DNA from: Ruficoccus amylovorans
Lineage (GTDB): Bacteria; Verrucomicrobiota; Verrucomicrobiia; Opitutales; Cerasicoccaceae
Assembly: GCF_014230085.1 (NCBI RefSeq)
Contig: NZ_JACHVB010000012.1
Span: forward strand, 186,001-250,000
Reading direction: 5' to 3'
Length of the DNA: 64,000 nucleotides
Positions 1 through 64,000 of this stretch are shown here, one piece after another; the first letter of the stretch is position 1; every line of letters starts with the position of its first letter. Made by a program: the position numbers and the translations under genes. The notes under the pieces are model-generated. The model was given only the letters and a program-made list of their open reading frames with translations. It ran no database searches and was not told the origin of the DNA.

Positions 1-517
1 AACCGCCGTTGAGCGCCTCCTGCATGCGGGCGGTCAGCTCCTCCCCGGCCTCGCTGGCAAGGACGACGGCGGTCGGACTTCCGGCGGCGACTTCCGCCGC
101 ATTGGAGGGGCCGGAGAGAGCGCCCACCGCGATGCCGGGCACCAGCTCGGAAACAATTTCGCTCGGCGCGTGCAGGGAGCGCATTTCGACGCCCTTGCAC
201 AGGGTCACGACCATCTTCGCCTGCCAGGCGGACTCGCGAGCGGCGGCCAGCTCCTGACAAAACTCGCGCAAGCCGCGGATCGGGCAGGCCAGGACGATCA
301 TCTCGGCCTCCATCACGGCGGGCTTGAACTCGCAGCCGATCTGCATGTCCGGCCCCCAGGTGAAGCCCGGCAGGTAGTCGCGGTTCTCGCGTGCGCTGGC
401 CAACTCCAGCGCGTGCTCCATGCGGCGCGGGCAGAGGGTGACGCGATGCCCCAGCCGGGACAGGTGAAGGGCCATGCCGGTGCCCCAGGCACCGGCTCCG
501 AGGACGGCAATGTTCAT
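1..517 (-). CDS. gpsA: Glycerol-3-phosphate dehydrogenase [NAD(P)+], 5' part (truncated by window edge)
   Basis: Reading on the minus strand from an ATG at 515-517 gives 172 residues before the window ends. The N-terminus has the Rossmann motif GAGAWGTGMA. Further on come VVTLCKGVE and GPSNAAEVA, matching the GpsA motifs around the nucleotide- and substrate-binding regions (family usually vxxxKGie and GPSFAxEVA). The enzyme reduces dihydroxyacetone phosphate to sn-glycerol-3-phosphate for phospholipid synthesis in the cytoplasm. The start codon overlaps the panB stop by 4 nt (ATGA), so the two genes are very likely translationally coupled. The C-terminal substrate domain lies outside the window. 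Confidence 0.9.
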   Translation of the reverse strand, partial: MNIAVLGAGAWGTGMALHLSRLGHRVTLCPRRMEHALELASARENRDYLPGFTWGPDMQIGCEFKPAVMEAEMIVLACPIRGLREFCQELAAARESAWQAKMVVTLCKGVEMRSLHAPSEIVSELVPGIAVGALSGPSNAAEVAAGSPTAVVLASEAGEELTARMQEALNGG

Positions 518-1293
518 GAGGGAAATTTCCTTTCGCGGACTTCTTCGGCGTAGGTGGAAAAGGCGTTTCTGACGGTTTCGCGCAGGTTGGCGTATTGCTT
601 GGCGAAGGCCGGGACATAGCCCGGCGTGAGCCCGAGCAGATCGGTATAGACGAGCACCTGGCCGTCGCAGTCCACCCCGCAGCCGATCCCGATGAGGGGG
701 ACGCCGGTGGCGGCACTGACGGCAGCGGCGGCCTCGGGGGCGATCATTTCGCCCACCATGGCGAAGGCGCCTGCTTTTTCCAGCGCCTGCGCGTCGCGGA
801 TGAGCTGCTCCTTTTCGGCTTCGGTCTTGCCGAACTTGCGGTAGCCGCCGAGTTGGTAAACCTGTTGCGGGAGCAGGCCGATATGGCCGAGCACGGGGAT
901 GCCGGAAGCGGTCAGCAGGGCAATGGTCGGGGCGACATCCTCGCCGCCCTCGATCTTCACGGCGTCGGCCCCGGCCTCCTGCATGAAGCGCGCGCAGGTC
1001 TCCAGCACAAAGTCCGGGCTGCGGCGGATGATGGCAAAGGGGATGTCCGCCACCACGAGGGCGTCGGGCTTGGCGCGGACGACGGAGGCGGTGGCCTGAA
1101 GCATCATGGGGACGGTCACGGGCACGGTGGTGTCGAAGCCCAGATGGGTCGTGCCCATGGAGTCACCGACGAGGATCAGGTCGATCCCGGCCTCGGAGGC
1201 GAGCCCGGCGATGATACTGTCGTAGGCGGTCACGCAGACGACAGGGCGCTTGCCCTTGAGTTGGCGGATGTGGCGGGTGCTCACTTTTCCCAT
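514..1293 (-). CDS. panB: 3-methyl-2-oxobutanoate hydroxymethyltransferase
   Basis: 259 residues, normal length for PanB. It transfers a hydroxymethyl group from methylene-tetrahydrofolate to alpha-ketoisovalerate, giving ketopantoate, the first step of pantothenate and CoA synthesis. Recognisable motifs are VCVTAYDS near the N-terminus, LVGDSMG (metal and substrate binding), VKIEGG and GHIGLLPQ, in the order usual for the family. It is followed with a 4-nt overlap by gpsA. No other pan gene is in view, although CoA supply fits the CoA-ester metabolism next door. Start chosen because MGKVSTRHI is followed directly by the conserved N-terminal helix. Confidence 0.95.
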   Translation of the reverse strand: MGKVSTRHIRQLKGKRPVVCVTAYDSIIAGLASEAGIDLILVGDSMGTTHLGFDTTVPVTVPMMLQATASVVRAKPDALVVADIPFAIIRRSPDFVLETCARFMQEAGADAVKIEGGEDVAPTIALLTASGIPVLGHIGLLPQQVYQLGGYRKFGKTEAEKEQLIRDAQALEKAGAFAMVGEMIAPEAAAAVSAATGVPLIGIGCGVDCDGQVLVYTDLLGLTPGYVPAFAKQYANLRETVRNAFSTYAEEVRERKFPS

Positions 1294-1500
1294 AGCGTGC
1301 CTATCGCAATCCCTGCCCGCCTCGCTGGCAAGCTGATTCCGGGAGCGGCTGAATCGATAGCCGGGTGGACCGCCAACTCATAGAGAAACTGCATGGGCGG
1401 TGTCATCCGTGCCCAGTGCGGCAGGTACCGCCTATAATGTTCGGTCATGGGCGCAGGTCGGGGTTGCATTTGCGCAAAGCGGGCCGATAATCCCGCTCTT

Positions 1501-1764
1501 GTGATCCGCAGGTTTTATCTCTGGCTTTACCATCGACGGCAGCAGCGCTCTTCGCGTCAGCGGCTGTCGGGGCGTCGGCGTCCGCCGTCGCGTTTCCGGC
1601 GGTTCACATACACGGCGTTTACGCGCGAAGGCTCCGGCAAGTACACGCCCTCGCAGTTGCGCAAGCACTGGATACGCACGGTACTGGCGCTGGCCTTGGC
1701 CTATGGGGTGGGGTGGTTTTTGTGGGAGAGCTTTCATGCGCTGTTTATCTTCCAGCCGAGCTGA
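1501..1764 (+). CDS. Small membrane protein of unknown function
   Basis: About 87 residues if the GTG at 1501 is the start; an ATG at 1447 in the same frame is an alternative. The middle is very rich in Arg and Gln (basic, probably cytoplasmic). Near the C-terminus one hydrophobic segment, TVLALALAYGVGWFLW, looks like a membrane anchor and is followed by a short aromatic tail. I do not recognise a family. The antisense frame over the same stretch lacks any such feature, which favours the plus strand. It stands alone between divergent panB and the SET gene. Moderate confidence that it is a real gene. Confidence 0.5.
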   Translation: MIRRFYLWLYHRRQQRSSRQRLSGRRRPPSRFRRFTYTAFTREGSGKYTPSQLRKHWIRTVLALALAYGVGWFLWESFHALFIFQPS

Positions 1765-1949
1765 GTTATTGAAAGTGAAAGACACGCCAACCCGGCGGTG
1801 CGTTTAAAATCAACTGGGTGCGCTGCGAATAAATGTGCCGTCCGGAATCTGTGTTGCGGGGCGTTGTTGTCGCTTGAACGAGGAGGGGCGTTTTATCTTG
1901 CAAGGAAAGCTTGCGCTGCGGGCTGAGCGGGACAACTCTTGACCACTTT

Positions 1950-2723
1950 ATGGCAAAAAAGAACGAGGGCCAGTTGTGGGAACTGCGTAAGTCCACCATC
2001 CACAATCAGGGAATGTTCGCCGCCGCCGATATCGAGTCGGGCACGCGAATCATCCAGTATGTCGGCGAGAAGATTTCCAAGAAGGAATCTACCCGTCGCG
2101 CCCTCGCATGGGAGGCATCGGCCCGGACGAAGGGCGAAGGGCTGGTCTATATCTTCGACCTGAACAAGCGCTTCGACCTCGACGGCAACGTCCCGAACAA
2201 CCCGGCCAAGTACGTCAACCACTCCTGTGACCCGAACTGCGAGGCGGTCAACTACGACGGCGAAATCTGGATCGTCGCGCTGCGTGACATCAAGGCCGGG
2301 GACGAACTCGGCTTCGACTACGGCTACGACATCCAGCACTTCATGGATCACCCCTGCCGCTGCGGTTCGAAGAACTGCATCGGCTACATCGTGGCCCAGG
2401 AGTTCTGGCCCAAGCTGAAGAAGCTGCTCAAGAACAAGAAAAAGGCCGAGAAGGTTGGCCGCAAGGCCGCCCGCGACGCCGCCCCGGAGGAGGCCGTGCC
2501 CGTGCGTAAAAAGAAGTCGGCCAGCAAGAAGACCACAGCGAAAAAGAGCACCGCCACGAAGGCCGTGTCCAAAAAGGCCGCGGTGAAAAAAACGCCGGTC
2601 AGCAAAAGCCCGGCGAAAAAATCTGTGGTCAAAAAGAGCGCGGTGAAGAAAACGGCAGCGAAGAAGGTCGCCAGCAAAAAGACCCCGGCTCGCAAAAAGA
2701 AAACCGCCGGGAAGAAGGCCTGA
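1950..2723 (+). CDS. SET-domain protein lysine methyltransferase with histone H1-like tail
   Basis: 257 residues from ATG 1950; an upstream start at 1911 would add 13 poorly conserved residues. Residues 1-150 form a SET domain: the N-terminal SET strand ([10 protein letters not shown]), the S-adenosylmethionine and active-site motif [11 protein letters not shown], and the catalytic [10 protein letters not shown] post-SET zinc cysteine cluster, CRCGSKNC, follows. From about residue 165 to the end there is a tail made almost only of Lys, Ala, Ser, Thr and Pro (repeats such as KKTAAKK), as in histone H1 or bacterial HU/Hc1 tails. The SET domain probably methylates a lysine and the tail probably binds DNA; the substrate is unknown. 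No partner gene is adjacent. Confidence 0.9.
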
Positions 2724-2796
2724 GTCGTCGGAGCTATTGAACGGTAGCTGCTGCTCAGGTTCGCTGTGTCTGCGGGCCATCTTTGAGAAAAAGAGA

Positions 2797-2998
2797 TTAA
2801 CCACAAAGGGCACAAAGCGCACAGAGAGGGAAAATATTTCCCGCGGAGCCACGCGAAGGAACGCGAAGTTTTTAAAAGCAATATTTCTTCGCGCCTCTTC
2901 GCGTGGCTTCGCGGGCAGCTTCTTTCCCCTTTTTTAATGCTCTTGTTGGGCACAGCGCATGGCCCCATCTTCCCTCTCTGTGTCTTTGTGGTTAAGTA
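2797..2998. repeat. Nested palindromic intergenic element
   Basis: Two nested inverted repeats fill much of the 403-bp gap between the SET gene and the 5S gene. Outer arms: a left arm near 2797-2832 reading ttaaccacaaagggcacaaa, and its complement near 2971-2998 (ctctgtgtctttgtggttaa). Inner arms: 2840-2868 (cccgcggagccacgcgaagg) against 2887-2915 (cttcgcgtggcttcgcggg). The outer arm belongs to the GGCACAAAG/CACAGAG arm type that flanks the GxxExxY genes at 34 and 35.5 kb. No coding sequence lies inside. Confidence 0.75.
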
Positions 2999-3090
2999 TT
3001 TTCATTCCAAAATGGGGCAGGGCATTATCAGTTTTTTTGGACGAGGAGAGGGCTTTTGCTTCAATTAGTCTGGCGCGCAGAAGCAAAGAG

Positions 3091-3126
3091 TTGTCAGTCA
3101 CCCGCAAATGCGTTTATAAACGCATT
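3091..3126 (+). promoter_or_regulatory. Putative sigma70-type promoter with overlapping 20-bp palindrome; probable leaderless start
   Basis: TTGTCA at 3091-3096 (5 of 6 to the -35 consensus), an 18-nt spacer, then TATAAA at 3115-3120 (5 of 6 to the -10 consensus). Transcription would begin about 3127, which is the A of the 5S gene's ATG, so the mRNA would have no leader; no Shine-Dalgarno sequence is present. The -10 lies in a perfect 20-bp palindrome, 3107-3126 (arm AATGCGTTTA), which directly abuts the start codon and could be the operator of an unknown repressor. Confidence 0.5.
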
Positions 3127-4683
3127 ATGAGCGAGACCGCCCCCGTAATTTTCAACAACACTGTCCTGCGCGACGGCCATCAATCGCTGGCCGCCACCCG
3201 CATGAAAACCTCGCAGATGCTGCCCGTCTGCGAAGACCTGGACAATATAGGCTTCGGTGCCCTCGAAACCTGGGGTGGGGCGACCATCGACTCCGGCCTG
3301 CGCTTTTTGGACGAATTCCCCTTCGACCGTCTCGACGCGCTCAAGAAAGCCTGCCCGAAGACCCCGCACATGATGTTGCTGCGCGGCCAGAATATCGTCC
3401 AGTACGCGCACTTCCCCGACGACGTGGTGGCCAGCTTTATCAAGCTCTCCGCCAAGCACGGGATGAATATCTTCCGCATCTTCGACGCGCTCAACGACCC
3501 GCGCAACATGGAGACGGCCATCCGCGCCGCCCGCGAGGCCGGGGCCGAGGCCCACGGCACGATTTGCTACACCACCAGCCCCGTCCACACGACGGAGAAG
3601 TTCATCGAGTTGGGCTGCCGTCTGGAGACGATGGGGGCGACCGGCATCGTGCTCAAGGACATGGCCGGGCTCGTCCCGCCGGCGCGGGCTGCGGCCATTA
3701 TCGCCGGGCTCAAGTCGAAGGTCAAAATCCCCGTCTGGTTCCACACGCATGACACTGCCGGCCTTGGCGCGGGTGCGTACATGGCGGCGGTTGACGCCGG
3801 GGTGGACGCCATCGACCTGAGTGTGATTCCTTTTGCCAATGGCACCGGCCAGCCTGACACTTCGCGCATGCTCGCGCTCCTGGCCGAGCACCCGCGCTGC
3901 CCGAAGTGGTCCACCGAGAACGACGAACGCCTGGCCCGTATCCGCGCGCACATGACACGCGTGTACGCCGAGCTGAGCGACTTCACCAGCCACAAGAACG
4001 AAGTCGTCGATACCGACACGTTGATTTACCAGGTGCCCGGCGGCATGCTCTCGAACTTCCGCAACCAGCTCAAGGAGCAGAAAATGGAGGACAAGTTCGA
4101 GGAAGTCTTCGCCGAAATCCCCGTCGTGCGCAAGGCCCTCGGCTGGATCCCGCTCGTCACCCCGACCTCGCAGATCGTCGGCATGCAGGCCTTCCTCAAC
4201 GTCAAGTTTGGCCGCTGGAAGCAGATTTCTCCACAGGCCGCGGACATCGCGCTGGGCTACTACGGCACCACGCCCGCCCCGGTGGACAAGGAAATCCAGG
4301 CCCTCGCCGCCAAGCAGTTCCAGAAGGACCCGATCACCTGCCGCCCGGTCGAAGCCTCCGGCTCGAACCACAAACACATGGAAGACCTGCGCAAGGAGCT
4401 GACGGCAAAGGGCCTGCCCTCCGACGACGAGCATTGCGTGATCTACGCCATGTTCCCGGCGCAGTTGGAAAAGCACTACGCTCCGAAAGCGGCTCCCGCC
4501 CCGCAAGCCCCGGCTGCGCAGGTGGCCCCTGCCGTACCGGCTCCCGCTGCCGAGGCGCGCAACGTCGTTCATCTGGGCCATACCGCCCCGGCGGAGTATG
4601 CTTCCGCCCCCGGCCGCGTTACCCGGCTAAATCTGAAGATCGAAGGCGTCGAGCACAACGTTTCCATTGAGGAACTTGCCTGA
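3127..4683 (+). CDS. Pyruvate/oxaloacetate carboxyltransferase, 5S type, without biotinyl domain
   Basis: 518 residues. HMGL-like TIM barrel of the biotin carboxyltransferase class (transcarboxylase 5S, oxaloacetate decarboxylase alpha, pyruvate carboxylase CT). Visible motifs: LRDGHQSLAATRM at the N-terminus, metal-binding HTHDTAGLG, VPGGMLSNFRNQL, and GMQAFLNVKFGRW. The last 80 residues are an Ala/Pro linker and a short tail with no EAMKM biotin site, so the protein needs the separate biotin carrier at 11.95 kb. It would move CO2 between carboxybiotin and pyruvate (forming or using oxaloacetate). Start at ATG 3127 fits the conserved N-terminus; a longer frame upstream is not conserved-looking. 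Convergent with the mutase gene. Confidence 0.9.
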   Translation: MSETAPVIFNNTVLRDGHQSLAATRMKTSQMLPVCEDLDNIGFGALETWGGATIDSGLRFLDEFPFDRLDALKKACPKTPHMMLLRGQNIVQYAHFPDDVVASFIKLSAKHGMNIFRIFDALNDPRNMETAIRAAREAGAEAHGTICYTTSPVHTTEKFIELGCRLETMGATGIVLKDMAGLVPPARAAAIIAGLKSKVKIPVWFHTHDTAGLGAGAYMAAVDAGVDAIDLSVIPFANGTGQPDTSRMLALLAEHPRCPKWSTENDERLARIRAHMTRVYAELSDFTSHKNEVVDTDTLIYQVPGGMLSNFRNQLKEQKMEDKFEEVFAEIPVVRKALGWIPLVTPTSQIVGMQAFLNVKFGRWKQISPQAADIALGYYGTTPAPVDKEIQALAAKQFQKDPITCRPVEASGSNHKHMEDLRKELTAKGLPSDDEHCVIYAMFPAQLEKHYAPKAAPAPQAPAAQVAPAVPAPAAEARNVVHLGHTAPAEYASAPGRVTRLNLKIEGVEHNVSIEELA

Positions 4684-4713
4684 GCGCGGTCGCTTCGCTG
4701 ATCGTTTTTTATC

Positions 4714-4749
4714 AAAAAGCCCGGCGCGTTGCATGCCGGGCTTTTTTTT
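4714..4749 (+). terminator. Rho-independent terminator after the 5S gene
   Basis: GC-rich hairpin with stem GCCCGGC/GCCGGGC flanked by A and T runs, followed by eight T residues, 31 nt after the stop codon of the 5S carboxyltransferase. Confidence 0.9.
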
Positions 4750-4770
4750 GTTTTGGGGGAGGGGAAGTGA

Positions 4771-4882
4771 CTGGGGCTGCTCGCCCCAGACCCCCGCTTA
4801 AGGCGAAGCCTTAAGAATCCGAGATGCCGTCTGGCATCTCCTTGTGCCTTTCTTTGCGTCCTTCCCGCTCTTCCTGTTAAAC
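4771..4882. repeat. Multi-hairpin intergenic element, copy A
   Basis: Three consecutive hairpins: 4771-4789 (CTGGGGC/GCCCCAG), 4797-4815 (CTTAAGGC/GCCTTAAG) and 4821-4840 (GAGATGCC/GGCATCTC). The order and spacing match the elements at 23.08 and 23.44 kb (GGGGC stem, variable stem, GATGC stem), but the second stem has a different sequence that is still self-complementary. It is followed by cttcccgctcttcctgttaa, which recurs with one change near 39.96-39.98 kb. Confidence 0.65.
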
Positions 4883-4915
4883 AAAAAAACGGGCGCTCCG
4901 CAGTGGAGCGCCCGT
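4883..4915 (-). terminator. Rho-independent terminator after mutB
   Basis: On the minus strand an 11-bp stem (ACGGGCGCTCC with its complement) is followed by seven T residues, 50 nt past the end of the mutase large subunit gene. Confidence 0.85.
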
Positions 4916-4964
4916 TGTAAACTGTGTTTGACTTAAGAGCGGATCAATCGCTTGACCGGTCGGC

Positions 4965-7154
4965 TCAGTCTTCGGCGGCCTGCTGTTCGAGGAGGAGTTC
5001 GAGCATCTTCTTGGCGCTCTCGGGGATGATCGTCCCCGGCCCGAAGATGGCGCTCGCTCCGTTCGAGAGCAGGAAGTCGTAGTCCTGAGCCGGGATGACG
5101 CCGCCACAGACGATGAGGATGTCCTCACGACCGAGCTTCTTGAGTTCGGCTGCGAGGGCGGGCAGCAGGGTCTTGTGACCGGCGGCCAGCGAACTCATCC
5201 CGATCAGGTGAACGTCGTTTTCGACGGCCTGGCGGGCGGTTTCCTCGGGGGTCTGGAAGAGCGGGCCGATGTCCACGTCGAAGCCCATGTCGGCGTAGGC
5301 GGTGGAGACCACCTTGGCGCCGCGGTCGTGGCCGTCCTGGCCCATCTTGGCGATCATGATACGCGGGCGGCGGCCTTCCTTCTCCTCGAAGGTGGCGATC
5401 ATCTTCTTGATTTCTTCCATCGTCTTGCTGTCTGAGCCGAACTCCTTGGCGTACACCCCGGAGATCGAGCGGATTTGCGCCTTGTAGCGCCCGAAGGGCT
5501 TTTCCATGGCGTCGGAGATTTCACCCAGCGAAGCGCGGACCTTGGCGGCCTCGACGGCGAGGGCGAGCAGGTTGCCCTGTTTGTCTCCGGCGGCCACCTG
5601 GGTGATTTCTTCCAGAATGGCACGGCAGGCCGACTCGTCGCGCTCGGCGCGGAGCTTTTCCAGACGCTTGATCTGGGAAAGGCGCACGGCGGTGTTGTCG
5701 ATGTCGAGGATGTCGAGCGGGTCTTCCTTGTCCAGGCGGTACTTGTTGAGGCCGACGATGGTCTCCTGCGAGGAGTCGATACGGGCCTGACGGCGCGCGG
5801 CGGCTTCCTCAATGCGGAGCTTGGGCAGCCCGGCCTCGATGGCCTTGGTCATGCCGCCGTGGGCTTCGCACTCCTGGATGTGGCCCCAGGCTTTTTTCAT
5901 CAGCTCGTTGGTCAGCGCCTCGACGTAGTAGGAGCCGCCCCACGGGTCGATCACCTTGCAGATGCCGGTCTCTTCCTGGAGATAGATCTGCGTGTTACGC
6001 GCGATGCGGGCGGAGAAGTCCGTCGGCAGGGCGATAGCTTCATCGAGCGCGTTCGTGTGCAGGCTCTGGGTGTGGCCGCAGGCCGAAGCCATCGCCTCGA
6101 CACAGGTGCGCACGACGTTGTTGAAGGGGTCCTGCTCGGTCAGCGACCAGCCGGAGGTCTGCGAGTGCGTGCGCAGGGCGAGGCTTTTCTCGCTCTTCGG
6201 GTTGAACTGCTTGACGATCTTCGACCAGAGCACGCGGGCGGCGCGCATCTTGGCCACTTCCATGAAGTAGTTCTTGCCGATGGCCCAGAAGAACGACAGG
6301 CGCGGGGCGAACGCGTCCACGTCCAGCCCGGCCTTGACCCCGGTGCGCAGGTACTCCAGGCCGTCGGCGAGGGTGTAGCCCATCTCCAGGTCCGCCGTGG
6401 CACCCGCCTCCTGCATGTGGTAGCCGGAGATCGAGATGCTGTTGAACTTGGGCATGTTCTGCGAAGTGTAGGCGAAGATGTCGCCAATGATTCGCATCGA
6501 GGGCTCGGGCGGGTAGATGTAGGTGTTGCGCACCATGAACTCCTTCAGAATGTCGTTCTGAATGGTTCCCGCGAGTTCTTCGAGCTTCGCGCCCTGTTCG
6601 AGGGCGGCCACGATGTAGAAGGCCAGGATCGGGATGACCGCGCCGTTCATGGTCATCGAGACCGAGACCTTGTCGAGCGGGATCTTGTCGAAGAGGACCT
6701 TCATATCGAGGATGGAGTCGATGGCGACCCCGGCCTTGCCCACGTCACCGACCACGCGCGGGTGGTCCGAGTCGTAACCGCGGTGCGTGGCCAGGTCAAA
6801 GGCCACCGAAAGGCCCTTTTGCCCGGCCGCGAGGTTGCGGCGATAGAAGGCGTTCGATTCCTCGGCGGTGGAGAACCCGGCGTACTGGCGGATGGTCCAG
6901 GGGCGAAAGACGTACATCGTCGCGTACGGTCCGCGCAGGAAGGGGGGCAGCCCGGCGGTGTAGCCGAGGTGCTCCATGCCCGCGAGGTCTTCCTTGGTGT
7001 AGAGCGGCTTGACCGGGATCTGCTCCATGGTCTCCGTTACCCAGTGGGCGACGGTCTTGCCGGTTTTTTCGGCGACGCGTTTTTCCCACTGTTCACGGCT
7101 GATCGGCTCCGTGACCGGTGAATAGTCAATGCTGGTAAAGTCTGGTGTTTTCAT
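4965..7154 (-). CDS. mutB: Methylmalonyl-CoA mutase, large (catalytic, B12-binding) subunit
   Basis: 729 residues from ATG 7154 (a TTG 24 nt upstream is less likely). Adenosylcobalamin-dependent enzyme that interconverts succinyl-CoA and (R)-methylmalonyl-CoA. The N-terminal TIM barrel shows [27 protein letters not shown] and [10 protein letters not shown]. The C-terminal cobalamin domain starts near residue 595 and holds the DGHDRG box (DxHxxG, lower-ligand His near 609), followed by [13 protein letters not shown] and CGGVIPAQD. It lies 54 nt after mutA on the same strand, so the pair is an operon. No MeaB/ArgK chaperone gene is in the window. Confidence 0.96.
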
Positions 7155-7208
7155 GCCTGAATTTCGTTGTGTCTTCAACTCTCATGCGAATGGCCAAAGT
7201 GCCGCGCT

Positions 7209-9347
7209 TTACATCACGCCGATGGCTTCGAGGTACTTCTTGTTGATGTCGTACACGTTGGAGCGGATGGAGATGAAGTCGTCCAGTCCGGCCTCGGTGT
7301 AGGCGGGGCCATTCTCGCCGGGGTCGCCCGCGAGGATGATCTTGATACCGGGGGCCTCGGCCTTGAGGGCCTTGCAGAAGGCCGGGACGAACTCCACGTA
7401 GGCGTCGTCGGTGCCGCAGATGACGGTCAACTCCGAGCCGGAAGCCTTGACCCCGGCCACGGCGGCCTCGACGCTGTCGAAGCCGTCGGCGGCCACGATG
7501 TCGAATCCGCCCACCTCGAAGAAGCCGCGTGTGAAGTCGGCGCGGGCCTTGTGCTTGCGCAGCGGCCCCATCGTGGTGAGGAACATCTTTGGTCCGTGCC
7601 CTTTGGCCTGGGTGTAGGCGTCGGCGGCGTCGCGCATTTCCTCGAAAATCTGCGCGCCGCGCACGGAGGGCAGGGCGGTGACGGAGGGGACTTCGCCGGG
7701 CTCGGTGTGGAGCGCCTTGAAGATGGCCCCGAGGGTCGCGCCCTGGGAGGCGGCGGCGGCGAGGCGGTCGATCAGGCCATCGTCGCGGTCGGCCAGGGTG
7801 GAGAGGTCCACGTCCTTGGCGGCGGCCTTGACGGCCTCGACGCGCTGCTTCTTGACCTCGGAGAAGTCCGGGGTCGTCTTCGGCAGCGGCTTTTCCTTCA
7901 GGTTCGGGTAAAGATTGGTGCCGACGAGGTTGGCGCGGCGCTGGGTCAGCAGCTTGATGCGCCCGGCGTTGGTCTTGGCGATGCGGGCCTGGACGGAACC
8001 GCTCTGGAGCGCCGCGACCATGCAGCCTTCTTTTTCGATCTCCTGGAAAATGCCCCAGGCACCCTTGGCCACCTGGTCGGTCAGGTTCTCGATGAACCAC
8101 GAGCCGCCCGCCGGGTCGATCACGGCGCGCAGTTCGCATTCTTCCTGAAGGATGATCTGCGTGTTGCGGGCGATGCGGCGCGAGAAGGTGGTGGGGGTTT
8201 CGATCACCTCGTCAAACGGGCTCACGTGCATGCTCTCCACGCCGCCGACGACGCCCGAGAGGGCTTCGGTGGTGGTGCGCAGCATGTTCACGTAAGGGTC
8301 GTGGACGGTCTTGTTCCACAGGCCGGTACGACCGTGGATCTGCATGCGGGCCGCCTGACGGTCGCCGCCGAACTCGGAGACGATCTTCGACCACAGGATG
8401 CGGGCGGCACGCAGCTTGGAGACTTCCATGAAGAAGTTGGCCCCGAGCGTGAACTCGAAACGGATGGCCTTGGCCGCCTCGTTGATGTCGAGGCCGGCTT
8501 CCATCAGCTTGCGCAGGTAAACGGTCCCGGTGGCGAGGGCGCAGGCGAGTTCCTCGACCGCGCTGGCCCCGGCGTTGGCGTAGGGGAGGGTGGAGACGCC
8601 CACGGGCGTGAACTCCGGCGCGTTGTCCTTGCAGTAGCTGGCGAGCGCGGCCATGTCGGCGAAGGCTTCATCGAGCGAAACCGGCAGCGAGCCGGAACGG
8701 GCGAGCACGCCGAGCGGGTCGAGATTGAGCCCGCCCTTGAGGCTTTTGGCTTCCTTGCCCTGTTCCTTCAGCCAGGCCACCAGCAGGGCGGCGACGGCCA
8801 CGCCGCTGACGCCGGACTGGAAGTTGATATTGACCGCTTCGGGCACGACGTCCTTGAAAGCTTTTTGCAGGTCCTCAAGCGTGGCGACGGACAGGCCGCA
8901 GGCACCGACTTCGCCGACACCGGCCTCGGCCGGATCGCGCCCGGTCTGCCCCGCGATGTCGAGGGCGACGTTGAGGGCGTCCTGACCGCGCTGCATGTCG
9001 CTGAGCGCGGCGGCGTTAAATTCCTCCGGCAACCCGTAGGGAAGCTCCTGGGCGATTTTCCAGGCGTTCTTCAGGTAGCCTTCGTCCGTGGCGCCACGGG
9101 AGAAGTTAAACTCGCCGGGGAAGCTTTCGAGGTGCTCAAGGCCCTCCATGTCTTCCTGCCGGTAAATCGGCTGCAGCGTGATGCCTTCCGGCGTCGGCGT
9201 AAGCATCTTCTTGTCGAAGGGGGCGCCTTTGAGGAGTTTTTCCGCCGCTTCTTTCCAAGTGGCGTAATCGACGGGTGCGAACTCTTCGAGCAGGTTTAAT
9301 GCTTTCTGGTCGCCGACGGACGAGGTGGTCGTATCGGTGTTGCTCAT
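7209..9347 (-). CDS. mutA: Methylmalonyl-CoA mutase, small subunit
   Basis: 712 residues, somewhat longer than the typical small subunit (about 620-680). The barrel resembles MutB (LGANFFMEVSKLRAARILWS, RTGLWNKTVHDPYVNMLRTT, IARNTQIILQEE). In the C-terminal cobalamin-like domain the DxHxxG box is replaced (TTMGPLRKHKARADF), so it cannot ligate B12. That is normal for the non-catalytic subunit of the heterodimeric mutase. First gene of the mutAB operon, divergent from the epimerase operon; 178 bp between the starts hold the promoters of both. Confidence 0.94.
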   Translation of the reverse strand: MSNTDTTTSSVGDQKALNLLEEFAPVDYATWKEAAEKLLKGAPFDKKMLTPTPEGITLQPIYRQEDMEGLEHLESFPGEFNFSRGATDEGYLKNAWKIAQELPYGLPEEFNAAALSDMQRGQDALNVALDIAGQTGRDPAEAGVGEVGACGLSVATLEDLQKAFKDVVPEAVNINFQSGVSGVAVAALLVAWLKEQGKEAKSLKGGLNLDPLGVLARSGSLPVSLDEAFADMAALASYCKDNAPEFTPVGVSTLPYANAGASAVEELACALATGTVYLRKLMEAGLDINEAAKAIRFEFTLGANFFMEVSKLRAARILWSKIVSEFGGDRQAARMQIHGRTGLWNKTVHDPYVNMLRTTTEALSGVVGGVESMHVSPFDEVIETPTTFSRRIARNTQIILQEECELRAVIDPAGGSWFIENLTDQVAKGAWGIFQEIEKEGCMVAALQSGSVQARIAKTNAGRIKLLTQRRANLVGTNLYPNLKEKPLPKTTPDFSEVKKQRVEAVKAAAKDVDLSTLADRDDGLIDRLAAAASQGATLGAIFKALHTEPGEVPSVTALPSVRGAQIFEEMRDAADAYTQAKGHGPKMFLTTMGPLRKHKARADFTRGFFEVGGFDIVAADGFDSVEAAVAGVKASGSELTVICGTDDAYVEFVPAFCKALKAEAPGIKIILAGDPGENGPAYTEAGLDDFISIRSNVYDINKKYLEAIGVM

Positions 9348-9428
9348 GACTAACTGGTTGAGGGAATAAATTTGCTAATAACCCGCACAGGATTATGGTG
9401 GATCAGATAAGCTTCTGACCCCCAAAAC

Positions 9429-9497
9429 TGTCAATGCGAAAAATAAAATTTGTTTATCGCGAAATGGGTTGACTTTAGAAAAACTTATTCAATAAAT
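9429..9497. promoter_or_regulatory. Divergent promoter region between mutAB and the epimerase operon
   Basis: Plus strand: TTGACT at 9469-9474, 17-nt spacer, ATAAAT at 9492-9497, pointing to a leader of about 20 nt before the epimerase ATG at 9526. Minus strand: a perfect TTGACA (9429-9434 read in reverse), but with no good -10 at 17 nt (TATCTG at 19). The region is AT-rich compared with its surroundings. No cobalamin riboswitch motif was seen in the mutA leader. Confidence 0.45.
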
Positions 9498-9525
9498 CCA
9501 ATCCCGGTTAACAACTTTTAGCATC

Positions 9526-9927
9526 ATGTTACAGCAAATCGACCACCTTGGTATCGCCGTAAATTCTCTGGACGAGGCGATCCCGTACTATGAAAACGCC
9601 CTGGGCCTCAAGTGCGAGCATCGCGAAGAGGTTGCCTCCCAGAAGGTTCGGACTGCTTTCTTCGAATGCGGTCAGGTGCACATCGAGTTGCTCGAGCCGA
9701 TGAGCGAGGACAGCCCGATCGCGAAGTTCATCGCCAAGAACGGCGAAGGCATCCACCACATCGCCTTCCGTACCGACAACATCGAAGGCCAGCTCAAGCA
9801 GGCTTCCGATAACGGCGTGCGGCTGATTAATGAAGTGCCGGTGGATGGCGCGGGCGGCAAGCTCGTGGCCTTCCTCCACCCCAAGTCCACCCGCGGCGTG
9901 TTGACCGAGTTCTGCATGCCCAAGTAA
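9526..9927 (+). CDS. mce: Methylmalonyl-CoA epimerase
   Basis: 133 residues, standard length. Vicinal-oxygen-chelate (glyoxalase-like) fold that interconverts (R)- and (S)-methylmalonyl-CoA, linking the mutase to the carboxyltransferase. Metal-ligand positions are visible: IDHLGIAV with His7 at the N-terminus, GIHHIAFRT in the middle, and TEFCMPK with Glu at the C-terminus. First gene of the five-gene operon running to 13.9 kb; the next gene starts 44 nt downstream. Confidence 0.96.
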   Translation: MLQQIDHLGIAVNSLDEAIPYYENALGLKCEHREEVASQKVRTAFFECGQVHIELLEPMSEDSPIAKFIAKNGEGIHHIAFRTDNIEGQLKQASDNGVRLINEVPVDGAGGKLVAFLHPKSTRGVLTEFCMPK

Positions 9928-9971
9928 CGCGGCAGGTCCGCACCGACTGATCCCTTCAACCATTTTGCAAT

Positions 9972-11525
9972 ATGGCTATCGCAAAAGAACTGCTCGATGA
10001 GCTGAAAAAACGCCGGGAACGCGCTGACGCCGCCGGCGGCAAGGCAAAGATAGAGAAGCGCCACGAAAAGGGCCTTCTGTGCGCCCGTGAGCGCCTGGAA
10101 CTTTTCTTTGAAAAGGGCACCTTCCAGGAGTTCGGCAAGCACGCCCAGCACTCCTGCCACAACTTCGGCATGGAAACCAAGGACATGCCCTACGACGGCG
10201 TTGTCTGCGGTGTGGGCTATGTGGACGGACGTCCCGTAGCTGCCTTCAGCCAGGACTTCACCGTGGGTGGCGGCGCTCTGGGCCGTATCCACGCCAAGAA
10301 GATTGTGGACCTGATGGACTACGCGCATGACATGGGCATCCCCGTCGTCGGTATCAACGACTCCGGCGGCGCCCGCATCCAGGAAGGCGTGGACTCGCTC
10401 TCCGGCTACGGCCAGGTTTTCTTCAAGAACGTGTTCCTCTCCGGCGTGGTGCCGCAGGTGGCTATCATCGCCGGTCAGTGTGCCGGTGGGGCCGCTTACT
10501 CGCCCGCGCTGACGGACTTCCTCATCATGACGAGGACCAACGCGAACATGTTCATCTGCGGCCCCGGGGTCATCAAGGCCTCGACGGGTGAATCTTCGAC
10601 GCTGGAACAGTTCGCCACCGCCGACGCGCACGCCTCGGTCAGCGGCAACATCCACCTCATCGCCGAGGACGACAAGCACGCGCTCCAGCTTGCCAGCAAG
10701 CTGCTCTCGTACATGCCCTCGAACAACCTTCAGGACCCGCCCCACGCGCCGACTGAAGACATCGACCTGAGCGACGACCCCGGCATGAACGAACTCGTGC
10801 CGGAAAGCTCGAAGACCCCGATGGACGTCAAGGACGTGATCGACCGCATGGTTGATAAGGAGAGCTTCTTCGAGATCATGCCCGATTTCGCGAAAAACAT
10901 CGTGGTCGGCTTCGCCCGCATCCAGGGGATCGTGGTCGGGATTATCGCGAACCAGCCGACGGTCAAGGCCGGTACGCTCGACATCGACTCCTCCGACAAG
11001 GGCGCGCGTTTCATCCGTACCTGCAACATTTATAACATCCCGATCGTGACGCTGGTGGATGTTCCCGGCTTCATGCCCGGACTGGCCCAGGAGCGTGGGG
11101 GCATCATCCGCCACGGGGCCAAGATGCTCTTCGCCTACGCCTCGGCCACTGTGCCGAAGATCACCCTGATCCTGCGCAAAGCCTATGGCGGTGCCTATCT
11201 GGCCATGTGCAGCGCGGACATGGGCGCGGACATGGTCTTCGCCTGGCCGACGGCCGAGATCGCGGTCATGGGTGCCGAGGGCGCTGTCGGTGTGCTCTAC
11301 CGCAACGAGATCAAGGAGGCCGCTGACCCGAAGGCCAAGGAAGCCGAACTGCGCGAGGAATACCGCCACAAGTTCGCCTCTCCCTACCAGGCCGCCGAGT
11401 GCGCCATGATCACCGACGTGATCGAACCCAAGCAGACGCGCGCCGTGATTTCGCTTGCCCTGCGCAATACGCTCAGCAAGCGTGACACACGCCCGCCGAA
11501 GAAACACGGCAACATCCCGCTCTGA
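9972..11525 (+). CDS. mmdA: Methylmalonyl-/propionyl-CoA carboxyltransferase, 12S / MmdA type
   Basis: 517 residues, the usual length for this crotonase-fold carboxyltransferase. It moves the carboxyl group of (S)-methylmalonyl-CoA onto biotin, releasing propionyl-CoA. Typical features: RRERADAAGG and HEKGLLCARERLELFF at the N-terminus, GINDSGGARIQEGVDSLSGY (first oxyanion hole), GQCAGGAAYSPALTDF, GFMPGLAQERGGIIRHGAK (second half-site), YGGAYLAMCS and GAEGAVGVLYR. It sits between the epimerase and the gamma subunit with 4 nt between its stop and the next start, so it is the alpha subunit of a methylmalonyl-CoA decarboxylase-like complex. Confidence 0.95.
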   Translation: MAIAKELLDELKKRRERADAAGGKAKIEKRHEKGLLCARERLELFFEKGTFQEFGKHAQHSCHNFGMETKDMPYDGVVCGVGYVDGRPVAAFSQDFTVGGGALGRIHAKKIVDLMDYAHDMGIPVVGINDSGGARIQEGVDSLSGYGQVFFKNVFLSGVVPQVAIIAGQCAGGAAYSPALTDFLIMTRTNANMFICGPGVIKASTGESSTLEQFATADAHASVSGNIHLIAEDDKHALQLASKLLSYMPSNNLQDPPHAPTEDIDLSDDPGMNELVPESSKTPMDVKDVIDRMVDKESFFEIMPDFAKNIVVGFARIQGIVVGIIANQPTVKAGTLDIDSSDKGARFIRTCNIYNIPIVTLVDVPGFMPGLAQERGGIIRHGAKMLFAYASATVPKITLILRKAYGGAYLAMCSADMGADMVFAWPTAEIAVMGAEGAVGVLYRNEIKEAADPKAKEAELREEYRHKFASPYQAAECAMITDVIEPKQTRAVISLALRNTLSKRDTRPPKKHGNIPL

Positions 11526-11529
11526 TACC

Positions 11530-11904
11530 ATGACATTCGCAGCCACTTGCTCCCTGGCCTCACTGCTGTCGCAGTTCGAGGACTCACTCCACATCATGCT
11601 GGGGTTTGTATTCGTCATCGTGGTGCTGGCCATCCTGGCCGGTGTGACCCAGGCGGTCGGTTTTATCTTCTCGATGAAGAAGCCGGCTGCCCCGAAGCCG
11701 GTGGCCGCCGCCGCTCCGGCTCCGGCCGCTGCCGCGCCCGCCGCTTCCGAGGGGATCAGCCCCGAGGTGGTGGCGGTGATTGCCGCCGCCGTTCACACCA
11801 CGCTGGAACACCCGCACCGCATCCTGTCTATCCGCCCGTCTGCGGACCGCTACTGGGCCGCCGAAGGACGCCGCGAGATATTCCGCTCCCACAAGGTTAG
11901 ATAA
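11530..11904 (+). CDS. Na+-translocating decarboxylase gamma subunit (OadG/MmdD-like)
   Basis: 124 residues: a short N-terminus, one transmembrane helix (IMLGFVFVIVVLAILAGV), an Ala/Pro-rich linker and a C-terminal conserved patch (HPHRILSIRP, then EGRREIFRSHK). That layout is characteristic of OadG-type subunits that hold the carboxyltransferase on the membrane beta subunit. It starts 4 nt after the 12S gene and precedes the biotin carrier by 45 nt. Confidence 0.88.
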   Translation: MTFAATCSLASLLSQFEDSLHIMLGFVFVIVVLAILAGVTQAVGFIFSMKKPAAPKPVAAAAPAPAAAAPAASEGISPEVVAVIAAAVHTTLEHPHRILSIRPSADRYWAAEGRREIFRSHKVR

Positions 11905-11949
11905 GCACCCGAGAGATCCGCACACTAATTACAGAAAGACTTTACGCAC

Positions 11950-12345
11950 ATGAAGAAGCTCCGCATTACGGTTGAGAATAAGACCTACGAGGTCGAAGTT
12001 GAAGTTATCGGCCAGGAAGATGCCTCCCCGGTCGCCGCTCCCCGGCCTGTCGCCGCCAGCTCGGTTGCCGTGAGCGCCCCGGTGGCCGCCCCGGCTCCGG
12101 CCCCCGCGCCCGCCGCTGCCGCACCCGCCGGTGCCGGCGATGTGGTCAGCCCCCTGTCGGCGGTGGTCGTCTCGGTCGATGTGAAGCCCGGCCAGGCCGT
12201 CAAGGAAGGCGACAAGCTGATCACGCTCGAAGCGATGAAGATGAACACTTTTGTCAATGCGCCTCACGCCGGTACGGTTTCGGCCATCCACGTCGGCGCC
12301 GGTAACGCGGTCGAAGAAGGTCAACCTCTGCTGGCGCTTAGCTAA
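11950..12345 (+). CDS. Biotin carboxyl carrier protein (MmdC/1.3S type)
   Basis: 131 residues. Short N-terminal domain (MKKLRITVENKTYEVEV), an Ala/Pro/Val linker of about 40 residues, then a biotinyl domain with the attachment site EAMKMN (Lys97) and the closing half GTVSAIHVGAGNAVEEGQ. The swinging biotin carries CO2 from the carboxyltransferase to the beta subunit. As the only biotin carrier in the window, it probably also serves the 5S protein at 3.1 kb. SPLSAVVVSVDVKPGQ replaces the more usual PMPGxV start of the domain. Confidence 0.95.
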   Translation: MKKLRITVENKTYEVEVEVIGQEDASPVAAPRPVAASSVAVSAPVAAPAPAPAPAAAAPAGAGDVVSPLSAVVVSVDVKPGQAVKEGDKLITLEAMKMNTFVNAPHAGTVSAIHVGAGNAVEEGQPLLALS

Positions 12346-12389
12346 GCTCCGGCGGTTCCATCCAACACCCACAGGGGGCAACTGCGCTC

Positions 12390-13904
12390 ATGAGCGAATT
12401 AATCGACCTAATCCTGAACACCGGATTCTTCCATCTGGACTGGCGCATGCTGGTCATGTGGGGAGTCGTCGGTGTGCTGCTGTACCTGGCGGTACGGCAC
12501 AACTTCGAACCGCTTCTGCTGGTGCCGATCGCCTTCGGCGCGCTGCTGGCGAACCTGCCTTCCGAGGGCATGATCAACAAGCCCGCCGGGGAACTGGTTT
12601 CGCCGGTCAACGGGACAGTCGTCGCCGTCAATGCCGATGAACAGCGAAACGTCATCCTGCCTCACGTGCCGATCGAGCGGGTGGGGCACCTGACCAAGTT
12701 TTCCGACGAGGCCGATCTGGTGAATCTCTTTGAAGAGGAGAACGCCATCCAGAACCTCGACGAGCGCACGCTGATGGCCGTCATCCGGCCTGACCGGGGC
12801 GACCCCGAGCTGCTGCAGAAGCGCATCGCGGTCCCCTTCAACGGCACAACGATTGAAATCAGCCCCGAGGACTACCTCGTCTGGGCCGACGCCTCCGGCA
12901 ACATCAGCCGCCTCTACGTCGGGGCCGGTGAGAAAGTGAACAAGGGCCAGCCGCTGCTGCGCGTTTACAGCGACCACACGGGTGGCCTGTACCACTACAT
13001 TTCGTTAGGCATCCTGCTGGAGCTGTTCCCGCCGCTGATCTTCCTCGGTGTCGGCGCGCTGACCGATTTCGGCCCGCTGATCGCCAATCCGCGCACGCTC
13101 CTGCTCGGAGCCGCCGCGCAGTTCGGGGTCTTCGCCACCTTCATCGGGGCCATCCTGCTCGGGTTTTCACCACAGGCCGCAGGGGCCATCGGGATTATCG
13201 GGGGGGCCGACGGTCCGACCTCGATCTTCCTCGCCAACGCCCTCGCGCCGGACCTGCTGGCTCCCATCGCCGTGGCCGCGTACAGCTACATGGCTCTGGT
13301 GCCGCTGATCCAGCCCCCGATCATGACCGCGCTCACGACCAAGAAGGAACGCAAGATCCGCATGAAGTCGCTGCGCAAGGTCTCCAAGCTCGAAAAGCTG
13401 CTTTTCGCGCTGATCGTGACCGTGTTCTGTATCCTGCTGGTTCCGCCGGCAGCGCCGCTGATCGGTATGCTCCTGCTGGGTAATTTCCTGCGCGAGTGCG
13501 GTGTGACCGAGCGCCTTTCCAAGGCCGCCCAGAACGAACTGATCAACGTCGTGACGATTTTCCTGGGAACGAGCGTGGGTATCACCATGACCGGCGAACG
13601 CTTCCTGCGGGGCGAGACGCTGAAGATCCTCGCCCTCGGGGTGATCGCCTTCGGGGTGGCCACCGCCGCCGGTGTGCTCATGGCCAAGTTCATGAACCTC
13701 TTCTCGAAAAACAAGATCAACCCGCTGATCGGTTCCGCCGGTGTCTCCGCCGTGCCGATGGCCGCCCGCGTCTCGCAGGTCGTCGGCCAGAAGTACGATC
13801 CGGGCAACTTCCTGCTCATGCACGCTATGGGCCCGAATGTGGCCGGTGTTATCGGGACCGCGTTGGTAGCCGGCTACTTCATCAGCGTGCTGGCCCAGCA
13901 CTAG
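12390..13904 (+). CDS. Na+-translocating decarboxylase beta subunit (OadB/MmdB) with inserted domain
   Basis: 504 residues; the family is usually 375-435. It decarboxylates carboxybiotin and exports Na+. Classic motifs: FEPLLLVPIAFG near the N-terminus, FPPLIFLGVGALTDFGPLIANP, GIIGGADGPTSIFLAN (essential Asp) and SYMALVPLIQPPIM, ending with GPNVAGVIGTALVAG. Unusual is a soluble insertion of about 140 residues (residues 58-196, nt 12561-12977) in the loop between LLANLP and GGLYHYIS. It begins SPVNGTVVAV and ends LYVGAGEKVNKGQPLLRV, like the two halves of a biotinyl/lipoyl-type barrel but without a modifiable EAMKM lysine. Last gene of the operon, followed by a terminator. Confidence 0.93.
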   Translation: MSELIDLILNTGFFHLDWRMLVMWGVVGVLLYLAVRHNFEPLLLVPIAFGALLANLPSEGMINKPAGELVSPVNGTVVAVNADEQRNVILPHVPIERVGHLTKFSDEADLVNLFEEENAIQNLDERTLMAVIRPDRGDPELLQKRIAVPFNGTTIEISPEDYLVWADASGNISRLYVGAGEKVNKGQPLLRVYSDHTGGLYHYISLGILLELFPPLIFLGVGALTDFGPLIANPRTLLLGAAAQFGVFATFIGAILLGFSPQAAGAIGIIGGADGPTSIFLANALAPDLLAPIAVAAYSYMALVPLIQPPIMTALTTKKERKIRMKSLRKVSKLEKLLFALIVTVFCILLVPPAAPLIGMLLLGNFLRECGVTERLSKAAQNELINVVTIFLGTSVGITMTGERFLRGETLKILALGVIAFGVATAAGVLMAKFMNLFSKNKINPLIGSAGVSAVPMAARVSQVVGQKYDPGNFLLMHAMGPNVAGVIGTALVAGYFISVLAQH

Positions 13905-13948
13905 GCGTAAGCAAACGCCAGGGGATCGTCCGATTCCGCTATTTTTCC

Positions 13949-13982
13949 AAAACCGCCCGGTCACTCCGGGCGGTTTTTTTTA
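13949..13982 (+). terminator. Rho-independent terminator of the decarboxylase operon
   Basis: Stem AACCGCCCGG with its complement around a short loop, followed by eight T residues, 45 nt after the beta-subunit stop. Confidence 0.92.
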
Positions 13983-14023
13983 TGGCGGAAGTAGAGTTCG
14001 GGGCACGGGGAGAGGGAAGAGAG

Positions 14024-14132
14024 CTCACACGGAGGCATAGAGGCACGGAGGTTTCTTTCCGGACCCCACACAGGAACTCGGCCACGCGGCCTATCCTTCT
14101 CAAAGCCTTTGCGTCTTTGTGCCTTTGTGGTT
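14024..14132. repeat. Gene-less palindromic element of the GxxExxY-arm type
   Basis: Left arm 14024-14052 begins ctcacacggaggcatagagg; right arm 14102-14132 reads gcgtctttgtgcctttgtgg. These are the same two arm types that bracket the GxxExxY genes at 34.0 and 35.5 kb, here separated by only about 50 nt with no reading frame. It lies between the decarboxylase operon terminator and the convergent yqgE. Confidence 0.65.
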
Positions 14133-14155
14133 AAAAAATAAGAATAGCCTTGGCC

Positions 14156-14710
14156 TCAATTCAGGGTGGGGTCGTCCGGCGCGTCAGCGAGGAAGGCGAG
14201 TTCGGGCCAGGTGCTGGCGAGGATTTCGCGCCACATGGCCGGGCCGTCGAGCCCTTCCATCATATGGCCGTTGACAGGGATGACGAGCCAGGCGTTCTGC
14301 TGGCGCTCGGTTTCGAGTTGTCCCTCTGACCACCCGGCATAACCGAGAAAAGCCCGGACTTCCAGCTCCGGCGATTCGGCCATCAACTCCGTCAGCCGCT
14401 GCTCAGAAATGCCGAAGTACAACCGAAAGGCGGAACTCTCCGGCAGCCAGTGCCAGGCCGCCAGCAGGAGCTGGTCGCGCTGGACGGGGCCGCCTTCGTA
14501 CACGGGCACCTGGGCGAGCGGCCCGAAGGCGTACTCGCCATTCAGCGTGCCCAGGTTTTGGCCAGTGGGGCGGTTGATAATCACGCCGAGCGAGCCGTTC
14601 TCCTCGTCGTGGGCTGAGAGCAACACGATGCTTTTACGGAAGTTCGGGTCGTGCAGGCCGGGGTGGGCGACCAGCAGAGAACCGGAAAAGGGCTTCACAT
14701 CGTCGGGCAT
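14156..14710 (-). CDS. YqgE/AlgH family protein
   Basis: 184 residues from ATG 14710 (MPDDVKPFSGSLLVAHP). Family features: an N-terminal F.GSLLVAHP..(D)PNF.KSIVLL segment, GVIINRPTG, VYEGGPV and FLGYAGWSEGQLE, in the usual order and total length. Function is unknown in most bacteria; AlgH was named for an effect on alginate regulation in Pseudomonas. A longer frame runs upstream to 14773, but those residues are encoded by the CTAG-bounded element at 14719-14887, so I reject them. Confidence 0.9.
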   Translation of the reverse strand: MPDDVKPFSGSLLVAHPGLHDPNFRKSIVLLSAHDEENGSLGVIINRPTGQNLGTLNGEYAFGPLAQVPVYEGGPVQRDQLLLAAWHWLPESSAFRLYFGISEQRLTELMAESPELEVRAFLGYAGWSEGQLETERQQNAWLVIPVNGHMMEGLDGPAMWREILASTWPELAFLADAPDDPTLN

Positions 14711-14718
14711 GAGAAGGG

Positions 14719-14887
14719 CTAGGTCGTGTACGCAAACCTCACGACGAGGAGTTTTCTGCCATTTTTTAGGCAAAAATGAGGCTCTCGAAGCGAGGCAATT
14801 TGGCGAATTGTTGAGTTGAGGGAAATCATTTTGGGCGGAAAAGGGATAAAGAATCCGATGTTCAGGAGGTTTGCGTACACGACCTAG
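14719..14887. mobile_element. CTAG-bounded MITE-like element 1
   Basis: 169 bp with perfect inverted ends of 22 nt (outer part CTAGGTCGTGTACGCAAACC at 14719, complement ending at 14887) and CTAG at each boundary. No gene inside; the interior contains a short hairpin. It lies just upstream of yqgE, so it may carry or displace that gene's promoter. It shares its right CTAG with the next element. Confidence 0.75.
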
Positions 14888-15036
14888 TGTCCCGTTAGCT
14901 TAGTTCCTGATAAAAATATTTTCACCGCAGAGGCGCAAAGACGCAGAGCGAACTCTGTATCCATGAAGTTTTTTGTGCTTCTTGTGCCTTTTTGTGGCCA
15001 TTAACATTTGTTAAGAACTTAGCTAACACGACCTAG
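14884..15036. mobile_element. CTAG-bounded MITE-like element 2
   Basis: 153 bp, bounded by CTAG at 14884 and 15033. Imperfect inverted ends: ctagtgtcccgttagcttag on the left, and on the right the complement of CTAGGTCGTGTTAGCTAAG. The interior contains the caccgcagaggcgcaaagac and cttcttgtgcctttttgtgg arms. It is nearly identical to the element at 23254-23407 (about 98% by eye). The right-hand CTAG supplies the TAG stop codon of the dCMP deaminase gene. Confidence 0.85.
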
Positions 15037-15512
15037 AGTTTGATCACATCGACTCCGGCTTCGCGGAGCAAGTCCAGCGCGATGGAGTCGTTGCGGTAGT
15101 CGTCGAGGTACTTGACGACCTTGATCCCCGCCGCGCAGAGGATTTTCGAGCAGTTGATGCAGGGGAAATGCGTGATATAGGCCGTGGCCCCGTCGAGGCT
15201 GACCCCGCGCCGGGCGGCATCGGCGATGGCGTTCTGCTCGGCGTGCACGGTCCCCTGTTCGTGGTCGTCGCGCATCCGCGAGAGGTGCGGCGAGCCGGGC
15301 AGAAAGCCGTTGTACCCGGCGGCCACGAGGCGGTTTTTATGTTCGCCGGCGGAGACGAGGACGCAGCCGACGTGGAGCCGTTCGCAGGGCGAGCGCGAGG
15401 CCATGAGGATGCTCATGGAGGCGAAATACTCGTCCCAGGAGGGCCGTTGCGTCCAGCCGCCGACCATGCGCTTGAGCTGGTCGATCTGGCTCAGGGATTG
15501 CGCGGTTTCCAT
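15033..15512 (-). CDS. dCMP/cytidine deaminase family protein (ComEB-like)
   Basis: 159 residues from ATG 15512; an ATG at 15467 (MVGGWTQRPSWDEYF) would be closer to the family's usual start. Zinc motifs HAEQNAI and PCINCSKIL identify a cytidine/deoxycytidylate deaminase, and RPSWDEYF with CERLHVGCVLV matches the dCMP deaminase/ComEB group. It would convert dCMP to dUMP for dTTP synthesis. An AAGG lies 9 nt before ATG 15512. The stop TAG is inside the CTAG boundary of the neighbouring element. Its start overlaps the start of the divergent rhomboid gene. Confidence 0.9.
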   Translation of the reverse strand: METAQSLSQIDQLKRMVGGWTQRPSWDEYFASMSILMASRSPCERLHVGCVLVSAGEHKNRLVAAGYNGFLPGSPHLSRMRDDHEQGTVHAEQNAIADAARRGVSLDGATAYITHFPCINCSKILCAAGIKVVKYLDDYRNDSIALDLLREAGVDVIKL

Positions 15513-16386
15513 GTGGAAAAGCCTTGAGCCTGCGCCCGCGCCCGGCAACCCTAAACACGTGCAAGCTCCCGTCCCCGAAGGTCTGACCGTGGTCGGCTCC
15601 TATGAGAGCTTCCGGGCCGCTAACGAACGCGCCCTCGTGGTGCTCTCCATGCGGCTCTCCTACCGGATGATCCACGAGGAAGGGCGCTACCTGCTTTGCG
15701 TGGACACCTGTCATGCCGGGGCGGTGCAGGAGCAGCTCGACCGCTACGAGCAGGAGAACGCCGCCTGGCCGCCGCCCGCGCCGGTCGAAGTCGAAAGCCA
15801 CCCCGCCGCGCTGGGGCTGTGGATTTACGCTGGGGTCTTGGTGGCGTTTTTTATCGGGCAACAGCTTTGGCCCGGTCTGGAACAGGCGGGTATGAACGAT
15901 TCGCAGGCCGTCACCGGGGCGGGGCAGCTCTGGCGCTGCTTCACGGCGCTGCTGCTGCATGCCGACATCGCCCACCTCGCGGGGAACCTTGTCTCCGGCC
16001 TCTGCCTGATCTGGCTCGTGGTGCAGATATTTGGCAACCGGCTGGGCTGGCTGCTGGTCATTGCCAGCGGCGTTATGGGAAACGGCCTGTGCGCGTGGCT
16101 CTATCGTGAGACCGCGTACCGTTCGCTGGGGGCCTCGACGGCAATTTTTGGCGCGCTCGGGCTGCTCGTCGGGCACGCCCTGGCGGTCGGCTTCAACCCG
16201 GAGGGCATGAAGCGCCTGCGCTCGCGGCTCGTGCCGCTCGCCGCCGGGCTGACCGTGCTCGTCATGACCGGCACCGGGGGGGAGCAGACCGACATCCTTG
16301 CCCACGTGGCAGGCTTCACGGCGGGGGGGCTTCTGGGCCTGATTGCCAGCCTCCTCCGACGCGGGCGCCGGGAGCGTGTCGGTTAG
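15511..16386 (+). CDS. Rhomboid family intramembrane serine protease
   Basis: 291 residues if ATG 15511 is used; GTG 15559 is an alternative. A soluble N-terminal domain of about 100 residues precedes six or so membrane helices. Rhomboid motifs: HADIAHLAGNL (His155, Asn159), the GAST motif with catalytic Ser209 (SLGASTAIFGALGLLVG), and the catalytic His265 in AHVAGFTAGGLLG. Such proteases cut membrane proteins within the bilayer; the substrate is unknown. If both ATGs are right, this gene and the deaminase begin inside the same CATG on opposite strands. Confidence 0.88.
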   Translation: MWKSLEPAPAPGNPKHVQAPVPEGLTVVGSYESFRAANERALVVLSMRLSYRMIHEEGRYLLCVDTCHAGAVQEQLDRYEQENAAWPPPAPVEVESHPAALGLWIYAGVLVAFFIGQQLWPGLEQAGMNDSQAVTGAGQLWRCFTALLLHADIAHLAGNLVSGLCLIWLVVQIFGNRLGWLLVIASGVMGNGLCAWLYRETAYRSLGASTAIFGALGLLVGHALAVGFNPEGMKRLRSRLVPLAAGLTVLVMTGTGGEQTDILAHVAGFTAGGLLGLIASLLRRGRRERVG

Positions 16387-16526
16387 GCGGGTTTTCGCAA
16401 CGAGCCGTAGGGGCGGAGATTTTAACCGGACGTAACGTGAACCAGGTCGATGCCTCAAGCGGTTTTCCAGCCTTGCCACCTCTTGCGCGGGTCCGCATTC
16501 TTTAACCCACCTTAATTCATTCTATT

Positions 16527-17318
16527 ATGATCAAAAAAATCCTTCTAGTGCTCGTCGCACTCGTCATCATCGCCGGTGTGGTGCTCTACTTCACGCTGGA
16601 TAATATCGTCAGCAAGAGCGTCAAGTACGCCATCAACACCTACGGACCGCAAGCCACCCAGACCTCGGTCACGGTCAAGGACGTGGGCATTTCGGTTTTC
16701 GGGGGCAGCGCCAAGATCGGCGACCTCCAGGTCGGCAACCCGGAAAGCTTCCAGCCGCCGGCCAACGCCTTCAGCTTGGGGGACATCAGCGTCTCGCTCC
16801 AGCCCGCTTCGCTCATGAGCGACATCATCGTGATCGATGAGATCACCATCACGGACGCGGAGTTCAACTACATCACGAAGACTTTTACGTCGAGCAACCT
16901 GCAAACCATCCTCGACAATGTGAAGGACTTCTCCGGCAAGGCCGCGCAAGCTCCCGCTACCACCACTCCGGCCACGGCTGAGCAGCCGCCCGCCGCCGCT
17001 TCGCAGAAGAAGTTTGTCATCCACAACGTCCGCGTCACCGGGGCCAAGGCCAACGCCACCGTGCTGGGCCAGTCGATCAAGGTCGAGATCCCCGACATCA
17101 TCCTCCAGAACGAATCCCCCGAGGGCATCAACCCCGCCGAACTGGTGGACAAGGTCCTCTCCGATGTGCTCGTGCAGGTCATCGAACAGATCAGCAAGCA
17201 GGTCGAGGAGATCGCCAAAGACCCGACCAAGGCCGGCCTGGACATCATCAAGGGCGCTACTGACACTGGTGATGAAACCGTGGACAAGGCTGTCGATACG
17301 ATCAAGAATCTCTTCTAG
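16527..17318 (+). CDS. AsmA-like membrane-anchored protein
   Basis: 263 residues. A single N-terminal membrane helix (ILLVLVALVIIAGVVLYF) is followed by a periplasmic domain with the pattern VGISVFGGSAKIGDLQVGNP and ISVSLQPASLMSD, typical of AsmA/DUF748-type lipid-transfer-like proteins in shortened form. A Pro/Ala/Thr-rich linker at about 140-160 splits two similar beta-rich parts, and the C-terminus is helical and charged. Role in the envelope is likely; the exact function is unknown. Followed by a strong terminator. Confidence 0.6.
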   Translation: MIKKILLVLVALVIIAGVVLYFTLDNIVSKSVKYAINTYGPQATQTSVTVKDVGISVFGGSAKIGDLQVGNPESFQPPANAFSLGDISVSLQPASLMSDIIVIDEITITDAEFNYITKTFTSSNLQTILDNVKDFSGKAAQAPATTTPATAEQPPAAASQKKFVIHNVRVTGAKANATVLGQSIKVEIPDIILQNESPEGINPAELVDKVLSDVLVQVIEQISKQVEEIAKDPTKAGLDIIKGATDTGDETVDKAVDTIKNLF

Positions 17319-17378
17319 TCGATTTGGTTTACCGGACGAATCCCGCTTGGCATTGGTCCGCATAGACTTCCTTTTACG

Positions 17379-17411
17379 AAAAAAAGGCTCCCTTGCGAGG
17401 GAGCCTTTTTC
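17379..17411 (+). terminator. Rho-independent terminator after the AsmA-like gene
   Basis: Stem AAGGCTCCCT with its complement AGGGAGCCTT around TGCG, flanked by an A run and followed by a T run. Confidence 0.9.
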
Positions 17412-17440
17412 GTTTGGGGGTAAGTCAGTTTGAGTGCCCC

Positions 17441-17565
17441 TCAGGGATTACGGCTTTCAGTTTCACTGAAAGCCGTAATCCCTGACACGATGAGCAGCAT
17501 CGAAAGTGCAGGGTCCGGCTGGACCAGCAATCTGCCTGCCGCGGGTCCGGGGCGCGCAGCCCCGG
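17441..17565 (-). repeat. Multi-hairpin intergenic element, copy D (inverted orientation)
   Basis: Hairpins in reverse order to the copies at 23 kb: a 45-nt hairpin 17441-17485 (stem TCAGGGATTACGGCTTTCAG), a GATG/CATC hairpin 17488-17502, the linker cgaaagtgca (complement of tgcactttcg in the 23-kb copies), a GGTCC/GGACC hairpin near 17512-17525, and a GGGGC/GCCCC hairpin 17547-17565. A 26-nt stretch here (17511-17536) recurs as its exact complement near 50660-50685. Confidence 0.75.
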
Positions 17566-17586
17566 AAAAGAATTTTGAAACAGCGC

Positions 17587-19197
17587 TTAGTGCATGCGTT
17601 GCTCGGAACTGCTCTGCTTGAGTTGCTGGAGCGTGCCGGAGAGGATACGGACCGTCTCCACCGGGAGGGTCAGCAGGGCGGTCATGGTGTTGTTGCCCGT
17701 GTCCACCTCGATAGTCATCGGTTCGAGCGGGGTGGCGGCCAGATTGCTCAGGACAAGCGTCGTGCTCGGCGAGGCCGGCAGGTTCATCTGCCGGAGGCTT
17801 TGCATGTAAACGGACTTCAGGTCCACGTAGGCTCGCAGGGCCTGGCCGTCCTTCAGTGACAGGTGGTCGGAAAGCGGATCGTCGGCTGCCCGGTCGGCGG
17901 CGACGGCGGCGGCCAGCTCTTCGAGGCGCTCGGGTTGATTGGAGATGACAATCATCCCGTCCACGATCTGGTGGGTGGGCGGCTCGTACTGATCGAGGGT
18001 GTTGAGGCTGCCCCCGGCCACGACGTTACCGACCGCTCCGGGCAGGGCCGAGGAGATCGGCCCGGCGGCCTTGGTCGTGCTGGTGGCCATCTGCACGGCG
18101 CTGGCGTACTGCTGGACGGGGATTTCCTCCAACAGGGCTGGCATGATGTCGGAAAACAGCTCGTCGAGCAATTGGCTGAAGGGTTCCTGCTCCCAGTCGC
18201 CGCCGACGACTCCGGCGTAGTCCACCTGCTCGGGCTGGAATTCGAGCCGATAGGCCCCGGTGCCGTCCCAGTCTTTGGCGATGGTGTTGAGGGTCTGCTC
18301 CAGCTTGTCGTGGAGCTGGGCGGCCTCGGGTTGTTCCCCTGTGGCCTCCATGCGCTGGAAAAAGACTTTCAGGTAGTCACTGACGGCTACCGGATCGACA
18401 TGGTAGATGACGCCCGCGTTACCCGTGGCGGGCACGAAGCGTGCCACCGAGACCTCACCGCCCGCCGGGGCCGAGAGCAGGGCGGCTTCGGGGGTGTCGG
18501 GCCAGGCGACCTGGCGCGTGCCGACCTGAAAGCGCTCGGTGTCGAGGTTGATCCCGAAAAGTGAGGACTGGACGTTCTCCATGAAGGCGAGGGCCAGGGC
18601 CAGCCCCTGCTGGTCGCTTCCGGCCTTTGAGCCGCTGAGGCTTTGGCGCATGCGCTGCATATCCTCGCGTGAGCGCGTGACCTCGAATTCAAAGTCGAAG
18701 ACGCGCTTTTTACGCACGAGTTGGAGGATTCCTTCAATGTTGTTGGCATTAACGTAGTGCAGGGAAGCCTGATCGGGCGCGATCACAGTCCACCCGCCGA
18801 CTTCCTTCACCGCCATGCCGCCGACCTGCTGGATCTTGGCGGGGACAGAGCTTCCGGCGGAGAATTTCGTCACCAGCGCGTAGGCTATGTCGCCGGGCAG
18901 GCCCGTCTCGAAGCCCACCAGCCCGGAATTCTCGGTGCGCGAAGCCCCCGGAAAGGTTGGGTAGCCGATCTGCCCGAGCGTGAACAGCGTCAGGAATTGC
19001 AGGGTCTGATTGGTGTCGGTGGCGTAGCCGAAGGCGTTGATCTTCTCCGGCAGGGAGGGCAGGGGGGGGAGCCGCAGCACGCCGAAGGGCTTCGGGGCGG
19101 ATTGTGCGCCGAGGGCAAGGGTTCCCAGCAGCAGCATCAGGAACGCCGGGCGGGTACGGGAGAGAAAATTAAGGGAAAACATATGCGTTGTGGCCAT
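17587..19197 (-). CDS. Large secreted protein of unknown function
   Basis: 536 residues with a signal peptide (FLMLLLGTLALGAQS). The mature part is beta-rich and acidic, with no motif I can name. The pattern of repeated statements such as SVARFVPATGNAGVIYHVDP and TGAYRLEFQPEQVDYAGVVGG resembles the uncharacterised DUF3352-like secreted proteins that are common in Verrucomicrobia, but I cannot confirm that by eye. It stands alone: the upstream 425 bp separate it from the divergent type III PKS gene and the downstream side carries the multi-hairpin element. Confidence 0.7.
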   Translation of the reverse strand: MATTHMFSLNFLSRTRPAFLMLLLGTLALGAQSAPKPFGVLRLPPLPSLPEKINAFGYATDTNQTLQFLTLFTLGQIGYPTFPGASRTENSGLVGFETGLPGDIAYALVTKFSAGSSVPAKIQQVGGMAVKEVGGWTVIAPDQASLHYVNANNIEGILQLVRKKRVFDFEFEVTRSREDMQRMRQSLSGSKAGSDQQGLALALAFMENVQSSLFGINLDTERFQVGTRQVAWPDTPEAALLSAPAGGEVSVARFVPATGNAGVIYHVDPVAVSDYLKVFFQRMEATGEQPEAAQLHDKLEQTLNTIAKDWDGTGAYRLEFQPEQVDYAGVVGGDWEQEPFSQLLDELFSDIMPALLEEIPVQQYASAVQMATSTTKAAGPISSALPGAVGNVVAGGSLNTLDQYEPPTHQIVDGMIVISNQPERLEELAAAVAADRAADDPLSDHLSLKDGQALRAYVDLKSVYMQSLRQMNLPASPSTTLVLSNLAATPLEPMTIEVDTGNNTMTALLTLPVETVRILSGTLQQLKQSSSEQRMH

Positions 19198-19622
19198 AAC
19201 ACCGGCTCATACCGATGACAACGGCGAATTCTTTCGTCCTGCACCCCGGAGAAGGGTTCCTTTTTTTCTCTGCCCTGGCCTTCCACTGTCGAGGAGGGCG
19301 AGCCAGGCCGGAGGCCCTCATGCGGTGGGGAATCGCTGCGGGTGGAGGGGGAGGTCAGAAAGGGTTTTTTGCCGATTTAAGCGCCCCGATCACGTCCAAA
19401 CCCGGGGCTTGCATGCCCGTGCGTGTGCATCATGGCTTGACAATCCGCCCGCCAGGGAGGAAGCAAGCACCTTGGATTTTTCAAGTTTAGTGGGTCTTTC
19501 TCAGCTTTCCGGCAGACGGAACGCCCTACGTGCAGCGATTAATCCCACACCGGGGGGCGACCTGAACACGCTTGCCCGCCGCGGCTGATTGCCTTTCACT
19601 TCCTGTTCAACCTGACGTATTA
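19198..19622. other. Intergenic region without a recognisable gene
   Basis: 425 bp between two divergent genes. A perfect TTGACA occurs at 19437-19442 on the plus strand but with no convincing -10 at the right distance. Short open frames here lack ribosome-binding sites and recognisable content. A GTGGGTCTTTCTC-type AT-richer stretch near 19470-19500 may hold the PKS promoter. Confidence 0.4.
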
Positions 19623-20660
19623 ATGTATCTTCAAGCTCTCGCCAATCGCGTCCCGCCGACCGCCTACACCCAGAAAGAGTGCTGGGAAATGCTCCAGCCG
19701 ACCGAGCCTTTCAAGCAGCTCCTGCCCCGCTCCAGATACATCCTGGAGAAAGTCCTCATCAGTGGAGCCAGCGGGATCGAAAAGCGCCATCTGGCCGTTC
19801 CGGACATCCAGAATGTTTTCAAGAAGGACGCCGGGCAACTGAACCGTGAGTTTGAACGCGAGGCCCCGCTGCTCGCCGCCGACGCCCTGACCGACGCGCT
19901 CGAACAGGCAAGCCTCAAGCCAGACGAACTCGACGCCCTCATCGTGTGCACCTGCACCGGGTACATCTGCCCCGGCATCACCAGCTACGTGGCCGAGCGC
20001 CTGAACATGCGCCGGGACACCTACCTGCAGGACATCGTCGGCCTGGGCTGCGGTGCTGCCGTCCCCACGCTGCGCGCCGCCGAGGGTCTCATCGCCGCCA
20101 ACCCCGGCATGAAGGTTGGTGTCATCGCAGTGGAAATCTGCTCGGCCGCCTTTTACCTCGACGACGACCCCGGCGTGCTCGTCTCGCTCTGTCTTTTTGG
20201 CGATGGCGCATCGGCCAGCATCTGGACTGACAAGCCCGGTCCCACCGGCCTCCAGGCCCGTAATTTCGATACCGTCCACCTCCCCGAGGACCGCGAACTG
20301 CTGCGCTTCGAGAACAAGGATGGCAAGCTGCGCAACAAGCTGCACCTCTCCGTCCCGCAAAAAGCCGGGATCGCGGTCGAAGGGCTTTTCCGTAAGCAGG
20401 ACCCTTCCCAGATCGCTCACGTGCTCTCCCATGCCGGAGGCCGCGACGTGCTTGTGGCCGTGGCCAAGAAGCTCAAAAACTACGAACTGCATGAGGCCGA
20501 AGTCGTCCTGGCCAACTACGGTAACATGAGTAGCCCGTCCGTCCTTTTCGCGCTCGACGAGTACCTCAAGGGCGACAACGCCCCGCTCGACGGCAAGGAC
20601 CTCTGGCTGACCAGCTTCGGGGCCGGTTTCGCTGCCCACTCCTTCCGGCTGGGGCTGTGA
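19623..20660 (+). CDS. Type III polyketide synthase (chalcone/stilbene synthase family)
   Basis: 345 residues from ATG 19623. Homodimeric thiolase-fold enzyme that extends an acyl-CoA starter with malonyl-CoA. The catalytic triad is visible: Cys143 in VGLGCGAAVP, His270 in LSHAGGRDVL and Asn301 in NYGNMSSPSV. GDGASASIW and the C-terminal TSFGAGFAAHSFRLGL also match. In bacteria these enzymes make alkylresorcinols, alkylpyrones or tetrahydroxynaphthalene; substrate specificity cannot be read here. No methyltransferase, oxidase or acyl-ligase gene is next to it, so it looks like a stand-alone gene. Confidence 0.9.
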   Translation: MYLQALANRVPPTAYTQKECWEMLQPTEPFKQLLPRSRYILEKVLISGASGIEKRHLAVPDIQNVFKKDAGQLNREFEREAPLLAADALTDALEQASLKPDELDALIVCTCTGYICPGITSYVAERLNMRRDTYLQDIVGLGCGAAVPTLRAAEGLIAANPGMKVGVIAVEICSAAFYLDDDPGVLVSLCLFGDGASASIWTDKPGPTGLQARNFDTVHLPEDRELLRFENKDGKLRNKLHLSVPQKAGIAVEGLFRKQDPSQIAHVLSHAGGRDVLVAVAKKLKNYELHEAEVVLANYGNMSSPSVLFALDEYLKGDNAPLDGKDLWLTSFGAGFAAHSFRLGL

Positions 20661-20684
20661 AATCGCGGTAAAACCGCGATTTCA
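20658..20684 (+). terminator. Hairpin at the 3' end of the PKS gene
   Basis: An 11-bp stem (TGAAATCGCGG with its complement) that overlaps the stop codon itself, followed by a weakly T-rich stretch. It may act as a terminator or mRNA 3'-end stabiliser. Confidence 0.5.
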
Positions 20685-20685
20685 G

Positions 20686-20720
20686 TTTGAGAGTTTGAGC
20701 GTTTAAAGGTTTGAGAGTTG
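20686..20720. repeat. Short GTTTGA-type tandem repeat
   Basis: Imperfect direct repeats of GTTTGAGA/GTTTAAAG-like units. Inverted-sense units (aaactttcaaac, ctcttaaactttc) recur at 20949-20990, just before hisI, so the pair flanks the palindromic element at 20741-20902. The same octamer family is present at 25951-25996 and 62820-62855. Confidence 0.55.
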
Positions 20721-20740
20721 GTCAAAGGGCTTTGTCACTG

Positions 20741-20902
20741 TTTAGAGCGTTTCAAATAAAGTCGTAGCCGTCACAAAATGGCCGAATGGCTAAATGATTA
20801 AATGGTTAATTGTTATTTCCTACGTTCGGAATCCAACAATTAACAATTAGCCATTTAGCTATTCAAAGTTTGTGGCTACAGTAATTTTTGAAACGCTCTA
20901 AA
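20741..20902. mobile_element. About 160-bp palindromic element, family 2, copy a
   Basis: Perfect 16-bp terminal inverted repeats TTTAGAGCGTTTCAAA (20741-20756) and its complement (20887-20902). The interior is a second imperfect palindrome of gaatggctaaatgattaaat and ccaacaattaacaattagcc. No gene inside. Related copies lie at about 23611-23768, 39751-39909 and 47740-47893, with a fragment at 30629-30685. Confidence 0.8.
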
Positions 20903-20995
20903 GTGGTTTATTGCGATGAGGTTGAGGCTTCAATCTTGGCAGCCCCGCTTAAAACTCTTAAACTTTCAAACTCTTAAACTTTCAAACGTATATTT

Positions 20996-21415
20996 ATGAG
21001 CAAGGAACTCGAAGAAGGCTCCGTCCTGAGCCTGGATTTTACGAAGCTGAAAAAGGTCGCCGACTGCGGCGCGGACGTGATGCCCGCTGTCGCGCAGGAT
21101 GTGGACACCGGTGAGGTGCTTATCCTCGGCTATGCCAACCAGCTCGCGCTCGACACCGCCCGGGCCGAAGGTATGGCCACTTTCTGGAGCACATCCCGCA
21201 ACGAGCTGTGGATCAAGGGCAAGACTTCGGGGGACTACCTCGAAATCGTCGAGATCCGCGTCAACTGCGAGCAGAATTCCCTGCTCTACCTCGTCCGCCC
21301 GAAGGGCAAGGGCGCCTGCCACACCAAGGACAGCTCCGGCACGGCCCGCTCCGGCTGCTACTATCGTCGTCTCAAGGCCGACGGCACGCTCGAATTTGTC
21401 ACGGGTAAGGAGTAA
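20996..21415 (+). CDS. hisI: Phosphoribosyl-AMP cyclohydrolase
   Basis: 139 residues. Opens the purine ring of phosphoribosyl-AMP in histidine synthesis (third step). Family motifs: GEVLILGYAN, FWSTSRNELWIKGKTSGD and the zinc-binding C-terminal part with NCEQ, CHT and SGCYYRR. It is the stand-alone form, without the HisE pyrophosphohydrolase domain. There is no other his gene in the neighbourhood except the HisN-type phosphatase at 51.5 kb. An octamer-type repeat lies directly before the start. Confidence 0.95.
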   Translation: MSKELEEGSVLSLDFTKLKKVADCGADVMPAVAQDVDTGEVLILGYANQLALDTARAEGMATFWSTSRNELWIKGKTSGDYLEIVEIRVNCEQNSLLYLVRPKGKGACHTKDSSGTARSGCYYRRLKADGTLEFVTGKE

Positions 21416-21578
21416 CCGGCTGGCCCGGCTCTCTCCGGGCTGACTGTGTATGCCGGGAAAGTCTGCGCCGCCTCACCCGTGCGGCTTTTCTCGGGGGAGG
21501 GGGGTGCCTCGTGTAGGCAACAGCTTCTGAACCGGGTGCCCGTACCCGAGTGTTTTTCCCTGTTCGTCTTTTCTCCGC

Positions 21579-23048
21579 ATGTCTGACCGCTCATCATCCT
21601 CTGTCCAGATCGGCTCCTGGATTGCCGCCATCGTCCTGTTCGTCTTTGGCGGTATTTTCGCCAGCACCGGCTTCAAGCTGCTTGCCAGCCTGCTCCGTGA
21701 GGAATCGGGCACGCCCAATTTTATCGGCGGTCTCGTGGGGGGTGTTTTTCTGCTTTTCGGGGTGGGGGCCATCGTCGGCGGGATACGTGTGATCGCGGCG
21801 GCCCGGCAAGGCTCACGGCTGGCCCGGAAGTACCCGGACCAGCCCTGGATGCACAACAAGACCTGGGCCTCCGGACGGATCAAGGACAGCAACCTGGTCG
21901 GCGCGCTGTTCATGATCCCCTTCGCCCTGTTCTGGAACGGCGTTTCGTGGACCGTGATCCTCGTTATGCTCAGTAGTGGAAATCTCGGCGAGAACCCGGC
22001 GCTGCTGATCTTCTTGCTGTTCCCCCTGATTGGTCTCGGGCTGGCCTGGGCGGCGGTTTACCAGATCCTGCGCTGGCGCAAATACGGCACGTCGGTCTTT
22101 GAACTGGCGGAGATCCCCGGCGTCATAGGCGGAAATCTCGGCGGGCTGATCCTGACGCGGGTCCATGTCCGCCATCAGGGTGGCTTTACGCTGACCCTGC
22201 GCAACGTCCACCAGTGGACCAGTGGCTCGGGCAAGAACCGCCGCACCCACACCGAAACGCTCTGGGAGTCGCGGCAGGTGCTCGATCAGGAAGCGATGCC
22301 CGACGACCCGACCCGCAGCGCCTTGCCGGTGCTTTTCTTCATCCCCTACACCTGCCATCCGACCCAGCGCCGCCGGGACGGCTCGCAGGACTACTGGGAG
22401 CTGACTGCCACGGCCCGCGCGCCCGGCCTCGATTACAAGGCGTCTTTCCGCGTCCCGGTCTTCCACACCAAAGACAGCGACCCCAATGCGCAGCAGCCGA
22501 GCGCGACCACCTCGGCCACGGGCGGCACTGGCGGCTCCGCTACGCCGTTACCCGAACTGGGCGCGATTGCCGGGTTGACGGTGCGTCCGGACCTTTCCGG
22601 TGCCGAGGTACTGGAGTTCAAACCCATGCGGCACCTGGCCCTGCTGTTTTTCCCGTTGCTGATCGGCGGCGGGATGGTGGCCTTCGCGTATTTCGCGTGG
22701 AACAGCGGCATGCCCAAGCTTTTTCCCGTCGTCTTTCTGCTTTTCGGGCTGTTTGTCTGCTACGGGGTTGGCTCGTCGCTGCTGAGCTACGTCCGCGTGT
22801 ACCGCTACCCGGACCGGCTGGAGGTCCGCAGTAGGCGCTTTGGGATGAAAAAAACCAGCACGCTCCCCCGCAAGACGATCACCCGGATCGAGGTCAAGCA
22901 GGCCATGTCCTCCGGCAACAGCGTCTTCTATAATGCCCTCATCCACACCGCCGACGGGCAGACGGTGACCGTCCCGACCCTGATCCGTGGCCGCCGTGAG
23001 GCCGAAGCCTTCGCCGCTCACCTGGAAAAGCCTATGCTCGTTCGCTAG
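21579..23048 (+). CDS. Multi-pass membrane protein of unknown function (DUF3592-like)
   Basis: 489 residues with about six membrane helices: two near the N-terminus (IGSWIAAIVLFVFGGIFAS and a second near 50-70), two near 105-165, and two near 350-400. Between the helix pairs is a soluble beta domain of roughly 180 residues, with CHPTQRRRDGSQDYWELTATA, of the kind seen in DUF3592 proteins. The C-terminal part resembles a PH-like domain (RLEVRSRRFGMKKTSTLPRKTI). Function unknown. The TAG stop lies inside the CTAG boundary of the downstream element. Confidence 0.75.
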   Translation: MSDRSSSSVQIGSWIAAIVLFVFGGIFASTGFKLLASLLREESGTPNFIGGLVGGVFLLFGVGAIVGGIRVIAAARQGSRLARKYPDQPWMHNKTWASGRIKDSNLVGALFMIPFALFWNGVSWTVILVMLSSGNLGENPALLIFLLFPLIGLGLAWAAVYQILRWRKYGTSVFELAEIPGVIGGNLGGLILTRVHVRHQGGFTLTLRNVHQWTSGSGKNRRTHTETLWESRQVLDQEAMPDDPTRSALPVLFFIPYTCHPTQRRRDGSQDYWELTATARAPGLDYKASFRVPVFHTKDSDPNAQQPSATTSATGGTGGSATPLPELGAIAGLTVRPDLSGAEVLEFKPMRHLALLFFPLLIGGGMVAFAYFAWNSGMPKLFPVVFLLFGLFVCYGVGSSLLSYVRVYRYPDRLEVRSRRFGMKKTSTLPRKTITRIEVKQAMSSGNSVFYNALIHTADGQTVTVPTLIRGRREAEAFAAHLEKPMLVR

Positions 23049-23257
23049 TGTGCCGTGAGCTAAGTTTGCTGCATATTTTTTTGGGGGCTATGCGCCCCCA
23101 AACCCCGCAGCAGGCATAGCCTGCACTTTCGATGCTTGCAGCATCGCGTCTGGGATTACGGCCTTCAGCGGCGCTGAAGGCCGTAATCCCAGAGGAGCAT
23201 CCAAACTGAGTTTCACCCCCAAAACTTATGCGATGAACTTAGCTCACAGCACACTAG
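23045..23257. mobile_element. CTAG-bounded multi-hairpin element, copy B
   Basis: 213 bp between CTAG sites at 23045 and 23254, with inverted ends ctagtgtgccgtgagctaag and its near-complement. Inside are four hairpins: 23081-23101 (GGGGGC/GCCCCC), 23110-23124 (GCAGGC/GCCTGC), 23130-23146 (CGATGC/GCATCG) and a 45-nt hairpin 23149-23193 with a stem of about 21 bp starting TCTGGGATTACGGCC. The left CTAG contains the stop codon of the preceding gene. Confidence 0.85.
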
Positions 23258-23407
23258 TGTCCCGTTAGCTTAGTTCCTGATAAAAATATTTTCACCGCAG
23301 AGGCGCAAAGACGCAGAGCGACCTCTGTATCCACGAAGTTTTTTGTGCTTCTTGTGCCTTTTTGTGGCCATTAACATTTGTTAAGAACTTAGCTAACACG
23401 ACACTAG
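23254..23407. mobile_element. CTAG-bounded MITE-like element, second copy
   Basis: 154 bp, near identical to 14884-15036, again bounded by CTAG at both sides. It is joined without extra bases to the elements on each side, sharing a CTAG with both. No gene inside. Confidence 0.88.
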
Positions 23408-23613
23408 TGTGCGGTTACCGAAGTTTGCTGCATAATTTTTGGGGGCTATGCGCCCCCAAACCCCGCAGCAGGCATAGCCTGCACTTTCGATGCTGCCGCA
23501 TCGCGTCAGGGATTGTTGCTTTTAGCTTGGCTAAAAGCAACAATCCCTGAGGAACATCCAAACTGGGTTGCACCCCAAAACTTATGCGAGGAACTTAGCT
23601 CACGGCACACTAG
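23404..23613. mobile_element. CTAG-bounded multi-hairpin element, copy C
   Basis: 210 bp between CTAG at 23404 and 23610. Hairpins: 23438-23460, 23468-23482, 23488-23503 and a 45-nt hairpin 23506-23550. The last has the stem TCAGGGATTGTTGCTTTTAG, which differs in most of its central positions from copy B but is matched by complementary changes on the other arm. Confidence 0.85.
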
Positions 23614-23768
23614 ATTGTTTTAAATAAAGTCGCAGCCGCCGCAAAAAGGTCGAATGGCTAAATGATTAAATGGTTAATTGTTATTTCCTGCGTTCATCAT
23701 CCAACAATTAGCAATCAGCCATTTAGCCATTCAAATATTATGGCTACGGTGTCCTTTGAAACGCTCTG
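23611..23768. mobile_element. Palindromic element, family 2, copy b
   Basis: Begins right at the last CTAG of the preceding element (tagattgttttaaataaagt) and ends near cctttgaaacgctctgg. The interior carries gaatggctaaatgattaaat and its complement-like partner. The left terminus is more diverged than in copy a. Confidence 0.75.
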
Positions 23769-23904
23769 GCAAGCTGTGTGGCGAGTTCTTCCATAGAGAC
23801 TCAAAGGGGCATTTGCGGTTCGTCTTGTCGAGTGGTGGCGGCGTTTCCTTCGCGTGGTTTCGCGGCCTACAGATCGCCCGTGCGATTATCGCGTTTTAAT
23901 GCAC

Positions 23905-23929
23905 AAAAAAGCCCGCACGGTGCGGGCTG
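23905..23929 (-). terminator. Rho-independent terminator of tRNA-Leu
   Basis: On the minus strand the stem AGCCCGCAC with its complement is followed by six T residues, 6 nt after the tRNA CCA end. Confidence 0.88.
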
Positions 23930-23934
23930 AAAAG

Positions 23935-24019
23935 TGGTGCTCAGGGAGGGATTCGAACCCTCACACCTTGCGGCACTGCCGCCTGAAGACAGCGTGTCTG
24001 CCAATTCCACCACCTGAGC
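23935..24019 (-). tRNA. tRNA-Leu (anticodon CAG)
   Basis: 85 nt including an encoded CCA. Acceptor stem GCTCAGG/CCTGAGC, a D arm with GGAATTGGCAGAC typical of leucine tRNAs, anticodon stem CTGTC/GGCAG with loop TTCAGGC (anticodon CAG), a long class-II variable arm (GTGCCGCAAGGT) and a T arm with GGTTCGAATCC. Followed directly by a terminator. Confidence 0.96.
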
Positions 24020-24138
24020 AGTTGTGAAAGGGAGGAGAAAACCGCCAGGACCGGCTGCTGTCAAGCGACTTTCTCTTCCCGGTGAAGTTTTTTCTCTAAA
24101 AGCTTACGGTTTTAAAAAACAGCCGGAAAGCCCAAGGC

Positions 24139-25593
<1,455 letters not shown>

Positions 25594-25644
25594 GATGTTG
25601 CTTGCGCTGGAAAGTCGGGTTCGTGTGCGGTTCGCGGGGCGGGG

Positions 25645-25944
25645 TTAGTCGGCCTTGGGTTTGGAGGCGTCTTTCTTTTTGAACATGCCCAGCATGCGGT
25701 CGGTCACGAGGTAGCCCCCGACGACGTTGATCGCGGCCAGCACGACGGCGGCGAAGCCGAGCCAGGCCGAGAGCGTGCCGGTGGTCTCACCGGCGGCGAT
25801 GAGCGCCCCCACGATGGTGATGCCCGAGATGGCGTTCGAGCCCGACATGAGCGGGGTGTGCAACTGCGAGGGAACCTTGCTGATCAGCTCGAAGCCGAGG
25901 AAGGCTGCCAGCACAAAGATGAATACGAGGAGTACCAGGTCCAT
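25645..25944 (-). CDS. pntAB: NAD(P) transhydrogenase alpha subunit part 2 (membrane part)
   Basis: 99 residues with three or four membrane helices (LVLLVFIFVLAAFLGFELI, then SGITIVGALIAAG and the helix ending NVVGGYLVTDRML). This is the membrane segment that is fused to PntA in E. coli but separate in many bacteria. KVPSQLHTPLMSGSNAISGI is the conserved loop. It sits 51 nt before pntB and 61 nt after pntAA; that second gap holds an octamer-repeat tract. Confidence 0.95.
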   Translation of the reverse strand: MDLVLLVFIFVLAAFLGFELISKVPSQLHTPLMSGSNAISGITIVGALIAAGETTGTLSAWLGFAAVVLAAINVVGGYLVTDRMLGMFKKKDASKPKAD

Positions 25945-25950
25945 GTTATT

Positions 25951-25996
25951 GGAGTTTGAACGTTTGAAAGTTTGAAAGTTTGAGAGTTTGAAAGTT
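25951..25996. repeat. GTTTGAAA octamer tandem repeat inside the pnt operon
   Basis: About five tandem copies of GTTTGAAA (variants GTTTGAAC, GTTTGAGA) filling the gap between pntAA and pntAB. The same unit occurs near 20.69, 20.95 and 62.82 kb. Confidence 0.7.
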
Positions 25997-26005
25997 GGTG
26001 CGGGC

Positions 26006-27139
26006 TCAGCCGGATTTGAAGCGCTCGTGGATGATCTGCCCGTCGCGGGTGAGCAGGCAGCCCTTGAGGATCTCGTCGTCGAGGTTGTACTTGAACTCGC
26101 CCGCTTCGGCGTCCCAGAAGTGCTCGATGAAGTTATAAAAATTCGAGGCGAGCATCTGGCTGGCGTGCTGCGGGTAATAGCCCTCGATGTTCTCGTGGCC
26201 GATGATACGCACGCCGTTGTCGGTTAAAACTTCCTCGCCCAGCTTCGCGCCTTCGACGTTGCCGCCGCCCTCGACCGCGAGGTCAACGATGATGCTGCCG
26301 GGCTTCATCTGGCGGAGGATGTCGGCGGTGACGATCTTCGGGGCCGGACGGCCAAAGAGCTTGGCCGTGGTGATGACCACATCGGCCTGGGCACAAGCCT
26401 TGGCCATGCCCTGGCGCTGCTTTTCGAGCTGCTCGGGGGTGAGTTCCTGGGCGTAGCCCTGGGCGGTCTGGCCGGTGTCGCCGAGGTCCACTTTGATAAA
26501 TTTCGCGCCGAGCGATTTCACCTGCTCCTCGACGACCGGGCGGGTATCAAAAGCCTCCACACGCGCGCCGAGGCGCTTGGCGGTGGCGATGGCCTGCAGC
26601 CCGGCCACCCCGACGCCGATGATGAAGATGCGGGCCGGAGAAAGCGTTCCGGCGGGGGTCATCATCATGGGGAAAATCTTGCTCATGCGGTTGGCGGCCA
26701 TGAGGACGGCGGCGTAACCGGCGAGGTTGGCCTGGGACGAGAGGGCGTCCATCTTCTGGGCCAGGGTGGTGCGCGGGATCATCTCCAGGCTCACGGCGCT
26801 AACCTTGGCCGCGGCCAGCTTGCCCAGCAGTTCCTTTTCGTTAAAAGGGTCGAGGAAGCTGATATGGAGCGCGCCGGGCTTGAGCCGGGGCAACTCGTCG
26901 GCATCGGGCTTGCGTACGCGCAGGACGATGTCGGCGGCGGCCAGTGCGGCGTCCCGGTCGGTCACGATTTCGGCACCCGCCTCGCGGTAGAGTCCGTCGG
27001 GCAGGTCGGCGCGGGCACCCAGCCCGGACTCGACCTGCACTTTCAGACCGAGAGCGGCCAACTTCTTTGCCAGCTCGGGGATGAGCGCGGCGCGGGTTTC
27101 ACGGGGGTCGGTCTCACGAACGGCGAAAACGGTCTTCAT
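26006..27139 (-). CDS. pntAA: NAD(P) transhydrogenase alpha subunit part 1 (NAD-binding)
   Basis: 377 residues from ATG 27139 (MKTVFAVRETDPRETRAA); upstream frame codons to 27184 do not look conserved. Soluble domain I of transhydrogenase, related to alanine dehydrogenase: RETRAALIPELAKKLAALG at the start, the Rossmann-like GVGVAGLQAIATAKRLGA, then DVVITTAKLFGRPAPKIV and GSIIVDLAVEGGGN. It binds NAD(H) on the cytoplasmic side. First gene of the pnt operon and divergent from the TPR gene. Confidence 0.96.
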   Translation of the reverse strand: MKTVFAVRETDPRETRAALIPELAKKLAALGLKVQVESGLGARADLPDGLYREAGAEIVTDRDAALAAADIVLRVRKPDADELPRLKPGALHISFLDPFNEKELLGKLAAAKVSAVSLEMIPRTTLAQKMDALSSQANLAGYAAVLMAANRMSKIFPMMMTPAGTLSPARIFIIGVGVAGLQAIATAKRLGARVEAFDTRPVVEEQVKSLGAKFIKVDLGDTGQTAQGYAQELTPEQLEKQRQGMAKACAQADVVITTAKLFGRPAPKIVTADILRQMKPGSIIVDLAVEGGGNVEGAKLGEEVLTDNGVRIIGHENIEGYYPQHASQMLASNFYNFIEHFWDAEAGEFKYNLDDEILKGCLLTRDGQIIHERFKSG

Positions 27140-27295
27140 AATCGGAAAGCTTATGATATTTGTGTCTGTTAGAAGTAATGGCAATGATAATCCGGTGTTC
27201 TTGTCTTGTCTGCTAAAGAGTTGTGCCGGTGTAGGCTTGCCAGCCGGGCACGCATCTGAATTAGAGTATATACCGTGTTAGTGTCTTTAAAAAGG

Positions 27296-29911
27296 ATGTG
27301 GCGGCGGATGCTGCGCGGCGTACCGGTAGCGGCGGGTTTCCTGGCCGTCTCGCTGGGCGCGCAACCGGTCGAAACGACGCCCCTGCTGACGGAGGAAACC
27401 CCTCAGGCCGTGGCTGCGGCGACCGCGCACCTCATCACGACCGGGGACGACGCGCTGCGGGCGGGCTTGCCGACGCTGGCCGAGCGTTTTTACCTGCGGG
27501 CGCTTTCCGACAATTCCATCCCCGAGAACCTGCGCCTGGAGGTTAACCTCAAGCTCTCGGTCGCGCTCATCAGCCAGCGCAAGCTCGTGCCCGCGCAGCG
27601 CCTGCTCGACGCGTTGCCCGAAGTGGTGGACGACCCCCGCGAACGCCTCAGCCGCGCCCTGCTGGCCTACTACGCCGGAGACATGTCGGCGGTAAAGGGC
27701 TACCTGAACAAGGTTTCCCCGAAAAATCTTTCGCTCGAATACCAGCCCTGGTATTACCTGTTGCAGGGGCTGAGGGAGCGTTCAGAAGGGAGCCTTTCCA
27801 AGGCCGAGACGAACTTCAAGCTTGCGCTGGAAAAGGCCGTCACCGAGACGCAGCGTTCGGACTTCGAGGCCGAGATTTTCCGCAACCAGATCGTCGCCGG
27901 GGAGGCCAACGAAGACATGGCCAAGCTGTTGCAGAAAAAAGTCGAGGAGACCCGGGGCACGCGGGTGGGCTTCGGCTTTGCCCGGCAGTACGCCATCGTG
28001 CTCGACCTGCTCGGGCGCAAGACTCAGGCCATTGAGGTGCTTCAGGATCAGCTCCGGCTGCTCACCGACCAGGAAAAGCCCGAGCAGACCGAGATCCTGT
28101 TGCTGATCGCGCTGGTGGCGGGGGAAGACTCCCAGCGGGGGCAACTCGCGCTGGAGGAGATCCTTCGCTCGGCCAGCGACAAGGAAACCGCCGCTATCGC
28201 CTTGAACATCCTCAGCCGCTCCAGTCTGCCCGAGACCAACCCGGCCGAATTCCGCCAACTGCTCGACGAACTGATTAGCCAGCCCAACCACCCGCTCAAC
28301 GACGAACTGCTCCTGCTGCGCGCGCGCTTCATGCTGAACAAGGCCGAACCGGAGCCGGAACTGGCCATCCGCGACGCCGAGCAACTGATCGAGCGCTACC
28401 CCGGCTCGCCCCTGCGCATCGACGCCATCCGGCTGCTCGCCTTTCAGGCCTGGAACGCCACGCCTCCGCGCTACCGCACCGCCGCCGATTACCTGAACCA
28501 GATCCGCGAGGCGCTCCCTCCCGGTCGCGAACACCGCTACTACGGGCGGCTGGTGGCGGACAGCTTTTTCCTCAACGGCGACTATCAGGCCGCGGCCGAA
28601 GTCTATGAGGCCGTCCTCAACGAGGAGCCCCTGCCCAAGGAGCGCGGTGATCTGCTGCTTCAACTCGTTGAGTCCTTGATCCGGGAAAAGCGTTACGTGG
28701 AGGCGGGCGACGTGCTCAACAAGTCTTTTGACATCAGCGACTCGACCCCCGAGCGCCGCTGGCAGGCCGAGTGGAGTCTGGCCTCGTCCATGGCCCGGGC
28801 CGGAGAGGCCGAGGCCGCGCTCAGCCGCTTGCGCACGATCCTCGACCAGCCCGCCGCCGGGACCATCCCCCCGGCGCTTCGGCTTCGCCTGCGCTGGCTG
28901 GAGATCAAGCTCGCCAGTGACCTCAATCAGTACGAGGACATTCCCGCCATGACGGACAGCTTGCTGGCCGAGGTCGGAGCCACTCCCGCCGCCGACGTGC
29001 CTCTGGCCGACCGCGAACTGATTGCGGCCAACGCCATGTTCCTGCGCGGGCGGGCGCTTCTTCGGCTCGGGCGCAATGAGCAGGCGTTCGCCACCTACGC
29101 CAGCCTGCGGGAGAAATTCCCCACCAGCGATGCCGCCGTGCTTTCCTACCTCGAAGAAGCCCGCTACTTCGTGGCGCAGGGGATTTACAACGAGGCGCAG
29201 TTGAGCTATCGCAAGATCGCCGACGACTACCCGAACACCCCACAGGCCGCTATCGCGCTCTACGAGGGGGCTATGGCCGCCGAAGCGCAGGGGCAGGAGC
29301 GTAACTTGACCGAGGCCCTCAAGTACCTGGAGGAACTTGCCACCAAATACCCCGCGCACGAACTGGTTTTCCCGGCCCGCATCCGGCAGGGGGACATTCT
29401 GCGTAAGCTGGACGAGTTCAGCCTCGCCCAGCAGACCTACGAAAACCTTATCCAGCAGTTCAACGGCAAGCGTCCGGATGTTTATCTGGTCGAGCTTTAC
29501 CGTGCCAACACCCTCATGGCTCAGGCCGGAGGCGAGCCGCAGCGGCTCATCGCCGTGGCCGCCGACCTGGAGAACCTCTTCGACCGGCCCGACGCGCCGC
29601 TGGACTTCCGCCTGGAGGCAGGCTTCGCCTGGGCGCACTGCCTGCGCGAGGCCGGGAACCGCAACCTGGCCGAAGAGGCGCTCTGGCAAGTCATCACGCA
29701 GGGGGCTCCCGGCGGCGAGGTCGAGCCCACGCTCTCCCCCTCGGGCCGCGTCTGGCTGGCCAAGTCGCTCCTTCGACTGGCCGACATGATGGCCACTGAC
29801 GGGAAGCCCCGTGAATCCGTCCAGGCTCTGGAAATCCTCGTGCGCAACCGCCTGCCCGGCTGGCATCTGGCCCAGGCCCGCCTCAACAAGGAGGGCGTGC
29901 CCGCGAACTGA
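27296..29911 (+). CDS. Large periplasmic TPR-repeat protein
   Basis: About 871 residues; GTG 27275 and ATG 27308 are alternative starts, the last having an AAGGA 11 nt upstream. The signal peptide (VPVAAGFLAVSLGAQ) is followed by tetratricopeptide repeats over nearly the whole length, for instance ERFYLRALSDNSIPENLRLEVNLKLS, AQLSYRKIADDYPNTPQAAIALYEGAM and LAQQTYENLIQQFNGK. The last type resembles YbgF/CpoB and BamD TPRs. It lies directly upstream of ExbB/ExbD genes, so it is probably the periplasmic partner of that energised complex. Confidence 0.85.
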   Translation: MWRRMLRGVPVAAGFLAVSLGAQPVETTPLLTEETPQAVAAATAHLITTGDDALRAGLPTLAERFYLRALSDNSIPENLRLEVNLKLSVALISQRKLVPAQRLLDALPEVVDDPRERLSRALLAYYAGDMSAVKGYLNKVSPKNLSLEYQPWYYLLQGLRERSEGSLSKAETNFKLALEKAVTETQRSDFEAEIFRNQIVAGEANEDMAKLLQKKVEETRGTRVGFGFARQYAIVLDLLGRKTQAIEVLQDQLRLLTDQEKPEQTEILLLIALVAGEDSQRGQLALEEILRSASDKETAAIALNILSRSSLPETNPAEFRQLLDELISQPNHPLNDELLLLRARFMLNKAEPEPELAIRDAEQLIERYPGSPLRIDAIRLLAFQAWNATPPRYRTAADYLNQIREALPPGREHRYYGRLVADSFFLNGDYQAAAEVYEAVLNEEPLPKERGDLLLQLVESLIREKRYVEAGDVLNKSFDISDSTPERRWQAEWSLASSMARAGEAEAALSRLRTILDQPAAGTIPPALRLRLRWLEIKLASDLNQYEDIPAMTDSLLAEVGATPAADVPLADRELIAANAMFLRGRALLRLGRNEQAFATYASLREKFPTSDAAVLSYLEEARYFVAQGIYNEAQLSYRKIADDYPNTPQAAIALYEGAMAAEAQGQERNLTEALKYLEELATKYPAHELVFPARIRQGDILRKLDEFSLAQQTYENLIQQFNGKRPDVYLVELYRANTLMAQAGGEPQRLIAVAADLENLFDRPDAPLDFRLEAGFAWAHCLREAGNRNLAEEALWQVITQGAPGGEVEPTLSPSGRVWLAKSLLRLADMMATDGKPRESVQALEILVRNRLPGWHLAQARLNKEGVPAN

Positions 29912-29980
29912 TCCTTCGGCGGCAGATTCCAGGCTTTACCGCCCGGCCTCCCGCCCATTAACTGCTTTGCTTTAAACCTC

Positions 29981-30637
29981 ATGGGTATTTTTGACTTTTC
30001 TCTGATCGAACGCGGCGGCCCCCTCATGTGGCCGCTGCTGGTGCTTAGCCTGATCGGGTTCATCTTTTTCGTGGAGCGGACCCTCTACCTGCACAAGGGC
30101 CAGATCCGGACCAACACCTTTGTGGACGGCATCAAGAACCTCGTGCGCAAGCGCCGCCTGCTCGAAGCCCTCACCGTGTGCGAGGAGACGCCCGGCCCCG
30201 TCGCCAGCGTGGTCAAGGCCGCCCTGCTCAACCACGACAAGTCCGAGGAAAAAATGCGCGGCGCGATCCGTGACGCCGCCCTGGTCGAGATACCCTCACT
30301 GGAGCGCCGGGTCGGGACCATCGCCGCCATTGCCAAGATTTCCCCCCTGCTGGGGCTGCTGGGCACGATTGTCGCCCTGCTCAACGCCTTTTTGACCATG
30401 CAGGAGAAGGGGCCTTATGCCAACGCCTCGAACTTCTCCGGTGACGTGGCGCAGGCGCTTATCACCACGGCGACCGGGCTGGCCATCGCCATCATGGCCT
30501 ATCTGGCGCACCACTTCCTCCACGGGCGGGTGCGGGCGCTCGTCCATGACATGGAGTGGGTCGGCAACGATATTATCCAGTTCCTGCACCGCGACGTGCC
30601 TGAGGAGGAGAGCGACACCGAAAAAGAAAATGGTTAA
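29981..30637 (+). CDS. MotA/TolQ/ExbB proton channel family protein
   Basis: 218 residues with three membrane helices. The first is LMWPLLVLSLIGFIFFVERTLYLHKGQ, a classic ExbB/TolQ start; the second and third span KISPLLGLLGTIVALLNAF and VAQALITTATGLAIAIMAYLAHHF, with the conserved LGLLGT and ATGLAIAI motifs. With ExbD it uses the proton gradient to drive a periplasmic partner. It follows the TPR gene by 69 nt. Confidence 0.94.
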   Translation: MGIFDFSLIERGGPLMWPLLVLSLIGFIFFVERTLYLHKGQIRTNTFVDGIKNLVRKRRLLEALTVCEETPGPVASVVKAALLNHDKSEEKMRGAIRDAALVEIPSLERRVGTIAAIAKISPLLGLLGTIVALLNAFLTMQEKGPYANASNFSGDVAQALITTATGLAIAIMAYLAHHFLHGRVRALVHDMEWVGNDIIQFLHRDVPEEESDTEKENG

Positions 30638-30685
30638 TTGAAGTGCTTCAGTCATTTAACCCACTAACAATTAGCCATTTCCCCC
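30629..30685. repeat. Fragment of palindromic family 2
   Basis: aatggttaattg followed by ccactaacaattagccattt lies between exbB and exbD. This matches the interior of the family 2 elements, without their outer ends. The exbB stop codon falls inside it. Confidence 0.55.
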
Positions 30686-30689
30686 ACCC

Positions 30690-31169
30690 ATGTCCCTGAC
30701 CCGTCCCCTCGAACTCGAACGCCACCTGAGCCCGCCGGATGCGCGCTTTGATGTGGCGGCACTGTTCGACGTGCTGCTGATCTGCATCATGTTCATGCTG
30801 CTGGGGTCACGTTTTATTTTCGCTCCCGGCGAGTCGATCCGGCTCCCCGTGATGGACAATCCGGCCCCGGCGGGTATCTCCACCTTGGCGGTGCTCACTT
30901 ACAAGAGCGACGAGATGATGATCCTCAACGGGCGTGTCATCACGCTGGAGGGCTGGCAGCGCCTGATCGAGCGCGGCGAAGTCACCGGCGAGGGCGTCCT
31001 GCTGGTCAAGGCCGACGCCGAACTCCCCATGCAGACCCTGCTCGAACTGGCCGAGCTGGCCCGGCAGGCCGGGTACGAGGCCTTGCAGATCGCCGCTAAC
31101 AGCTCCGTCTCGGACAAGGTCTGGAAAGGGCAGGGCTCCGCCGAACCCTTCGGCAGCTACAACCCATGA
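30690..31169 (+). CDS. ExbD/TolR family protein
   Basis: 159 residues: a short cytoplasmic start, one membrane helix (VAALFDVLLICIMFMLLGSRFIF) with the conserved Asp, and a periplasmic domain with LNGRVITLEGWQRLI, VLLVKADAELPMQTLLELAELARQAGYEALQIA, the usual ExbD fold. The stop codon overlaps the start of the next gene by 4 nt (ATGA), pointing to a tight operon. Confidence 0.92.
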   Translation: MSLTRPLELERHLSPPDARFDVAALFDVLLICIMFMLLGSRFIFAPGESIRLPVMDNPAPAGISTLAVLTYKSDEMMILNGRVITLEGWQRLIERGEVTGEGVLLVKADAELPMQTLLELAELARQAGYEALQIAANSSVSDKVWKGQGSAEPFGSYNP

Positions 31170-31927
31170 GCAAAGGCAAGAACGGTAGTTACCTGCACCG
31201 CTTGCAACGCTGGTGGCATTCGCCGCTGGGGCGGGTGGCGTTGGTGCTCGGAGTCGGCATCCATCTGGCCGGTTTTCTGCTTTTCCGGGTCGTGTCCGAG
31301 CCTGCCGAGGCCCACGAGCAGCCGCGCCCGTTTATTATCTGGAACGGCCCTGAGCAACAGGACGAGAGCATGATCCGGCTCGAACAATGGCTGCTGCTCG
31401 ACTCCGAAGCCCTTTTTCTGCCCACCGCGCTCAACGCCCGTGGCGAGAACGACGCCCTGCGCATGCTTTCGCCCGGAGCGGCTTTGTTGGAAACGGAGCT
31501 GAATCTGCCGGTCACGGCCAGCCTTTCCTGGTCTGCCGAGGGGGCCGAGCAGGGGCCTCTGAGCTATGAGGGGCTGCTCGCCCGCTACGCTCGCGACGGC
31601 GTCACGACCTACGGTCAGTCCAAGCCTCCCCGGTCGGCGGAAACCTCCGGCCGTGTCGCCCGGGTGGAAGTCCGCGACGCCAGCACGGGGCGCGCAATGG
31701 GGGAGTTCACGCTCGACACCGGGGAGAGTATCCTGCCGGTCCCGCCCGAGCCCGAGGCGCTCGAATACATCCTTTACCGGGCCGGTGCCGGAAACATCGG
31801 CTCGCTGTTGCCGCTTTCGTCCGCCGCGGGGGGGGAGGCCGGAAAGGCCTGGGCCCGCCAGATCGAACGCGCCGAGTGGGAAGGCTCCCTCCCGCAAGGT
31901 TATTACCGGATCATTGTCAGCCCGTAG
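31166..31927 (+). CDS. Membrane-anchored protein in TonB/TolA position
   Basis: 253 residues with one N-terminal membrane helix (VALVLGVGIHLAGFLLFRVV) and a periplasmic part. TonB or TolA would be expected after ExbD, but no Pro-rich linker and no TonB C-terminal motif are seen; the mature part is acidic and beta-rich (ASLSWSAEGAEQG, GYYRIIVS). The translational overlap with exbD strongly suggests it is the third component of the complex. The family is not recognised. A palindromic element begins right after the stop. Confidence 0.7.
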   Translation: MSKGKNGSYLHRLQRWWHSPLGRVALVLGVGIHLAGFLLFRVVSEPAEAHEQPRPFIIWNGPEQQDESMIRLEQWLLLDSEALFLPTALNARGENDALRMLSPGAALLETELNLPVTASLSWSAEGAEQGPLSYEGLLARYARDGVTTYGQSKPPRSAETSGRVARVEVRDASTGRAMGEFTLDTGESILPVPPEPEALEYILYRAGAGNIGSLLPLSSAAGGEAGKAWARQIERAEWEGSLPQGYYRIIVSP

Positions 31928-32075
31928 CGGTCGTGTTAGCAAGTTCTTTGAATAATTTAACTCCCACCAAAAGGCACAAAAAACACAGACTGCGCCATAA
32001 ACGGCAGAACCGCTCTGCGCCTTTGCGTCTCTGCGGTGAAGCATTTTTACCAAAAAAATAGCTAACATAACACTT
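31928..32075. mobile_element. Palindromic element related to the CTAG-bounded MITEs
   Basis: Begins cggtcgtgttagcaagttct and ends aatagctaacataacac, a diverged version of the CTAGGTCGTGTTAGC ends. The interior has ccaccaaaaggcacaaaaaa and gcgcctttgcgtctctgcgg arms. The outer CTAG is not preserved here (GTAGC at the left). It lies between the exb operon and lolC/E. Confidence 0.65.
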
Positions 32076-32123
32076 GGCCGGACCCGGAGTTGACATCCGC
32101 TTATCCAAACTTTTTCTGAACAA

Positions 32124-33356
32124 ATGCCCTGGTACCTGTATTTAGCGCTCAAGCAGCTTTTTCCCTCGGGGCGCTTCGTGTCGCTGTTCTGCGTCGTCTC
32201 GGTCATCGGCGTCACCCTCGGGGTGATGGTCCTGCTGATCGTGCAGAGCGTCATGAACGGCTTTGGCAACGAGATCCGCGACAAGCTCTCCGATACCGAC
32301 GGTCATGTCCGCATCCAGGGTGGGGGGATCATTTATCAGACCTGGCCGCTGGTCGAGATGGCCGAGCAGATCGAGGGCGTGGAGACCGTCGCCCCCTACG
32401 CCGAGGGTATGGTTATGATGATGCACCGGAACATCCCGGCCTTCCCTTACGTGCTGGGCGTGGATGTGCTCGGGGACGAGCCGATCATCCCCTTCGACCG
32501 TTATCTGCGCGGCGACAGCCGCTACGAGGACCTCGACGACGAGACGGTTTTCCTCGGGGCCGGGCTGGCCGCCTCCATCGGCGCTTACAAGGGCTCAACA
32601 CTTGAGGTTTACTCGCCCCTGATGCTGGAAAAGCTCAAGCGCGACGAGGTGCTGCTTCCCCGCGAACTGACCGTGGCGGGCATCTTCGATACCGGCTATA
32701 ACAAGATCGACGCCAACACCATGATCGTGACCCTGCGGCTGATGCAGGAGCTTTACGGCCTCGGGGATGGTGCGCACGGTGTCTCCCTGCGCCTGAAAGA
32801 CCGCAACCAGGCCGACGCCGTGGCCAAGCAGCTCAACGACCAGCTCCAGCCCCCCTACCGGGCCGTGACCTGGCTCGACCGCAACAGCGACATTCTCTTT
32901 GTCCTCTCGCTGGAAAAGGCCGTCATGTCGTTTATCATCCTGTTTATCATCCTGGTGGCTTCGTTCTCCATCGCCAGCTCGCTCTTTACCGCCGTGGTGC
33001 GCAAGACCCGCGAGATCGGGCTCATCGGGGCGATGGGCGGGCGTTCCCGGCAGATGGCCGCCGTGTTCTGCTTCCAGGGCTTCATCATCGGGGTGGTTGG
33101 CTCCTTGCTCGGGGTTGGGTTGGCGTTGCTGGCGCTTCACTACCGTGTGCAGATCGTGGACACCTTTGCCCGCGCGACCAACAGCGCCGACACGCTGGTG
33201 CGTTTTTACCAGTTCCGCGTGCTGCCCGTGCATTACGAGGCGCGGGACTTCATCCTCATCATCACCTTCGCCATCATCGTCTCGACCGTGGCCGGGCTGC
33301 TGCCCGCCTGGCGTGCCGCCCGTCTCAAACCCGCCGACGCCCTCCGCAATGAGTGA
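32124..33356 (+). CDS. Lipoprotein-releasing ABC transporter permease (LolC/LolE)
   Basis: 410 residues, four membrane helices with a large periplasmic domain between the first and second (FtsX/MacB_PCD layout). The N-terminal YLALKQLFPSGRFVSLFCVVSVIGVTLGVMVL and FIILFIILVASFSIASSLF are typical of LolC/E, as is REIGLIGAMGGRSRQMAAVF. The C-terminus PAWRAARLKPADALRNE matches the family end. It extracts mature lipoproteins from the inner membrane. A TTGACA at 32090-32095 lies upstream with a weak -10. Overlaps lolD by 8 nt. Confidence 0.92.
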   Translation: MPWYLYLALKQLFPSGRFVSLFCVVSVIGVTLGVMVLLIVQSVMNGFGNEIRDKLSDTDGHVRIQGGGIIYQTWPLVEMAEQIEGVETVAPYAEGMVMMMHRNIPAFPYVLGVDVLGDEPIIPFDRYLRGDSRYEDLDDETVFLGAGLAASIGAYKGSTLEVYSPLMLEKLKRDEVLLPRELTVAGIFDTGYNKIDANTMIVTLRLMQELYGLGDGAHGVSLRLKDRNQADAVAKQLNDQLQPPYRAVTWLDRNSDILFVLSLEKAVMSFIILFIILVASFSIASSLFTAVVRKTREIGLIGAMGGRSRQMAAVFCFQGFIIGVVGSLLGVGLALLALHYRVQIVDTFARATNSADTLVRFYQFRVLPVHYEARDFILIITFAIIVSTVAGLLPAWRAARLKPADALRNE

Positions 33357-34059
33357 CCCCGTTCTCCAGACCACCGGCCTGACCAAGGTCTTCAAGGGCC
33401 CGGACGCCGACATCGAAGTCCTCTCCGGCGTCGAACTGGCCGTCCACGCGGGCGAAAGTGTGAGCATCCGCGGCGAGTCCGGCGCGGGCAAGACCACGCT
33501 CCTTTACATCCTCTCGACGCTGGAGCTGCCCGACGCGGGCGAGGTCCGCTGGCAGGGCCAGAACGTCCTGAAAAAGTCCGCCGACTGGCGGGCGCTGCGT
33601 CGCACGACCTTCATGGGGCTGGTCTTCCAGTCCTACTACCTGATCCCGGAGCTCAACGCGCTGGAAAACGTCCTCATGGCGGCGCGGCTGGCGGGCAAGC
33701 TCGACTCCGCCAAAAAAGAACGCGCCCGTGACCTGCTGGCGCAGGTGGGGCTCTCCGAACGCCTCCGCCACATGCCCGGCCAGCTCTCTGGCGGGGAGCG
33801 TCAGCGCGTGGCCCTGGCCCGCGCCCTCCTGAATCGCCCCGCGCTGGTCCTGGCCGACGAGCCGACCGGCAACCTCGACGAGCACACCGGGGCCGAGGTC
33901 ATGGACATTTTTATAAAAATGTGCGCCGAGGAACAGGTCGCCCTCTGCCTGGTCACGCACAACCCGGCCTTTGCCGCCCGCACCAGCCGTCAGCTCTACA
34001 TGCGCGGCGGAGCGATGGAGGAGATTGGCTCACACGAAGGCACAGAGGCACAAAGATGA
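33349..34059 (+). CDS. lolD: Lipoprotein-releasing ABC transporter ATP-binding protein (LolD)
   Basis: 236 residues. Walker A GESGAGKTT, Q-loop VFQSYYLIPELNALENVL, signature LSGGERQRVALARAL, Walker B ALVLADEPTGNLD and switch His in LVTHN are all present. The start overlaps the permease gene by 8 nt. The final ten residues (GSHEGTEAQR) are encoded by the left arm of the GxxExxY element, and the stop TGA overlaps the ATG of the GxxExxY gene; the original C-terminus may have been replaced. Confidence 0.93.
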   Translation: MSDPVLQTTGLTKVFKGPDADIEVLSGVELAVHAGESVSIRGESGAGKTTLLYILSTLELPDAGEVRWQGQNVLKKSADWRALRRTTFMGLVFQSYYLIPELNALENVLMAARLAGKLDSAKKERARDLLAQVGLSERLRHMPGQLSGGERQRVALARALLNRPALVLADEPTGNLDEHTGAEVMDIFIKMCAEEQVALCLVTHNPAFAARTSRQLYMRGGAMEEIGSHEGTEAQR

Positions 34060-34472
34060 CAGAAAACGAGATTGGCCGGGAAGTTGTCGATGCGGCGATT
34101 GAACTGCACCGGGAACTTGGGCCAGGCTTGCTGGAGAGTGTCTATGAATCTGTGCTGGCCCGGCTTCTGGCTGAGCGAGGCATCGAAGTTGAGCGCCAGG
34201 TGTCCATTCCGGTTACTTTCAGGAATATGCGCTTCGAAGAAGGATTTCGGGCGGACATTGTTGCTGGCAGGAAAGTTATCCTTGAACTGAAATCAGTGGA
34301 GGCCATTACTCGCGCCCATCAAAAACAATTGTTAACCTACTTGCGTTTGACCGGATTGAAGCTTGGGTTCGTGTTGAACTTTGGCGAGGAGTTGATGAAG
34401 AATGGCATCAAGCGTATCATTAACGGCGATCTTTCCGCCTGATACCTTTGTGTCTCTGTGCCTCCGTGTGAG
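34028..34472. mobile_element. Palindromic element carrying GxxExxY gene, copy 1
   Basis: Inverted arms of about 27 nt: left 34028-34055 (ctcacacgaaggcacagagg, then caaag) and right 34446-34472 (its near-complement, ending gcctccgtgtgag). They enclose exactly one gene, whose ATG is directly attached to the left arm and whose stop is 3 nt before the right arm. It lies between lolD and the Gfo/Idh gene. Confidence 0.82.
34056..34442 (+). CDS. GxxExxY family protein (predicted PD-(D/E)XK fold), copy 1
   Basis: 128 residues. The name-giving motif is GLLESVY (Gly24, Glu27, Tyr30). Further on, FRADIVAGRKVILELKS holds Asp67 and Glu77-x-Lys79, the spacing of a PD-(D/E)XK nuclease core. The family (TIGR04256/PDDEXK_3) has no established function. 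It is about three quarters identical to copy 2 at 35503. The start codon overlaps the lolD stop (ATGA). The gene is enclosed by inverted arms, and such genes may be cargo or drivers of that element; this is inference. Confidence 0.9.
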   Translation: MTENEIGREVVDAAIELHRELGPGLLESVYESVLARLLAERGIEVERQVSIPVTFRNMRFEEGFRADIVAGRKVILELKSVEAITRAHQKQLLTYLRLTGLKLGFVLNFGEELMKNGIKRIINGDLSA

Positions 34473-34522
34473 TGAAAAAATTCATTCCCAAAATGCTCCC
34501 GGTCCGCTAAGCTCTTTTGTTT

Positions 34523-35467
34523 ATGGCAGATAAAAATCCCTTGCGATGCGGGGTGGCCGGGGTCGGATACCTCGGGCAGCACCACGCGCGGATTTACAAC
34601 CAGCTCCCCGGCTGCGAGTTGGCCGGTATTTACGACGCCGACCCCAAGCGCGCCCGCGAGATCGCCAAACAGCACGGCGGGGCGCACGTCTGTGAATCCC
34701 TGGAGGAGTTGGGCGAGCGTTGCGAAGCGGTCAGTGTGGCCGTGCCGACGGACCGCCACACCGAGGTCGCGCTGCCGCTGCTGGAGAAGGGCTGCCACCT
34801 GCTGATTGAGAAGCCCATCTGCCCCACGCTGGAGGAGGCCGAGCAGATCACCGAGGCCGCCGCCTCGCGCGGGCTGCTGGTGCAGGTCGGCCATATCGAG
34901 CACTATAATCCGGTCATGGCCTTTCTGGAAAAGCACGTCAAAGACCCGCGCTTCATCACGGCGGACCGGCTGGCGGAGTTCAAGATCCGGGGCGTGGAGG
35001 TCAGCGTCGTGCTCGACCTGATGATTCACGACATTGGCGTCATCCTGCAACTGGTGAAATCGCCGCTGGTGCGGGTGGACTCGGTCGGGGTCAACGTCCT
35101 GACCAAGAGCGAGGACATCGCCAACGCCCGCCTGACCTTTGAGAACGGCTGCGTCGCCAACATCAATACCAGCCGCGTCAGCCGCAAGCCGGTGCGCGAG
35201 ATCCGCGTCTTCCAGCCCAACGCCTACCTCTCGCTCAACTTCGCCGAGCAGAAGGGCCACCTCATCCGCAAGGGCAAACTCGGCCTGAGCAAGAAGGACA
35301 TCCCCATCGAAAAGGGCGAGCCCCTCCTGCTGGAGCTGGCCTCCTTTACCGACGCCGTGCGCAAGCACACCGCCCCGAAAGTCGATGCCGTCCTCGGCCG
35401 CAGCGCGCTTGAGGTCGCCCTCAAGATCACCCAGCAAATCCGCGAGGCGAACGAACGGCGCGGGTAG
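34523..35467 (+). CDS. Gfo/Idh/MocA family oxidoreductase, probably GnnA-like
   Basis: 314 residues from ATG 34523. The N-terminal Rossmann fold has GVAGVGYLGQHHARIY, followed by EKPICPTLEEAE (the family EKP motif) and VGHIEHYNPVM. Its place just before lpxB is typical of GnnA, the UDP-GlcNAc 3-dehydrogenase that with the aminotransferase GnnB makes the 3-amino precursor for lipid A with amide-linked chains. Substrate assignment rests on context and general resemblance; no gnnB is in the window. The chain ends NERRG before the second GxxExxY element. Confidence 0.82.
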   Translation: MADKNPLRCGVAGVGYLGQHHARIYNQLPGCELAGIYDADPKRAREIAKQHGGAHVCESLEELGERCEAVSVAVPTDRHTEVALPLLEKGCHLLIEKPICPTLEEAEQITEAAASRGLLVQVGHIEHYNPVMAFLEKHVKDPRFITADRLAEFKIRGVEVSVVLDLMIHDIGVILQLVKSPLVRVDSVGVNVLTKSEDIANARLTFENGCVANINTSRVSRKPVREIRVFQPNAYLSLNFAEQKGHLIRKGKLGLSKKDIPIEKGEPLLLELASFTDAVRKHTAPKVDAVLGRSALEVALKITQQIREANERRG

Positions 35468-35474
35468 TCTTTTT

Positions 35475-35922
35475 GCTCACACGGAGGCACAGAGGCACAG
35501 AGATGGAGGAGAATGCGATTGGGGACATTGTGGTCCAGGCGGCGATCGAGCTTCACCGTGAACTGGGGCCAGGGCTTTTGGAATCTGTCTATGAATCGGT
35601 GTTGGCCACTTTGCTTGAGCAACGGGGCTTAGCGGTTGAGCGACAGGTAGCGGTCCCCGTTGTATTCAGGGAGATGCGTTTTGAAGAAGGATTTCGCGCA
35701 GACTTGATCGTTGAAAACAAAGTCATTCTCGAACTTAAATCCGTGGAGGCAATCTCCCGCGCCCACAACAAGCAATTGCTCACCTATCTAAGACTCACCG
35801 GTCTCAAGCTGGGCTACCTTTTAAACTTCGGAGACGAACTCATGAAAACCGGCATCAGCCGCGTCATCAATGGGCAACTGCAATCCCAGTAAAACTCCGT
35901 GCCCCCGTGCCTCCGTGTGAGC
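35475..35922. mobile_element. Palindromic element carrying GxxExxY gene, copy 2
   Basis: Left arm 35475-35502 (gctcacacggaggcacagag followed by gcacagag) and right arm 35895-35922 (ctccgtgcccccgtgcctcc, then gtgtgagc). Same organisation as copy 1: the gene's ATG touches the left arm and its stop is 2 nt from the right arm. It separates the Gfo/Idh gene from lpxB. Confidence 0.82.
35503..35892 (+). CDS. GxxExxY family protein (predicted PD-(D/E)XK fold), copy 2
   Basis: 129 residues, with the same landmarks as copy 1: GLLESVY and FRADLIVENKVILELKS, then the invariant block HNKQLLTYLRLTGLKLGYLLNFG. Differences from copy 1 are mostly conservative and spread along the chain, so both copies appear to be kept under selection. 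No Shine-Dalgarno sequence other than the AGAG of the arm precedes the ATG. Confidence 0.9.
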   Translation: MEENAIGDIVVQAAIELHRELGPGLLESVYESVLATLLEQRGLAVERQVAVPVVFREMRFEEGFRADLIVENKVILELKSVEAISRAHNKQLLTYLRLTGLKLGYLLNFGDELMKTGISRVINGQLQSQ

Positions 35923-35943
35923 TATTATCTTTAGCATTCTATC

Positions 35944-37137
35944 ATGACCTTGCCCACACCTACCGCTCGGCCCGACCTGCTCATCATCGCCGGTGAGCAC
36001 TCCGGCGACCAGCACGCGGCCCGCCTTCTGCGTGAGGCGCGGGCGGCGCAGCCGTCGTTGGGCGTGTGCGCGATCGGCGGCGAGGAACTGGAGAAGGCCG
36101 GAGCGCAGCTTTTGTTCGACCTGACCCAGCATTCCGTCGTGGGGCTGTTTGAGGTTTTGAAGAACTACGGCTTTTTCAAAAACCTCTTCGAGGCCACGGT
36201 GACGTGGATCAAAGAGCACCGGCCGCGCGCGGTCTGTTTCGTCGATTACCCGGGCTTCAACCTCCGCCTGGCCGAGCGCCTGCACAAGGAGGGCATCAGC
36301 GTGAAGGGCGGGGGAGAAACGCGCCTGCTCTACTACATCAGCCCGCAAATCTGGGCCTGGAAAGGGCACCGGCGCTTCAAGATGGCCAAGCTGCTCGACG
36401 CTCTGGCCGTGATTTTTCCCTTCGAGGTCAAGTGTTACGATGACACCGACCTGCCCGTGACTTACGTGGGCCACCCCTTCACGGGGGAGGACTACCACCT
36501 GCCGCTGCGCTATGCGCCGGACGGCCCGCTGCTGCTGCTGCCCGGCAGTCGAAAGACACCCGTGCGGCGGATTTTCCCGCTCATGCTGCGGGCGCTGGAG
36601 CGGCGTTACGCTGCCACGCGCGCGGGCCGCGGTGAACCGTCAGCGGGGCAGAGGAGTGTTTCCCCGGACGAGCGGGCGGTGGCGATTTTTCCCAGCCCGG
36701 CCATTGCCGGGGTCCTGGAGGAGCAACTGGCGGCTTTCCCGTCACTGGCGGATCGCGTCAGCCTGCGCCCCGGCGGCGAGGTGGCGGAAGCCGCCGCCGT
36801 CCTGACCAGTTCGGGCACGATGTCGCTGAACTGCGCCTTGGCAGCGATTCCGGGGGCGATTGTTTACCGGGCCAACCCGCTGACGTACTTCATCGGGCGG
36901 CGTGTGGTGAGCATTGACCGGCTCGGCATCGCCAACATCCTCCTTGGGCGCGATATTTACCCCGAGTACCTGCAAGGCGCAGCCAACCCCGCCGCACTCG
37001 GGCGCGAACTCGACCTGTGCCTCGGCGATCCGGCCCGGCTGGAGGCGACGCGCGAGGCCGCCCGCGAACTGCTCCACCTGCTCGGTGAGGAGCGCGAAAT
37101 GTCCCCGGCCCAATGGCTGCTTAAGGAACTGACCTGA
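35944..37137 (+). CDS. lpxB: Lipid-A-disaccharide synthase
   Basis: 397 residues, normal for LpxB (about 380). Glycosyltransferase family 19; joins lipid X and UDP-2,3-diacylglucosamine to form the lipid A disaccharide. Motifs: IIAGEHSGDQHAARLLRE (family GE.SGD), VGLFEVLKNY, VDYPGFNLRLAERLH, YYISPQIWAWKGHRRFKMAK, VTYVGHPF, LLLLPGSRKTPVRRIFPLM and SSGTMSLNCALAAIPGAIVYR. There is a small extra stretch near residues 220-240 (ARGEPSAGQRSVSPDERAV). Shows that the cell makes lipopolysaccharide. Confidence 0.95.
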   Translation: MTLPTPTARPDLLIIAGEHSGDQHAARLLREARAAQPSLGVCAIGGEELEKAGAQLLFDLTQHSVVGLFEVLKNYGFFKNLFEATVTWIKEHRPRAVCFVDYPGFNLRLAERLHKEGISVKGGGETRLLYYISPQIWAWKGHRRFKMAKLLDALAVIFPFEVKCYDDTDLPVTYVGHPFTGEDYHLPLRYAPDGPLLLLPGSRKTPVRRIFPLMLRALERRYAATRAGRGEPSAGQRSVSPDERAVAIFPSPAIAGVLEEQLAAFPSLADRVSLRPGGEVAEAAAVLTSSGTMSLNCALAAIPGAIVYRANPLTYFIGRRVVSIDRLGIANILLGRDIYPEYLQGAANPAALGRELDLCLGDPARLEATREAARELLHLLGEEREMSPAQWLLKELT

Positions 37138-37202
37138 TCGGTCGATTTCGTTTTTTTTAGGAAAAATTCTCCGGCAAACCGTAAACGGACCTCACCGCTT
37201 CC

Positions 37203-38120
37203 ATGCTCAGCGTTATCATCTGCACCTACAACCCCGCTCCGGCTCCTCTGCGCCGGACACTGGAGGCGCTGGCGAAGCAGACGCTGCCCGCGGGCGAGTG
37301 GGAGCTGCTGATCGTGGACAACGCCTCGCCCGAGCCGCTCACGGTGTCCGCGCTGGCGGATAGGACGAAGCGGCCTTTCCGGTTGATTTTCGAGCCGGTT
37401 CCCGGTCTGGCCCGGGCGCGGATCACCGGTTGCCGCGAGGCGAAAAGCGACCTGCTGGTTTATGTGGACGACGACAACCTGCTCGCCCCCGACTATCTGG
37501 AGCGGGCGCTGGAGATTTCGCGTTCGCACCCGTTTCTGGGGGCCTGGAGCGGGCACCTGGAGGGTGAGTTTGAAACCGAGCCCGCGCCCGAATTGCGCCC
37601 TTACCTCGTGCACCTGGCCATCCGCGACGTTATCCGCGAGGAGTGGGCGAGCTTCCCGAACTACCGGACCTGCCCCTGGGGGGCGGGGCTGTGCATCCGC
37701 CGCAGAGTGGTGGAGGCCTACGCGCGGGATTTCGACAAGGATTTTCGCTCTCAGATCGGCACGACCGGCAATTCCCTCGCCCGGGGAGAGGATACAGACC
37801 TGGCCTTCACCGCCTGTACGCTCGGCCTCGGACTCGGGGTTTTTCCGAGCCTGCGGCTGGTCCACCTCATGCCAGCCGCCCGCCTGAAAAAAGACTACCT
37901 GCTGCGCATCGCCGAGGAGTCCACTTACGCGAATGTTGTCATTTCGCACCTGCACGGTTTGGGCTTGCCGCCCGCGCCCGGTGCGTTGGGCGAGGTCCGG
38001 CATCGCCTGCGCGGGCTGGCCAGTGGATTCAGCTTCGAGTGGCGGATGCAGGACGCCAAGCGCCGGGGCATCGCCCGCGCGCTCAAGGCTATTTCTGCGT
38101 TGAGCGCGGCGGGCAAGTAA
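37203..38120 (+). CDS. Glycosyltransferase family 2
   Basis: 305 residues. GT-A fold: SVIICTYNPAPAPLRRTLEAL at the N-terminus, LLIVDNASPEP, EPVPGLARARITGCREAKSDLLVYVDDDN (DxD-type metal site) and GAGLCIRRRV with GEDTDLAF further on. Probably an inverting transferase for lipopolysaccharide or an exopolysaccharide; sugar unknown. It follows lpxB by 65 nt in the same direction, which suits an envelope role. Confidence 0.88.
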   Translation: MLSVIICTYNPAPAPLRRTLEALAKQTLPAGEWELLIVDNASPEPLTVSALADRTKRPFRLIFEPVPGLARARITGCREAKSDLLVYVDDDNLLAPDYLERALEISRSHPFLGAWSGHLEGEFETEPAPELRPYLVHLAIRDVIREEWASFPNYRTCPWGAGLCIRRRVVEAYARDFDKDFRSQIGTTGNSLARGEDTDLAFTACTLGLGLGVFPSLRLVHLMPAARLKKDYLLRIAEESTYANVVISHLHGLGLPPAPGALGEVRHRLRGLASGFSFEWRMQDAKRRGIARALKAISALSAAGK

Positions 38121-38223
38121 TCGGCTGGCAGCGTCGACCGGCTTGACCGGCGGGGAGATTTCCTTGGCCGCGCCCGCGCAATGAGCTTGCCACGGCGAAG
38201 CCGGACGCTTGCATAGACCGCTT

Positions 38224-39750
38224 ATGGCAAAAGCGAAGACAGCCATCTCCCCGACGCGGGCCGAAGACTACCCGGAATGGTACCAGCAGGTCATCAAGGC
38301 CGCCGACATGGCGGAAAACTCGCCCGTGCGCGGGTGCATGGTGATCAAGCCGTGGGGCTACACCCTTTGGGAAAACATCCAGCACGTGCTCGACCAGATG
38401 TTCAAGGACACCGGGCACGTGAACGCCTATTTCCCGCTCTTCATCCCCAAAAGCTACCTGGAAAAAGAAGCCGCCCACGTCGAGGGCTTCGCCAAGGAGT
38501 GCGCTGTGGTGACGCATTCGCGCCTCGTCGATGACGGCAACGGCGGGCTCAAGCCCGACAGCCCGCTGGAGGAGCCGCTCATTGTCCGCCCGACCTCGGA
38601 GACGATTATCGGCGAAATGTACGCCAAGTGGGTCCAGAGCTACCGGGACCTGCCGATCCTCATCAACCAGTGGGCCAACGTCGTTCGCTGGGAGATGCGC
38701 ACCCGGCTATTCCTGCGCACCGCCGAGTTCCTCTGGCAGGAGGGGCACACCGTCCACGCCACCGCCGAGGAGGCGATGGAGGAGACGCGCAAGATGCTGG
38801 CCGTGTACGCTGACTTCGCGGAGAATTACATGGCCATGCCCGTCATTTGTGGCGAAAAGACCCCCGGCGAGCGCTTCCCCGGCGCGGACCACACCTTTTC
38901 CATCGAGGCCATGATGCAGGACCGCAAGGCCCTGCAGGCCGGGACCAGCCACTTCCTGGGGCAGAATTTCTCCAAGGCCAGCGGGATCAAATTCCAGAGC
39001 GAGGCGGGGAACGAGGAGTTCGCCTGGACGACCTCGTGGGGCGTGTCCACGCGCCTGATCGGCGGGCTCATCATGACCCACGCCGACGATGACGGCCTCG
39101 TGCTGCCGCCGCGCCTGGCTCCTTCGCATGTGGTTATCCTGCCCGTCATGCACAAGCCCGAGACAGCCGCCGCCGTGCTTGAGTACTGCGAGTCGCTGAA
39201 AAAGGAGCTTCAGGCTCAGTGTTTTGCCGGGCGTCGTGTGGAGGTCGAGATCGACAAGCGCGACATGCGCGGCGGTGAAAAACGCTGGAGCTGGGTCAAG
39301 AAGGGCGTGCCGCTCATCGTCGAGGCCGGCCCCCGCGACATCGAGAACAACGCCGTCTTCGTCGCCCGCCGCGACACCGGCGAAAAGGTCGGCCTGCCCC
39401 GCGCCGAGTTTGTCGCCACCGTGGCCGAGCGCCTGCAAGGCATTCAGGACGACATGCTCGCCCGCGCCCAGGCCCACCGCGCCGAGAACACCCAGACTAT
39501 CGATACGCTGGAAGACTTTAAGGCGTACTTCACGCCGCAGAACGCCGAGCGCCCGGAAATCCACGGTGGCTTCGCCATCGCCCACTGGGGCGGCGACGCC
39601 GAGGACGAGGACCGCCTCGCCAAGGAGATGAAGGTGACGATCCGCAATATCCCGCTCGAAGGCCAGTTCGGCTACGACGGTGAGCCGGGCACCTGCATCT
39701 ACACCGGCAAGCCCAGCACCCAGCGCGTCATTTTCGCCAAGTCGTATTGA
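38224..39750 (+). CDS. proS: Prolyl-tRNA synthetase, short (eukaryote/archaea-like) type
   Basis: 508 residues from ATG 38224. Class II synthetase without the bacterial INS editing domain: YPEWYQQVIKAADMAENSPVRGCMVIKPWGY at the N-terminus, motif 2 around QWANVVRWEMRTRLFLRTAEFLWQEGHT, then GEKTPGERFPGADHTFSIEAMM and the motif 3 region TSWGVSTRLIGGLIMTHADD. It ends with a C-terminal zinc-type domain closing in FAKSY. This ProS type is found in several bacterial phyla as well as archaea and eukaryotes. A family 2 element follows the stop directly. Confidence 0.96.
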   Translation: MAKAKTAISPTRAEDYPEWYQQVIKAADMAENSPVRGCMVIKPWGYTLWENIQHVLDQMFKDTGHVNAYFPLFIPKSYLEKEAAHVEGFAKECAVVTHSRLVDDGNGGLKPDSPLEEPLIVRPTSETIIGEMYAKWVQSYRDLPILINQWANVVRWEMRTRLFLRTAEFLWQEGHTVHATAEEAMEETRKMLAVYADFAENYMAMPVICGEKTPGERFPGADHTFSIEAMMQDRKALQAGTSHFLGQNFSKASGIKFQSEAGNEEFAWTTSWGVSTRLIGGLIMTHADDDGLVLPPRLAPSHVVILPVMHKPETAAAVLEYCESLKKELQAQCFAGRRVEVEIDKRDMRGGEKRWSWVKKGVPLIVEAGPRDIENNAVFVARRDTGEKVGLPRAEFVATVAERLQGIQDDMLARAQAHRAENTQTIDTLEDFKAYFTPQNAERPEIHGGFAIAHWGGDAEDEDRLAKEMKVTIRNIPLEGQFGYDGEPGTCIYTGKPSTQRVIFAKSY

Positions 39751-39909
39751 GGTCGCTTTAAAAAATACTGTAGTCACAATCGTTAAATGGTTAAATGGCC
39801 AATTGTTAATTGTTGGATGCGGAACGGGGAAAACAACAATTAGCCATTTTAACCATTCAGCCATTCGGCCTTTTTGTGGCGACTACGACTTTATTTAAGC
39901 CGCTCTAAA
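39751..39909. mobile_element. Palindromic element, family 2, copy c (inverted)
   Basis: Starts at the base after the proS stop codon (ggtcgctttaaaaaa) and ends gactttatttaagccgctctaaa. The interior has ttaaatggttaaatggccaa and ccattttaaccattcagcca. Orientation is opposite to copy a. It is followed by an inverted repeat AACAGGAAG (39908-39916) / CTTCCTGTT (39970-39978). Confidence 0.75.
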
Positions 39910-40022
39910 CAGGAAGGCCGGGGAGGACGCCAAGCCAGTTCAGCGGCGTAGCCTCCCGCACTTCCCGCACTTCCTGTTAAATCTCGGGCTTTATGAAAGC
40001 GGTCTGAGTGTGGCATGATTGT

Positions 40023-40040
40023 CCGGTGCGGTCACGCACC
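40023..40040 (-). terminator. Hairpin over the stop codon of the LacI gene
   Basis: GGTGCG/CGCACC hairpin spanning the stop codon of the LacI-type regulator; no T run. A hairpin with the same core, GTGCGGTCACGCAC, occurs near 50700-50712 at the end of copy E of the multi-hairpin element. Confidence 0.4.
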
Positions 40041-41084
40041 AGGAGCGGTCGGGCCGTCCACCCAGGTGCCTTCGATCTGCATCATGCGGCGGACCGGCGG
40101 CATGCCGTGTTCGCGTCGGCGGAGGGCTCCGGCCAGCATATCGACGGCGGCCTCACCGATGTGGGTGGAGTTCTCGTAGATCCCGGCGTAACGGCTCTCC
40201 GAAGCCGGGCGAAAGAGGGTGGCCACGGCGATGTCGTTGGGGACTTTCAGGCCGAGCGCGCTCAACTCCTCGACGAGGAGATCCGTGTGCTCGGCGCTCA
40301 CGCCGATGGCGTCGGGGCGGTATTTGTCGAGCCAGCGCAGCAGCACCTCGCGGATGGAACCTCCCGTTTTTTTCAATAGCAGGGGAGGGATGCCGGGGCC
40401 GGAGCTGGCATACTGGCGGGAAGCGTCCTGCAGGCCATGAGTCCAGAGGTGGAAATGCGCCCGGTCGTAGTTACCTCCCGTGAGCACGACGCCGGAGACA
40501 CGTTCGTAGCCGAGGCGGTGGAGGTTTTTGACCAGCGTGATCGCGTTCTGGTAGTGGTTGGGGCTGACAGCGTGGAAGTTGGGTTCCCTGACCGACCAGC
40601 CGAAGGTGACCGCGGCGAACTGCTCCCACTGGAAATGCGGGGCCTCCGAGGACACCTGTTGCGGGGGGACGAGGATGCCCTCGATGCCCCGGTGGTAGAG
40701 AATGTCGGAAAGGCGGCGTTGCTCCTGCGGGCTGGCGGGGACTTCGAGCGTTTCCAGCGCGTAGCCCAGGGCGGCACAGCGGCGGCGGGCGCCTTCCAGA
40801 TAGCGGTTCCAGGCCGAGTCCTGATCCTGACGGTACTGGAGCAGCTCCGGTCGCCAGAGCCAGACCAGCGTCCCGTGGAAAACGCTGTCGCGCTGCCGGC
40901 TGCGGTACGAGGCCAGCGCGGAGAGCATGGGGTCTTTACGGTAGCCGAGGCGTCGGGCCGTTTCGAGGACGTGGCGGCGAGTTGCCTCTTTGACGCGCGG
41001 GTCGTTCCGCAGGGCGAGGCTGACTGTCGATTGGTTCAGTCCGGTCGCTTCGGCCAGGTCTTTTTGCGTGATTACCTTTTTCAA
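40032..41084 (-). CDS. LacI family transcriptional regulator 1
   Basis: 350 residues. N-terminal helix-turn-helix (VITQKDLAEATGLNQSTVSLALRNDPRVKEATRRHVLETARRLGY, including the hinge), then a periplasmic-binding-protein-like effector domain with GIEGILVPPQ, RLGYERVSGVV and PNDIAVATL. The ligand is probably a sugar; it cannot be read here. An inverted repeat GTTGGCA-N19-TGCCAAC (41159-41191) lies upstream of its start and of the divergent PEP-CTERM gene, and could be its operator. Confidence 0.92.
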   Translation of the reverse strand: MKKVITQKDLAEATGLNQSTVSLALRNDPRVKEATRRHVLETARRLGYRKDPMLSALASYRSRQRDSVFHGTLVWLWRPELLQYRQDQDSAWNRYLEGARRRCAALGYALETLEVPASPQEQRRLSDILYHRGIEGILVPPQQVSSEAPHFQWEQFAAVTFGWSVREPNFHAVSPNHYQNAITLVKNLHRLGYERVSGVVLTGGNYDRAHFHLWTHGLQDASRQYASSGPGIPPLLLKKTGGSIREVLLRWLDKYRPDAIGVSAEHTDLLVEELSALGLKVPNDIAVATLFRPASESRYAGIYENSTHIGEAAVDMLAGALRRREHGMPPVRRMMQIEGTWVDGPTAPGA

Positions 41085-41333
41085 CGAATCAGGGCAGTTG
41101 CAGGCGCGTGGGTGGAGGTTTGATCATTGCCGGGATCGGGCGGTTTTGTCGATAAATTGTTGGCATCTTGCGTCGGAGATGGCCTGCCAACCTGACGAGA
41201 TATGCGGTTCTTGTCGTTGATGAGCCGGTGTTGAATATGTTCGTTTTTGGGCTGATACGTCTGTTTTTATCAGGTTAAATGTGAAACCGCTGTCGGCATT
41301 GAATCTAACCGGGGGCGGAGTAGGATTCTGGGC

Positions 41334-42662
41334 ATGCCAATGAAAATGTACCCCAATTCCCTCTGCATGGCCGGTCTTCTCGTTGCCGGAGCCATTTCCT
41401 CCCTTCAGGCTGAAACGGTTACCTGGACGGGCGCGGCCGATTCGTCCTGGAGTAACAGCGCCAACTGGTCCAACGGCGAAGTCCCCGGCAGCAGCGCATC
41501 GGCGGGAGTGGATGTGCTCATCAACAGCAACACCGGGATGGCCGCTGACAATACGATTGAAAATATCGGCGGCTGGGATTCAGACCCTCGCATTCTCAAT
41601 TCCATCACCTTCGATATTTCCGGCGCGCGCCTTTATCAGGCAGGCGATCCCTATTTTGTGCTCGGGGATAGTGAAACTGTCGGGCAGTTCACGCTAACCT
41701 CCGCCTTCACGACGGATGGCTGGGTGTTCTTTGGCGGGGGGACTCGGACCCAGAACAACTACCGCCGGGGCCGTCTGCAGTTCGACAAGGGCATGCTTTT
41801 GACCAATAACGGCACGGGCGTGGGCATCTTTGAGCGGGCCTATGTGCAGAACACAGTGGACTCGGCCAATGGTTCGGTGACCTTCGCCGGGTCGGGCTCG
41901 TGGTTGTTCGCGACGAACAGCTACCTGGGTAAAGCCCGCAACGCACCGCAGACTTCCTCCCCGTATAACCCCGGCTCGATCCTGACCCCGGACGCGGTCG
42001 TCAACGTCAAGCTCGGGGACAACGACAACGCCTTCAGCGGCACGGTGACCTATGCCAGTTCGCTGGCAATGGAAGTGACCACGCTCGAAATCAACGGCGG
42101 CACGCTGAACCTGCAAGACTCGGGCATCAACAATACCGGCGCGCTGACCGTCGGGCTCAACGGCTCCTTTATCGGTACGGGCGACATCGCGGGGGCGGCC
42201 ATCGTTGCCGGTCAACTCTCGCCCGGCGCGGATGGTACCGGTACGGGCACGTTCTCCTTCGGCGACGATCTGAGCCTGCAATCGACGGCGGAAGTCCTGC
42301 TCGGGATCACCGGGACCGGGGCCGGGACCTACGACCACATCCAGCTCGACGGCGGGATCTTGACCTATGGCGGCTCGCTCATCGTAACTGTTGACGGTAC
42401 TTACACGGTCGGCGACTCCTGGGCGCTGTTCACCGGGTATGGCTCCGAGAGCGGTGACTTCGACACCATCTCTATCAACGGCGTTACCCTGACGAAGGAG
42501 GGCGATGTGTGGGTCGGCTCCGCCTCCGGGGTTAACTACCAGTTCGACCAGGCGGCGGGCGAACTCGCCGTTGTTGTTCCCGAGCCGGGAACGATCGTCT
42601 TCGTCGGCCTGGCCGCGGTCACCTTTGCACTTGCGCTGCGTCGCCGCGGGCGGCGTTGCTGA
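41334..42662 (+). CDS. PEP-CTERM sorting domain protein, autotransporter-repeat like
   Basis: 442 residues (440 if ATG 41340 is the start). The signal peptide ends near SSLQA. The body is beta-helical and Gly/Asn/Ser-rich, with TWTGAADSSWSNSANWSNG as found at the start of verrucomicrobial autotransporter-associated beta-strand proteins, then TTLEINGGTLNLQDSG and TGDIAGAAIVAGQLSPG. It ends with VVPEPGTIVFVGLAAV, a hydrophobic helix and RRRGRR: the PEP-CTERM signal for export and sorting by exosortase. Probably a surface or exopolysaccharide-linked protein. Flanked by two LacI regulators. Confidence 0.9.
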   Translation: MPMKMYPNSLCMAGLLVAGAISSLQAETVTWTGAADSSWSNSANWSNGEVPGSSASAGVDVLINSNTGMAADNTIENIGGWDSDPRILNSITFDISGARLYQAGDPYFVLGDSETVGQFTLTSAFTTDGWVFFGGGTRTQNNYRRGRLQFDKGMLLTNNGTGVGIFERAYVQNTVDSANGSVTFAGSGSWLFATNSYLGKARNAPQTSSPYNPGSILTPDAVVNVKLGDNDNAFSGTVTYASSLAMEVTTLEINGGTLNLQDSGINNTGALTVGLNGSFIGTGDIAGAAIVAGQLSPGADGTGTGTFSFGDDLSLQSTAEVLLGITGTGAGTYDHIQLDGGILTYGGSLIVTVDGTYTVGDSWALFTGYGSESGDFDTISINGVTLTKEGDVWVGSASGVNYQFDQAAGELAVVVPEPGTIVFVGLAAVTFALALRRRGRRC

Positions 42663-42996
42663 GTCGGGCAGACCGGCTTCAGGGACGCTGGTTTACGAAC
42701 TGGCTGATGCCTTTGTTTCGATAACAAAAATTCCCGGCGTCACAACCGCCTGCGTGGCGGAACATGAGGTCGAGGGGTACTGCACGCGGGGTTGCCGGGG
42801 AGGTGTCGCGTAAGGCGCACCTATTTTTCTCCGGTAACCCTGTTGCCTCTTGAACCGCGCACGATGGAGTGGGGCCACCGGTCGGTGCCGGTTTTATCGG
42901 TTTGCCAGAGCAGGGGTGGTTCCTGCAAGCTGGAAGGCGTTACCAAGCCGGGGAGAGAACCGACCCGTCCGTCTTTTCGTTTGTGTAAGACCTGTC
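42663..42996 (+). other. Intergenic region before LacI gene 2
   Basis: 334 bp with no convincing gene. A partial frame runs in from the LacI gene upstream to 42850, but that stretch has no conserved features and the LacI DNA-binding domain begins properly after ATG 42997. Small imperfect inverted repeats around ccaccggtcggtgccggt (about 42879-42896) could hold a control site. No clear terminator for the PEP-CTERM gene was seen. Confidence 0.35.
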
Positions 42997-44082
42997 ATGC
43001 CGAAGCCCTCAGTACCCGACGCCGACGCCAAGCCCCCGTTGCCCCAGCGGGTCACGCTGAGCGATATTGCGGAAGTGGCCGGGACGAGCCATGTGACAGT
43101 TTCGCTGGCCCTGCGCAACCACCCGAAAATATCAGCCACGACCCGCAAAAAGGTCTGCGCGATCGCGAAAAAGATGGGCTACCGGCCGGACCCGATGCTG
43201 AAGGCCCTGTCCGAGTACCGCAAGCAGACCAAGGCCGCGCGTTACCAGGCGGCGCTGGTGTGGATCAACCTGTTTGACACGGCGGTTTATCCGCCTCGTT
43301 ACCATACATTCGGTGATTGTCAGGAAGGAGCCCGCGAGCGTGCTGCCGAGCTTGGGTTTTCGCTGTTGCCGGTCTGTCCGAAGGCCGAGGGGATGACCCC
43401 GGCCTCGCTGCGCCGCATGCTCCAGGCTCGCGGGATCATGGGGGTGATCGTCGGCCCGCACCCGAAGCCGCGCACGCGCTGGCGGTGGGATATCAGCGAG
43501 TTTTCCGCCGTGCGCGTGGGATATTCCCTCAGCGCGCCGTTGCTGCACGTGGTGGCGAACGATCAGGCCGCCTCCAGTGCGCTGGCGATTCGCAAGCTGC
43601 GCGAACTCGGGCATCGGCGTATCGGCATGGTGCTTTCCCGTGAACACAATGAGCGCACGGACGACCATTTTCTGGGCGGCTTTCTCGGCAAGTGCATGCC
43701 CGGTCTCTCCAGCGGGGATAACCCGTTTCTGGTTTTCGACGAACCCTTCAACCGGGAGCAGTGGCAGGCGTGGTACGAGCGTTTTCGCCCGGACGCGGTT
43801 ATCGTGGGCGGAGAGGAGACCGGGAAGGCTATCCGATCCTTCGGCGTACGTGTGCCGGAGGATTTATCCGTGGTGATCTTCGGGGATATTAAATCGGGCA
43901 GCTTCTGGGCCTACGTCGATCAGAACGACCACGCCATCGGGCGCATGAGCGTCGATGTAGTCGTGGGGATGCTCAACCGGCACGAAACCGGCCTGCCGGA
44001 ACGCCCTTGCTGCACGCTGGTGGAATCCCGCTGGTGCGCGGGCACGAGCGTCCAAAAACAGCCCGCCTCCGCCCGGCGCTAG
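42997..44082 (+). CDS. LacI family transcriptional regulator 2
   Basis: 361 residues from ATG 42997. Helix-turn-helix RVTLSDIAEVAGTSHVTVSLALRNHPKISATTRKK with a hinge like that of regulator 1 (both continue GYRxDPMLxAL.. and a Tyr-Arg stretch), so the two are paralogues of one verrucomicrobial subgroup. Effector domain: RGIMGVIVGP, LGHRRIGMVLSREHNERTDDHFLGGF and VPEDLSVVIFGD. The stop codon TAG lies in a CTAG that also provides the stop of the convergent methyltransferase gene. Confidence 0.92.
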   Translation: MPKPSVPDADAKPPLPQRVTLSDIAEVAGTSHVTVSLALRNHPKISATTRKKVCAIAKKMGYRPDPMLKALSEYRKQTKAARYQAALVWINLFDTAVYPPRYHTFGDCQEGARERAAELGFSLLPVCPKAEGMTPASLRRMLQARGIMGVIVGPHPKPRTRWRWDISEFSAVRVGYSLSAPLLHVVANDQAASSALAIRKLRELGHRRIGMVLSREHNERTDDHFLGGFLGKCMPGLSSGDNPFLVFDEPFNREQWQAWYERFRPDAVIVGGEETGKAIRSFGVRVPEDLSVVIFGDIKSGSFWAYVDQNDHAIGRMSVDVVVGMLNRHETGLPERPCCTLVESRWCAGTSVQKQPASARR

Positions 44083-45281
44083 GCGAGTTCAATGACAGGA
44101 TTGGCGAGCTGAAGCTCCTGCGTGATCTGTTCGCGGATCACCTTGTTGTGAAGCATGGTGCCGATAATGATCGGGTGCGCAGGCATGTCCCTCAGCGCGG
44201 CGGGGGGGAGGATGGCGATGCCCTGGAGTTCCTTGCCCTGATTGCAGGGGTTGGAATCGACGAAGGCGGCGATCTCGGCCTGGCCCAGGCGGGTTTCGGC
44301 CAGGAGCTTGAGGGTTAGTTGCCCCGTGCCCCAGACAATGACCGGGCCGCGCAGGGCTTCGGTCAACTGCTGGTCGAGGGCGGCCAGCTTTTCGCGCGAG
44401 CGCCCGATGTAGTCGTTGAGGTGGGGGAGAAAGGTCTCGTCCCTGACCCACTCGGCCGGAGCGGTCGCAGGGCCGTCCTTTTTCTGGAAAAAGCCGAAGA
44501 CTGCCGGGTAGGGAATGCCGGGCGCGGTTTCCATAAACTTCGTCTGGACCGAGATGGCCCGGAAGCCGGCGGCCTCGAAGAGGTTTTCCAGCGAGGCGGG
44601 GCCGTAGTGGTTGATGTGCTCGATGTTGAAGTCCTGAAAGGGGGCGGTCAGGCAGTCCACATAGCGGTCGGCGTCCGGGGTCTCGGCGTAGATCATACCG
44701 CCGGGGGCGAGCCGGTCGCGAAGCTTTTCGATGGAGAGCCGGGGGTGCAGCACGTGCTCCAGCACGTGTGAGAGCACGATCAGCCCGGCGGAATGGACCG
44801 CGGGCGGAAGTTCGCCGAGCCAGCCCTGTTCGGCGGGAATGCCGAACAGCTCCTGGGTGTTTTTCACGCAGACCGGAGAGGGGTCCACACCGAGCAGGTT
44901 CGTGAAGCCCAGCCCCTTGAGCATGTGAAGCAGTCCACCGTTGGCGCAGCCGATATCGACGACGAGCGCGTCCTTGTCCGGGAACTGCGCGGCGATGGTT
45001 GCGGCCATGATTTCGAGGCGTTCCTTGTCCACGGAGCTGCCGCCACCGCCGGTCGAATTTTTTTGGTCGATGTACTTGGAGTAGCTTTCGTAGTAGCGGT
45101 TGTAGGCGTTTTCATCACCCGCCGTATCGGCGTAGGCGAACCCGCATTGCGTGCACGAAACGACGTCGAACTGGGCGGGCAGGGGATGATCCCTGGGGAG
45201 CGTGAACTTCTGGTGGTGGAGGCATTCGACCGTGCTATCGTCGCAGATCGGGCAGGTACGGAAAGAAGCTTCTTTAATCAT
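44079..45281 (-). CDS. SAM-dependent methyltransferase (C-methyltransferase-like)
   Basis: 400 residues from ATG 45281. An N-terminal zinc-binding domain with Cys pairs (CPICDD and CTQCGFAYAD) is followed by a class I methyltransferase domain (VVDIGCANGGLLHMLKGLG, VLSHVLEHVLHP). The C-terminal part has VIVWGTGQLTLKLLAET, an alpha/beta domain seen in C-methyltransferases of sugar pathways (for example NDP-hexose 3-C-methyltransferases). Probably acts on a nucleotide sugar or related compound. No sugar-nucleotide genes adjoin it. Convergent with LacI gene 2. Confidence 0.82.
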   Translation of the reverse strand: MIKEASFRTCPICDDSTVECLHHQKFTLPRDHPLPAQFDVVSCTQCGFAYADTAGDENAYNRYYESYSKYIDQKNSTGGGGSSVDKERLEIMAATIAAQFPDKDALVVDIGCANGGLLHMLKGLGFTNLLGVDPSPVCVKNTQELFGIPAEQGWLGELPPAVHSAGLIVLSHVLEHVLHPRLSIEKLRDRLAPGGMIYAETPDADRYVDCLTAPFQDFNIEHINHYGPASLENLFEAAGFRAISVQTKFMETAPGIPYPAVFGFFQKKDGPATAPAEWVRDETFLPHLNDYIGRSREKLAALDQQLTEALRGPVIVWGTGQLTLKLLAETRLGQAEIAAFVDSNPCNQGKELQGIAILPPAALRDMPAHPIIIGTMLHNKVIREQITQELQLANPVIELA

Positions 45282-45629
45282 AGGGAAAAACGGAGGAGCG
45301 GTACCCACCTTCTGCACTTTGAAAAGTACATGAGAGTTGGTAGCGCTGGCTGGGATCGGTGGATGAGTTTCAGGATGTTGTAGGTGCCCGCGGGCGGTGA
45401 AGTCGAGTTTTATCGCGGGCAGGCAGAGGCGGCTGCCTCACCTTCGGTGCTGGCGTGCCGTGGTTATTTCTAAGTGTATGGTCTGAAATCATAACCACTG
45501 CCCCTTGCTGTTCGCGGGCCGATACCGTAGTGTGCTTTCCATCGAGACGATAAACGTCCGTTCCTGCCAGGCACGCGCCGACTCCGACGACTGATGTTTC
45601 CAGTGATTACCCCCTTCCGTTTGATTGCC
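45282..45629. promoter_or_regulatory. Divergent intergenic region with inverted repeat
   Basis: 348 bp between the methyltransferase and the sialate esterase genes. An inverted repeat GTGGTTAT (45460-45467) N23 ATAACCAC (45491-45498) lies about 130-170 nt before the esterase start and may be an operator for one of the nearby LacI regulators. That is a guess based on position only. Confidence 0.35.
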
Positions 45630-47738
45630 ATGAAAATGTCCGCCCTCTTCGTGGTGGTGCTGGCCTCTGCCGTTGTTGCCAAGGCTGGTAGTCTCGCTTC
45701 CTATTCCTTTGATAATGGGCTGGCAACGGCTTCCGTGGCGGAACACGTGACGGCCTCCGAAGCCCAGTGGACGGTGCCCGGCGGCGGATTCAGCACCTCA
45801 CAGGGTAACGCCTATATCGACACGGGCACGACGCTCGGAGGGTTTGACGGCGAGCGTTGCCTGAGCTTCAGCGTCACGGCGAACGAGGGCTATGTGCTGC
45901 GTCCGGAGACGTTCGCCTTTGAGTTGGGCGGCAGCCGCAGTTCGGGCAGCCACGAGGTCACGGTGCAGGCCGTTGTCCGGACCGGACTGGACTCCGCCAA
46001 CCTGAAACTGAAGCCCGGCTCGGTCACCGTGGCTTCCCACAGCTTTAACGGAGTCGAGCCGACCTTCACGCGCTACACGGCGGACCTGGGCGCGGCCCGT
46101 TATCAGGGACTCAAGTCGTTCGACATTCGCGTGTACGTGAGCAGCAAGTCCGGCAGCAGCCAGATCTACCTGCGCCTGGATTCGCTGGAGTTGAGCGGTA
46201 CCGTCGCCCCCGGCACTCCGCGCCCGGCTGCGATCTTGCCGGAGCAAACGAGGGAGGAGCTCGACGCTTCCCTCAACGAGCCGGATTTGATTCTGACGCT
46301 TGCTCCGCTCTTTCGCGATAACGCCGTGTTGCAACGCGGGCAGCCGCTTCCTGTCTGGGGCTTGGCCCGACCCGGCTCCGGCGTGGTGGTCAGTTTTGCC
46401 GGGCATGACACCACGGCCACGGCCGACGAGGACGGACGCTGGCAGGCAACGCTGCCGCCCCTGGAGGGCAGCAGCGAGGGAAGGGATTTTACGGTCCGCA
46501 GCGACACGCGGGAAGTGGTCCTCAAGGATGTCGTGGTGGGAGAAGTCTGGCTCTGCGCCGGGCAGTCGAACATGGCCTGGCCGCTCAAGTCCGTGCCCGA
46601 CGCCAACGCGCTCATCGCGGGCTCGGACTACCCGCTGATCCGTGAATTCAAGGTCCGCAACATCTCGCTGGAGGAACCGGGAACAGAGGCCGAGGGCTCC
46701 TGGGCGCTGTGCTCGCCGCAGACGGCTGGGTCGTTCACGGCGGTTGGTTATTACTTCGCCCGCGAACTGCAAGCCCGGCTCGGCGTGCCGGTCGGGTTGA
46801 TTAACAGCAGTTGGGGCGGCACTGGCATCGAGGCCTGGATGAGTGCGCGCGCGTTGGAATCCTTTCCTGCCGTGGGACAGCGCTGGGAGAAGGTGCTGGA
46901 GGAACTGCCGCAGAAAATGGTCGCTTACGAAAAGGAACGCGAGGAGTACCGTCGCCGCGCCGCCGAGGCCAAGGCGAAGGGGGAGGAGTTCGACTGGAAA
47001 AAATACCCCAAGCCGCCGCCCGGACCCGGCACCCGCGAAGCTCCCTCGGGGATTTTCAACGGCATGGTGGCCCCGCTCGTGCCGTACTCGATGGCCGGGG
47101 TACTCTGGTATCAGGGCGAGGGCAACAGCGGCAACGCAGCCTCTTATGCCCAAATGTTTCCGGTCTTCATCCAGGACTGGCGGGAGCGCTGGGGGGCGCC
47201 GGAAATGCCTTTTTACTTCGTGCAACTGCCCAACTACCAGTGGGACTACGACCGCACGGACATGAAGTGGGCGCAGTTCCGGGCGGCGCAAATGGAGGCG
47301 CTGGCCCTGCCGGAAACGGGAGCGGCCATCGTGATCGACGGGAAAACGCCCATCGGCCACCCGCCGGACAAGACCGAGGTCGGTCAGCGGCTGGCCCGCC
47401 TGGCCTCGGTCCGCCATTACGGGTTGGACCAGGGCGATGCTTCCGGGCCGTTGCTCAAAGCGGCCCGCCGCCAGGGTAACGAAGTCGTGCTGACCTTTTC
47501 CGAAGCGGCCAGCGGGCTTACCCGGAAGGGGGACAAGTTGGCGGGCTTTGAACTGGCCTCAGCCGGGGGGGACTTTGTCCCGGCGGACGCCGTGCTGGCG
47601 GGGGATACCGTGGTCGTTTCCGCCGAAGAAGTCGCCGAGCCCGCGCAGGTGCGCTATGCCTGGCGCAACAACCCGCCCGCCACGCTCTACAATGGCCAGG
47701 GGTTGCCCGCCTCGCCGTTCATGGCAGAGGTGGAGTAG
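45630..47738 (+). CDS. Secreted sialate O-acetylesterase
   Basis: 702 residues from ATG 45630 (MKMSALFVVVLASAVVAKA is a signal peptide). The first 200 residues form a beta-sandwich domain (SLASYSFDNGLATASVAEHV) of a kind also found in other verrucomicrobial secreted proteins. The catalytic SASA domain follows: PLFRDNAVLQRGQPLPVWG, AGQSNMAWPL (nucleophile Ser), INSSWGGTGIEAWMS, VLWYQGEGNSGNA and HPPDKTEVGQRLA, with a GKT-IGHPPDK catalytic-His region. It removes O-acetyl groups from sialic acids or plant and algal polysaccharides. No sulfatase or glycosidase is adjacent, so its substrate is open. Confidence 0.92.
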   Translation: MKMSALFVVVLASAVVAKAGSLASYSFDNGLATASVAEHVTASEAQWTVPGGGFSTSQGNAYIDTGTTLGGFDGERCLSFSVTANEGYVLRPETFAFELGGSRSSGSHEVTVQAVVRTGLDSANLKLKPGSVTVASHSFNGVEPTFTRYTADLGAARYQGLKSFDIRVYVSSKSGSSQIYLRLDSLELSGTVAPGTPRPAAILPEQTREELDASLNEPDLILTLAPLFRDNAVLQRGQPLPVWGLARPGSGVVVSFAGHDTTATADEDGRWQATLPPLEGSSEGRDFTVRSDTREVVLKDVVVGEVWLCAGQSNMAWPLKSVPDANALIAGSDYPLIREFKVRNISLEEPGTEAEGSWALCSPQTAGSFTAVGYYFARELQARLGVPVGLINSSWGGTGIEAWMSARALESFPAVGQRWEKVLEELPQKMVAYEKEREEYRRRAAEAKAKGEEFDWKKYPKPPPGPGTREAPSGIFNGMVAPLVPYSMAGVLWYQGEGNSGNAASYAQMFPVFIQDWRERWGAPEMPFYFVQLPNYQWDYDRTDMKWAQFRAAQMEALALPETGAAIVIDGKTPIGHPPDKTEVGQRLARLASVRHYGLDQGDASGPLLKAARRQGNEVVLTFSEAASGLTRKGDKLAGFELASAGGDFVPADAVLAGDTVVVSAEEVAEPAQVRYAWRNNPPATLYNGQGLPASPFMAEVE

Positions 47739-47739
47739 T

Positions 47740-47893
47740 CAGGAGCTTGAATAAAGTCCTAGCCGCCACAAAAAGCCCGAATGGCTAAATGGTTAAAATG
47801 GCTAATTGTTGCTTTCTACGTTTCGCATCCAACAATTAACAATTGGCCATTTAACCATTTAACTATGGTGGTTCAGTATTTTTTTAACCGCCC
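47740..47893. mobile_element. Palindromic element, family 2, copy d
   Basis: Begins right after the sialate esterase stop (gtcaggagcttgaataaagt) and ends at about ttttttaaccgcccta. The interior has gaatggctaaatggttaaaa and its partner ccatttaaccatttaact. No gene inside; it lies between convergent genes. Confidence 0.7.
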
Positions 47894-47953
47894 TATCGGG
47901 CAAAAGGCTTTCGGCCCGGAGGCGGCTCCTGCGTTTCAAATAAAAACGCTGGC

Positions 47954-50434
47954 TTACCAACGCAGGCGGCAGTTGAAGCGCTGCCGCTGGGCGTGGGTCA
48001 GCTCGGGCAGGTCGCTCACCTGCGCGAGCGAGAAGTAGGTGGCAACAAAGACCCGAGCCAGCTCCTTGAGTTCGCGCCAGCGTTCCCAGTGGTAGTCCGG
48101 GGCGAAGCAGATGTGGTTCAGGATGCTGCGCCACTCCAACAGGGCGCGTTCGATGTCGCCGTGGCGGAGGTTTTCCGTGACCAGTTCGGCCCGCGAGCCG
48201 GGGCTGGTGCGGATCTTGGCCAGGACTTCGGCCGCGCCGTTGCCGTACTCGGGAGGGACGCCCTGCTCCAGGTAACCGGGGCAGGTCAGCCCGTGGTAGC
48301 GCAGGCGGCAGACATTGCCCAGGCGGGCGCTGGCGTCCTCGTACTCCTCGAAGCGGTGCCCGGCGCGGAGGTTGGCCAGGTCGTAAAGGAGGTCTTCGAG
48401 CGCGTAGCTCTCGTCTTCCAGGGCGGCGGCGATGGCGAGCCCTTCGCCGTGGTTGAAAAAGCTGAAAATGACCCCGCGCCGGGTCGGGCACTTATGCTCG
48501 TCGATGAGTCCGAGTTGGTGCCACCACTGGGCGGGGGTGGAGCGGGCGTGCTGGAGCCCGGCGGGCGGCCCGGCCAACTCCGCAAAGGTGGGGAAGGGCG
48601 GCGGCTCGACGACGCGGAAGGGCGGGTTGATAAGCGCGCGCCCGTGCGAGTCCACCCGCGCGAAGACTTGCGCTCCGGAGTAGTCGAGCCGGGCGCTGAT
48701 CAGCCCCTTGTGCTCAATCAGGTCGAGGACTTTTCCGCCCTGCGTGAAGTACGGAAGCAGCGGCACCAGGTCGCGCTCGAAGTGCTCCAGCCGCCAATAC
48801 CGGCCCGGCAGGCGGGCCTCGGGGTCGAGCTGCCCGTAGTGCGCGCGGACTTGCTGGTACATCCATTTGACCAGCGTGACGGAGCCGGAGTTGGCCGCCT
48901 GCGGCATCATGGCGAGGGCCACTTGCCGCCCGTAAATATTACCGGCCTCGCCGCCGAGCTTGCAGAGGTTGCCCACCTGGATGCGGGCCAGCGACTCGGG
49001 CAGGCGCAGGGCGTTTTTCCAGCGGCCCTTGGCGTGGATCAGGGTTTCGCCCAGGCGCACCTTGCTGCGGGGGCGCTGACGCTCCCATTCGCCCTCGGAG
49101 TTGAGCATCTCCTTGATCTTGGGGCGGGGGGCATTGGAGGCGCTCTCGGCTTCGGCCTTGTGGACCAGCGAATGGCTGGCGGTGGAAATGTTCAACTGCC
49201 GCAGGCCCAACTCGACCGGACGCTCGCTGAACAACCGCTCCGACAGGCTCTCGGCGGCGGAGACGGGGGATTCGCCCTCGCGCCGGGCCTCGTGCATAAC
49301 GGCGTGAAAGCTTCCCCAGTCGATGTGCGGGGAGCGGCGCAGTTGCAGCGGTCGGGCCTCGTTGAGCCGGGGCTTGCCGGGGGCCACCAGCACGTAGCCC
49401 TTTTCGTCGAGGCCGCGCCGCCCGGCCCGGCCAAACATCTGCAACAACTCATCCGGGCGGACAAGCTGGCTGCGGTTCCCGGCCTGGTACTCGCGGTCGG
49501 TCACGAGGACGGACTTCATGCAGAAGTTGATCCCGGCGGCCAACCCGGTTGTGGCCACGATGACGCGAAGCTGGCCCTTTTTGGCCAACGGCTCAATCAG
49601 CCCGGCGCGTTGCTGGTAGCTCAGGCCGCTGTGGTGAAAGGCGATGCGGTTACGCAAGAGCTTGGCCATCGGGTCGCCAGCGAGGTGCTTCTGCTCGGGG
49701 GTCAACTCCAGCCACTCGGGCAGGGGGAGGGCGGCGCTCAACTGCCGGGCGAGATCCTCGGCGGCGTGTCGGCGGGGAGCGAAGACCAGGATCGGCCCGA
49801 AATCGGCCGCCAGCGCCCGCGCGATGAAACGCGGCCAGAAGCCCCGGATGTTGCCCGGCAGGCGGTCCGAGAGAGCCTCCAGCATGATTTCGTCCTGCGG
49901 GACAGGGCGCTCGTGCCGGTAAACGATTTCGGCGTCGCGGCCAATGCGCCGCAGCCAGGAAACGACCTTCTGCGGGTTGCCGACGCTGCCGCTGAGCAAC
50001 AAAAGCTGGGTGCCCGGCGGGGCCGAGGCCACGGCGAGTTCGTAGTTCACGCCCCGGCTGGGGTCACCGAGCATCTGGTACTCGTCGATCACGAGCAGGC
50101 CGGGGCCTTCGCCCTTGAGGAGGCGGTTTTTCTGGGTCTCCAGCGTGGCCACGACGACGGGGGCGTCGGTCTTTTCGGCAATGTCGCCGGTGGCGATCCC
50201 GACGTTCCAGCCCTGACGCCGCCATTCGTAGAGCTTGTCGTTGGCGAGGGCGCGGGTGGGCACGGTGTAAATCGCCTGATGCTTGAACCCGGCCTTCATC
50301 AGCAGTTCGAAGATGTAGGTCTTGCCTGCGCCGGTCGGGGCGTGGACGACGACATCCTTGCCCTCTTTCAAATAATTAACAGCCTCCTGCTGCCACAGGT
50401 CGGGGATTTTCAGACTGGTGCCGAGCCCTTCCAC
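47954..50434 (-). CDS. Ski2-like DEAD/DEAH-box helicase
   Basis: 826 residues. Superfamily 2: Walker A APTGAGKT near residue 35, TRALANDKLYEW (Ia), the motif II variant VIDEYQMLGD (DEYQ instead of DExH), LSGSVGNP (III), IAFHHSGLSYQQRAGL (IV/V) and GRAGRRGLDEKGYV (VI). The HHSGL and GRAGRRG blocks are characteristic of Ski2/Mtr4/Hel308 relatives. The C-terminal 450 residues have no domain I can name. It probably acts on RNA or DNA duplexes. The intergenic region upstream holds multi-hairpin element copy E. Confidence 0.9.
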   Translation of the reverse strand: MEGLGTSLKIPDLWQQEAVNYLKEGKDVVVHAPTGAGKTYIFELLMKAGFKHQAIYTVPTRALANDKLYEWRRQGWNVGIATGDIAEKTDAPVVVATLETQKNRLLKGEGPGLLVIDEYQMLGDPSRGVNYELAVASAPPGTQLLLLSGSVGNPQKVVSWLRRIGRDAEIVYRHERPVPQDEIMLEALSDRLPGNIRGFWPRFIARALAADFGPILVFAPRRHAAEDLARQLSAALPLPEWLELTPEQKHLAGDPMAKLLRNRIAFHHSGLSYQQRAGLIEPLAKKGQLRVIVATTGLAAGINFCMKSVLVTDREYQAGNRSQLVRPDELLQMFGRAGRRGLDEKGYVLVAPGKPRLNEARPLQLRRSPHIDWGSFHAVMHEARREGESPVSAAESLSERLFSERPVELGLRQLNISTASHSLVHKAEAESASNAPRPKIKEMLNSEGEWERQRPRSKVRLGETLIHAKGRWKNALRLPESLARIQVGNLCKLGGEAGNIYGRQVALAMMPQAANSGSVTLVKWMYQQVRAHYGQLDPEARLPGRYWRLEHFERDLVPLLPYFTQGGKVLDLIEHKGLISARLDYSGAQVFARVDSHGRALINPPFRVVEPPPFPTFAELAGPPAGLQHARSTPAQWWHQLGLIDEHKCPTRRGVIFSFFNHGEGLAIAAALEDESYALEDLLYDLANLRAGHRFEEYEDASARLGNVCRLRYHGLTCPGYLEQGVPPEYGNGAAEVLAKIRTSPGSRAELVTENLRHGDIERALLEWRSILNHICFAPDYHWERWRELKELARVFVATYFSLAQVSDLPELTHAQRQRFNCRLRW

Positions 50435-50519
50435 TTACGGGGCGAACAGTAAGCACATTCCGCCCCGTTTGGCAACTTCCTTCGCCACCTGAGGGAGCCG
50501 ACCCCGGCCCGGTCTGATA

Positions 50520-50714
50520 CCGGCCCTGAGCATCACCGGTTATAAACCTCAGCAAGCGGATAGGGCGTCCCCTTTCTGGCTGTATCGGGGCGGCTTGCTA
50601 CCACCTTCATCGTCCCCCGTGCGGCCACGCACGGGGTAGCCGCCTTTCTGGCGGCGTAGGGGGCAGATTGCTGGTCCAGCCGGACCCCCTCAATGTCCAG
50701 TGCGGTCACGCACC
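50520..50714. repeat. Multi-hairpin intergenic element, copy E
   Basis: Hairpins 50615-50636 (CCCCGTGCG/CGCACGGGG), 50639-50655 (GCCGCC/GGCGGC), a GGTCC/GGACC hairpin near 50672-50685 and GTGCG/CGCAC near 50700-50712. A 26-nt stretch (50660-50685) is the exact complement of the region around 17511-17536, tying it to copy D. The 333-bp gap holds no gene. Confidence 0.65.
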
Positions 50715-50768
50715 CCGGAAAATAAGCTTCGACTGGTGGGGAGGATTTTTTAGAGTGGGTGTTCTAAG

Positions 50769-51485
50769 ATGAAAGCCAGCGACCTGTTCGATTTCCCCGA
50801 AAGTATGCCTTTTGCCCGGTACTTCAGCCCGGACGACGCACCCTGGGTCTGGGTGATGAAAGTCGGCATGGCCGCGCAGGAGTTTGATTACCTGCGGGCC
50901 GAGGGCATGCACGGGAACATCCCCGAAGGCGTCAAAATCAGCGGTAAAGTCTTTATCCACTACACGGTGAAGCTCCCCCCGTACGCGGTCATCCAGGGGC
51001 CGACCTGGATCGGCCCGGAGGTGGAAATCCGCCCCGGCGCGTACATCCGGGGCAAGGTGATCGTCGGCCCCGGCTCGGTGGTGGGCAACTCCACCGAACT
51101 GAAAAACTGCATGCTGCTCGAAGGCGTGCAGGCCCCGCACTTCAACTACGTGGGCGATTCCATCCTCGGCAACAAGGCGCACCTGGGCGCGGGCGTGATC
51201 TGCGCCAACCTGCGGCTCGACCAGGGCACGGTGATCGCGCAGACCCCGGACGGGCGCGAGGACACCGGGATGCGCAAGCTGGGGGCGTTGATGGGCGACT
51301 GCGCGGAAGCCGGTTGCAATGCCGTGCTCCAGCCGGGCACGATTTTGGGCAAGGCCGCCGCGGTCATGCCGACGATGGCCTTCGGTGGCTATCTGGAGGG
51401 CGGGACGCTGGCCTTTAACCGGCCGGTGATCGGACGCGTGCCGCGCCGCGATTATCCCAAGAGCACGCCCAGCGCGGCCCGGTGA
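50769..51485 (+). CDS. Left-handed beta-helix acyltransferase-like protein (GlmU C-terminus-like)
   Basis: 238 residues. Hexapeptide repeats (IGPEVEIRPGAYIRGKVIVGPGSVVG, then LGAGVICANLRLDQGTVIAQ) form a left-handed beta helix like the acetyltransferase half of GlmU and related nucleotidyltransferase tails. There is no pyrophosphorylase domain. It may acetylate a sugar nucleotide or have only a structural role. Overlaps the convergent hisN-type gene by 34 bp. Confidence 0.82.
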   Translation: MKASDLFDFPESMPFARYFSPDDAPWVWVMKVGMAAQEFDYLRAEGMHGNIPEGVKISGKVFIHYTVKLPPYAVIQGPTWIGPEVEIRPGAYIRGKVIVGPGSVVGNSTELKNCMLLEGVQAPHFNYVGDSILGNKAHLGAGVICANLRLDQGTVIAQTPDGREDTGMRKLGALMGDCAEAGCNAVLQPGTILGKAAAVMPTMAFGGYLEGGTLAFNRPVIGRVPRRDYPKSTPSAAR

Positions 51486-52264
51486 ACTTCCGGCCCGGCC
51501 ACGACGGCTGAACGGCTGCCGGGATTACCGGTGGCACCCTCGGCAAAGCGGCCCTGTGTGGGCTCGTTGCCGTACCAGTCGGTGATGACGCCTCCGGCCC
51601 CGCGGATGATCGGGATGAGCGCCATCAGGTCCCAGGTTTCCAGCACCGGGTCAAGCATCAGGTCCACGCGTCCCGTCGCCACCAGCAGGTAGCCGTAGCA
51701 GTCACCCCAGGAGCGGGTCAGCCAGGCTTCTTCCGCCAGCCGGTCGAGGCCGGGCACGTGGTGCTTGCCTTGCGCGAAGAGCGCCGGGTCGGTGGTCGAA
51801 ATGACCGCCTTGGAGAGGTCGGGGCAGGGGCGCACGCGGGTGGGGGAGCCGTTGAGGATGCAGGTCTCGTTGTCGCCGATGAGCAGTTCGCCCAGGACGG
51901 GCTGGTGGATGCAGCCCAGGACCGGTTCGCCCTTGTGCAGGAGCGCGATCAGCGTGCCAAAGAGCGGGACATGGCTGATAAAGGATTTGGTGCCATCGAT
52001 GGGGTCGAGGACCCAGACAAATTCCGCGTTCTCGCGCTCGTTGCCGAACTCCTCGGCGATGATGCCGTGGGCAGGGTAGCGCTCGGCGATCATTTTGCGC
52101 ATGAGCTGCTCCGCGCCCCGGTCGGCATCGGTCACGGGAGTGGAATCGGCCTTGCGCTCGACGTGCATGTCCTCCCCGCGCCAGTAGCGCATGATGAGTT
52201 CGCCGCTGGCGAAGGCTAGTTCAGTGGTGAAGGCTTTGAGTTCGTCGCGGAGGGAGGCGTCCAT
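51452..52264 (-). CDS. Inositol-monophosphatase family phosphatase, probably histidinol-phosphatase (HisN)
   Basis: 270 residues. Li+-sensitive phosphatase fold: ADSTPVTDADRGAEQLMRK, IIAEEFGNE (metal Glu), WVLDPIDGTKSFISHVPLFGTLIAL (DPIDGT metal site) and WDLMALIPIIRGAGGVITDW. The FISHVPLFGTLIALL form after DPIDGTK is the one seen in HisN-type histidinol-phosphatases, which would pair with the hisI gene at 21 kb; inositol or other phosphates remain possible. The 3' end overlaps the beta-helix gene. Confidence 0.88.
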   Translation of the reverse strand: MDASLRDELKAFTTELAFASGELIMRYWRGEDMHVERKADSTPVTDADRGAEQLMRKMIAERYPAHGIIAEEFGNERENAEFVWVLDPIDGTKSFISHVPLFGTLIALLHKGEPVLGCIHQPVLGELLIGDNETCILNGSPTRVRPCPDLSKAVISTTDPALFAQGKHHVPGLDRLAEEAWLTRSWGDCYGYLLVATGRVDLMLDPVLETWDLMALIPIIRGAGGVITDWYGNEPTQGRFAEGATGNPGSRSAVVAGPEVHRAALGVLLG

Positions 52265-52372
52265 AAGTCTTCATTGTTACACGGCTCCGTCCCCAAAAAC
52301 ACGTCTAAACCGCCCCCGGGAAAGCAAAACTTGTTTTTTCACCCGAAGGCGGTGTAGGGTGGGGCCTTAACG

Positions 52373-53041
52373 ATGCATTGGAAAGACTGTGCCATCCACG
52401 TGGTGGATTTTGAAGGCAGCCGCAACAGCGGTGTGGTGGAGTTCGGGCTGGTCACGCTCTGGGACGGTGAAATCGCCGCCTGCGCGACCCGGCTCTGTCG
52501 GCCCCGGGGAGAGATCACCCCGCAGGAGCGCGCCCAGCACGGGATCGTCGAGGACGAGGCCCGCCTGCAGGAACCCTTTGCGGCGGAGTGGGACCGCTTC
52601 GTCAACCTCCGCAAGAGCGGCCCGATGGCCGCGCACCACGCCATGGTCGAAAACGGCTTTCTCAAGGCCCAGTGGGCCTACCCGCCAGCCTCGCCGGACT
52701 TCCTGCATGAGGGTAGGACGCTGGCCGACTGGGGGCCGTGGATCGACACCCGGCAGCTCTACGCCCGCGTCTATCCGGGGCTGGAAGGCTACGGGCTCTC
52801 GGAACTGGTCGGTTCGTTCGGGCTTCAGGAACGTCTCGACACCGAGGCCGACCGGCTCTGCCCCGAGCGCCGCGGCAAGTACCACTGTGCCCTTTACGAC
52901 GCGTTGGCTTCGGCCCTGCTGCTCCTGCGGTTGGGTGGGGAGGAAGGCTTTGAAAACATGAGCATCCCCTGGCTGCTGACCCAGAGCCAGGCCTCGGGTG
53001 AGAAGCGTCAGGCTGCCAGCCAGGGCGGTCTTTTTGAATAA
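52373..53041 (+). CDS. DEDDh-type 3'-5' exonuclease
   Basis: 222 residues. Exonuclease motifs: Exo I HVVDFEGSRNSGVVEFG (DxE), Exo II AAHHAMVENGFL, and Exo III near HCALYDALASALLLL (H...D). It resembles DNA polymerase III epsilon-type proofreading or RNase T-type nucleases. The C-terminal tail of about 40 residues ends GGLFE, which contains a possible beta-clamp-like or short linear motif (QGGLF); that reading is tentative. No polymerase gene is adjacent. Confidence 0.85.
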   Translation: MHWKDCAIHVVDFEGSRNSGVVEFGLVTLWDGEIAACATRLCRPRGEITPQERAQHGIVEDEARLQEPFAAEWDRFVNLRKSGPMAAHHAMVENGFLKAQWAYPPASPDFLHEGRTLADWGPWIDTRQLYARVYPGLEGYGLSELVGSFGLQERLDTEADRLCPERRGKYHCALYDALASALLLLRLGGEEGFENMSIPWLLTQSQASGEKRQAASQGGLFE

Positions 53042-53183
53042 AGAGAAGTCTGGGTCCGGGGGTGGGGTTTCAACGTTGAAAGTTCCATTGAACGCCGAAG
53101 CACCGGAAGCGTCTAATCTGAAGATAACAGAACTCCTAACTCTTCTCTTCCGCCCTTCATAAATACGAGAGGGCGTATCTTCT

Positions 53184-53795
53184 ATGAAAGCTTCTTTATT
53201 CGCCCGGCGCCGTATTCTCGTGACGCGGTTCGCCTTGATTTTGTGCGTATCGCCGCTGCTGTTCTGCTCAAGTGCCTGGGATGCCTTGTCCCACGTCTTT
53301 TCGGAGTCGCTGTTCGCGTTGGGCATCGCTCTGGTTGGCGTCGGCGTCATCGGGCGGGTGTGGTGCTTCAGCTACATTTCCGGTCGCAAGCAGGCCGAGT
53401 TGGTGACAGAGGGGCCGTATTCGTTGACGCGTAACCCGCTCTATCTTTTTACCCTGATCGCGGCGGTCGGCATCGGTTTTACTAGCGAGACCTTGTTTGT
53501 GCCGCTGGCTGTACTGGCGCTTTTCGCCCTGAGCTATCCGGCCGTTATTCGCCAGGAGGAACGTGCGTTGGAGGAGATACATGGAGCGAATTTCGCGCGT
53601 TACCGTGAATCGACCCCGCGGTTCTGGCCCAGTTTTGGACTCTACAGCGAACCGCAGGAGATCCAACTGAATCCGCGCGTATTCCGACGAGGACTCCAGG
53701 ATGTGGTCTGGTTTATCGTGGCCTGCGGGACTTTTGAGATCATCGAGGGCTTACAGGAGGCCGGGATGGTGCCGGTTTTTATGCACTTGGTGTAA
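53184..53795 (+). CDS. Isoprenylcysteine carboxyl methyltransferase-family membrane protein
   Basis: 203 residues with four or five membrane helices. The family motif VTEGPYSLTRNPLYL is followed by RQEERALEEIHGANFARYRESTPRFWP, the typical E-E-x-LxxxxGxxYxxYxxxxPRFxP pattern of ICMT/PEMT-like enzymes. Probably a SAM-dependent methyltransferase of lipids or small molecules; substrate unknown. The C-terminal 40 residues, with a further hydrophobic helix, are longer than usual. Confidence 0.85.
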   Translation: MKASLFARRRILVTRFALILCVSPLLFCSSAWDALSHVFSESLFALGIALVGVGVIGRVWCFSYISGRKQAELVTEGPYSLTRNPLYLFTLIAAVGIGFTSETLFVPLAVLALFALSYPAVIRQEERALEEIHGANFARYRESTPRFWPSFGLYSEPQEIQLNPRVFRRGLQDVVWFIVACGTFEIIEGLQEAGMVPVFMHLV

Positions 53796-53931
53796 GGCTG
53801 GCCAGCCCCATGCCGCTCAAGGTGTCGTTGCCTTGAATCCAGCATGAGGCGTCCCCTGAAGGCGTAGTTACTTCTGACACTGCAAGGGGGCTGGCTGCGT
53901 CATCGTCCGGAAATGCTGGTGGCAGGCTGTT

Positions 53932-54744
53932 TTAGTCATTCCGCCGGCGAAGAAGCAAGACCGCAAGCGCGGCCAGGGCGAGGAACCCGATGGTCTGCGG
54001 CTCGGGCACAACCCCGACACCAAAATTATAGGTCCAGTCCCCGCTGCTGGTGGGGGTCATCGACCCGTCGTTTAGATAGCCGCTCGCCTCAAGTGTAATC
54101 TTGTACAGGCCAATATCCGTAAAACCCCAGTTGAGGTGCACATGTCCGCCCTCCAGGAATAAAAACGAATCGTTCGTGGTAATACCATCGACGGTTGACA
54201 TCCAGACGGTGGTGGCACCAAGGGCTCCCGTGCTCCACAGGGAGAAGTTCCCGGTGCCCTCGCCGATGTATTCGACACTCTTCAACTGGATGGTGATCCA
54301 GCGCGAGGGGGTATCTGTTACTCGGGGATCGAGGCTGGAATAGGCCGCAAACGTACCGGGCGCGGTTTCCTCCGAGGCGAAGCCCGGCCAGACAATCGAC
54401 GGCTCCTGTGTTTGCGGAAGAATCCATATCGGCTCTCCGGCTTCGGTTCCGATAAAATCCCATTGACTGCCTGAGGGACGGTTAATGCGCGCTCCGGCAT
54501 TCCAGGCCTCATCCCTGGCATGGAACACCACGTCGGACGGGTTCAGATAACCGACACTATCATGGTGAACTCCGACCTGCCAGCTACCGCCGGAGTAGTT
54601 GAAATCGAGATCGACGTGTCCCTGATCCAGAATGACCTGCGCGGACAATCCCTGAGTGAAAGCGAGCGAAGCAAGCGCCCCGGCGACAAGAAGAGCACGG
54701 ATGCTGGCGGAATTTGAGTAGCGGTGGTGAATCTTAGTTTGCAT
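53932..54744 (-). CDS. PEP-CTERM protein with choice-of-anchor M-like domain
   Basis: 270 residues. The signal peptide (ALLVAGALASLAFTQGLSA) is followed by a domain starting QGHVDLDFNYSGGSW and ending in HVHLNWGFTDIGLYKITLEASG, as in the surface-anchored TIGR03769/choice-of-anchor M proteins. It ends in VVPEPQTIGFLALAALAVLLLRRRND: PEP motif, helix, basic tail. Exported and probably processed by an exosortase. It lies 21 nt after the prepilin-type gene on the same strand, so the two are co-transcribed. Confidence 0.88.
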   Translation of the reverse strand: MQTKIHHRYSNSASIRALLVAGALASLAFTQGLSAQVILDQGHVDLDFNYSGGSWQVGVHHDSVGYLNPSDVVFHARDEAWNAGARINRPSGSQWDFIGTEAGEPIWILPQTQEPSIVWPGFASEETAPGTFAAYSSLDPRVTDTPSRWITIQLKSVEYIGEGTGNFSLWSTGALGATTVWMSTVDGITTNDSFLFLEGGHVHLNWGFTDIGLYKITLEASGYLNDGSMTPTSSGDWTYNFGVGVVPEPQTIGFLALAALAVLLLRRRND

Positions 54745-54765
54745 GAGAGTTCCAAGGTTGAATTT

Positions 54766-55485
54766 TTATTGAGGCGGACGCGCGAAGTTCTCCCCACGGT
54801 CGAAGCGACGTTTCATCTCGATAGCGGGAATATTTTCAACATGTCCGTCGGCAAAAAGGTAGTTTGACGATCCATTGGTATGAGCGCGGTTGGAGTCACC
54901 CATACGGTGACGGTTGGGCTCTATGTCGCTGATAAACGTGCCCCATCCGGCATCCCAACCCTCCGCGTGCGTGTGGTCGTTCTGGACGCTGGTTCCGGTG
55001 CGCGAATCAGAAATACTTCCCGCCCAGAAGGTTTCCGGTGGGTTGGTCAGGCGGAAAAGATTATTGTAAGAATCCATAAGCCCCCCGAACGGGTCATACC
55101 TGGGATCAAACGCGATGTTGTTGAGAATGTAGCTGGTGCCGCCGCCCTTGAGGCGATCAGGGCCATGTGGGTCGGCCGGGCAGATGCGCACCTCGTCAAT
55201 GTCATTCAGATAAGGGGACAGGGCGTAAATCCACGCGATTTCGTAGCCTTCCGACCCGGTCACGTGCGTGGTGGGCGGAAGTGTCCCATTATGGTCATTG
55301 GCGTAGGTGAACATGGCGTTACCGATCTGGCGCAGATTTGAGGCGCAGGAAACCCGCCAGGCCAGCATTCTGGCTTGCCCGAGTGCGGCGACTACCAACG
55401 AGGCAACAACACTAATAATGATGATGCACACGAGGACTTCCATAAGGGTGAAACCGGGATGAAAGGATACGGGCCGCTTGCTCAT
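54766..55485 (-). CDS. Prepilin-type N-terminal cleavage/methylation protein (pseudopilin, DGH C-terminus)
   Basis: 239 residues. The N-terminal GFTLMEVLVCIIIISVVASLVVAAL is the type IV pilin/pseudopilin signal: cleavage after Gly, Glu at +5, then a hydrophobic helix. CASNLRQIGNAMFTYANDHNGTLPP is the conserved domain of planctomycete/verrucomicrobial pseudopilins, and NYLFADGHVENI the characteristic C-terminal DGH motif. Such proteins occur in large families in these phyla, often next to PEP-CTERM genes as here; role unknown. Confidence 0.92.
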   Translation of the reverse strand: MSKRPVSFHPGFTLMEVLVCIIIISVVASLVVAALGQARMLAWRVSCASNLRQIGNAMFTYANDHNGTLPPTTHVTGSEGYEIAWIYALSPYLNDIDEVRICPADPHGPDRLKGGGTSYILNNIAFDPRYDPFGGLMDSYNNLFRLTNPPETFWAGSISDSRTGTSVQNDHTHAEGWDAGWGTFISDIEPNRHRMGDSNRAHTNGSSNYLFADGHVENIPAIEMKRRFDRGENFARPPQ

Positions 55486-55785
55486 GAATCTCCCGAACCT
55501 CGCCCAGCCGTTGATCTATTGAATAAAGATGGCATCATATCAAAAGGGCATGTAGTGCAAGTTGCTTGCAATAGTCAACTGCCAAGGGGCTTTTGTTGCA
55601 AATAATTTGCGTTTCAGTGCTTGCTTGAGATCCGATAGCCGGGGGCCTCAACCCGCTGCTGGCGGACAGCTCGGTTTCAACCCCTCCAGAGAATCGCCGC
55701 CAGTATGCCTCTGCTCCTGCGGGTCCTTCCATCGTATGAAGGTGACGTTGTCGAGGGTCTTGCTGACCTTTTGCTGTCGCTATGG

Positions 55786-56457
55786 CTAATCAGCCAGGCG
55801 GACAAGCTCGTCCCGGTCCAGAATGCTTATGTCTTTGCCGTCCATGCGGATGACCCCAGTCTCAGCGAGGCGGGCGAAGACCCGCGAAAGCGTCTCCGGG
55901 GACGTGCCGAGGAGGTTGGCCAACTGGCCCTTGGGCAGGCGCAGTGTCACCCGGTCGGGATGCTTCTGGCTTTCCGTCAGATAAATCAGATGGGAGGCCA
56001 GGCGGGCCGGGACCTCCTTCAGCGCGAGGCTTTCGATCTGCTGGGTGAAGCGGCGAAGCTTTTGCGAGAGATTCGCCAGCATGTTCAGGGAGAGAGTGGG
56101 GTGGCGGGAAATCGTCTCTGCCAGCTCCGCCCGCGGGAAATAGAGCAAGCGCGAAGCCTGCGTCGCGCTGGCCGAGGCCGGGTACGGAGCGCCATGAAAG
56201 ACCGGGACTTCCGCGAAGGACTCGACCGGTCCGCATACGTGCAGGATGATTTCCCTCCCCTCGGCGTTGCTTTTGAAGATCTTCACCTGGCCCTCCGCCA
56301 CGAGGTAGAAGCCCTGCGCAGGCGTTCCCTCGACGAAGATCAACTCGCCGCGGGCCACACGCTTTTCCGTACAGATACCGGCCAGCGAGGAGATATCCTG
56401 CTCACCCAGCCCCTGAAACAGGCTGCATCGGGAGATGATGGCTTCGTATGCACTCAT
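55786..56457 (-). CDS. Crp/Fnr family transcriptional regulator (Dnr-like)
   Basis: 223 residues from ATG 56457 (MSAYEAIISRCSLFQGLGEQDIS). N-terminal cyclic-nucleotide-binding-type barrel (GELIFVEGTPAQGFYLVAEGQVKIFK), long dimer helix, then a winged helix-turn-helix (VTLRLPKGQLANLLGTSPETLSRVFARLAETGVI). Only isolated cysteines are present and the N-terminal four-Cys iron-sulphur pattern of FNR is missing, so it is more like Dnr/NnrR-type nitric oxide sensors. A TTGAC-N4-GTCAA site lies upstream at 56540-56553. Confidence 0.92.
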   Translation of the reverse strand: MSAYEAIISRCSLFQGLGEQDISSLAGICTEKRVARGELIFVEGTPAQGFYLVAEGQVKIFKSNAEGREIILHVCGPVESFAEVPVFHGAPYPASASATQASRLLYFPRAELAETISRHPTLSLNMLANLSQKLRRFTQQIESLALKEVPARLASHLIYLTESQKHPDRVTLRLPKGQLANLLGTSPETLSRVFARLAETGVIRMDGKDISILDRDELVRLAD

Positions 56458-56539
56458 GATCGTTCGGAAGACGTGGTAGCGACAGTAGAGGGGATGCTGG
56501 GGGTGAGACGATGGAATTTTCCTGAAAAAGGAACGGTTT

Positions 56540-56553
56540 TTGACTTGGGTCAA
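56540..56553. promoter_or_regulatory. Dnr/FNR-type palindromic binding site
   Basis: TTGACTTGGGTCAA, a TTGAC-N4-GTCAA palindrome very close to the FNR/Dnr consensus TTGAT-N4-ATCAA. It lies in the 229-bp gap between the divergent regulator (start at 56457) and yecH (start at 56687), where it could control both. Confidence 0.75.
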
Positions 56554-56686
56554 GGAACTCCAGGGCGAGTTTTGCTAAACTCCCGGAAAATGAACCATGA
56601 AAATCAGGGAAACCTTCAGGCAATTCTGGCCTCGTAGATTCTTGTATTCAAAATAAACTACATTAACTCTCCTCCCAAGACTAACC

Positions 56687-56941
56687 ATGTCCACTCCTCT
56701 TCAAGAAGAAATCCACGGCCACGCCGTGCTGCAAATGATGAGCGAATCCGACCGCACCTTTTCGCGGCAGAGCTTGATCGAAGCGATTCGAAATACCTTT
56801 GGCGAACAGGCCCGCTTCTACATCTGCTCAGGCGGGGGGATGGACGCCGAGGAACTGGTCGATACCCTCATCGCCAAGGGAAAGTTTCAGGGCCCGGCGG
56901 ACGCCTTTCAGTTCAACCCGCAGGCGATGTGCGATCACTAA
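56687..56941 (+). CDS. YecH family metal-binding protein (DUF2492)
   Basis: 84 residues. HGHAVLQMMSES near the N-terminus and FYICSGGGMDAEELVDTLIAKGKF match the small YecH family of predicted metal-binding proteins, often found with genes of nitrogen oxide metabolism. It lies 16 nt upstream of the NnrS-like gene and 229 bp from the divergent Crp/Fnr regulator. Confidence 0.85.
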   Translation: MSTPLQEEIHGHAVLQMMSESDRTFSRQSLIEAIRNTFGEQARFYICSGGGMDAEELVDTLIAKGKFQGPADAFQFNPQAMCDH

Positions 56942-56957
56942 CGGATCCCTCACGGAC

Positions 56958-58187
56958 ATGAAAGCGCTGCCCATGCCCACCGTTCCCGAGCCAGCCCGCT
57001 GCGGTTTCTGGCGGCTCGTCGCCGAGGGCGAGCCCTACCGCCTGCTCTTTGCCGTGGGGACGCTGCTGGGGGTGTTTGGCGTGTCGTTATGGCCTGCCTA
57101 CGCCTGGGGCTTGGTTGATGGCTATCCCGGCCAGACGCATGCGCGGATCATGATCGAGGGGTTTCTGAGTTGTTTTGTCGTGGGCTTTCTGGGGACGGCT
57201 TTCCCGCGTTTGCTGGAGGTCCGGCGCTTCTCGCTGGAGGAGAGCCTGACCTGGGCCGGTATTTTTACCGGCGCGAGCGCTTGCCACGTCATGGGGAAAC
57301 ACCTGTGGGGTGATTACGTTTTCACGCTGGGCATGACGCTGCTGCTCGGTAGTCTGTGGGTGCGCTTTCGCTCACGGCGTGACACGCCTCCGCCGGGCTT
57401 TGTTCTCGTTCTGTTGGGCATGTTGTGCGCCTTGAGCGGTGGGGCCACCTTGGTTGTCCAGCAGTTAGCCCCCGACCGGGTGGGCGCGGTTACGGTCTTG
57501 TTTTTCAAGACTGCACTGAACCAGGGCTACCTGCTGCTGCCAGTCATGGGCATCGGGGCGTTTCTGATCCCGCGTTTTTTTGGACTGCCCAACCGGCAGG
57601 ACTTTCCCGAATCGTTAAAACTGCCCCGCGGCTGGATTCCCCGGGCACTGTTCGCGTTGCTGTGCGGAGGGCTTGTGCTGACCAGTTTCTATCTGGAAGC
57701 AATCGGTGAGCAACGGTTCGGGTTTGGGCTGCGAGCCTTTGCCGTTGTGTTGTATTTTTACCGGGAACTCCCCCTGCACCAGGCGAAATTCAACCAGGGG
57801 GCACTCGCGTTGGCCATGCGGGTGGCGCTGTTTTCCATCCCGTTGGGGTATGCGGCGATGGCGTTGTGGCCCGCCCGGCAGGCTGCACTGATCCATGTCG
57901 TGTTCATCTCGGGCTTTAGTCTGTTGACCTTTACCGTCGCGACTCGGGTGGCACTGGGCCATAGTGGACGCAGCCATCTTTTTAAGGCACGTCTGGTCCC
58001 TGTGTACCTGTTGGGAGGACTGTTGGTGCTCGCCATGACTACGCGCGTCAGCGCCGACTGGCTGCCGCTCAGCCGCATGAATCACATAGGCTACGCAGCG
58101 ATTGTCTGGATGGTGGGCGTGGGCATCTGGCTGTGCCGCTTCGGCCCCTGTCTGCGCGATGATGTCGAGCGCGAACAAAAGATGTGA
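56958..58187 (+). CDS. NnrS family membrane protein
   Basis: 409 residues with about twelve membrane helices. Sequence marks of NnrS: GEPYRLLFAVGTLLGVFGVSLWP, FVVGFLGTAFPRLL, QGYLLLPVMGIGAFLIPRFFG and HVVFISGFSLLTFTVATRVALGHSGR. NnrS is a haem- and copper-containing membrane protein that protects cells from nitric oxide during denitrification. The gene follows yecH by 16 nt and is divergent from the Crp/Fnr regulator, forming a compact nitric-oxide response module. Confidence 0.9.
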   Translation: MKALPMPTVPEPARCGFWRLVAEGEPYRLLFAVGTLLGVFGVSLWPAYAWGLVDGYPGQTHARIMIEGFLSCFVVGFLGTAFPRLLEVRRFSLEESLTWAGIFTGASACHVMGKHLWGDYVFTLGMTLLLGSLWVRFRSRRDTPPPGFVLVLLGMLCALSGGATLVVQQLAPDRVGAVTVLFFKTALNQGYLLLPVMGIGAFLIPRFFGLPNRQDFPESLKLPRGWIPRALFALLCGGLVLTSFYLEAIGEQRFGFGLRAFAVVLYFYRELPLHQAKFNQGALALAMRVALFSIPLGYAAMALWPARQAALIHVVFISGFSLLTFTVATRVALGHSGRSHLFKARLVPVYLLGGLLVLAMTTRVSADWLPLSRMNHIGYAAIVWMVGVGIWLCRFGPCLRDDVEREQKM

Positions 58188-58246
58188 TCGGCAGGCAAAA
58201 CCCTTCACTTCCTTTCACCCTGCAACCTCAAAGAACGCATCGTCGC

Positions 58247-59200
58247 TTAGCGGCGGATGCCGAGGGTGCGGTCGAGCTCCATGACTGACTCGTCGCGCGG
58301 CAGGGGCTTGGAGCGGATGATGTTTTCCACCGTGGAGGTGGCCATGATGCGGTGGCGGGAGAAGGAGTTCTTCTCGATCGGGTCGCCGATGAATACGACC
58401 TTGAGGCTGGTCTTTTGCTGCAGCGGGTAGGCGGGGCCTTGCTGGGGCATCCACAGCTCCGAACGGAAGTCCAGGCTGCCCTTGATGAGTCGGAGATTTT
58501 TCTGCGAGGGCAGTTGCACGCGGTTGATCTCCATCTCGCTGAGCAGGTGGTAACAAGGAACTCCGTCCAGTTCGTCGGCATCGAGCAGTGTGACTGTGCC
58601 CTCAAGGTTGTCGGGGGAGGTCACGATGGTCATGTCGAAGTTGAAGTCCTCGGCCGCCAGATCGGCGTTGACGGGCCAGCTCTCGCCCAGCGCGACCGGG
58701 TGGTCAGGAGCGAAGATATCGTCGTCGGAGATGGAGTTGTCCCTCAGGGAAATAATCTGCGAAAGATAGAGCGTGGCGGTCTCGGGAAGCGCTTTGCCGT
58801 CGGTGTCCACGAAGACCTTTTTGCCCAGCTCAAGTTTCCCGAAAAAGACCGTGCCGGGGGCGAGCAGTTCTTCGGCCGCGCCGTCGTTTTTGCTCACCGT
58901 AAACTTAATTACGGTGAAGCGCTCCTGCGTGGCCTTGCCCTTGGCGTTGTTGGAGATAACGGTGGCGTTGGCCTCGAACACCGACTGGAACTGCGATCTT
59001 TCGCTGTTGGCCACGGTCCCGTTCTGCATGATGAGGGTGGAATTGCCGACTGTGCGCTGATCTTCGAACCAGTAGCTGTCGCCGGTGCGTTTCGGAGTAA
59101 ACAGCCGCGGCGTGTAGGTTTGAGCGGCGGCGATGCTGTGAAGCAGCAGGGTGGTCGTCAGGAGAAAAGCAGTTGTGCGGACAGATGAGAGAGCGTTCAT
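58247..59200 (-). CDS. Secreted protein of unknown function
   Basis: 317 residues with a signal peptide (TAFLLTTTLLLHSIAAAQ). The mature protein is beta-rich and has no motif I recognise. The sequence pattern (ERFTVIKFTVSKNDG, GTVTLLDADELDGVPCYHLLSEMEINRVQLP) suggests a lipid-binding or sorting-type fold of the DUF6263 kind, which I cannot confirm. It is convergent with nnrS, 59 bp apart. Confidence 0.65.
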   Translation of the reverse strand: MNALSSVRTTAFLLTTTLLLHSIAAAQTYTPRLFTPKRTGDSYWFEDQRTVGNSTLIMQNGTVANSERSQFQSVFEANATVISNNAKGKATQERFTVIKFTVSKNDGAAEELLAPGTVFFGKLELGKKVFVDTDGKALPETATLYLSQIISLRDNSISDDDIFAPDHPVALGESWPVNADLAAEDFNFDMTIVTSPDNLEGTVTLLDADELDGVPCYHLLSEMEINRVQLPSQKNLRLIKGSLDFRSELWMPQQGPAYPLQQKTSLKVVFIGDPIEKNSFSRHRIMATSTVENIIRSKPLPRDESVMELDRTLGIRR

Positions 59201-59354
59201 GGAATATAAAATGAGTACTACGCAGACTTGGAGAGATTACTGATCGGGTCAAGTACGCGCTGCCGGGGCTCTGTGACGGTGAGGTGAACTTTGGGACTTT
59301 TTTCTCATCCGCCAATCATTGCGAGGTGCGCCTGTGGAGCGGACGAGGCGGCCC

Positions 59355-60101
59355 TTATTTCGGCTCCTCGAAGTAGTAGTCGAAAACACCGGCGTTGGGC
59401 ACGATGGACTGTACATTCAGGACCTGTTTTTCTCCATCCTGAACCTGGGTTACGGTCCGATACGGCATTGGGATCTCGTTGACCGGGCGATAATCGCTGT
59501 AAGTGGTGACGACTTCCTCGGTCGTGCCGTCGGCATGGGGGACTTTGGTGACCTTCTGGATGAGTTTGAGGTCCTCCTGCGAGAGGTAGTAACTTTCGCT
59601 GCCGATGATGCCGGGGCGAGTGACTTCGATCAGATAGGTTTCGGTGCCGTTCAAGGTCGGTTCGTCCGCGAGCTTATAGGTATAGTCGGTGTCGCGGTAG
59701 TTGACCAGCGGGTCGATCATGTCTGATTCCCGGATGAAATTGGCCGTCGCGGTTTCATCGAGTTCCATCCCCGGGATAGGTTTTCCGTTTATTGACTGCT
59801 GGACCCAGCATTGCTCTCCGTTGTAACCCATGGTTACTTTTCGCGGTCCATTTTGCATTACGAGACGCACTTTGTTCGGTCGCTTCTGGAAAATAAGGAC
59901 ATCGGCGACATGCGTCTCGCCGGAATTCAGGGTTCCCTCGATTCTGAGGCTGCTGAGGTCATGTATTTTATAAATGCCCCCGTGCAGGCTCAGGTAATCA
60001 TTAAGGATCTCCTCAAGCCTGGGGTCGGAGATATTGGCGGCTCCCGCGCTGAAAGCATTCAGAAACAGGCAGGTCAGGAGGAGTGGAACAGAACGTGTCA
60101 T
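59355..60101 (-). CDS. Exported LolA-like outer-membrane lipoprotein-sorting protein
   Basis: 248 residues from ATG 60101 (MTRSVPLLLTCLFLNAFSAGAA is a signal peptide). The mature part (SLRIEGTLNSGETHVADVLIFQKRPNKVRLVMQNGPRKVTMGYNG, then YYLSQEDLKLIQKVTKVPHADGTTEEV) has the beta-sheet pattern of LolA-type proteins: fluctuations of a sheet with the phrase KVRLVM and GYNGEQCWVQ. Function by analogy only. It has no direct partner gene; the lolC/D genes lie at 32 kb. Confidence 0.65.
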   Translation of the reverse strand: MTRSVPLLLTCLFLNAFSAGAANISDPRLEEILNDYLSLHGGIYKIHDLSSLRIEGTLNSGETHVADVLIFQKRPNKVRLVMQNGPRKVTMGYNGEQCWVQQSINGKPIPGMELDETATANFIRESDMIDPLVNYRDTDYTYKLADEPTLNGTETYLIEVTRPGIIGSESYYLSQEDLKLIQKVTKVPHADGTTEEVVTTYSDYRPVNEIPMPYRTVTQVQDGEKQVLNVQSIVPNAGVFDYYFEEPK

Positions 60102-60254
60102 ATGTATTATCGGGGTAGGGGACGGGCGACCTTTTTGGGGGAAAGACGGCCATCGTGACGATAACAAAATCCCGCAGTGGGAGCTTGCCATCGTCCGATA
60201 TTAAATGAGGTATGCGGGTAAAGCCTAACCCGTCCGTGCGGACGGGGGCAAGCC

Positions 60255-61016
60255 TCATGCCAGGATTTTTCCCAGCCATTTTGTGCAGGCGCCACCCCAG
60301 TCGTATTCGGTGTTCAACCCAAGTCCGTGGGGACCTTCCTTATAGATGTGCAGCTCGTAGCTGACGCCCGCGCGCTCCAGCGCCTGGGCGAAAAGCAGGC
60401 TGTTCATCGACGGGACACCCTGGTCCTCCCGCGTGTGCCAGATAAAGCACGGCGGGGTCTGCGGACTGGCGAGCAGCTCCGGCGAAGTCGCCGCCACCTG
60501 CTCCGGGGTGGGCTCGCCACCGTGGAGATTATGAGCCGAGCCGGTGTGGCGATGCTCACCGAGCATGCTGATGACCGGGTAGCAGAGGATGCCGAAGTTC
60601 GGGGCCAGCGGGAGGTCGGCGCTGTAGGTGCCGCTGGCGGTCAGGCAATGGGCAGCCAGGTGCCCACCGGCGGAGGAGCCCATGACACCGATCTTGTCCG
60701 GGTCGATCCCGAGCTCGGCCGCGCGGCTGCGGACGGCATAAACCGCCGCCAGCGCATCCTCCAGCATGGCCGGATGCACGTCAGGCGTGACCCGGTAGAT
60801 CGCCACAAAACAGGCGTAGCCACGGGCCACGAAGTACTCGGCGTAGCCCTTGCCTTCGTGTTCGGCGTGTTTGGCATACCCGCCCCCCGGAAAGATGATG
60901 ATGGCCGCGCCGTTACGGTCGGCTTCGTTGGGCAGCCAAGCCTGCATGGCCGGGGCGGGGCCGGTGGTTCCAGTGGGGAGAGTGCCGCTGAGGCTGAAAG
61001 TTTGCATGGCGGTCAA
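60255..61016 (-). CDS. Alpha/beta hydrolase, acetyl-xylan-esterase-like
   Basis: 253 residues; ATG 61016 or the Met three codons later. Oxyanion-hole loop FPGGGYAKHAEHEGKGYAEYF, nucleophile motif GSSAGGHLAAH (GxSxG), Asp in HTREDQGVP and His near KEGPHGLGL complete the esterase triad. These BD-FAE/acetyl esterase-type enzymes act on acetylated sugars or small esters. Without a signal peptide it is probably cytoplasmic. Confidence 0.9.
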   Translation of the reverse strand: MTAMQTFSLSGTLPTGTTGPAPAMQAWLPNEADRNGAAIIIFPGGGYAKHAEHEGKGYAEYFVARGYACFVAIYRVTPDVHPAMLEDALAAVYAVRSRAAELGIDPDKIGVMGSSAGGHLAAHCLTASGTYSADLPLAPNFGILCYPVISMLGEHRHTGSAHNLHGGEPTPEQVAATSPELLASPQTPPCFIWHTREDQGVPSMNSLLFAQALERAGVSYELHIYKEGPHGLGLNTEYDWGGACTKWLGKILA

Positions 61017-61219
61017 GGATGGCGATTTTTATCCCTCTGCGCTATACAAAAACGACGTCTGCACGAAAGAACTCCCATCAAGGGGAATCATCCACCGAAA
61101 GCGGAAACGGAGTCAGTGAAACGGACGATTCAGGCAAATCCGGATAGACCAGCCGAAAATTTTGGAGCGCCTCTTTTCCCCTGCCGGTCGGAGTACTGTG
61201 GCAAGCTGCCAGGGCCAGG

Positions 61220-61684
61220 CTAAGCGTCAAAAGAGCGCACCGTCGCAGCCTGAGCCGCGTCGATAGTCGTGAGGCCAAGGCCAGGTTGAGGGTCGAGTTC
61301 ATAAACGGTGTGCGATGCATCCAGGAGAGAACAGATGGAATGCCCGCTGTTCGGGTTGTGCGGGTCGGTCAGAAAGTGAATTTCAGCGATGGCAGGTTTG
61401 CCGGGGGCGCGTCCGATGGCGTTTCTGAGTAAAACATGCGCGACAAAAAGCCGGCTCCAGAAATCGCAGTCGCCCTTGTTCTCCGCCCACCGGTAGGCTC
61501 CGTACGGGGCGAGGATGGCCCGCATCCAGTCTTGGAACGAGCGGTAGAGGTCCTCGGCCTCCTCCTGCTCGACCGGGCGGTACTGCGCATCGCGAAAGGT
61601 TAGCCCGCGCGCCTCCAGATACGGATAACGGGCGGCGAGCGAGCGGGTCCACTCAAGCTTGGGAACGAGTGCAGGCGTGTGCAT
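61220..61684 (-). CDS. Probable phage-associated cysteine-peptidase-like protein
   Basis: 154 residues. A conserved-looking block NKGDCDFWSRLFVAHVL (candidate catalytic Cys) and GHSICSLLD (candidate His) resemble the transglutaminase-like cysteine peptidases of phage lysis or tail modules. This is by pattern only. It lies after the lipoprotein gene, from which it is separated by a terminator, and at the left end of the putative prophage segment. Confidence 0.5.
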   Translation of the reverse strand: MHTPALVPKLEWTRSLAARYPYLEARGLTFRDAQYRPVEQEEAEDLYRSFQDWMRAILAPYGAYRWAENKGDCDFWSRLFVAHVLLRNAIGRAPGKPAIAEIHFLTDPHNPNSGHSICSLLDASHTVYELDPQPGLGLTTIDAAQAATVRSFDA

Positions 61685-61703
61685 CGGGACGGTGAACTTT
61701 TTA

Positions 61704-61743
61704 GAAAAAAAGCCCGCCCCCGGACGGAAGCGTGGGGGCGGGC
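61704..61743 (-). terminator. Rho-independent terminator after the phage lipoprotein gene
   Basis: On the minus strand, stem GCCCGCCCCC and its complement enclose a loop of about 12 nt, followed by seven T residues, between the lipoprotein gene and the cysteine-peptidase-like gene. Confidence 0.85.
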
Positions 61744-61756
61744 CCGGCGTTTTTGT

Positions 61757-62260
61757 TTATTCGGCGGCGAAGCGGGCTCGGGTTTCGTCGAGCTGGCGGT
61801 AGATCGCCTCGCCGTAGTTGGCGTCCGTTGAGGCCGGAGCGGCGGCAACACTCCCGGCCTCGGCCTCGCTCTGCGTCTGGAGCGAGTCCATCAGCGTGCC
61901 GATGAGGGCGCTCTTGGTCGTGTCCGGCAGCGGCGCCTCGGCGATCTGCCGGGCGATGTCGCGGGCGGCCCCGGAGGCGTCGGCCCCGGTCTCAAAGGCG
62001 GCGTCAACCGCCGCCAGCAGCGCGAGCAACTGCTCGCGGTAGGGGTCGGTCTCGTTGACCCCGTCCAGAAAAGCGGTGAAGCCGATGTTGAGCGCGAGCT
62101 TGGCTGCGGATTTACCAAGGACGACGGCGACATTTTTGACGGTGTCGGGTGTCTGCTCCCAGAGGTTTTGGAGCGTGCCGCAACCGGTGAAGAGCGTGCC
62201 GGGGAGGACGGCAGCGACGCTCAGGGCTGAGAATGTGGTGAATGTTTTGATGCGGTTCAT
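61757..62260 (-). CDS. Small lipoprotein of unknown function, phage region
   Basis: 167 residues with a lipoprotein signal: a hydrophobic stretch ending LFTGC, with the Cys as lipidation site. The rest is helical and Ala-rich (AAKLALNIGFTAFLDGVN, ALLAAVDAAFETGADASGAAR). It sits with the tail fibre and holin-like genes and may belong to the phage lysis cassette (spanin-like), but there is no specific motif. Confidence 0.55.
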   Translation of the reverse strand: MNRIKTFTTFSALSVAAVLPGTLFTGCGTLQNLWEQTPDTVKNVAVVLGKSAAKLALNIGFTAFLDGVNETDPYREQLLALLAAVDAAFETGADASGAARDIARQIAEAPLPDTTKSALIGTLMDSLQTQSEAEAGSVAAAPASTDANYGEAIYRQLDETRARFAAE

Positions 62261-62293
62261 GGCGGTGTGTATTGGAAGTTGGATACAAATAAG

Positions 62294-62566
62294 TCAGGGG
62301 CGCGGCCCGTGCGGGAGCGTGCCCTTGGCGGGCGAGTCGGTCTTTTGCGATTTCTTGATCGAGCGGTTCTGTTCGGCGACCTGCGCGCCGGATTCGGCAT
62401 CGGTGCGGTCGTTGTCGCGTGCGAAAAGAAATCCGACGCCGGAGAGTACCAGGACGATGTCCTCGGTGTTGGGGATGCCCTCCCCGGCGAGCAGCGAGTA
62501 AAGCGCCTTGGCCGCCCCGGCGATGATGGCCAGGATGGCCACGGTGGTTGTTTTGGGAGATCTCAT
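62294..62566 (-). CDS. Small membrane protein, holin-like
   Basis: 90 residues with two hydrophobic segments (TTTVAILAIIAGAAKALYSLL, IVLVLSGVGFLFARDN) and a charged C-terminal tail. The phrase GVGFLFARDN resembles the end of the membrane part of small holin-like phage proteins (the AKDN type). Holin function is inferred from size, topology and neighbours. It follows the 81-residue gene by 6 nt. Confidence 0.6.
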   Translation of the reverse strand: MRSPKTTTVAILAIIAGAAKALYSLLAGEGIPNTEDIVLVLSGVGFLFARDNDRTDAESGAQVAEQNRSIKKSQKTDSPAKGTLPHGPRP

Positions 62567-62572
62567 GGCAGC

Positions 62573-62818
62573 TTAGTCTTGAGGAAGCAGCCCAAGCTCG
62601 GCCTGGAACGCCGTCTTGATGTTTGCTCCGGTGAAATCGGCGGTAGAGCCTATCAGGCTGGTGCCGGCGGTGACACCCTCCTGGATGACGGTTTCACCGT
62701 CGGCGTCGAGCAGGTCTCCCAGCAGGTAGTCCCCGAGGATGCCGCCACGCCAGCCGAGCTTGACCGATTGTCCGTTGTACGCGCCTTCAAGGTCGATGAT
62801 TTCAAGGTATGGATTCAT
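62573..62818 (-). CDS. Small protein of unknown function, phage region
   Basis: 81 residues, no membrane segment and no recognised motif (MNPYLEIIDLEGAYNGQ, LGWRGGILGDYLLGDLLDADG). It is placed between the tail-fibre gene and the holin-like gene in the same direction, so it is likely part of the phage late operon. An octamer-type repeat lies just upstream. Confidence 0.5.
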   Translation of the reverse strand: MNPYLEIIDLEGAYNGQSVKLGWRGGILGDYLLGDLLDADGETVIQEGVTAGTSLIGSTADFTGANIKTAFQAELGLLPQD

Positions 62819-62819
62819 A

Positions 62820-62855
62820 AGGTTTGAGCGTTTGAATATTTGAGCGTTTGAGAAT
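62820..62855. repeat. GTTTGAGC octamer tandem repeat
   Basis: About four imperfect units of GTTTGAGC/GTTTGAAT between two phage-region genes; same unit family as at 20.69 and 25.95 kb. Confidence 0.6.
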
Positions 62856-62868
62856 TGTCCTGGGACGG

Positions 62869-64000
62869 CTAAATGCGCTCCAGAATGAAGGTTAAGTCGA
62901 TGGAGGCCCCGCTCCAGGAGCCCGCCGGTGAGTCGTTGATATGGATGGGTTGTGCGTTTGCCCGGGCGGCGAATGCGCCGGTGACGCTCAGGTTCTTTGT
63001 CTCCCCGGCAGTGATCGAGAAGCCGGATACGATGTCCGCGCCGTTGGCGGTGGTGCCGAGGGCAAGGTTTGTCGCGGCATTGCCCGCCGTTTCGGTCGCG
63101 ATGATGTTCACGATCCGGAATCCCGCCGGAATCAGCAAGCGCTGTGAGCCGCCCAGCCAGGCATCGGCGATGGCGCTGCGCAGGCAGAGGCGGAGGCGAT
63201 CGGCAGGCGTGGTCCAGGTGCAGCCATTCTGGCTGATGAGAGCGTCGATGTGGTTGTATGAGCGATCATGCAACTGATAACCGCTTTGCGCATGGGCTGC
63301 AGGGCTGAGGCTGATAATCGCCCCCGGCAGCGGTGCGATGACAAAATCCGTGACGGAAAAGCCCGTCTGTCCCGTGCTGGATGCAAAGGTCCAGAAGGCC
63401 CTCTCGGCACTGGTGTTGACCGAAATGGCATGGTTGTTCGCCCCGGCCTGAACCACGTAGTTGCCCGTCAAGGCATTGCCCGCCGCATCGGCGAGTCGCA
63501 GGATAACGGTGCCGGAGATGCTGGATGCGTTGAAGTTCAGCGGGACGGTCGAGCCAGCTTTTACCGGAAAGCCGTTCTTGGGATATTGCCAGAGCCGCCA
63601 GGTACCACTGGCGCTCATGGTGAAGCTCTCATAGGAGGACGAGACCACCGACCCGCTACCCGTGCTGAAGCTCCAGCCCTCGCTGAACGGTCCGGGCCAT
63701 CCCCACCTGTAGGCAGGGATCGGGGCGGCCTGGGTGGGGACGGCTGAATAGCTGGCGATAATGAGCGCATCGGGGAGCGCCAGGTTGTAAAAGTCAAAGG
63801 ACGCCAGATATAACGGGGAAAGCCCGGCGGGGGTACTAACGGTGTTACGCACGCCCAGCCGGTCAAAAGGCGCATAGTCCAGACTGTCGGCGCTCTCGTC
63901 GATCTTCTGGCCGTCGATCCACAGCGAGGTCGTTCCAGATTGCTTGCGGATGACGGCCGCAACCCATCGACCGGGGATGAGCTCATAGCTGCCAACAGAG
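62869..64000 (-). CDS. Phage tail-fibre-like protein with LamG/concanavalin-type domain, 3' part
   Basis: The frame is open from the window's right edge to the stop at 62869, giving about 377 residues, so the start lies outside. The first part reads GRWVAAVIRKQSGTTSLWIDGQKI, the core strands of a LamG-like jelly roll that binds carbohydrates. Then come beta-rich segments (FSTGSGSVVSSSYESFTMSASGTWRLW) and a receptor-tail-like end. The GTG at 63852 is an internal codon. Together with the small genes that follow it suggests the late region of a prophage. Confidence 0.7.
   Translation of the reverse strand, partial: SVGSYELIPGRWVAAVIRKQSGTTSLWIDGQKIDESADSLDYAPFDRLGVRNTVSTPAGLSPLYLASFDFYNLALPDALIIASYSAVPTQAAPIPAYRWGWPGPFSEGWSFSTGSGSVVSSSYESFTMSASGTWRLWQYPKNGFPVKAGSTVPLNFNASSISGTVILRLADAAGNALTGNYVVQAGANNHAISVNTSAERAFWTFASSTGQTGFSVTDFVIAPLPGAIISLSPAAHAQSGYQLHDRSYNHIDALISQNGCTWTTPADRLRLCLRSAIADAWLGGSQRLLIPAGFRIVNIIATETAGNAATNLALGTTANGADIVSGFSITAGETKNLSVTGAFAARANAQPIHINDSPAGSWSGASIDLTFILERI

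Follow-up and report, generated by a model that had tools for sequence, protein, structure and literature searches.

Among the systems described so far, those closest to the locus reported here are REPIN-RAYT systems, the intervening sequences (IVS) of 23S rRNA, Cas4-like PD-(D/E)XK nucleases, and MITEs and insertion sequences. The repeats of REPIN-RAYT systems end in a GTAG or CGTC tag, and a QxxxY motif is a feature of RecB/Cas4-like nucleases. PF05635 is the family of the S23p ORF that 23S rRNA intervening sequences contain. According to the excerpts of PMC4990558, the Coxiella IVS measures 428-444 nt and has a 28-bp stem and an S23p ORF, and the same excerpts quote an older suggestion that 23S rRNA intervening sequences are mobile. 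In the excerpted literature, GxxExxY is mentioned once for a gene next to a reverse transcriptase and once in a virus gene table; no description of GxxExxY function was found in the open-access literature searched, and a search of that literature for arms around GxxExxY (PDDEXK_3) genes also returned no description, which is no proof of absence.

Two gene-plus-arm units in the window

The window, that is, the whole 64-kb stretch of DNA that was analysed, is part of contig C12 of the 4.5-Mb genome of Ruficoccus amylovorans (G000), and its relevant features are collected in Table 1. An earlier note on this DNA had described two GxxExxY genes, each lying between inverted arms of about 27 nt with the ATG touching the left arm and the stop 2-3 nt from the right arm, and had proposed that gene and arms behave as one unit. 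These observations held: the arms are 27 nt long in unit 1 and 28 nt in unit 2, the left arm of unit 1 is directly abutted by the ATG, the gap between stop and right arm is 3 nt in unit 1 and 2 nt in unit 2, and the layout recurs both within this genome and in other genomes (see below). A detail missed by the earlier note is that the lolD frame continues through the left arm of unit 1, so that its TGA and the GxxExxY ATG overlap. Inverted repeats scoring at least 34 number 15 in the window, including both GxxExxY units, and each of five block-shuffled windows gave none.

Table 1. Coordinates of the two units, neighbouring genes and arms without a gene in the window
Feature	Position	Strand	Remarks
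L006-family compact gene-less arm pair	2840-2915	.	18-nt loop (L305)
Window-family arm without gene	14025-14046	+	One mismatch to pattern (G000:C12:200025-200046)
L006-family arm without listed partner	23847-23866	-	Two mismatches (G000:C12:209847-209866)
lolC/E-like gene	32124-33356		Name read from translation
lolD	ATG at 33349, stop 34057-34059		Name read from translation
Unit 1 left arm	34029-34055	+	Also encodes new C-terminus of lolD
GxxExxY gene 1	34056-34442	+	128 aa, PD-(D/E)XK family PF13366
Unit 1 right arm	34446-34472	-	25/27 complementary to left arm
Gfo/Idh gene	34523-35467		Name read from translation
Unit 2 left arm	35475-35502	+	28 nt
GxxExxY gene 2	35503-35892	+	129 aa, modelled PD-(D/E)XK core
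Unit 2 right arm	35895-35922	-	25/28 complementary to left arm
lpxB	35944-37137		Name read from translation

Other repeats are present in the window. Hairpins with AATGGTTAA-type arms and loops of 20-27 nt lie at 20741-20902, 39778-39865 and 47786-47861, and near-perfect palindromes of 21-22 bp with loops of 1-3 nt lie at 17441-17485, 23149-23193 and 23506-23550, two or three of them having a common GGGATTACGG-like start. Overlapping inverted repeats with a CTAGTGTGC end, which belong to a different repeat family, occupy 23045-23613.

The GxxExxY protein

Both proteins match PF13366 (E 5e-40 for gene 1 and 2.4e-41 for gene 2), the only family match at E 0.001 in the profile search, and both are full-length matches to TIGR04256 as well; the curated cut-offs were passed for TIGR04256 (134.6 and 140 bits against 35) and for PF13366 (136.9 and 141.2 against 22). 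The fold check proposed for the nuclease core gave a high-confidence model of gene 2 (pLDDT 94.6) that consists of a bare PD-(D/E)XK core. Residues D67, E77 and K79 are invariant across 38 sequences, and Q91 and Y95 are invariant in the seven GxxExxY proteins of G000. The core fold of the PD-(D/E)XK superfamily, with its D and ExK residues, is modelled with high confidence, and GxxExxY is a putative nuclease. Foldseek returned no match to the model at E 0.001 or better, and the best match to a solved relative by sequence reached only E 0.037. The top match of a second structural aligner was SSO0001 (Z 9.3, 101 residues, 4.5 A), a Cas4, followed by restriction-endonuclease-like chains (Z 8.4 and 7.9); Hjc resolvases scored Z near 6-7, a range where chance arrangements occur.

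A role in defence was considered and set aside, PADLOC giving only weak matches to Cas4 (E 0.0026 and 0.0066) and PDC-M36A and PHROGs one weak CRISPR-associated family. Carriage by phages or plasmids was likewise rejected, protein 2 occurring in none of 50,697 phage records and in seven of 72,556 plasmid records. All eight GxxExxY pairs compared had dN/dS values of 0.05-0.19, with dS near or above 1 in three of them; judged from these ratios, the gene is under strong purifying selection, which would also be compatible with a host function.

Occurrence of the arm-bounded layout

Seven GxxExxY genes were identified in G000, all seven with inverted arms near start and stop. These arms represent six arm families, one shared by the two window genes and five that differ from it. 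GxxExxY was present in 14 of the 19 genomes searched, where a strong arm pair surrounded 52 of the 64 full-length unique genes (three partial genes were dropped from 67, and one G017 gene, in region L131, was left out) compared to four of 192 mismatched flank pairs and one of 44 neighbouring ORFs. Named loci from several phyla gave 40 arm-bounded genes out of 74; this set comprises the best 80 of 568 loci found with one GPGLLESVY-type pattern, minus six with short flanks, and is not a random sample. In its controls, no arm pair was found around 72 neighbouring ORFs and 32 of 222 mismatched flanks scored, the latter, in our reading, because a CGCAAAG-like theme is common to arms of different loci. 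A strong arm pair was absent at 12 of the 64 genes in the 14 genomes and at 34 of the 74 named genes (from the best 80 of 568 loci). The score cut-off of 28 and the CRCNRADR theme were picked after the arms had been seen, and later comparisons used slightly wider flanks for the relatives, which yields 54 units instead of 52. Of 87 upstream neighbours, 73 run in the direction of the unit, as do 55 of 83 downstream neighbours, which makes expression of GxxExxY by read-through likely.

The layout extends to a second gene family. Among the relatives, 15 of 29 PF05635 genes were arm-bounded (30 loci among the matches listed, one of which was dropped) compared to one of 87 mismatched pairs, and their arm sequences are other than those of GxxExxY. 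Ninety arm pairs filled by an ORF were found in L078-L249, 70 holding GxxExxY, 15 holding PF05635-like ORFs (13 genes, the label resting on a reading of the ORFs) and five holding other ORFs; the scan is no unbiased survey, since the majority of the loci had been retrieved on account of one family or the other. In Flavobacterium, a PF05635-like ORF between AGTGTTCAGT-type arms (L212:4304-4817) lies upstream of a GxxExxY gene, at a distance of about 1.2 kb, in a locus that was not selected for that family. In the window, a gene-less GTTTGAGAGTT-type arm pair at 20685-20987 resembles, by eye, the arms of PF05635 units in G000 and G002 (L149, L148) and is possibly a gene-less copy of the PF05635 arm family.

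Anatomy and abundance of the arms

Twenty L006-type arm pairs were fetched from the G000 sites of the L006 search; 17 are compact, with 9-29 nt between the arms, and three hold other material. Across the 17 compact pairs (136 comparisons) the arms were 0.86 alike and the loops 0.33, the value of shuffled loops, and in the one orthologous pair compared the loops were 0.69 alike. The conserved block spans about 32 nt in the L006 type and 29 nt in the window type, and for both types no conservation was detected outside the block or in the loop. L006-type neighbours within 500 bp of each other in G000 face inward in 12 cases, outward in none and along the same strand in one. The arms have an internal period, with a best lag of 8-10 in 36 of 42 cases among the relatives and of 8-9 in 34 of 37 named loci. 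Arm similarity follows protein identity (Spearman 0.37 over 1357 unit pairs at different sites, a value reached by none of 1000 shuffles). The abundant repeated part is the arm of about 30 nt and not the whole unit.

Gene-less arms are widespread, and their number follows the cognate gene for the L006 type but not for the window or L004 types. The L006 arm type has 49 sites in G000, 112 in G002, a single one in G001 and none in the other 16 of the 19 genomes, compared to 1, 1 and 0 for the reversed pattern (range 0-1). The only close relative of the L006 gene among the 64 genes is found in G002, at the same site and 91% identical, and of the 19 genomes only G000 and G002, in which the L006 gene was found, have numerous L006 arms. 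The window arm type was counted at 35 sites in G000, at 11 (G001), 10 and 4 in three congeners and at one site each in two of the other 50 genomes, with a single site for the reversed pattern across all 54 genomes. G001 thus has 11 window-type arms and no matching clade gene was found in it, its two GxxExxY genes belonging elsewhere. The L004 arm type occurs 94, 3, 39 and 16 times in G000-G003 and 6 to 42 times in six other genomes of the family (reversed controls 0-6, with 6 in one genome), including G002, G003, G005 and G008, in which no L004-clade gene was found, as judged by identity and not from a tree. Window- and L004-type arms in genomes where no clade gene was found argue against a strict tie between arms and genes; these genomes may have lost the gene. 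Outside units, the arms of the 54 units were met again at a density of 13.2 per Mb in loci from the genome of origin, compared to 2.3 per Mb in loci from other genomes (raw matches 18 and 35; with the arms reversed, 0 and 1). With three mismatches allowed, a 15-base arm pattern was uninformative, giving 117 and 164 sites compared to 93 and 144 when reversed.

A MITE-like element moved by another, unseen transposase, with GxxExxY as a passenger between the arms, would account for gene-less copies outnumbering gene-bearing ones, for arms in genomes that yielded no clade gene and for PF05635 in the same layout. However, it is a rather unlikely explanation, as arm sequence tracks the GxxExxY lineage, L006 arms track the presence of the gene, loops are not copied and no target duplication is seen. 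Direct repeats of at least 5 nt flanked one of 20 and two of 54 arm pairs (mismatched fractions 0.045 and 0.021). An earlier delimitation with three fewer arm bases (17 pairs) had given a mean of 2.47 compared to 1.81 and two 7-nt matches; with three more bases counted as arm, one of 20 pairs reaches a direct repeat of 5 nt. A classical transposon with target duplication was rejected, there being no sign of such duplication at the arm pairs. The exact insertion edges cannot be read because the empty sites are too diverged (about 75-90% identity).

Pairing in DNA or RNA

Size and layout like those of the Coxiella IVS (PMC4990558), arm-bounded PF05635 genes within the same genomes and the co-directional upstream gene would all suit an IVS-like RNA element, in which the arms would pair in the transcript and RNase III would be predicted to excise the unit, but this is improbable. 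On the gene strand, A:C and G:U mismatches between arms numbered 47 and 38, and 38 and 39, respectively; A:C being about as frequent as G:U, there is no G:U excess, which argues against selection for an mRNA stem. In compact copies, moreover, a left arm resembles its partner on the right (0.844) no more than it resembles the right arms of other copies (0.852), and selection on an RNA stem as the main cause is unsupported on both counts. The wide occurrence of arms without the gene also counts against an RNA element, as does the Rfam search, which gave no match at either unit and one tRNA in the whole window.

Differences between congeners and genera

The earlier note placed the two units as insertions at two separate junctions of the lol-Gfo/Idh-lpxB cluster, and both junctions proved polymorphic within the genus. 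At the lolD-Gfo/Idh junction, unit 1 is present in G000 and G002 and absent from G001; the DNA upstream of this junction in G003 is unlike lolD, and G003 is thus not counted. At the Gfo/Idh-lpxB junction, unit 2 is present in G000 and G003, and a different, gene-less arm pair is found in G001 and G002. A solo arm of G000 lies within about 184 nt, where the corresponding stretch of G002 measures about 30 nt, and two units 94% identical lie about 2.3 kb apart in G016.

Two other sites have longer histories. At the L005 site, the flanks of G000, G001 and G002 are 90-96% alike in amino acids, and the three GxxExxY units that they enclose are 51-58% alike; G005 has a unit at this site to which that of G000 is 78% alike, and G003 retains a remnant with a right arm. 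The L004-site unit is common to G000, G004, G007 and G009, across genera; G001 and G002 have no unit there and a terminator-like hairpin instead, and G003 has a gene-less arm pair. These patterns indicate that units can be old residents and can be lost or replaced. The L005 junction of G001 (L267, G001:C1:1932900-1933800) carries another GxxExxY gene with different arms, that is, a unit replaced by another. Arm pairs may also be nested: at window 2787-2990 and at L273:710-917, both in G000, one pair lies inside the pair of another family, and the two structures are 85% identical over about 204 nt. The stretch enclosed by the outer arms appears by eye to be inverted between L273:695-905 (G000) and L287 (G002), at orthologous places.

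The terminator-like hairpin in place of the L004-site unit, the position of units behind genes, and purifying selection together with long residence are what would be expected if the arms were intergenic hairpins of use to the host, as terminators or mRNA stabilisers, next to a housekeeping nuclease. This explanation is nevertheless very improbable: near-identical arms specific to one family number in the tens in some congeners and are missing from others, sister species have arms of different families at one and the same junction, and arm mismatches show no RNA-type pattern.

A proposed mechanism and its implications

We lean towards the reading, drawn by analogy, that the units are resident copies of a REPIN/RAYT-like system with an unrelated PD-(D/E)XK enzyme. 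The multiplying part would be the arm of about 30 nt, built of 8-10 nt repeats and located in intergenic DNA, copies of which would often form pairs that face inward around an arbitrary loop. In each arm family, one or a few pairs would enclose the gene of the cognate nuclease, GxxExxY, usually placed co-directionally behind a host gene and probably expressed by read-through. The protein would bind its own repeats and cut the arm pair, the substrate perhaps being a single-strand hairpin or a fork; repair or re-insertion would then place arm copies elsewhere. The most direct basis for movement of arms by GxxExxY is the distribution of L006 arms and gene, from which we infer it. Window- and L004-type arms in genomes that yielded no clade gene, old single-site units and the lack of target duplication count against such movement.

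The idea of a mobile palindrome with a single cargo gene, put forward in the earlier note, survives in part. The recurrent unit and the polymorphic junctions agree with it, but the element is not simply a hopping palindrome: some units keep one junction across genera, the abundant part is the arm of about 30 nt, loops are unrelated, arms differ between GxxExxY lineages, and PF05635 occupies the same layout. The likeness to REP/RAYT systems that it had drawn is strengthened by arm copies that track the gene in one family (L006).

More tentatively, the units may represent a REPIN-like class of elements in several phyla, in which a reaction based on a minimal Cas4-like nuclease would copy the arms, and not the loop, into intergenic sites, with S23p/IVS as a sister class of the same architecture. 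If this were true, two long-unexplained gene families (GxxExxY and the S23p/IVS ORF) would share one explanation. GxxExxY is widespread, and linking it to dispersed repeats of its own opens its role to direct testing; the link would also extend the REPIN-RAYT principle to an unrelated nuclease and provide the old idea of mobile 23S rRNA intervening sequences with an intergenic relative for comparison.

Comparison with known systems

The GxxExxY protein is like the Cas4 and lambda-exonuclease-like PD-(D/E)XK nucleases in its top structural match and its weak Cas4 profile matches, and it differs from them in being a bare core of 128-129 aa to which other nucleases come close in Z. Short inverted ends, gene-less copies and insertion polymorphism are shared with MITEs and insertion sequences; however, no target duplication was detected and the interiors are not common to copies. 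The units resemble the 23S rRNA IVS, as described in excerpts of PMC4990558, in their size of about 430-450 nt, one small ORF and terminal inverted repeats of about 28 nt, but they encode another protein family, are intergenic and outside rRNA at the loci seen, and lack the sign of RNA-stem selection.

The closest parallel is with REPIN-RAYT systems. As described in excerpts of PMC3116915, these also consist of inverted doublets of a short intergenic repeat with singlets beside doublets, have conserved ends around a spacer that is less conserved (71 bp in one REPIN group compared to 67-87 bp here), and place the cognate gene near or within its own repeats. Here, in contrast, the enzyme is of the PD-(D/E)XK type (PF13366), RAYT being a tyrosine (Y1) transposase, the gene is enclosed by one arm pair, and the arms are tandem repeats of 8-10 nt; a GTAG or CGTC tag within 12 nt of the arms was found in three of 40 outer flanks, no excess over the shuffled fraction of 0.09. 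Since the cognate enzyme is not a tyrosine transposase, the GxxExxY system is not filed as REPIN-RAYT. By analogy, the best reading is that it would work like a REPIN-RAYT system, not as a member of that family.
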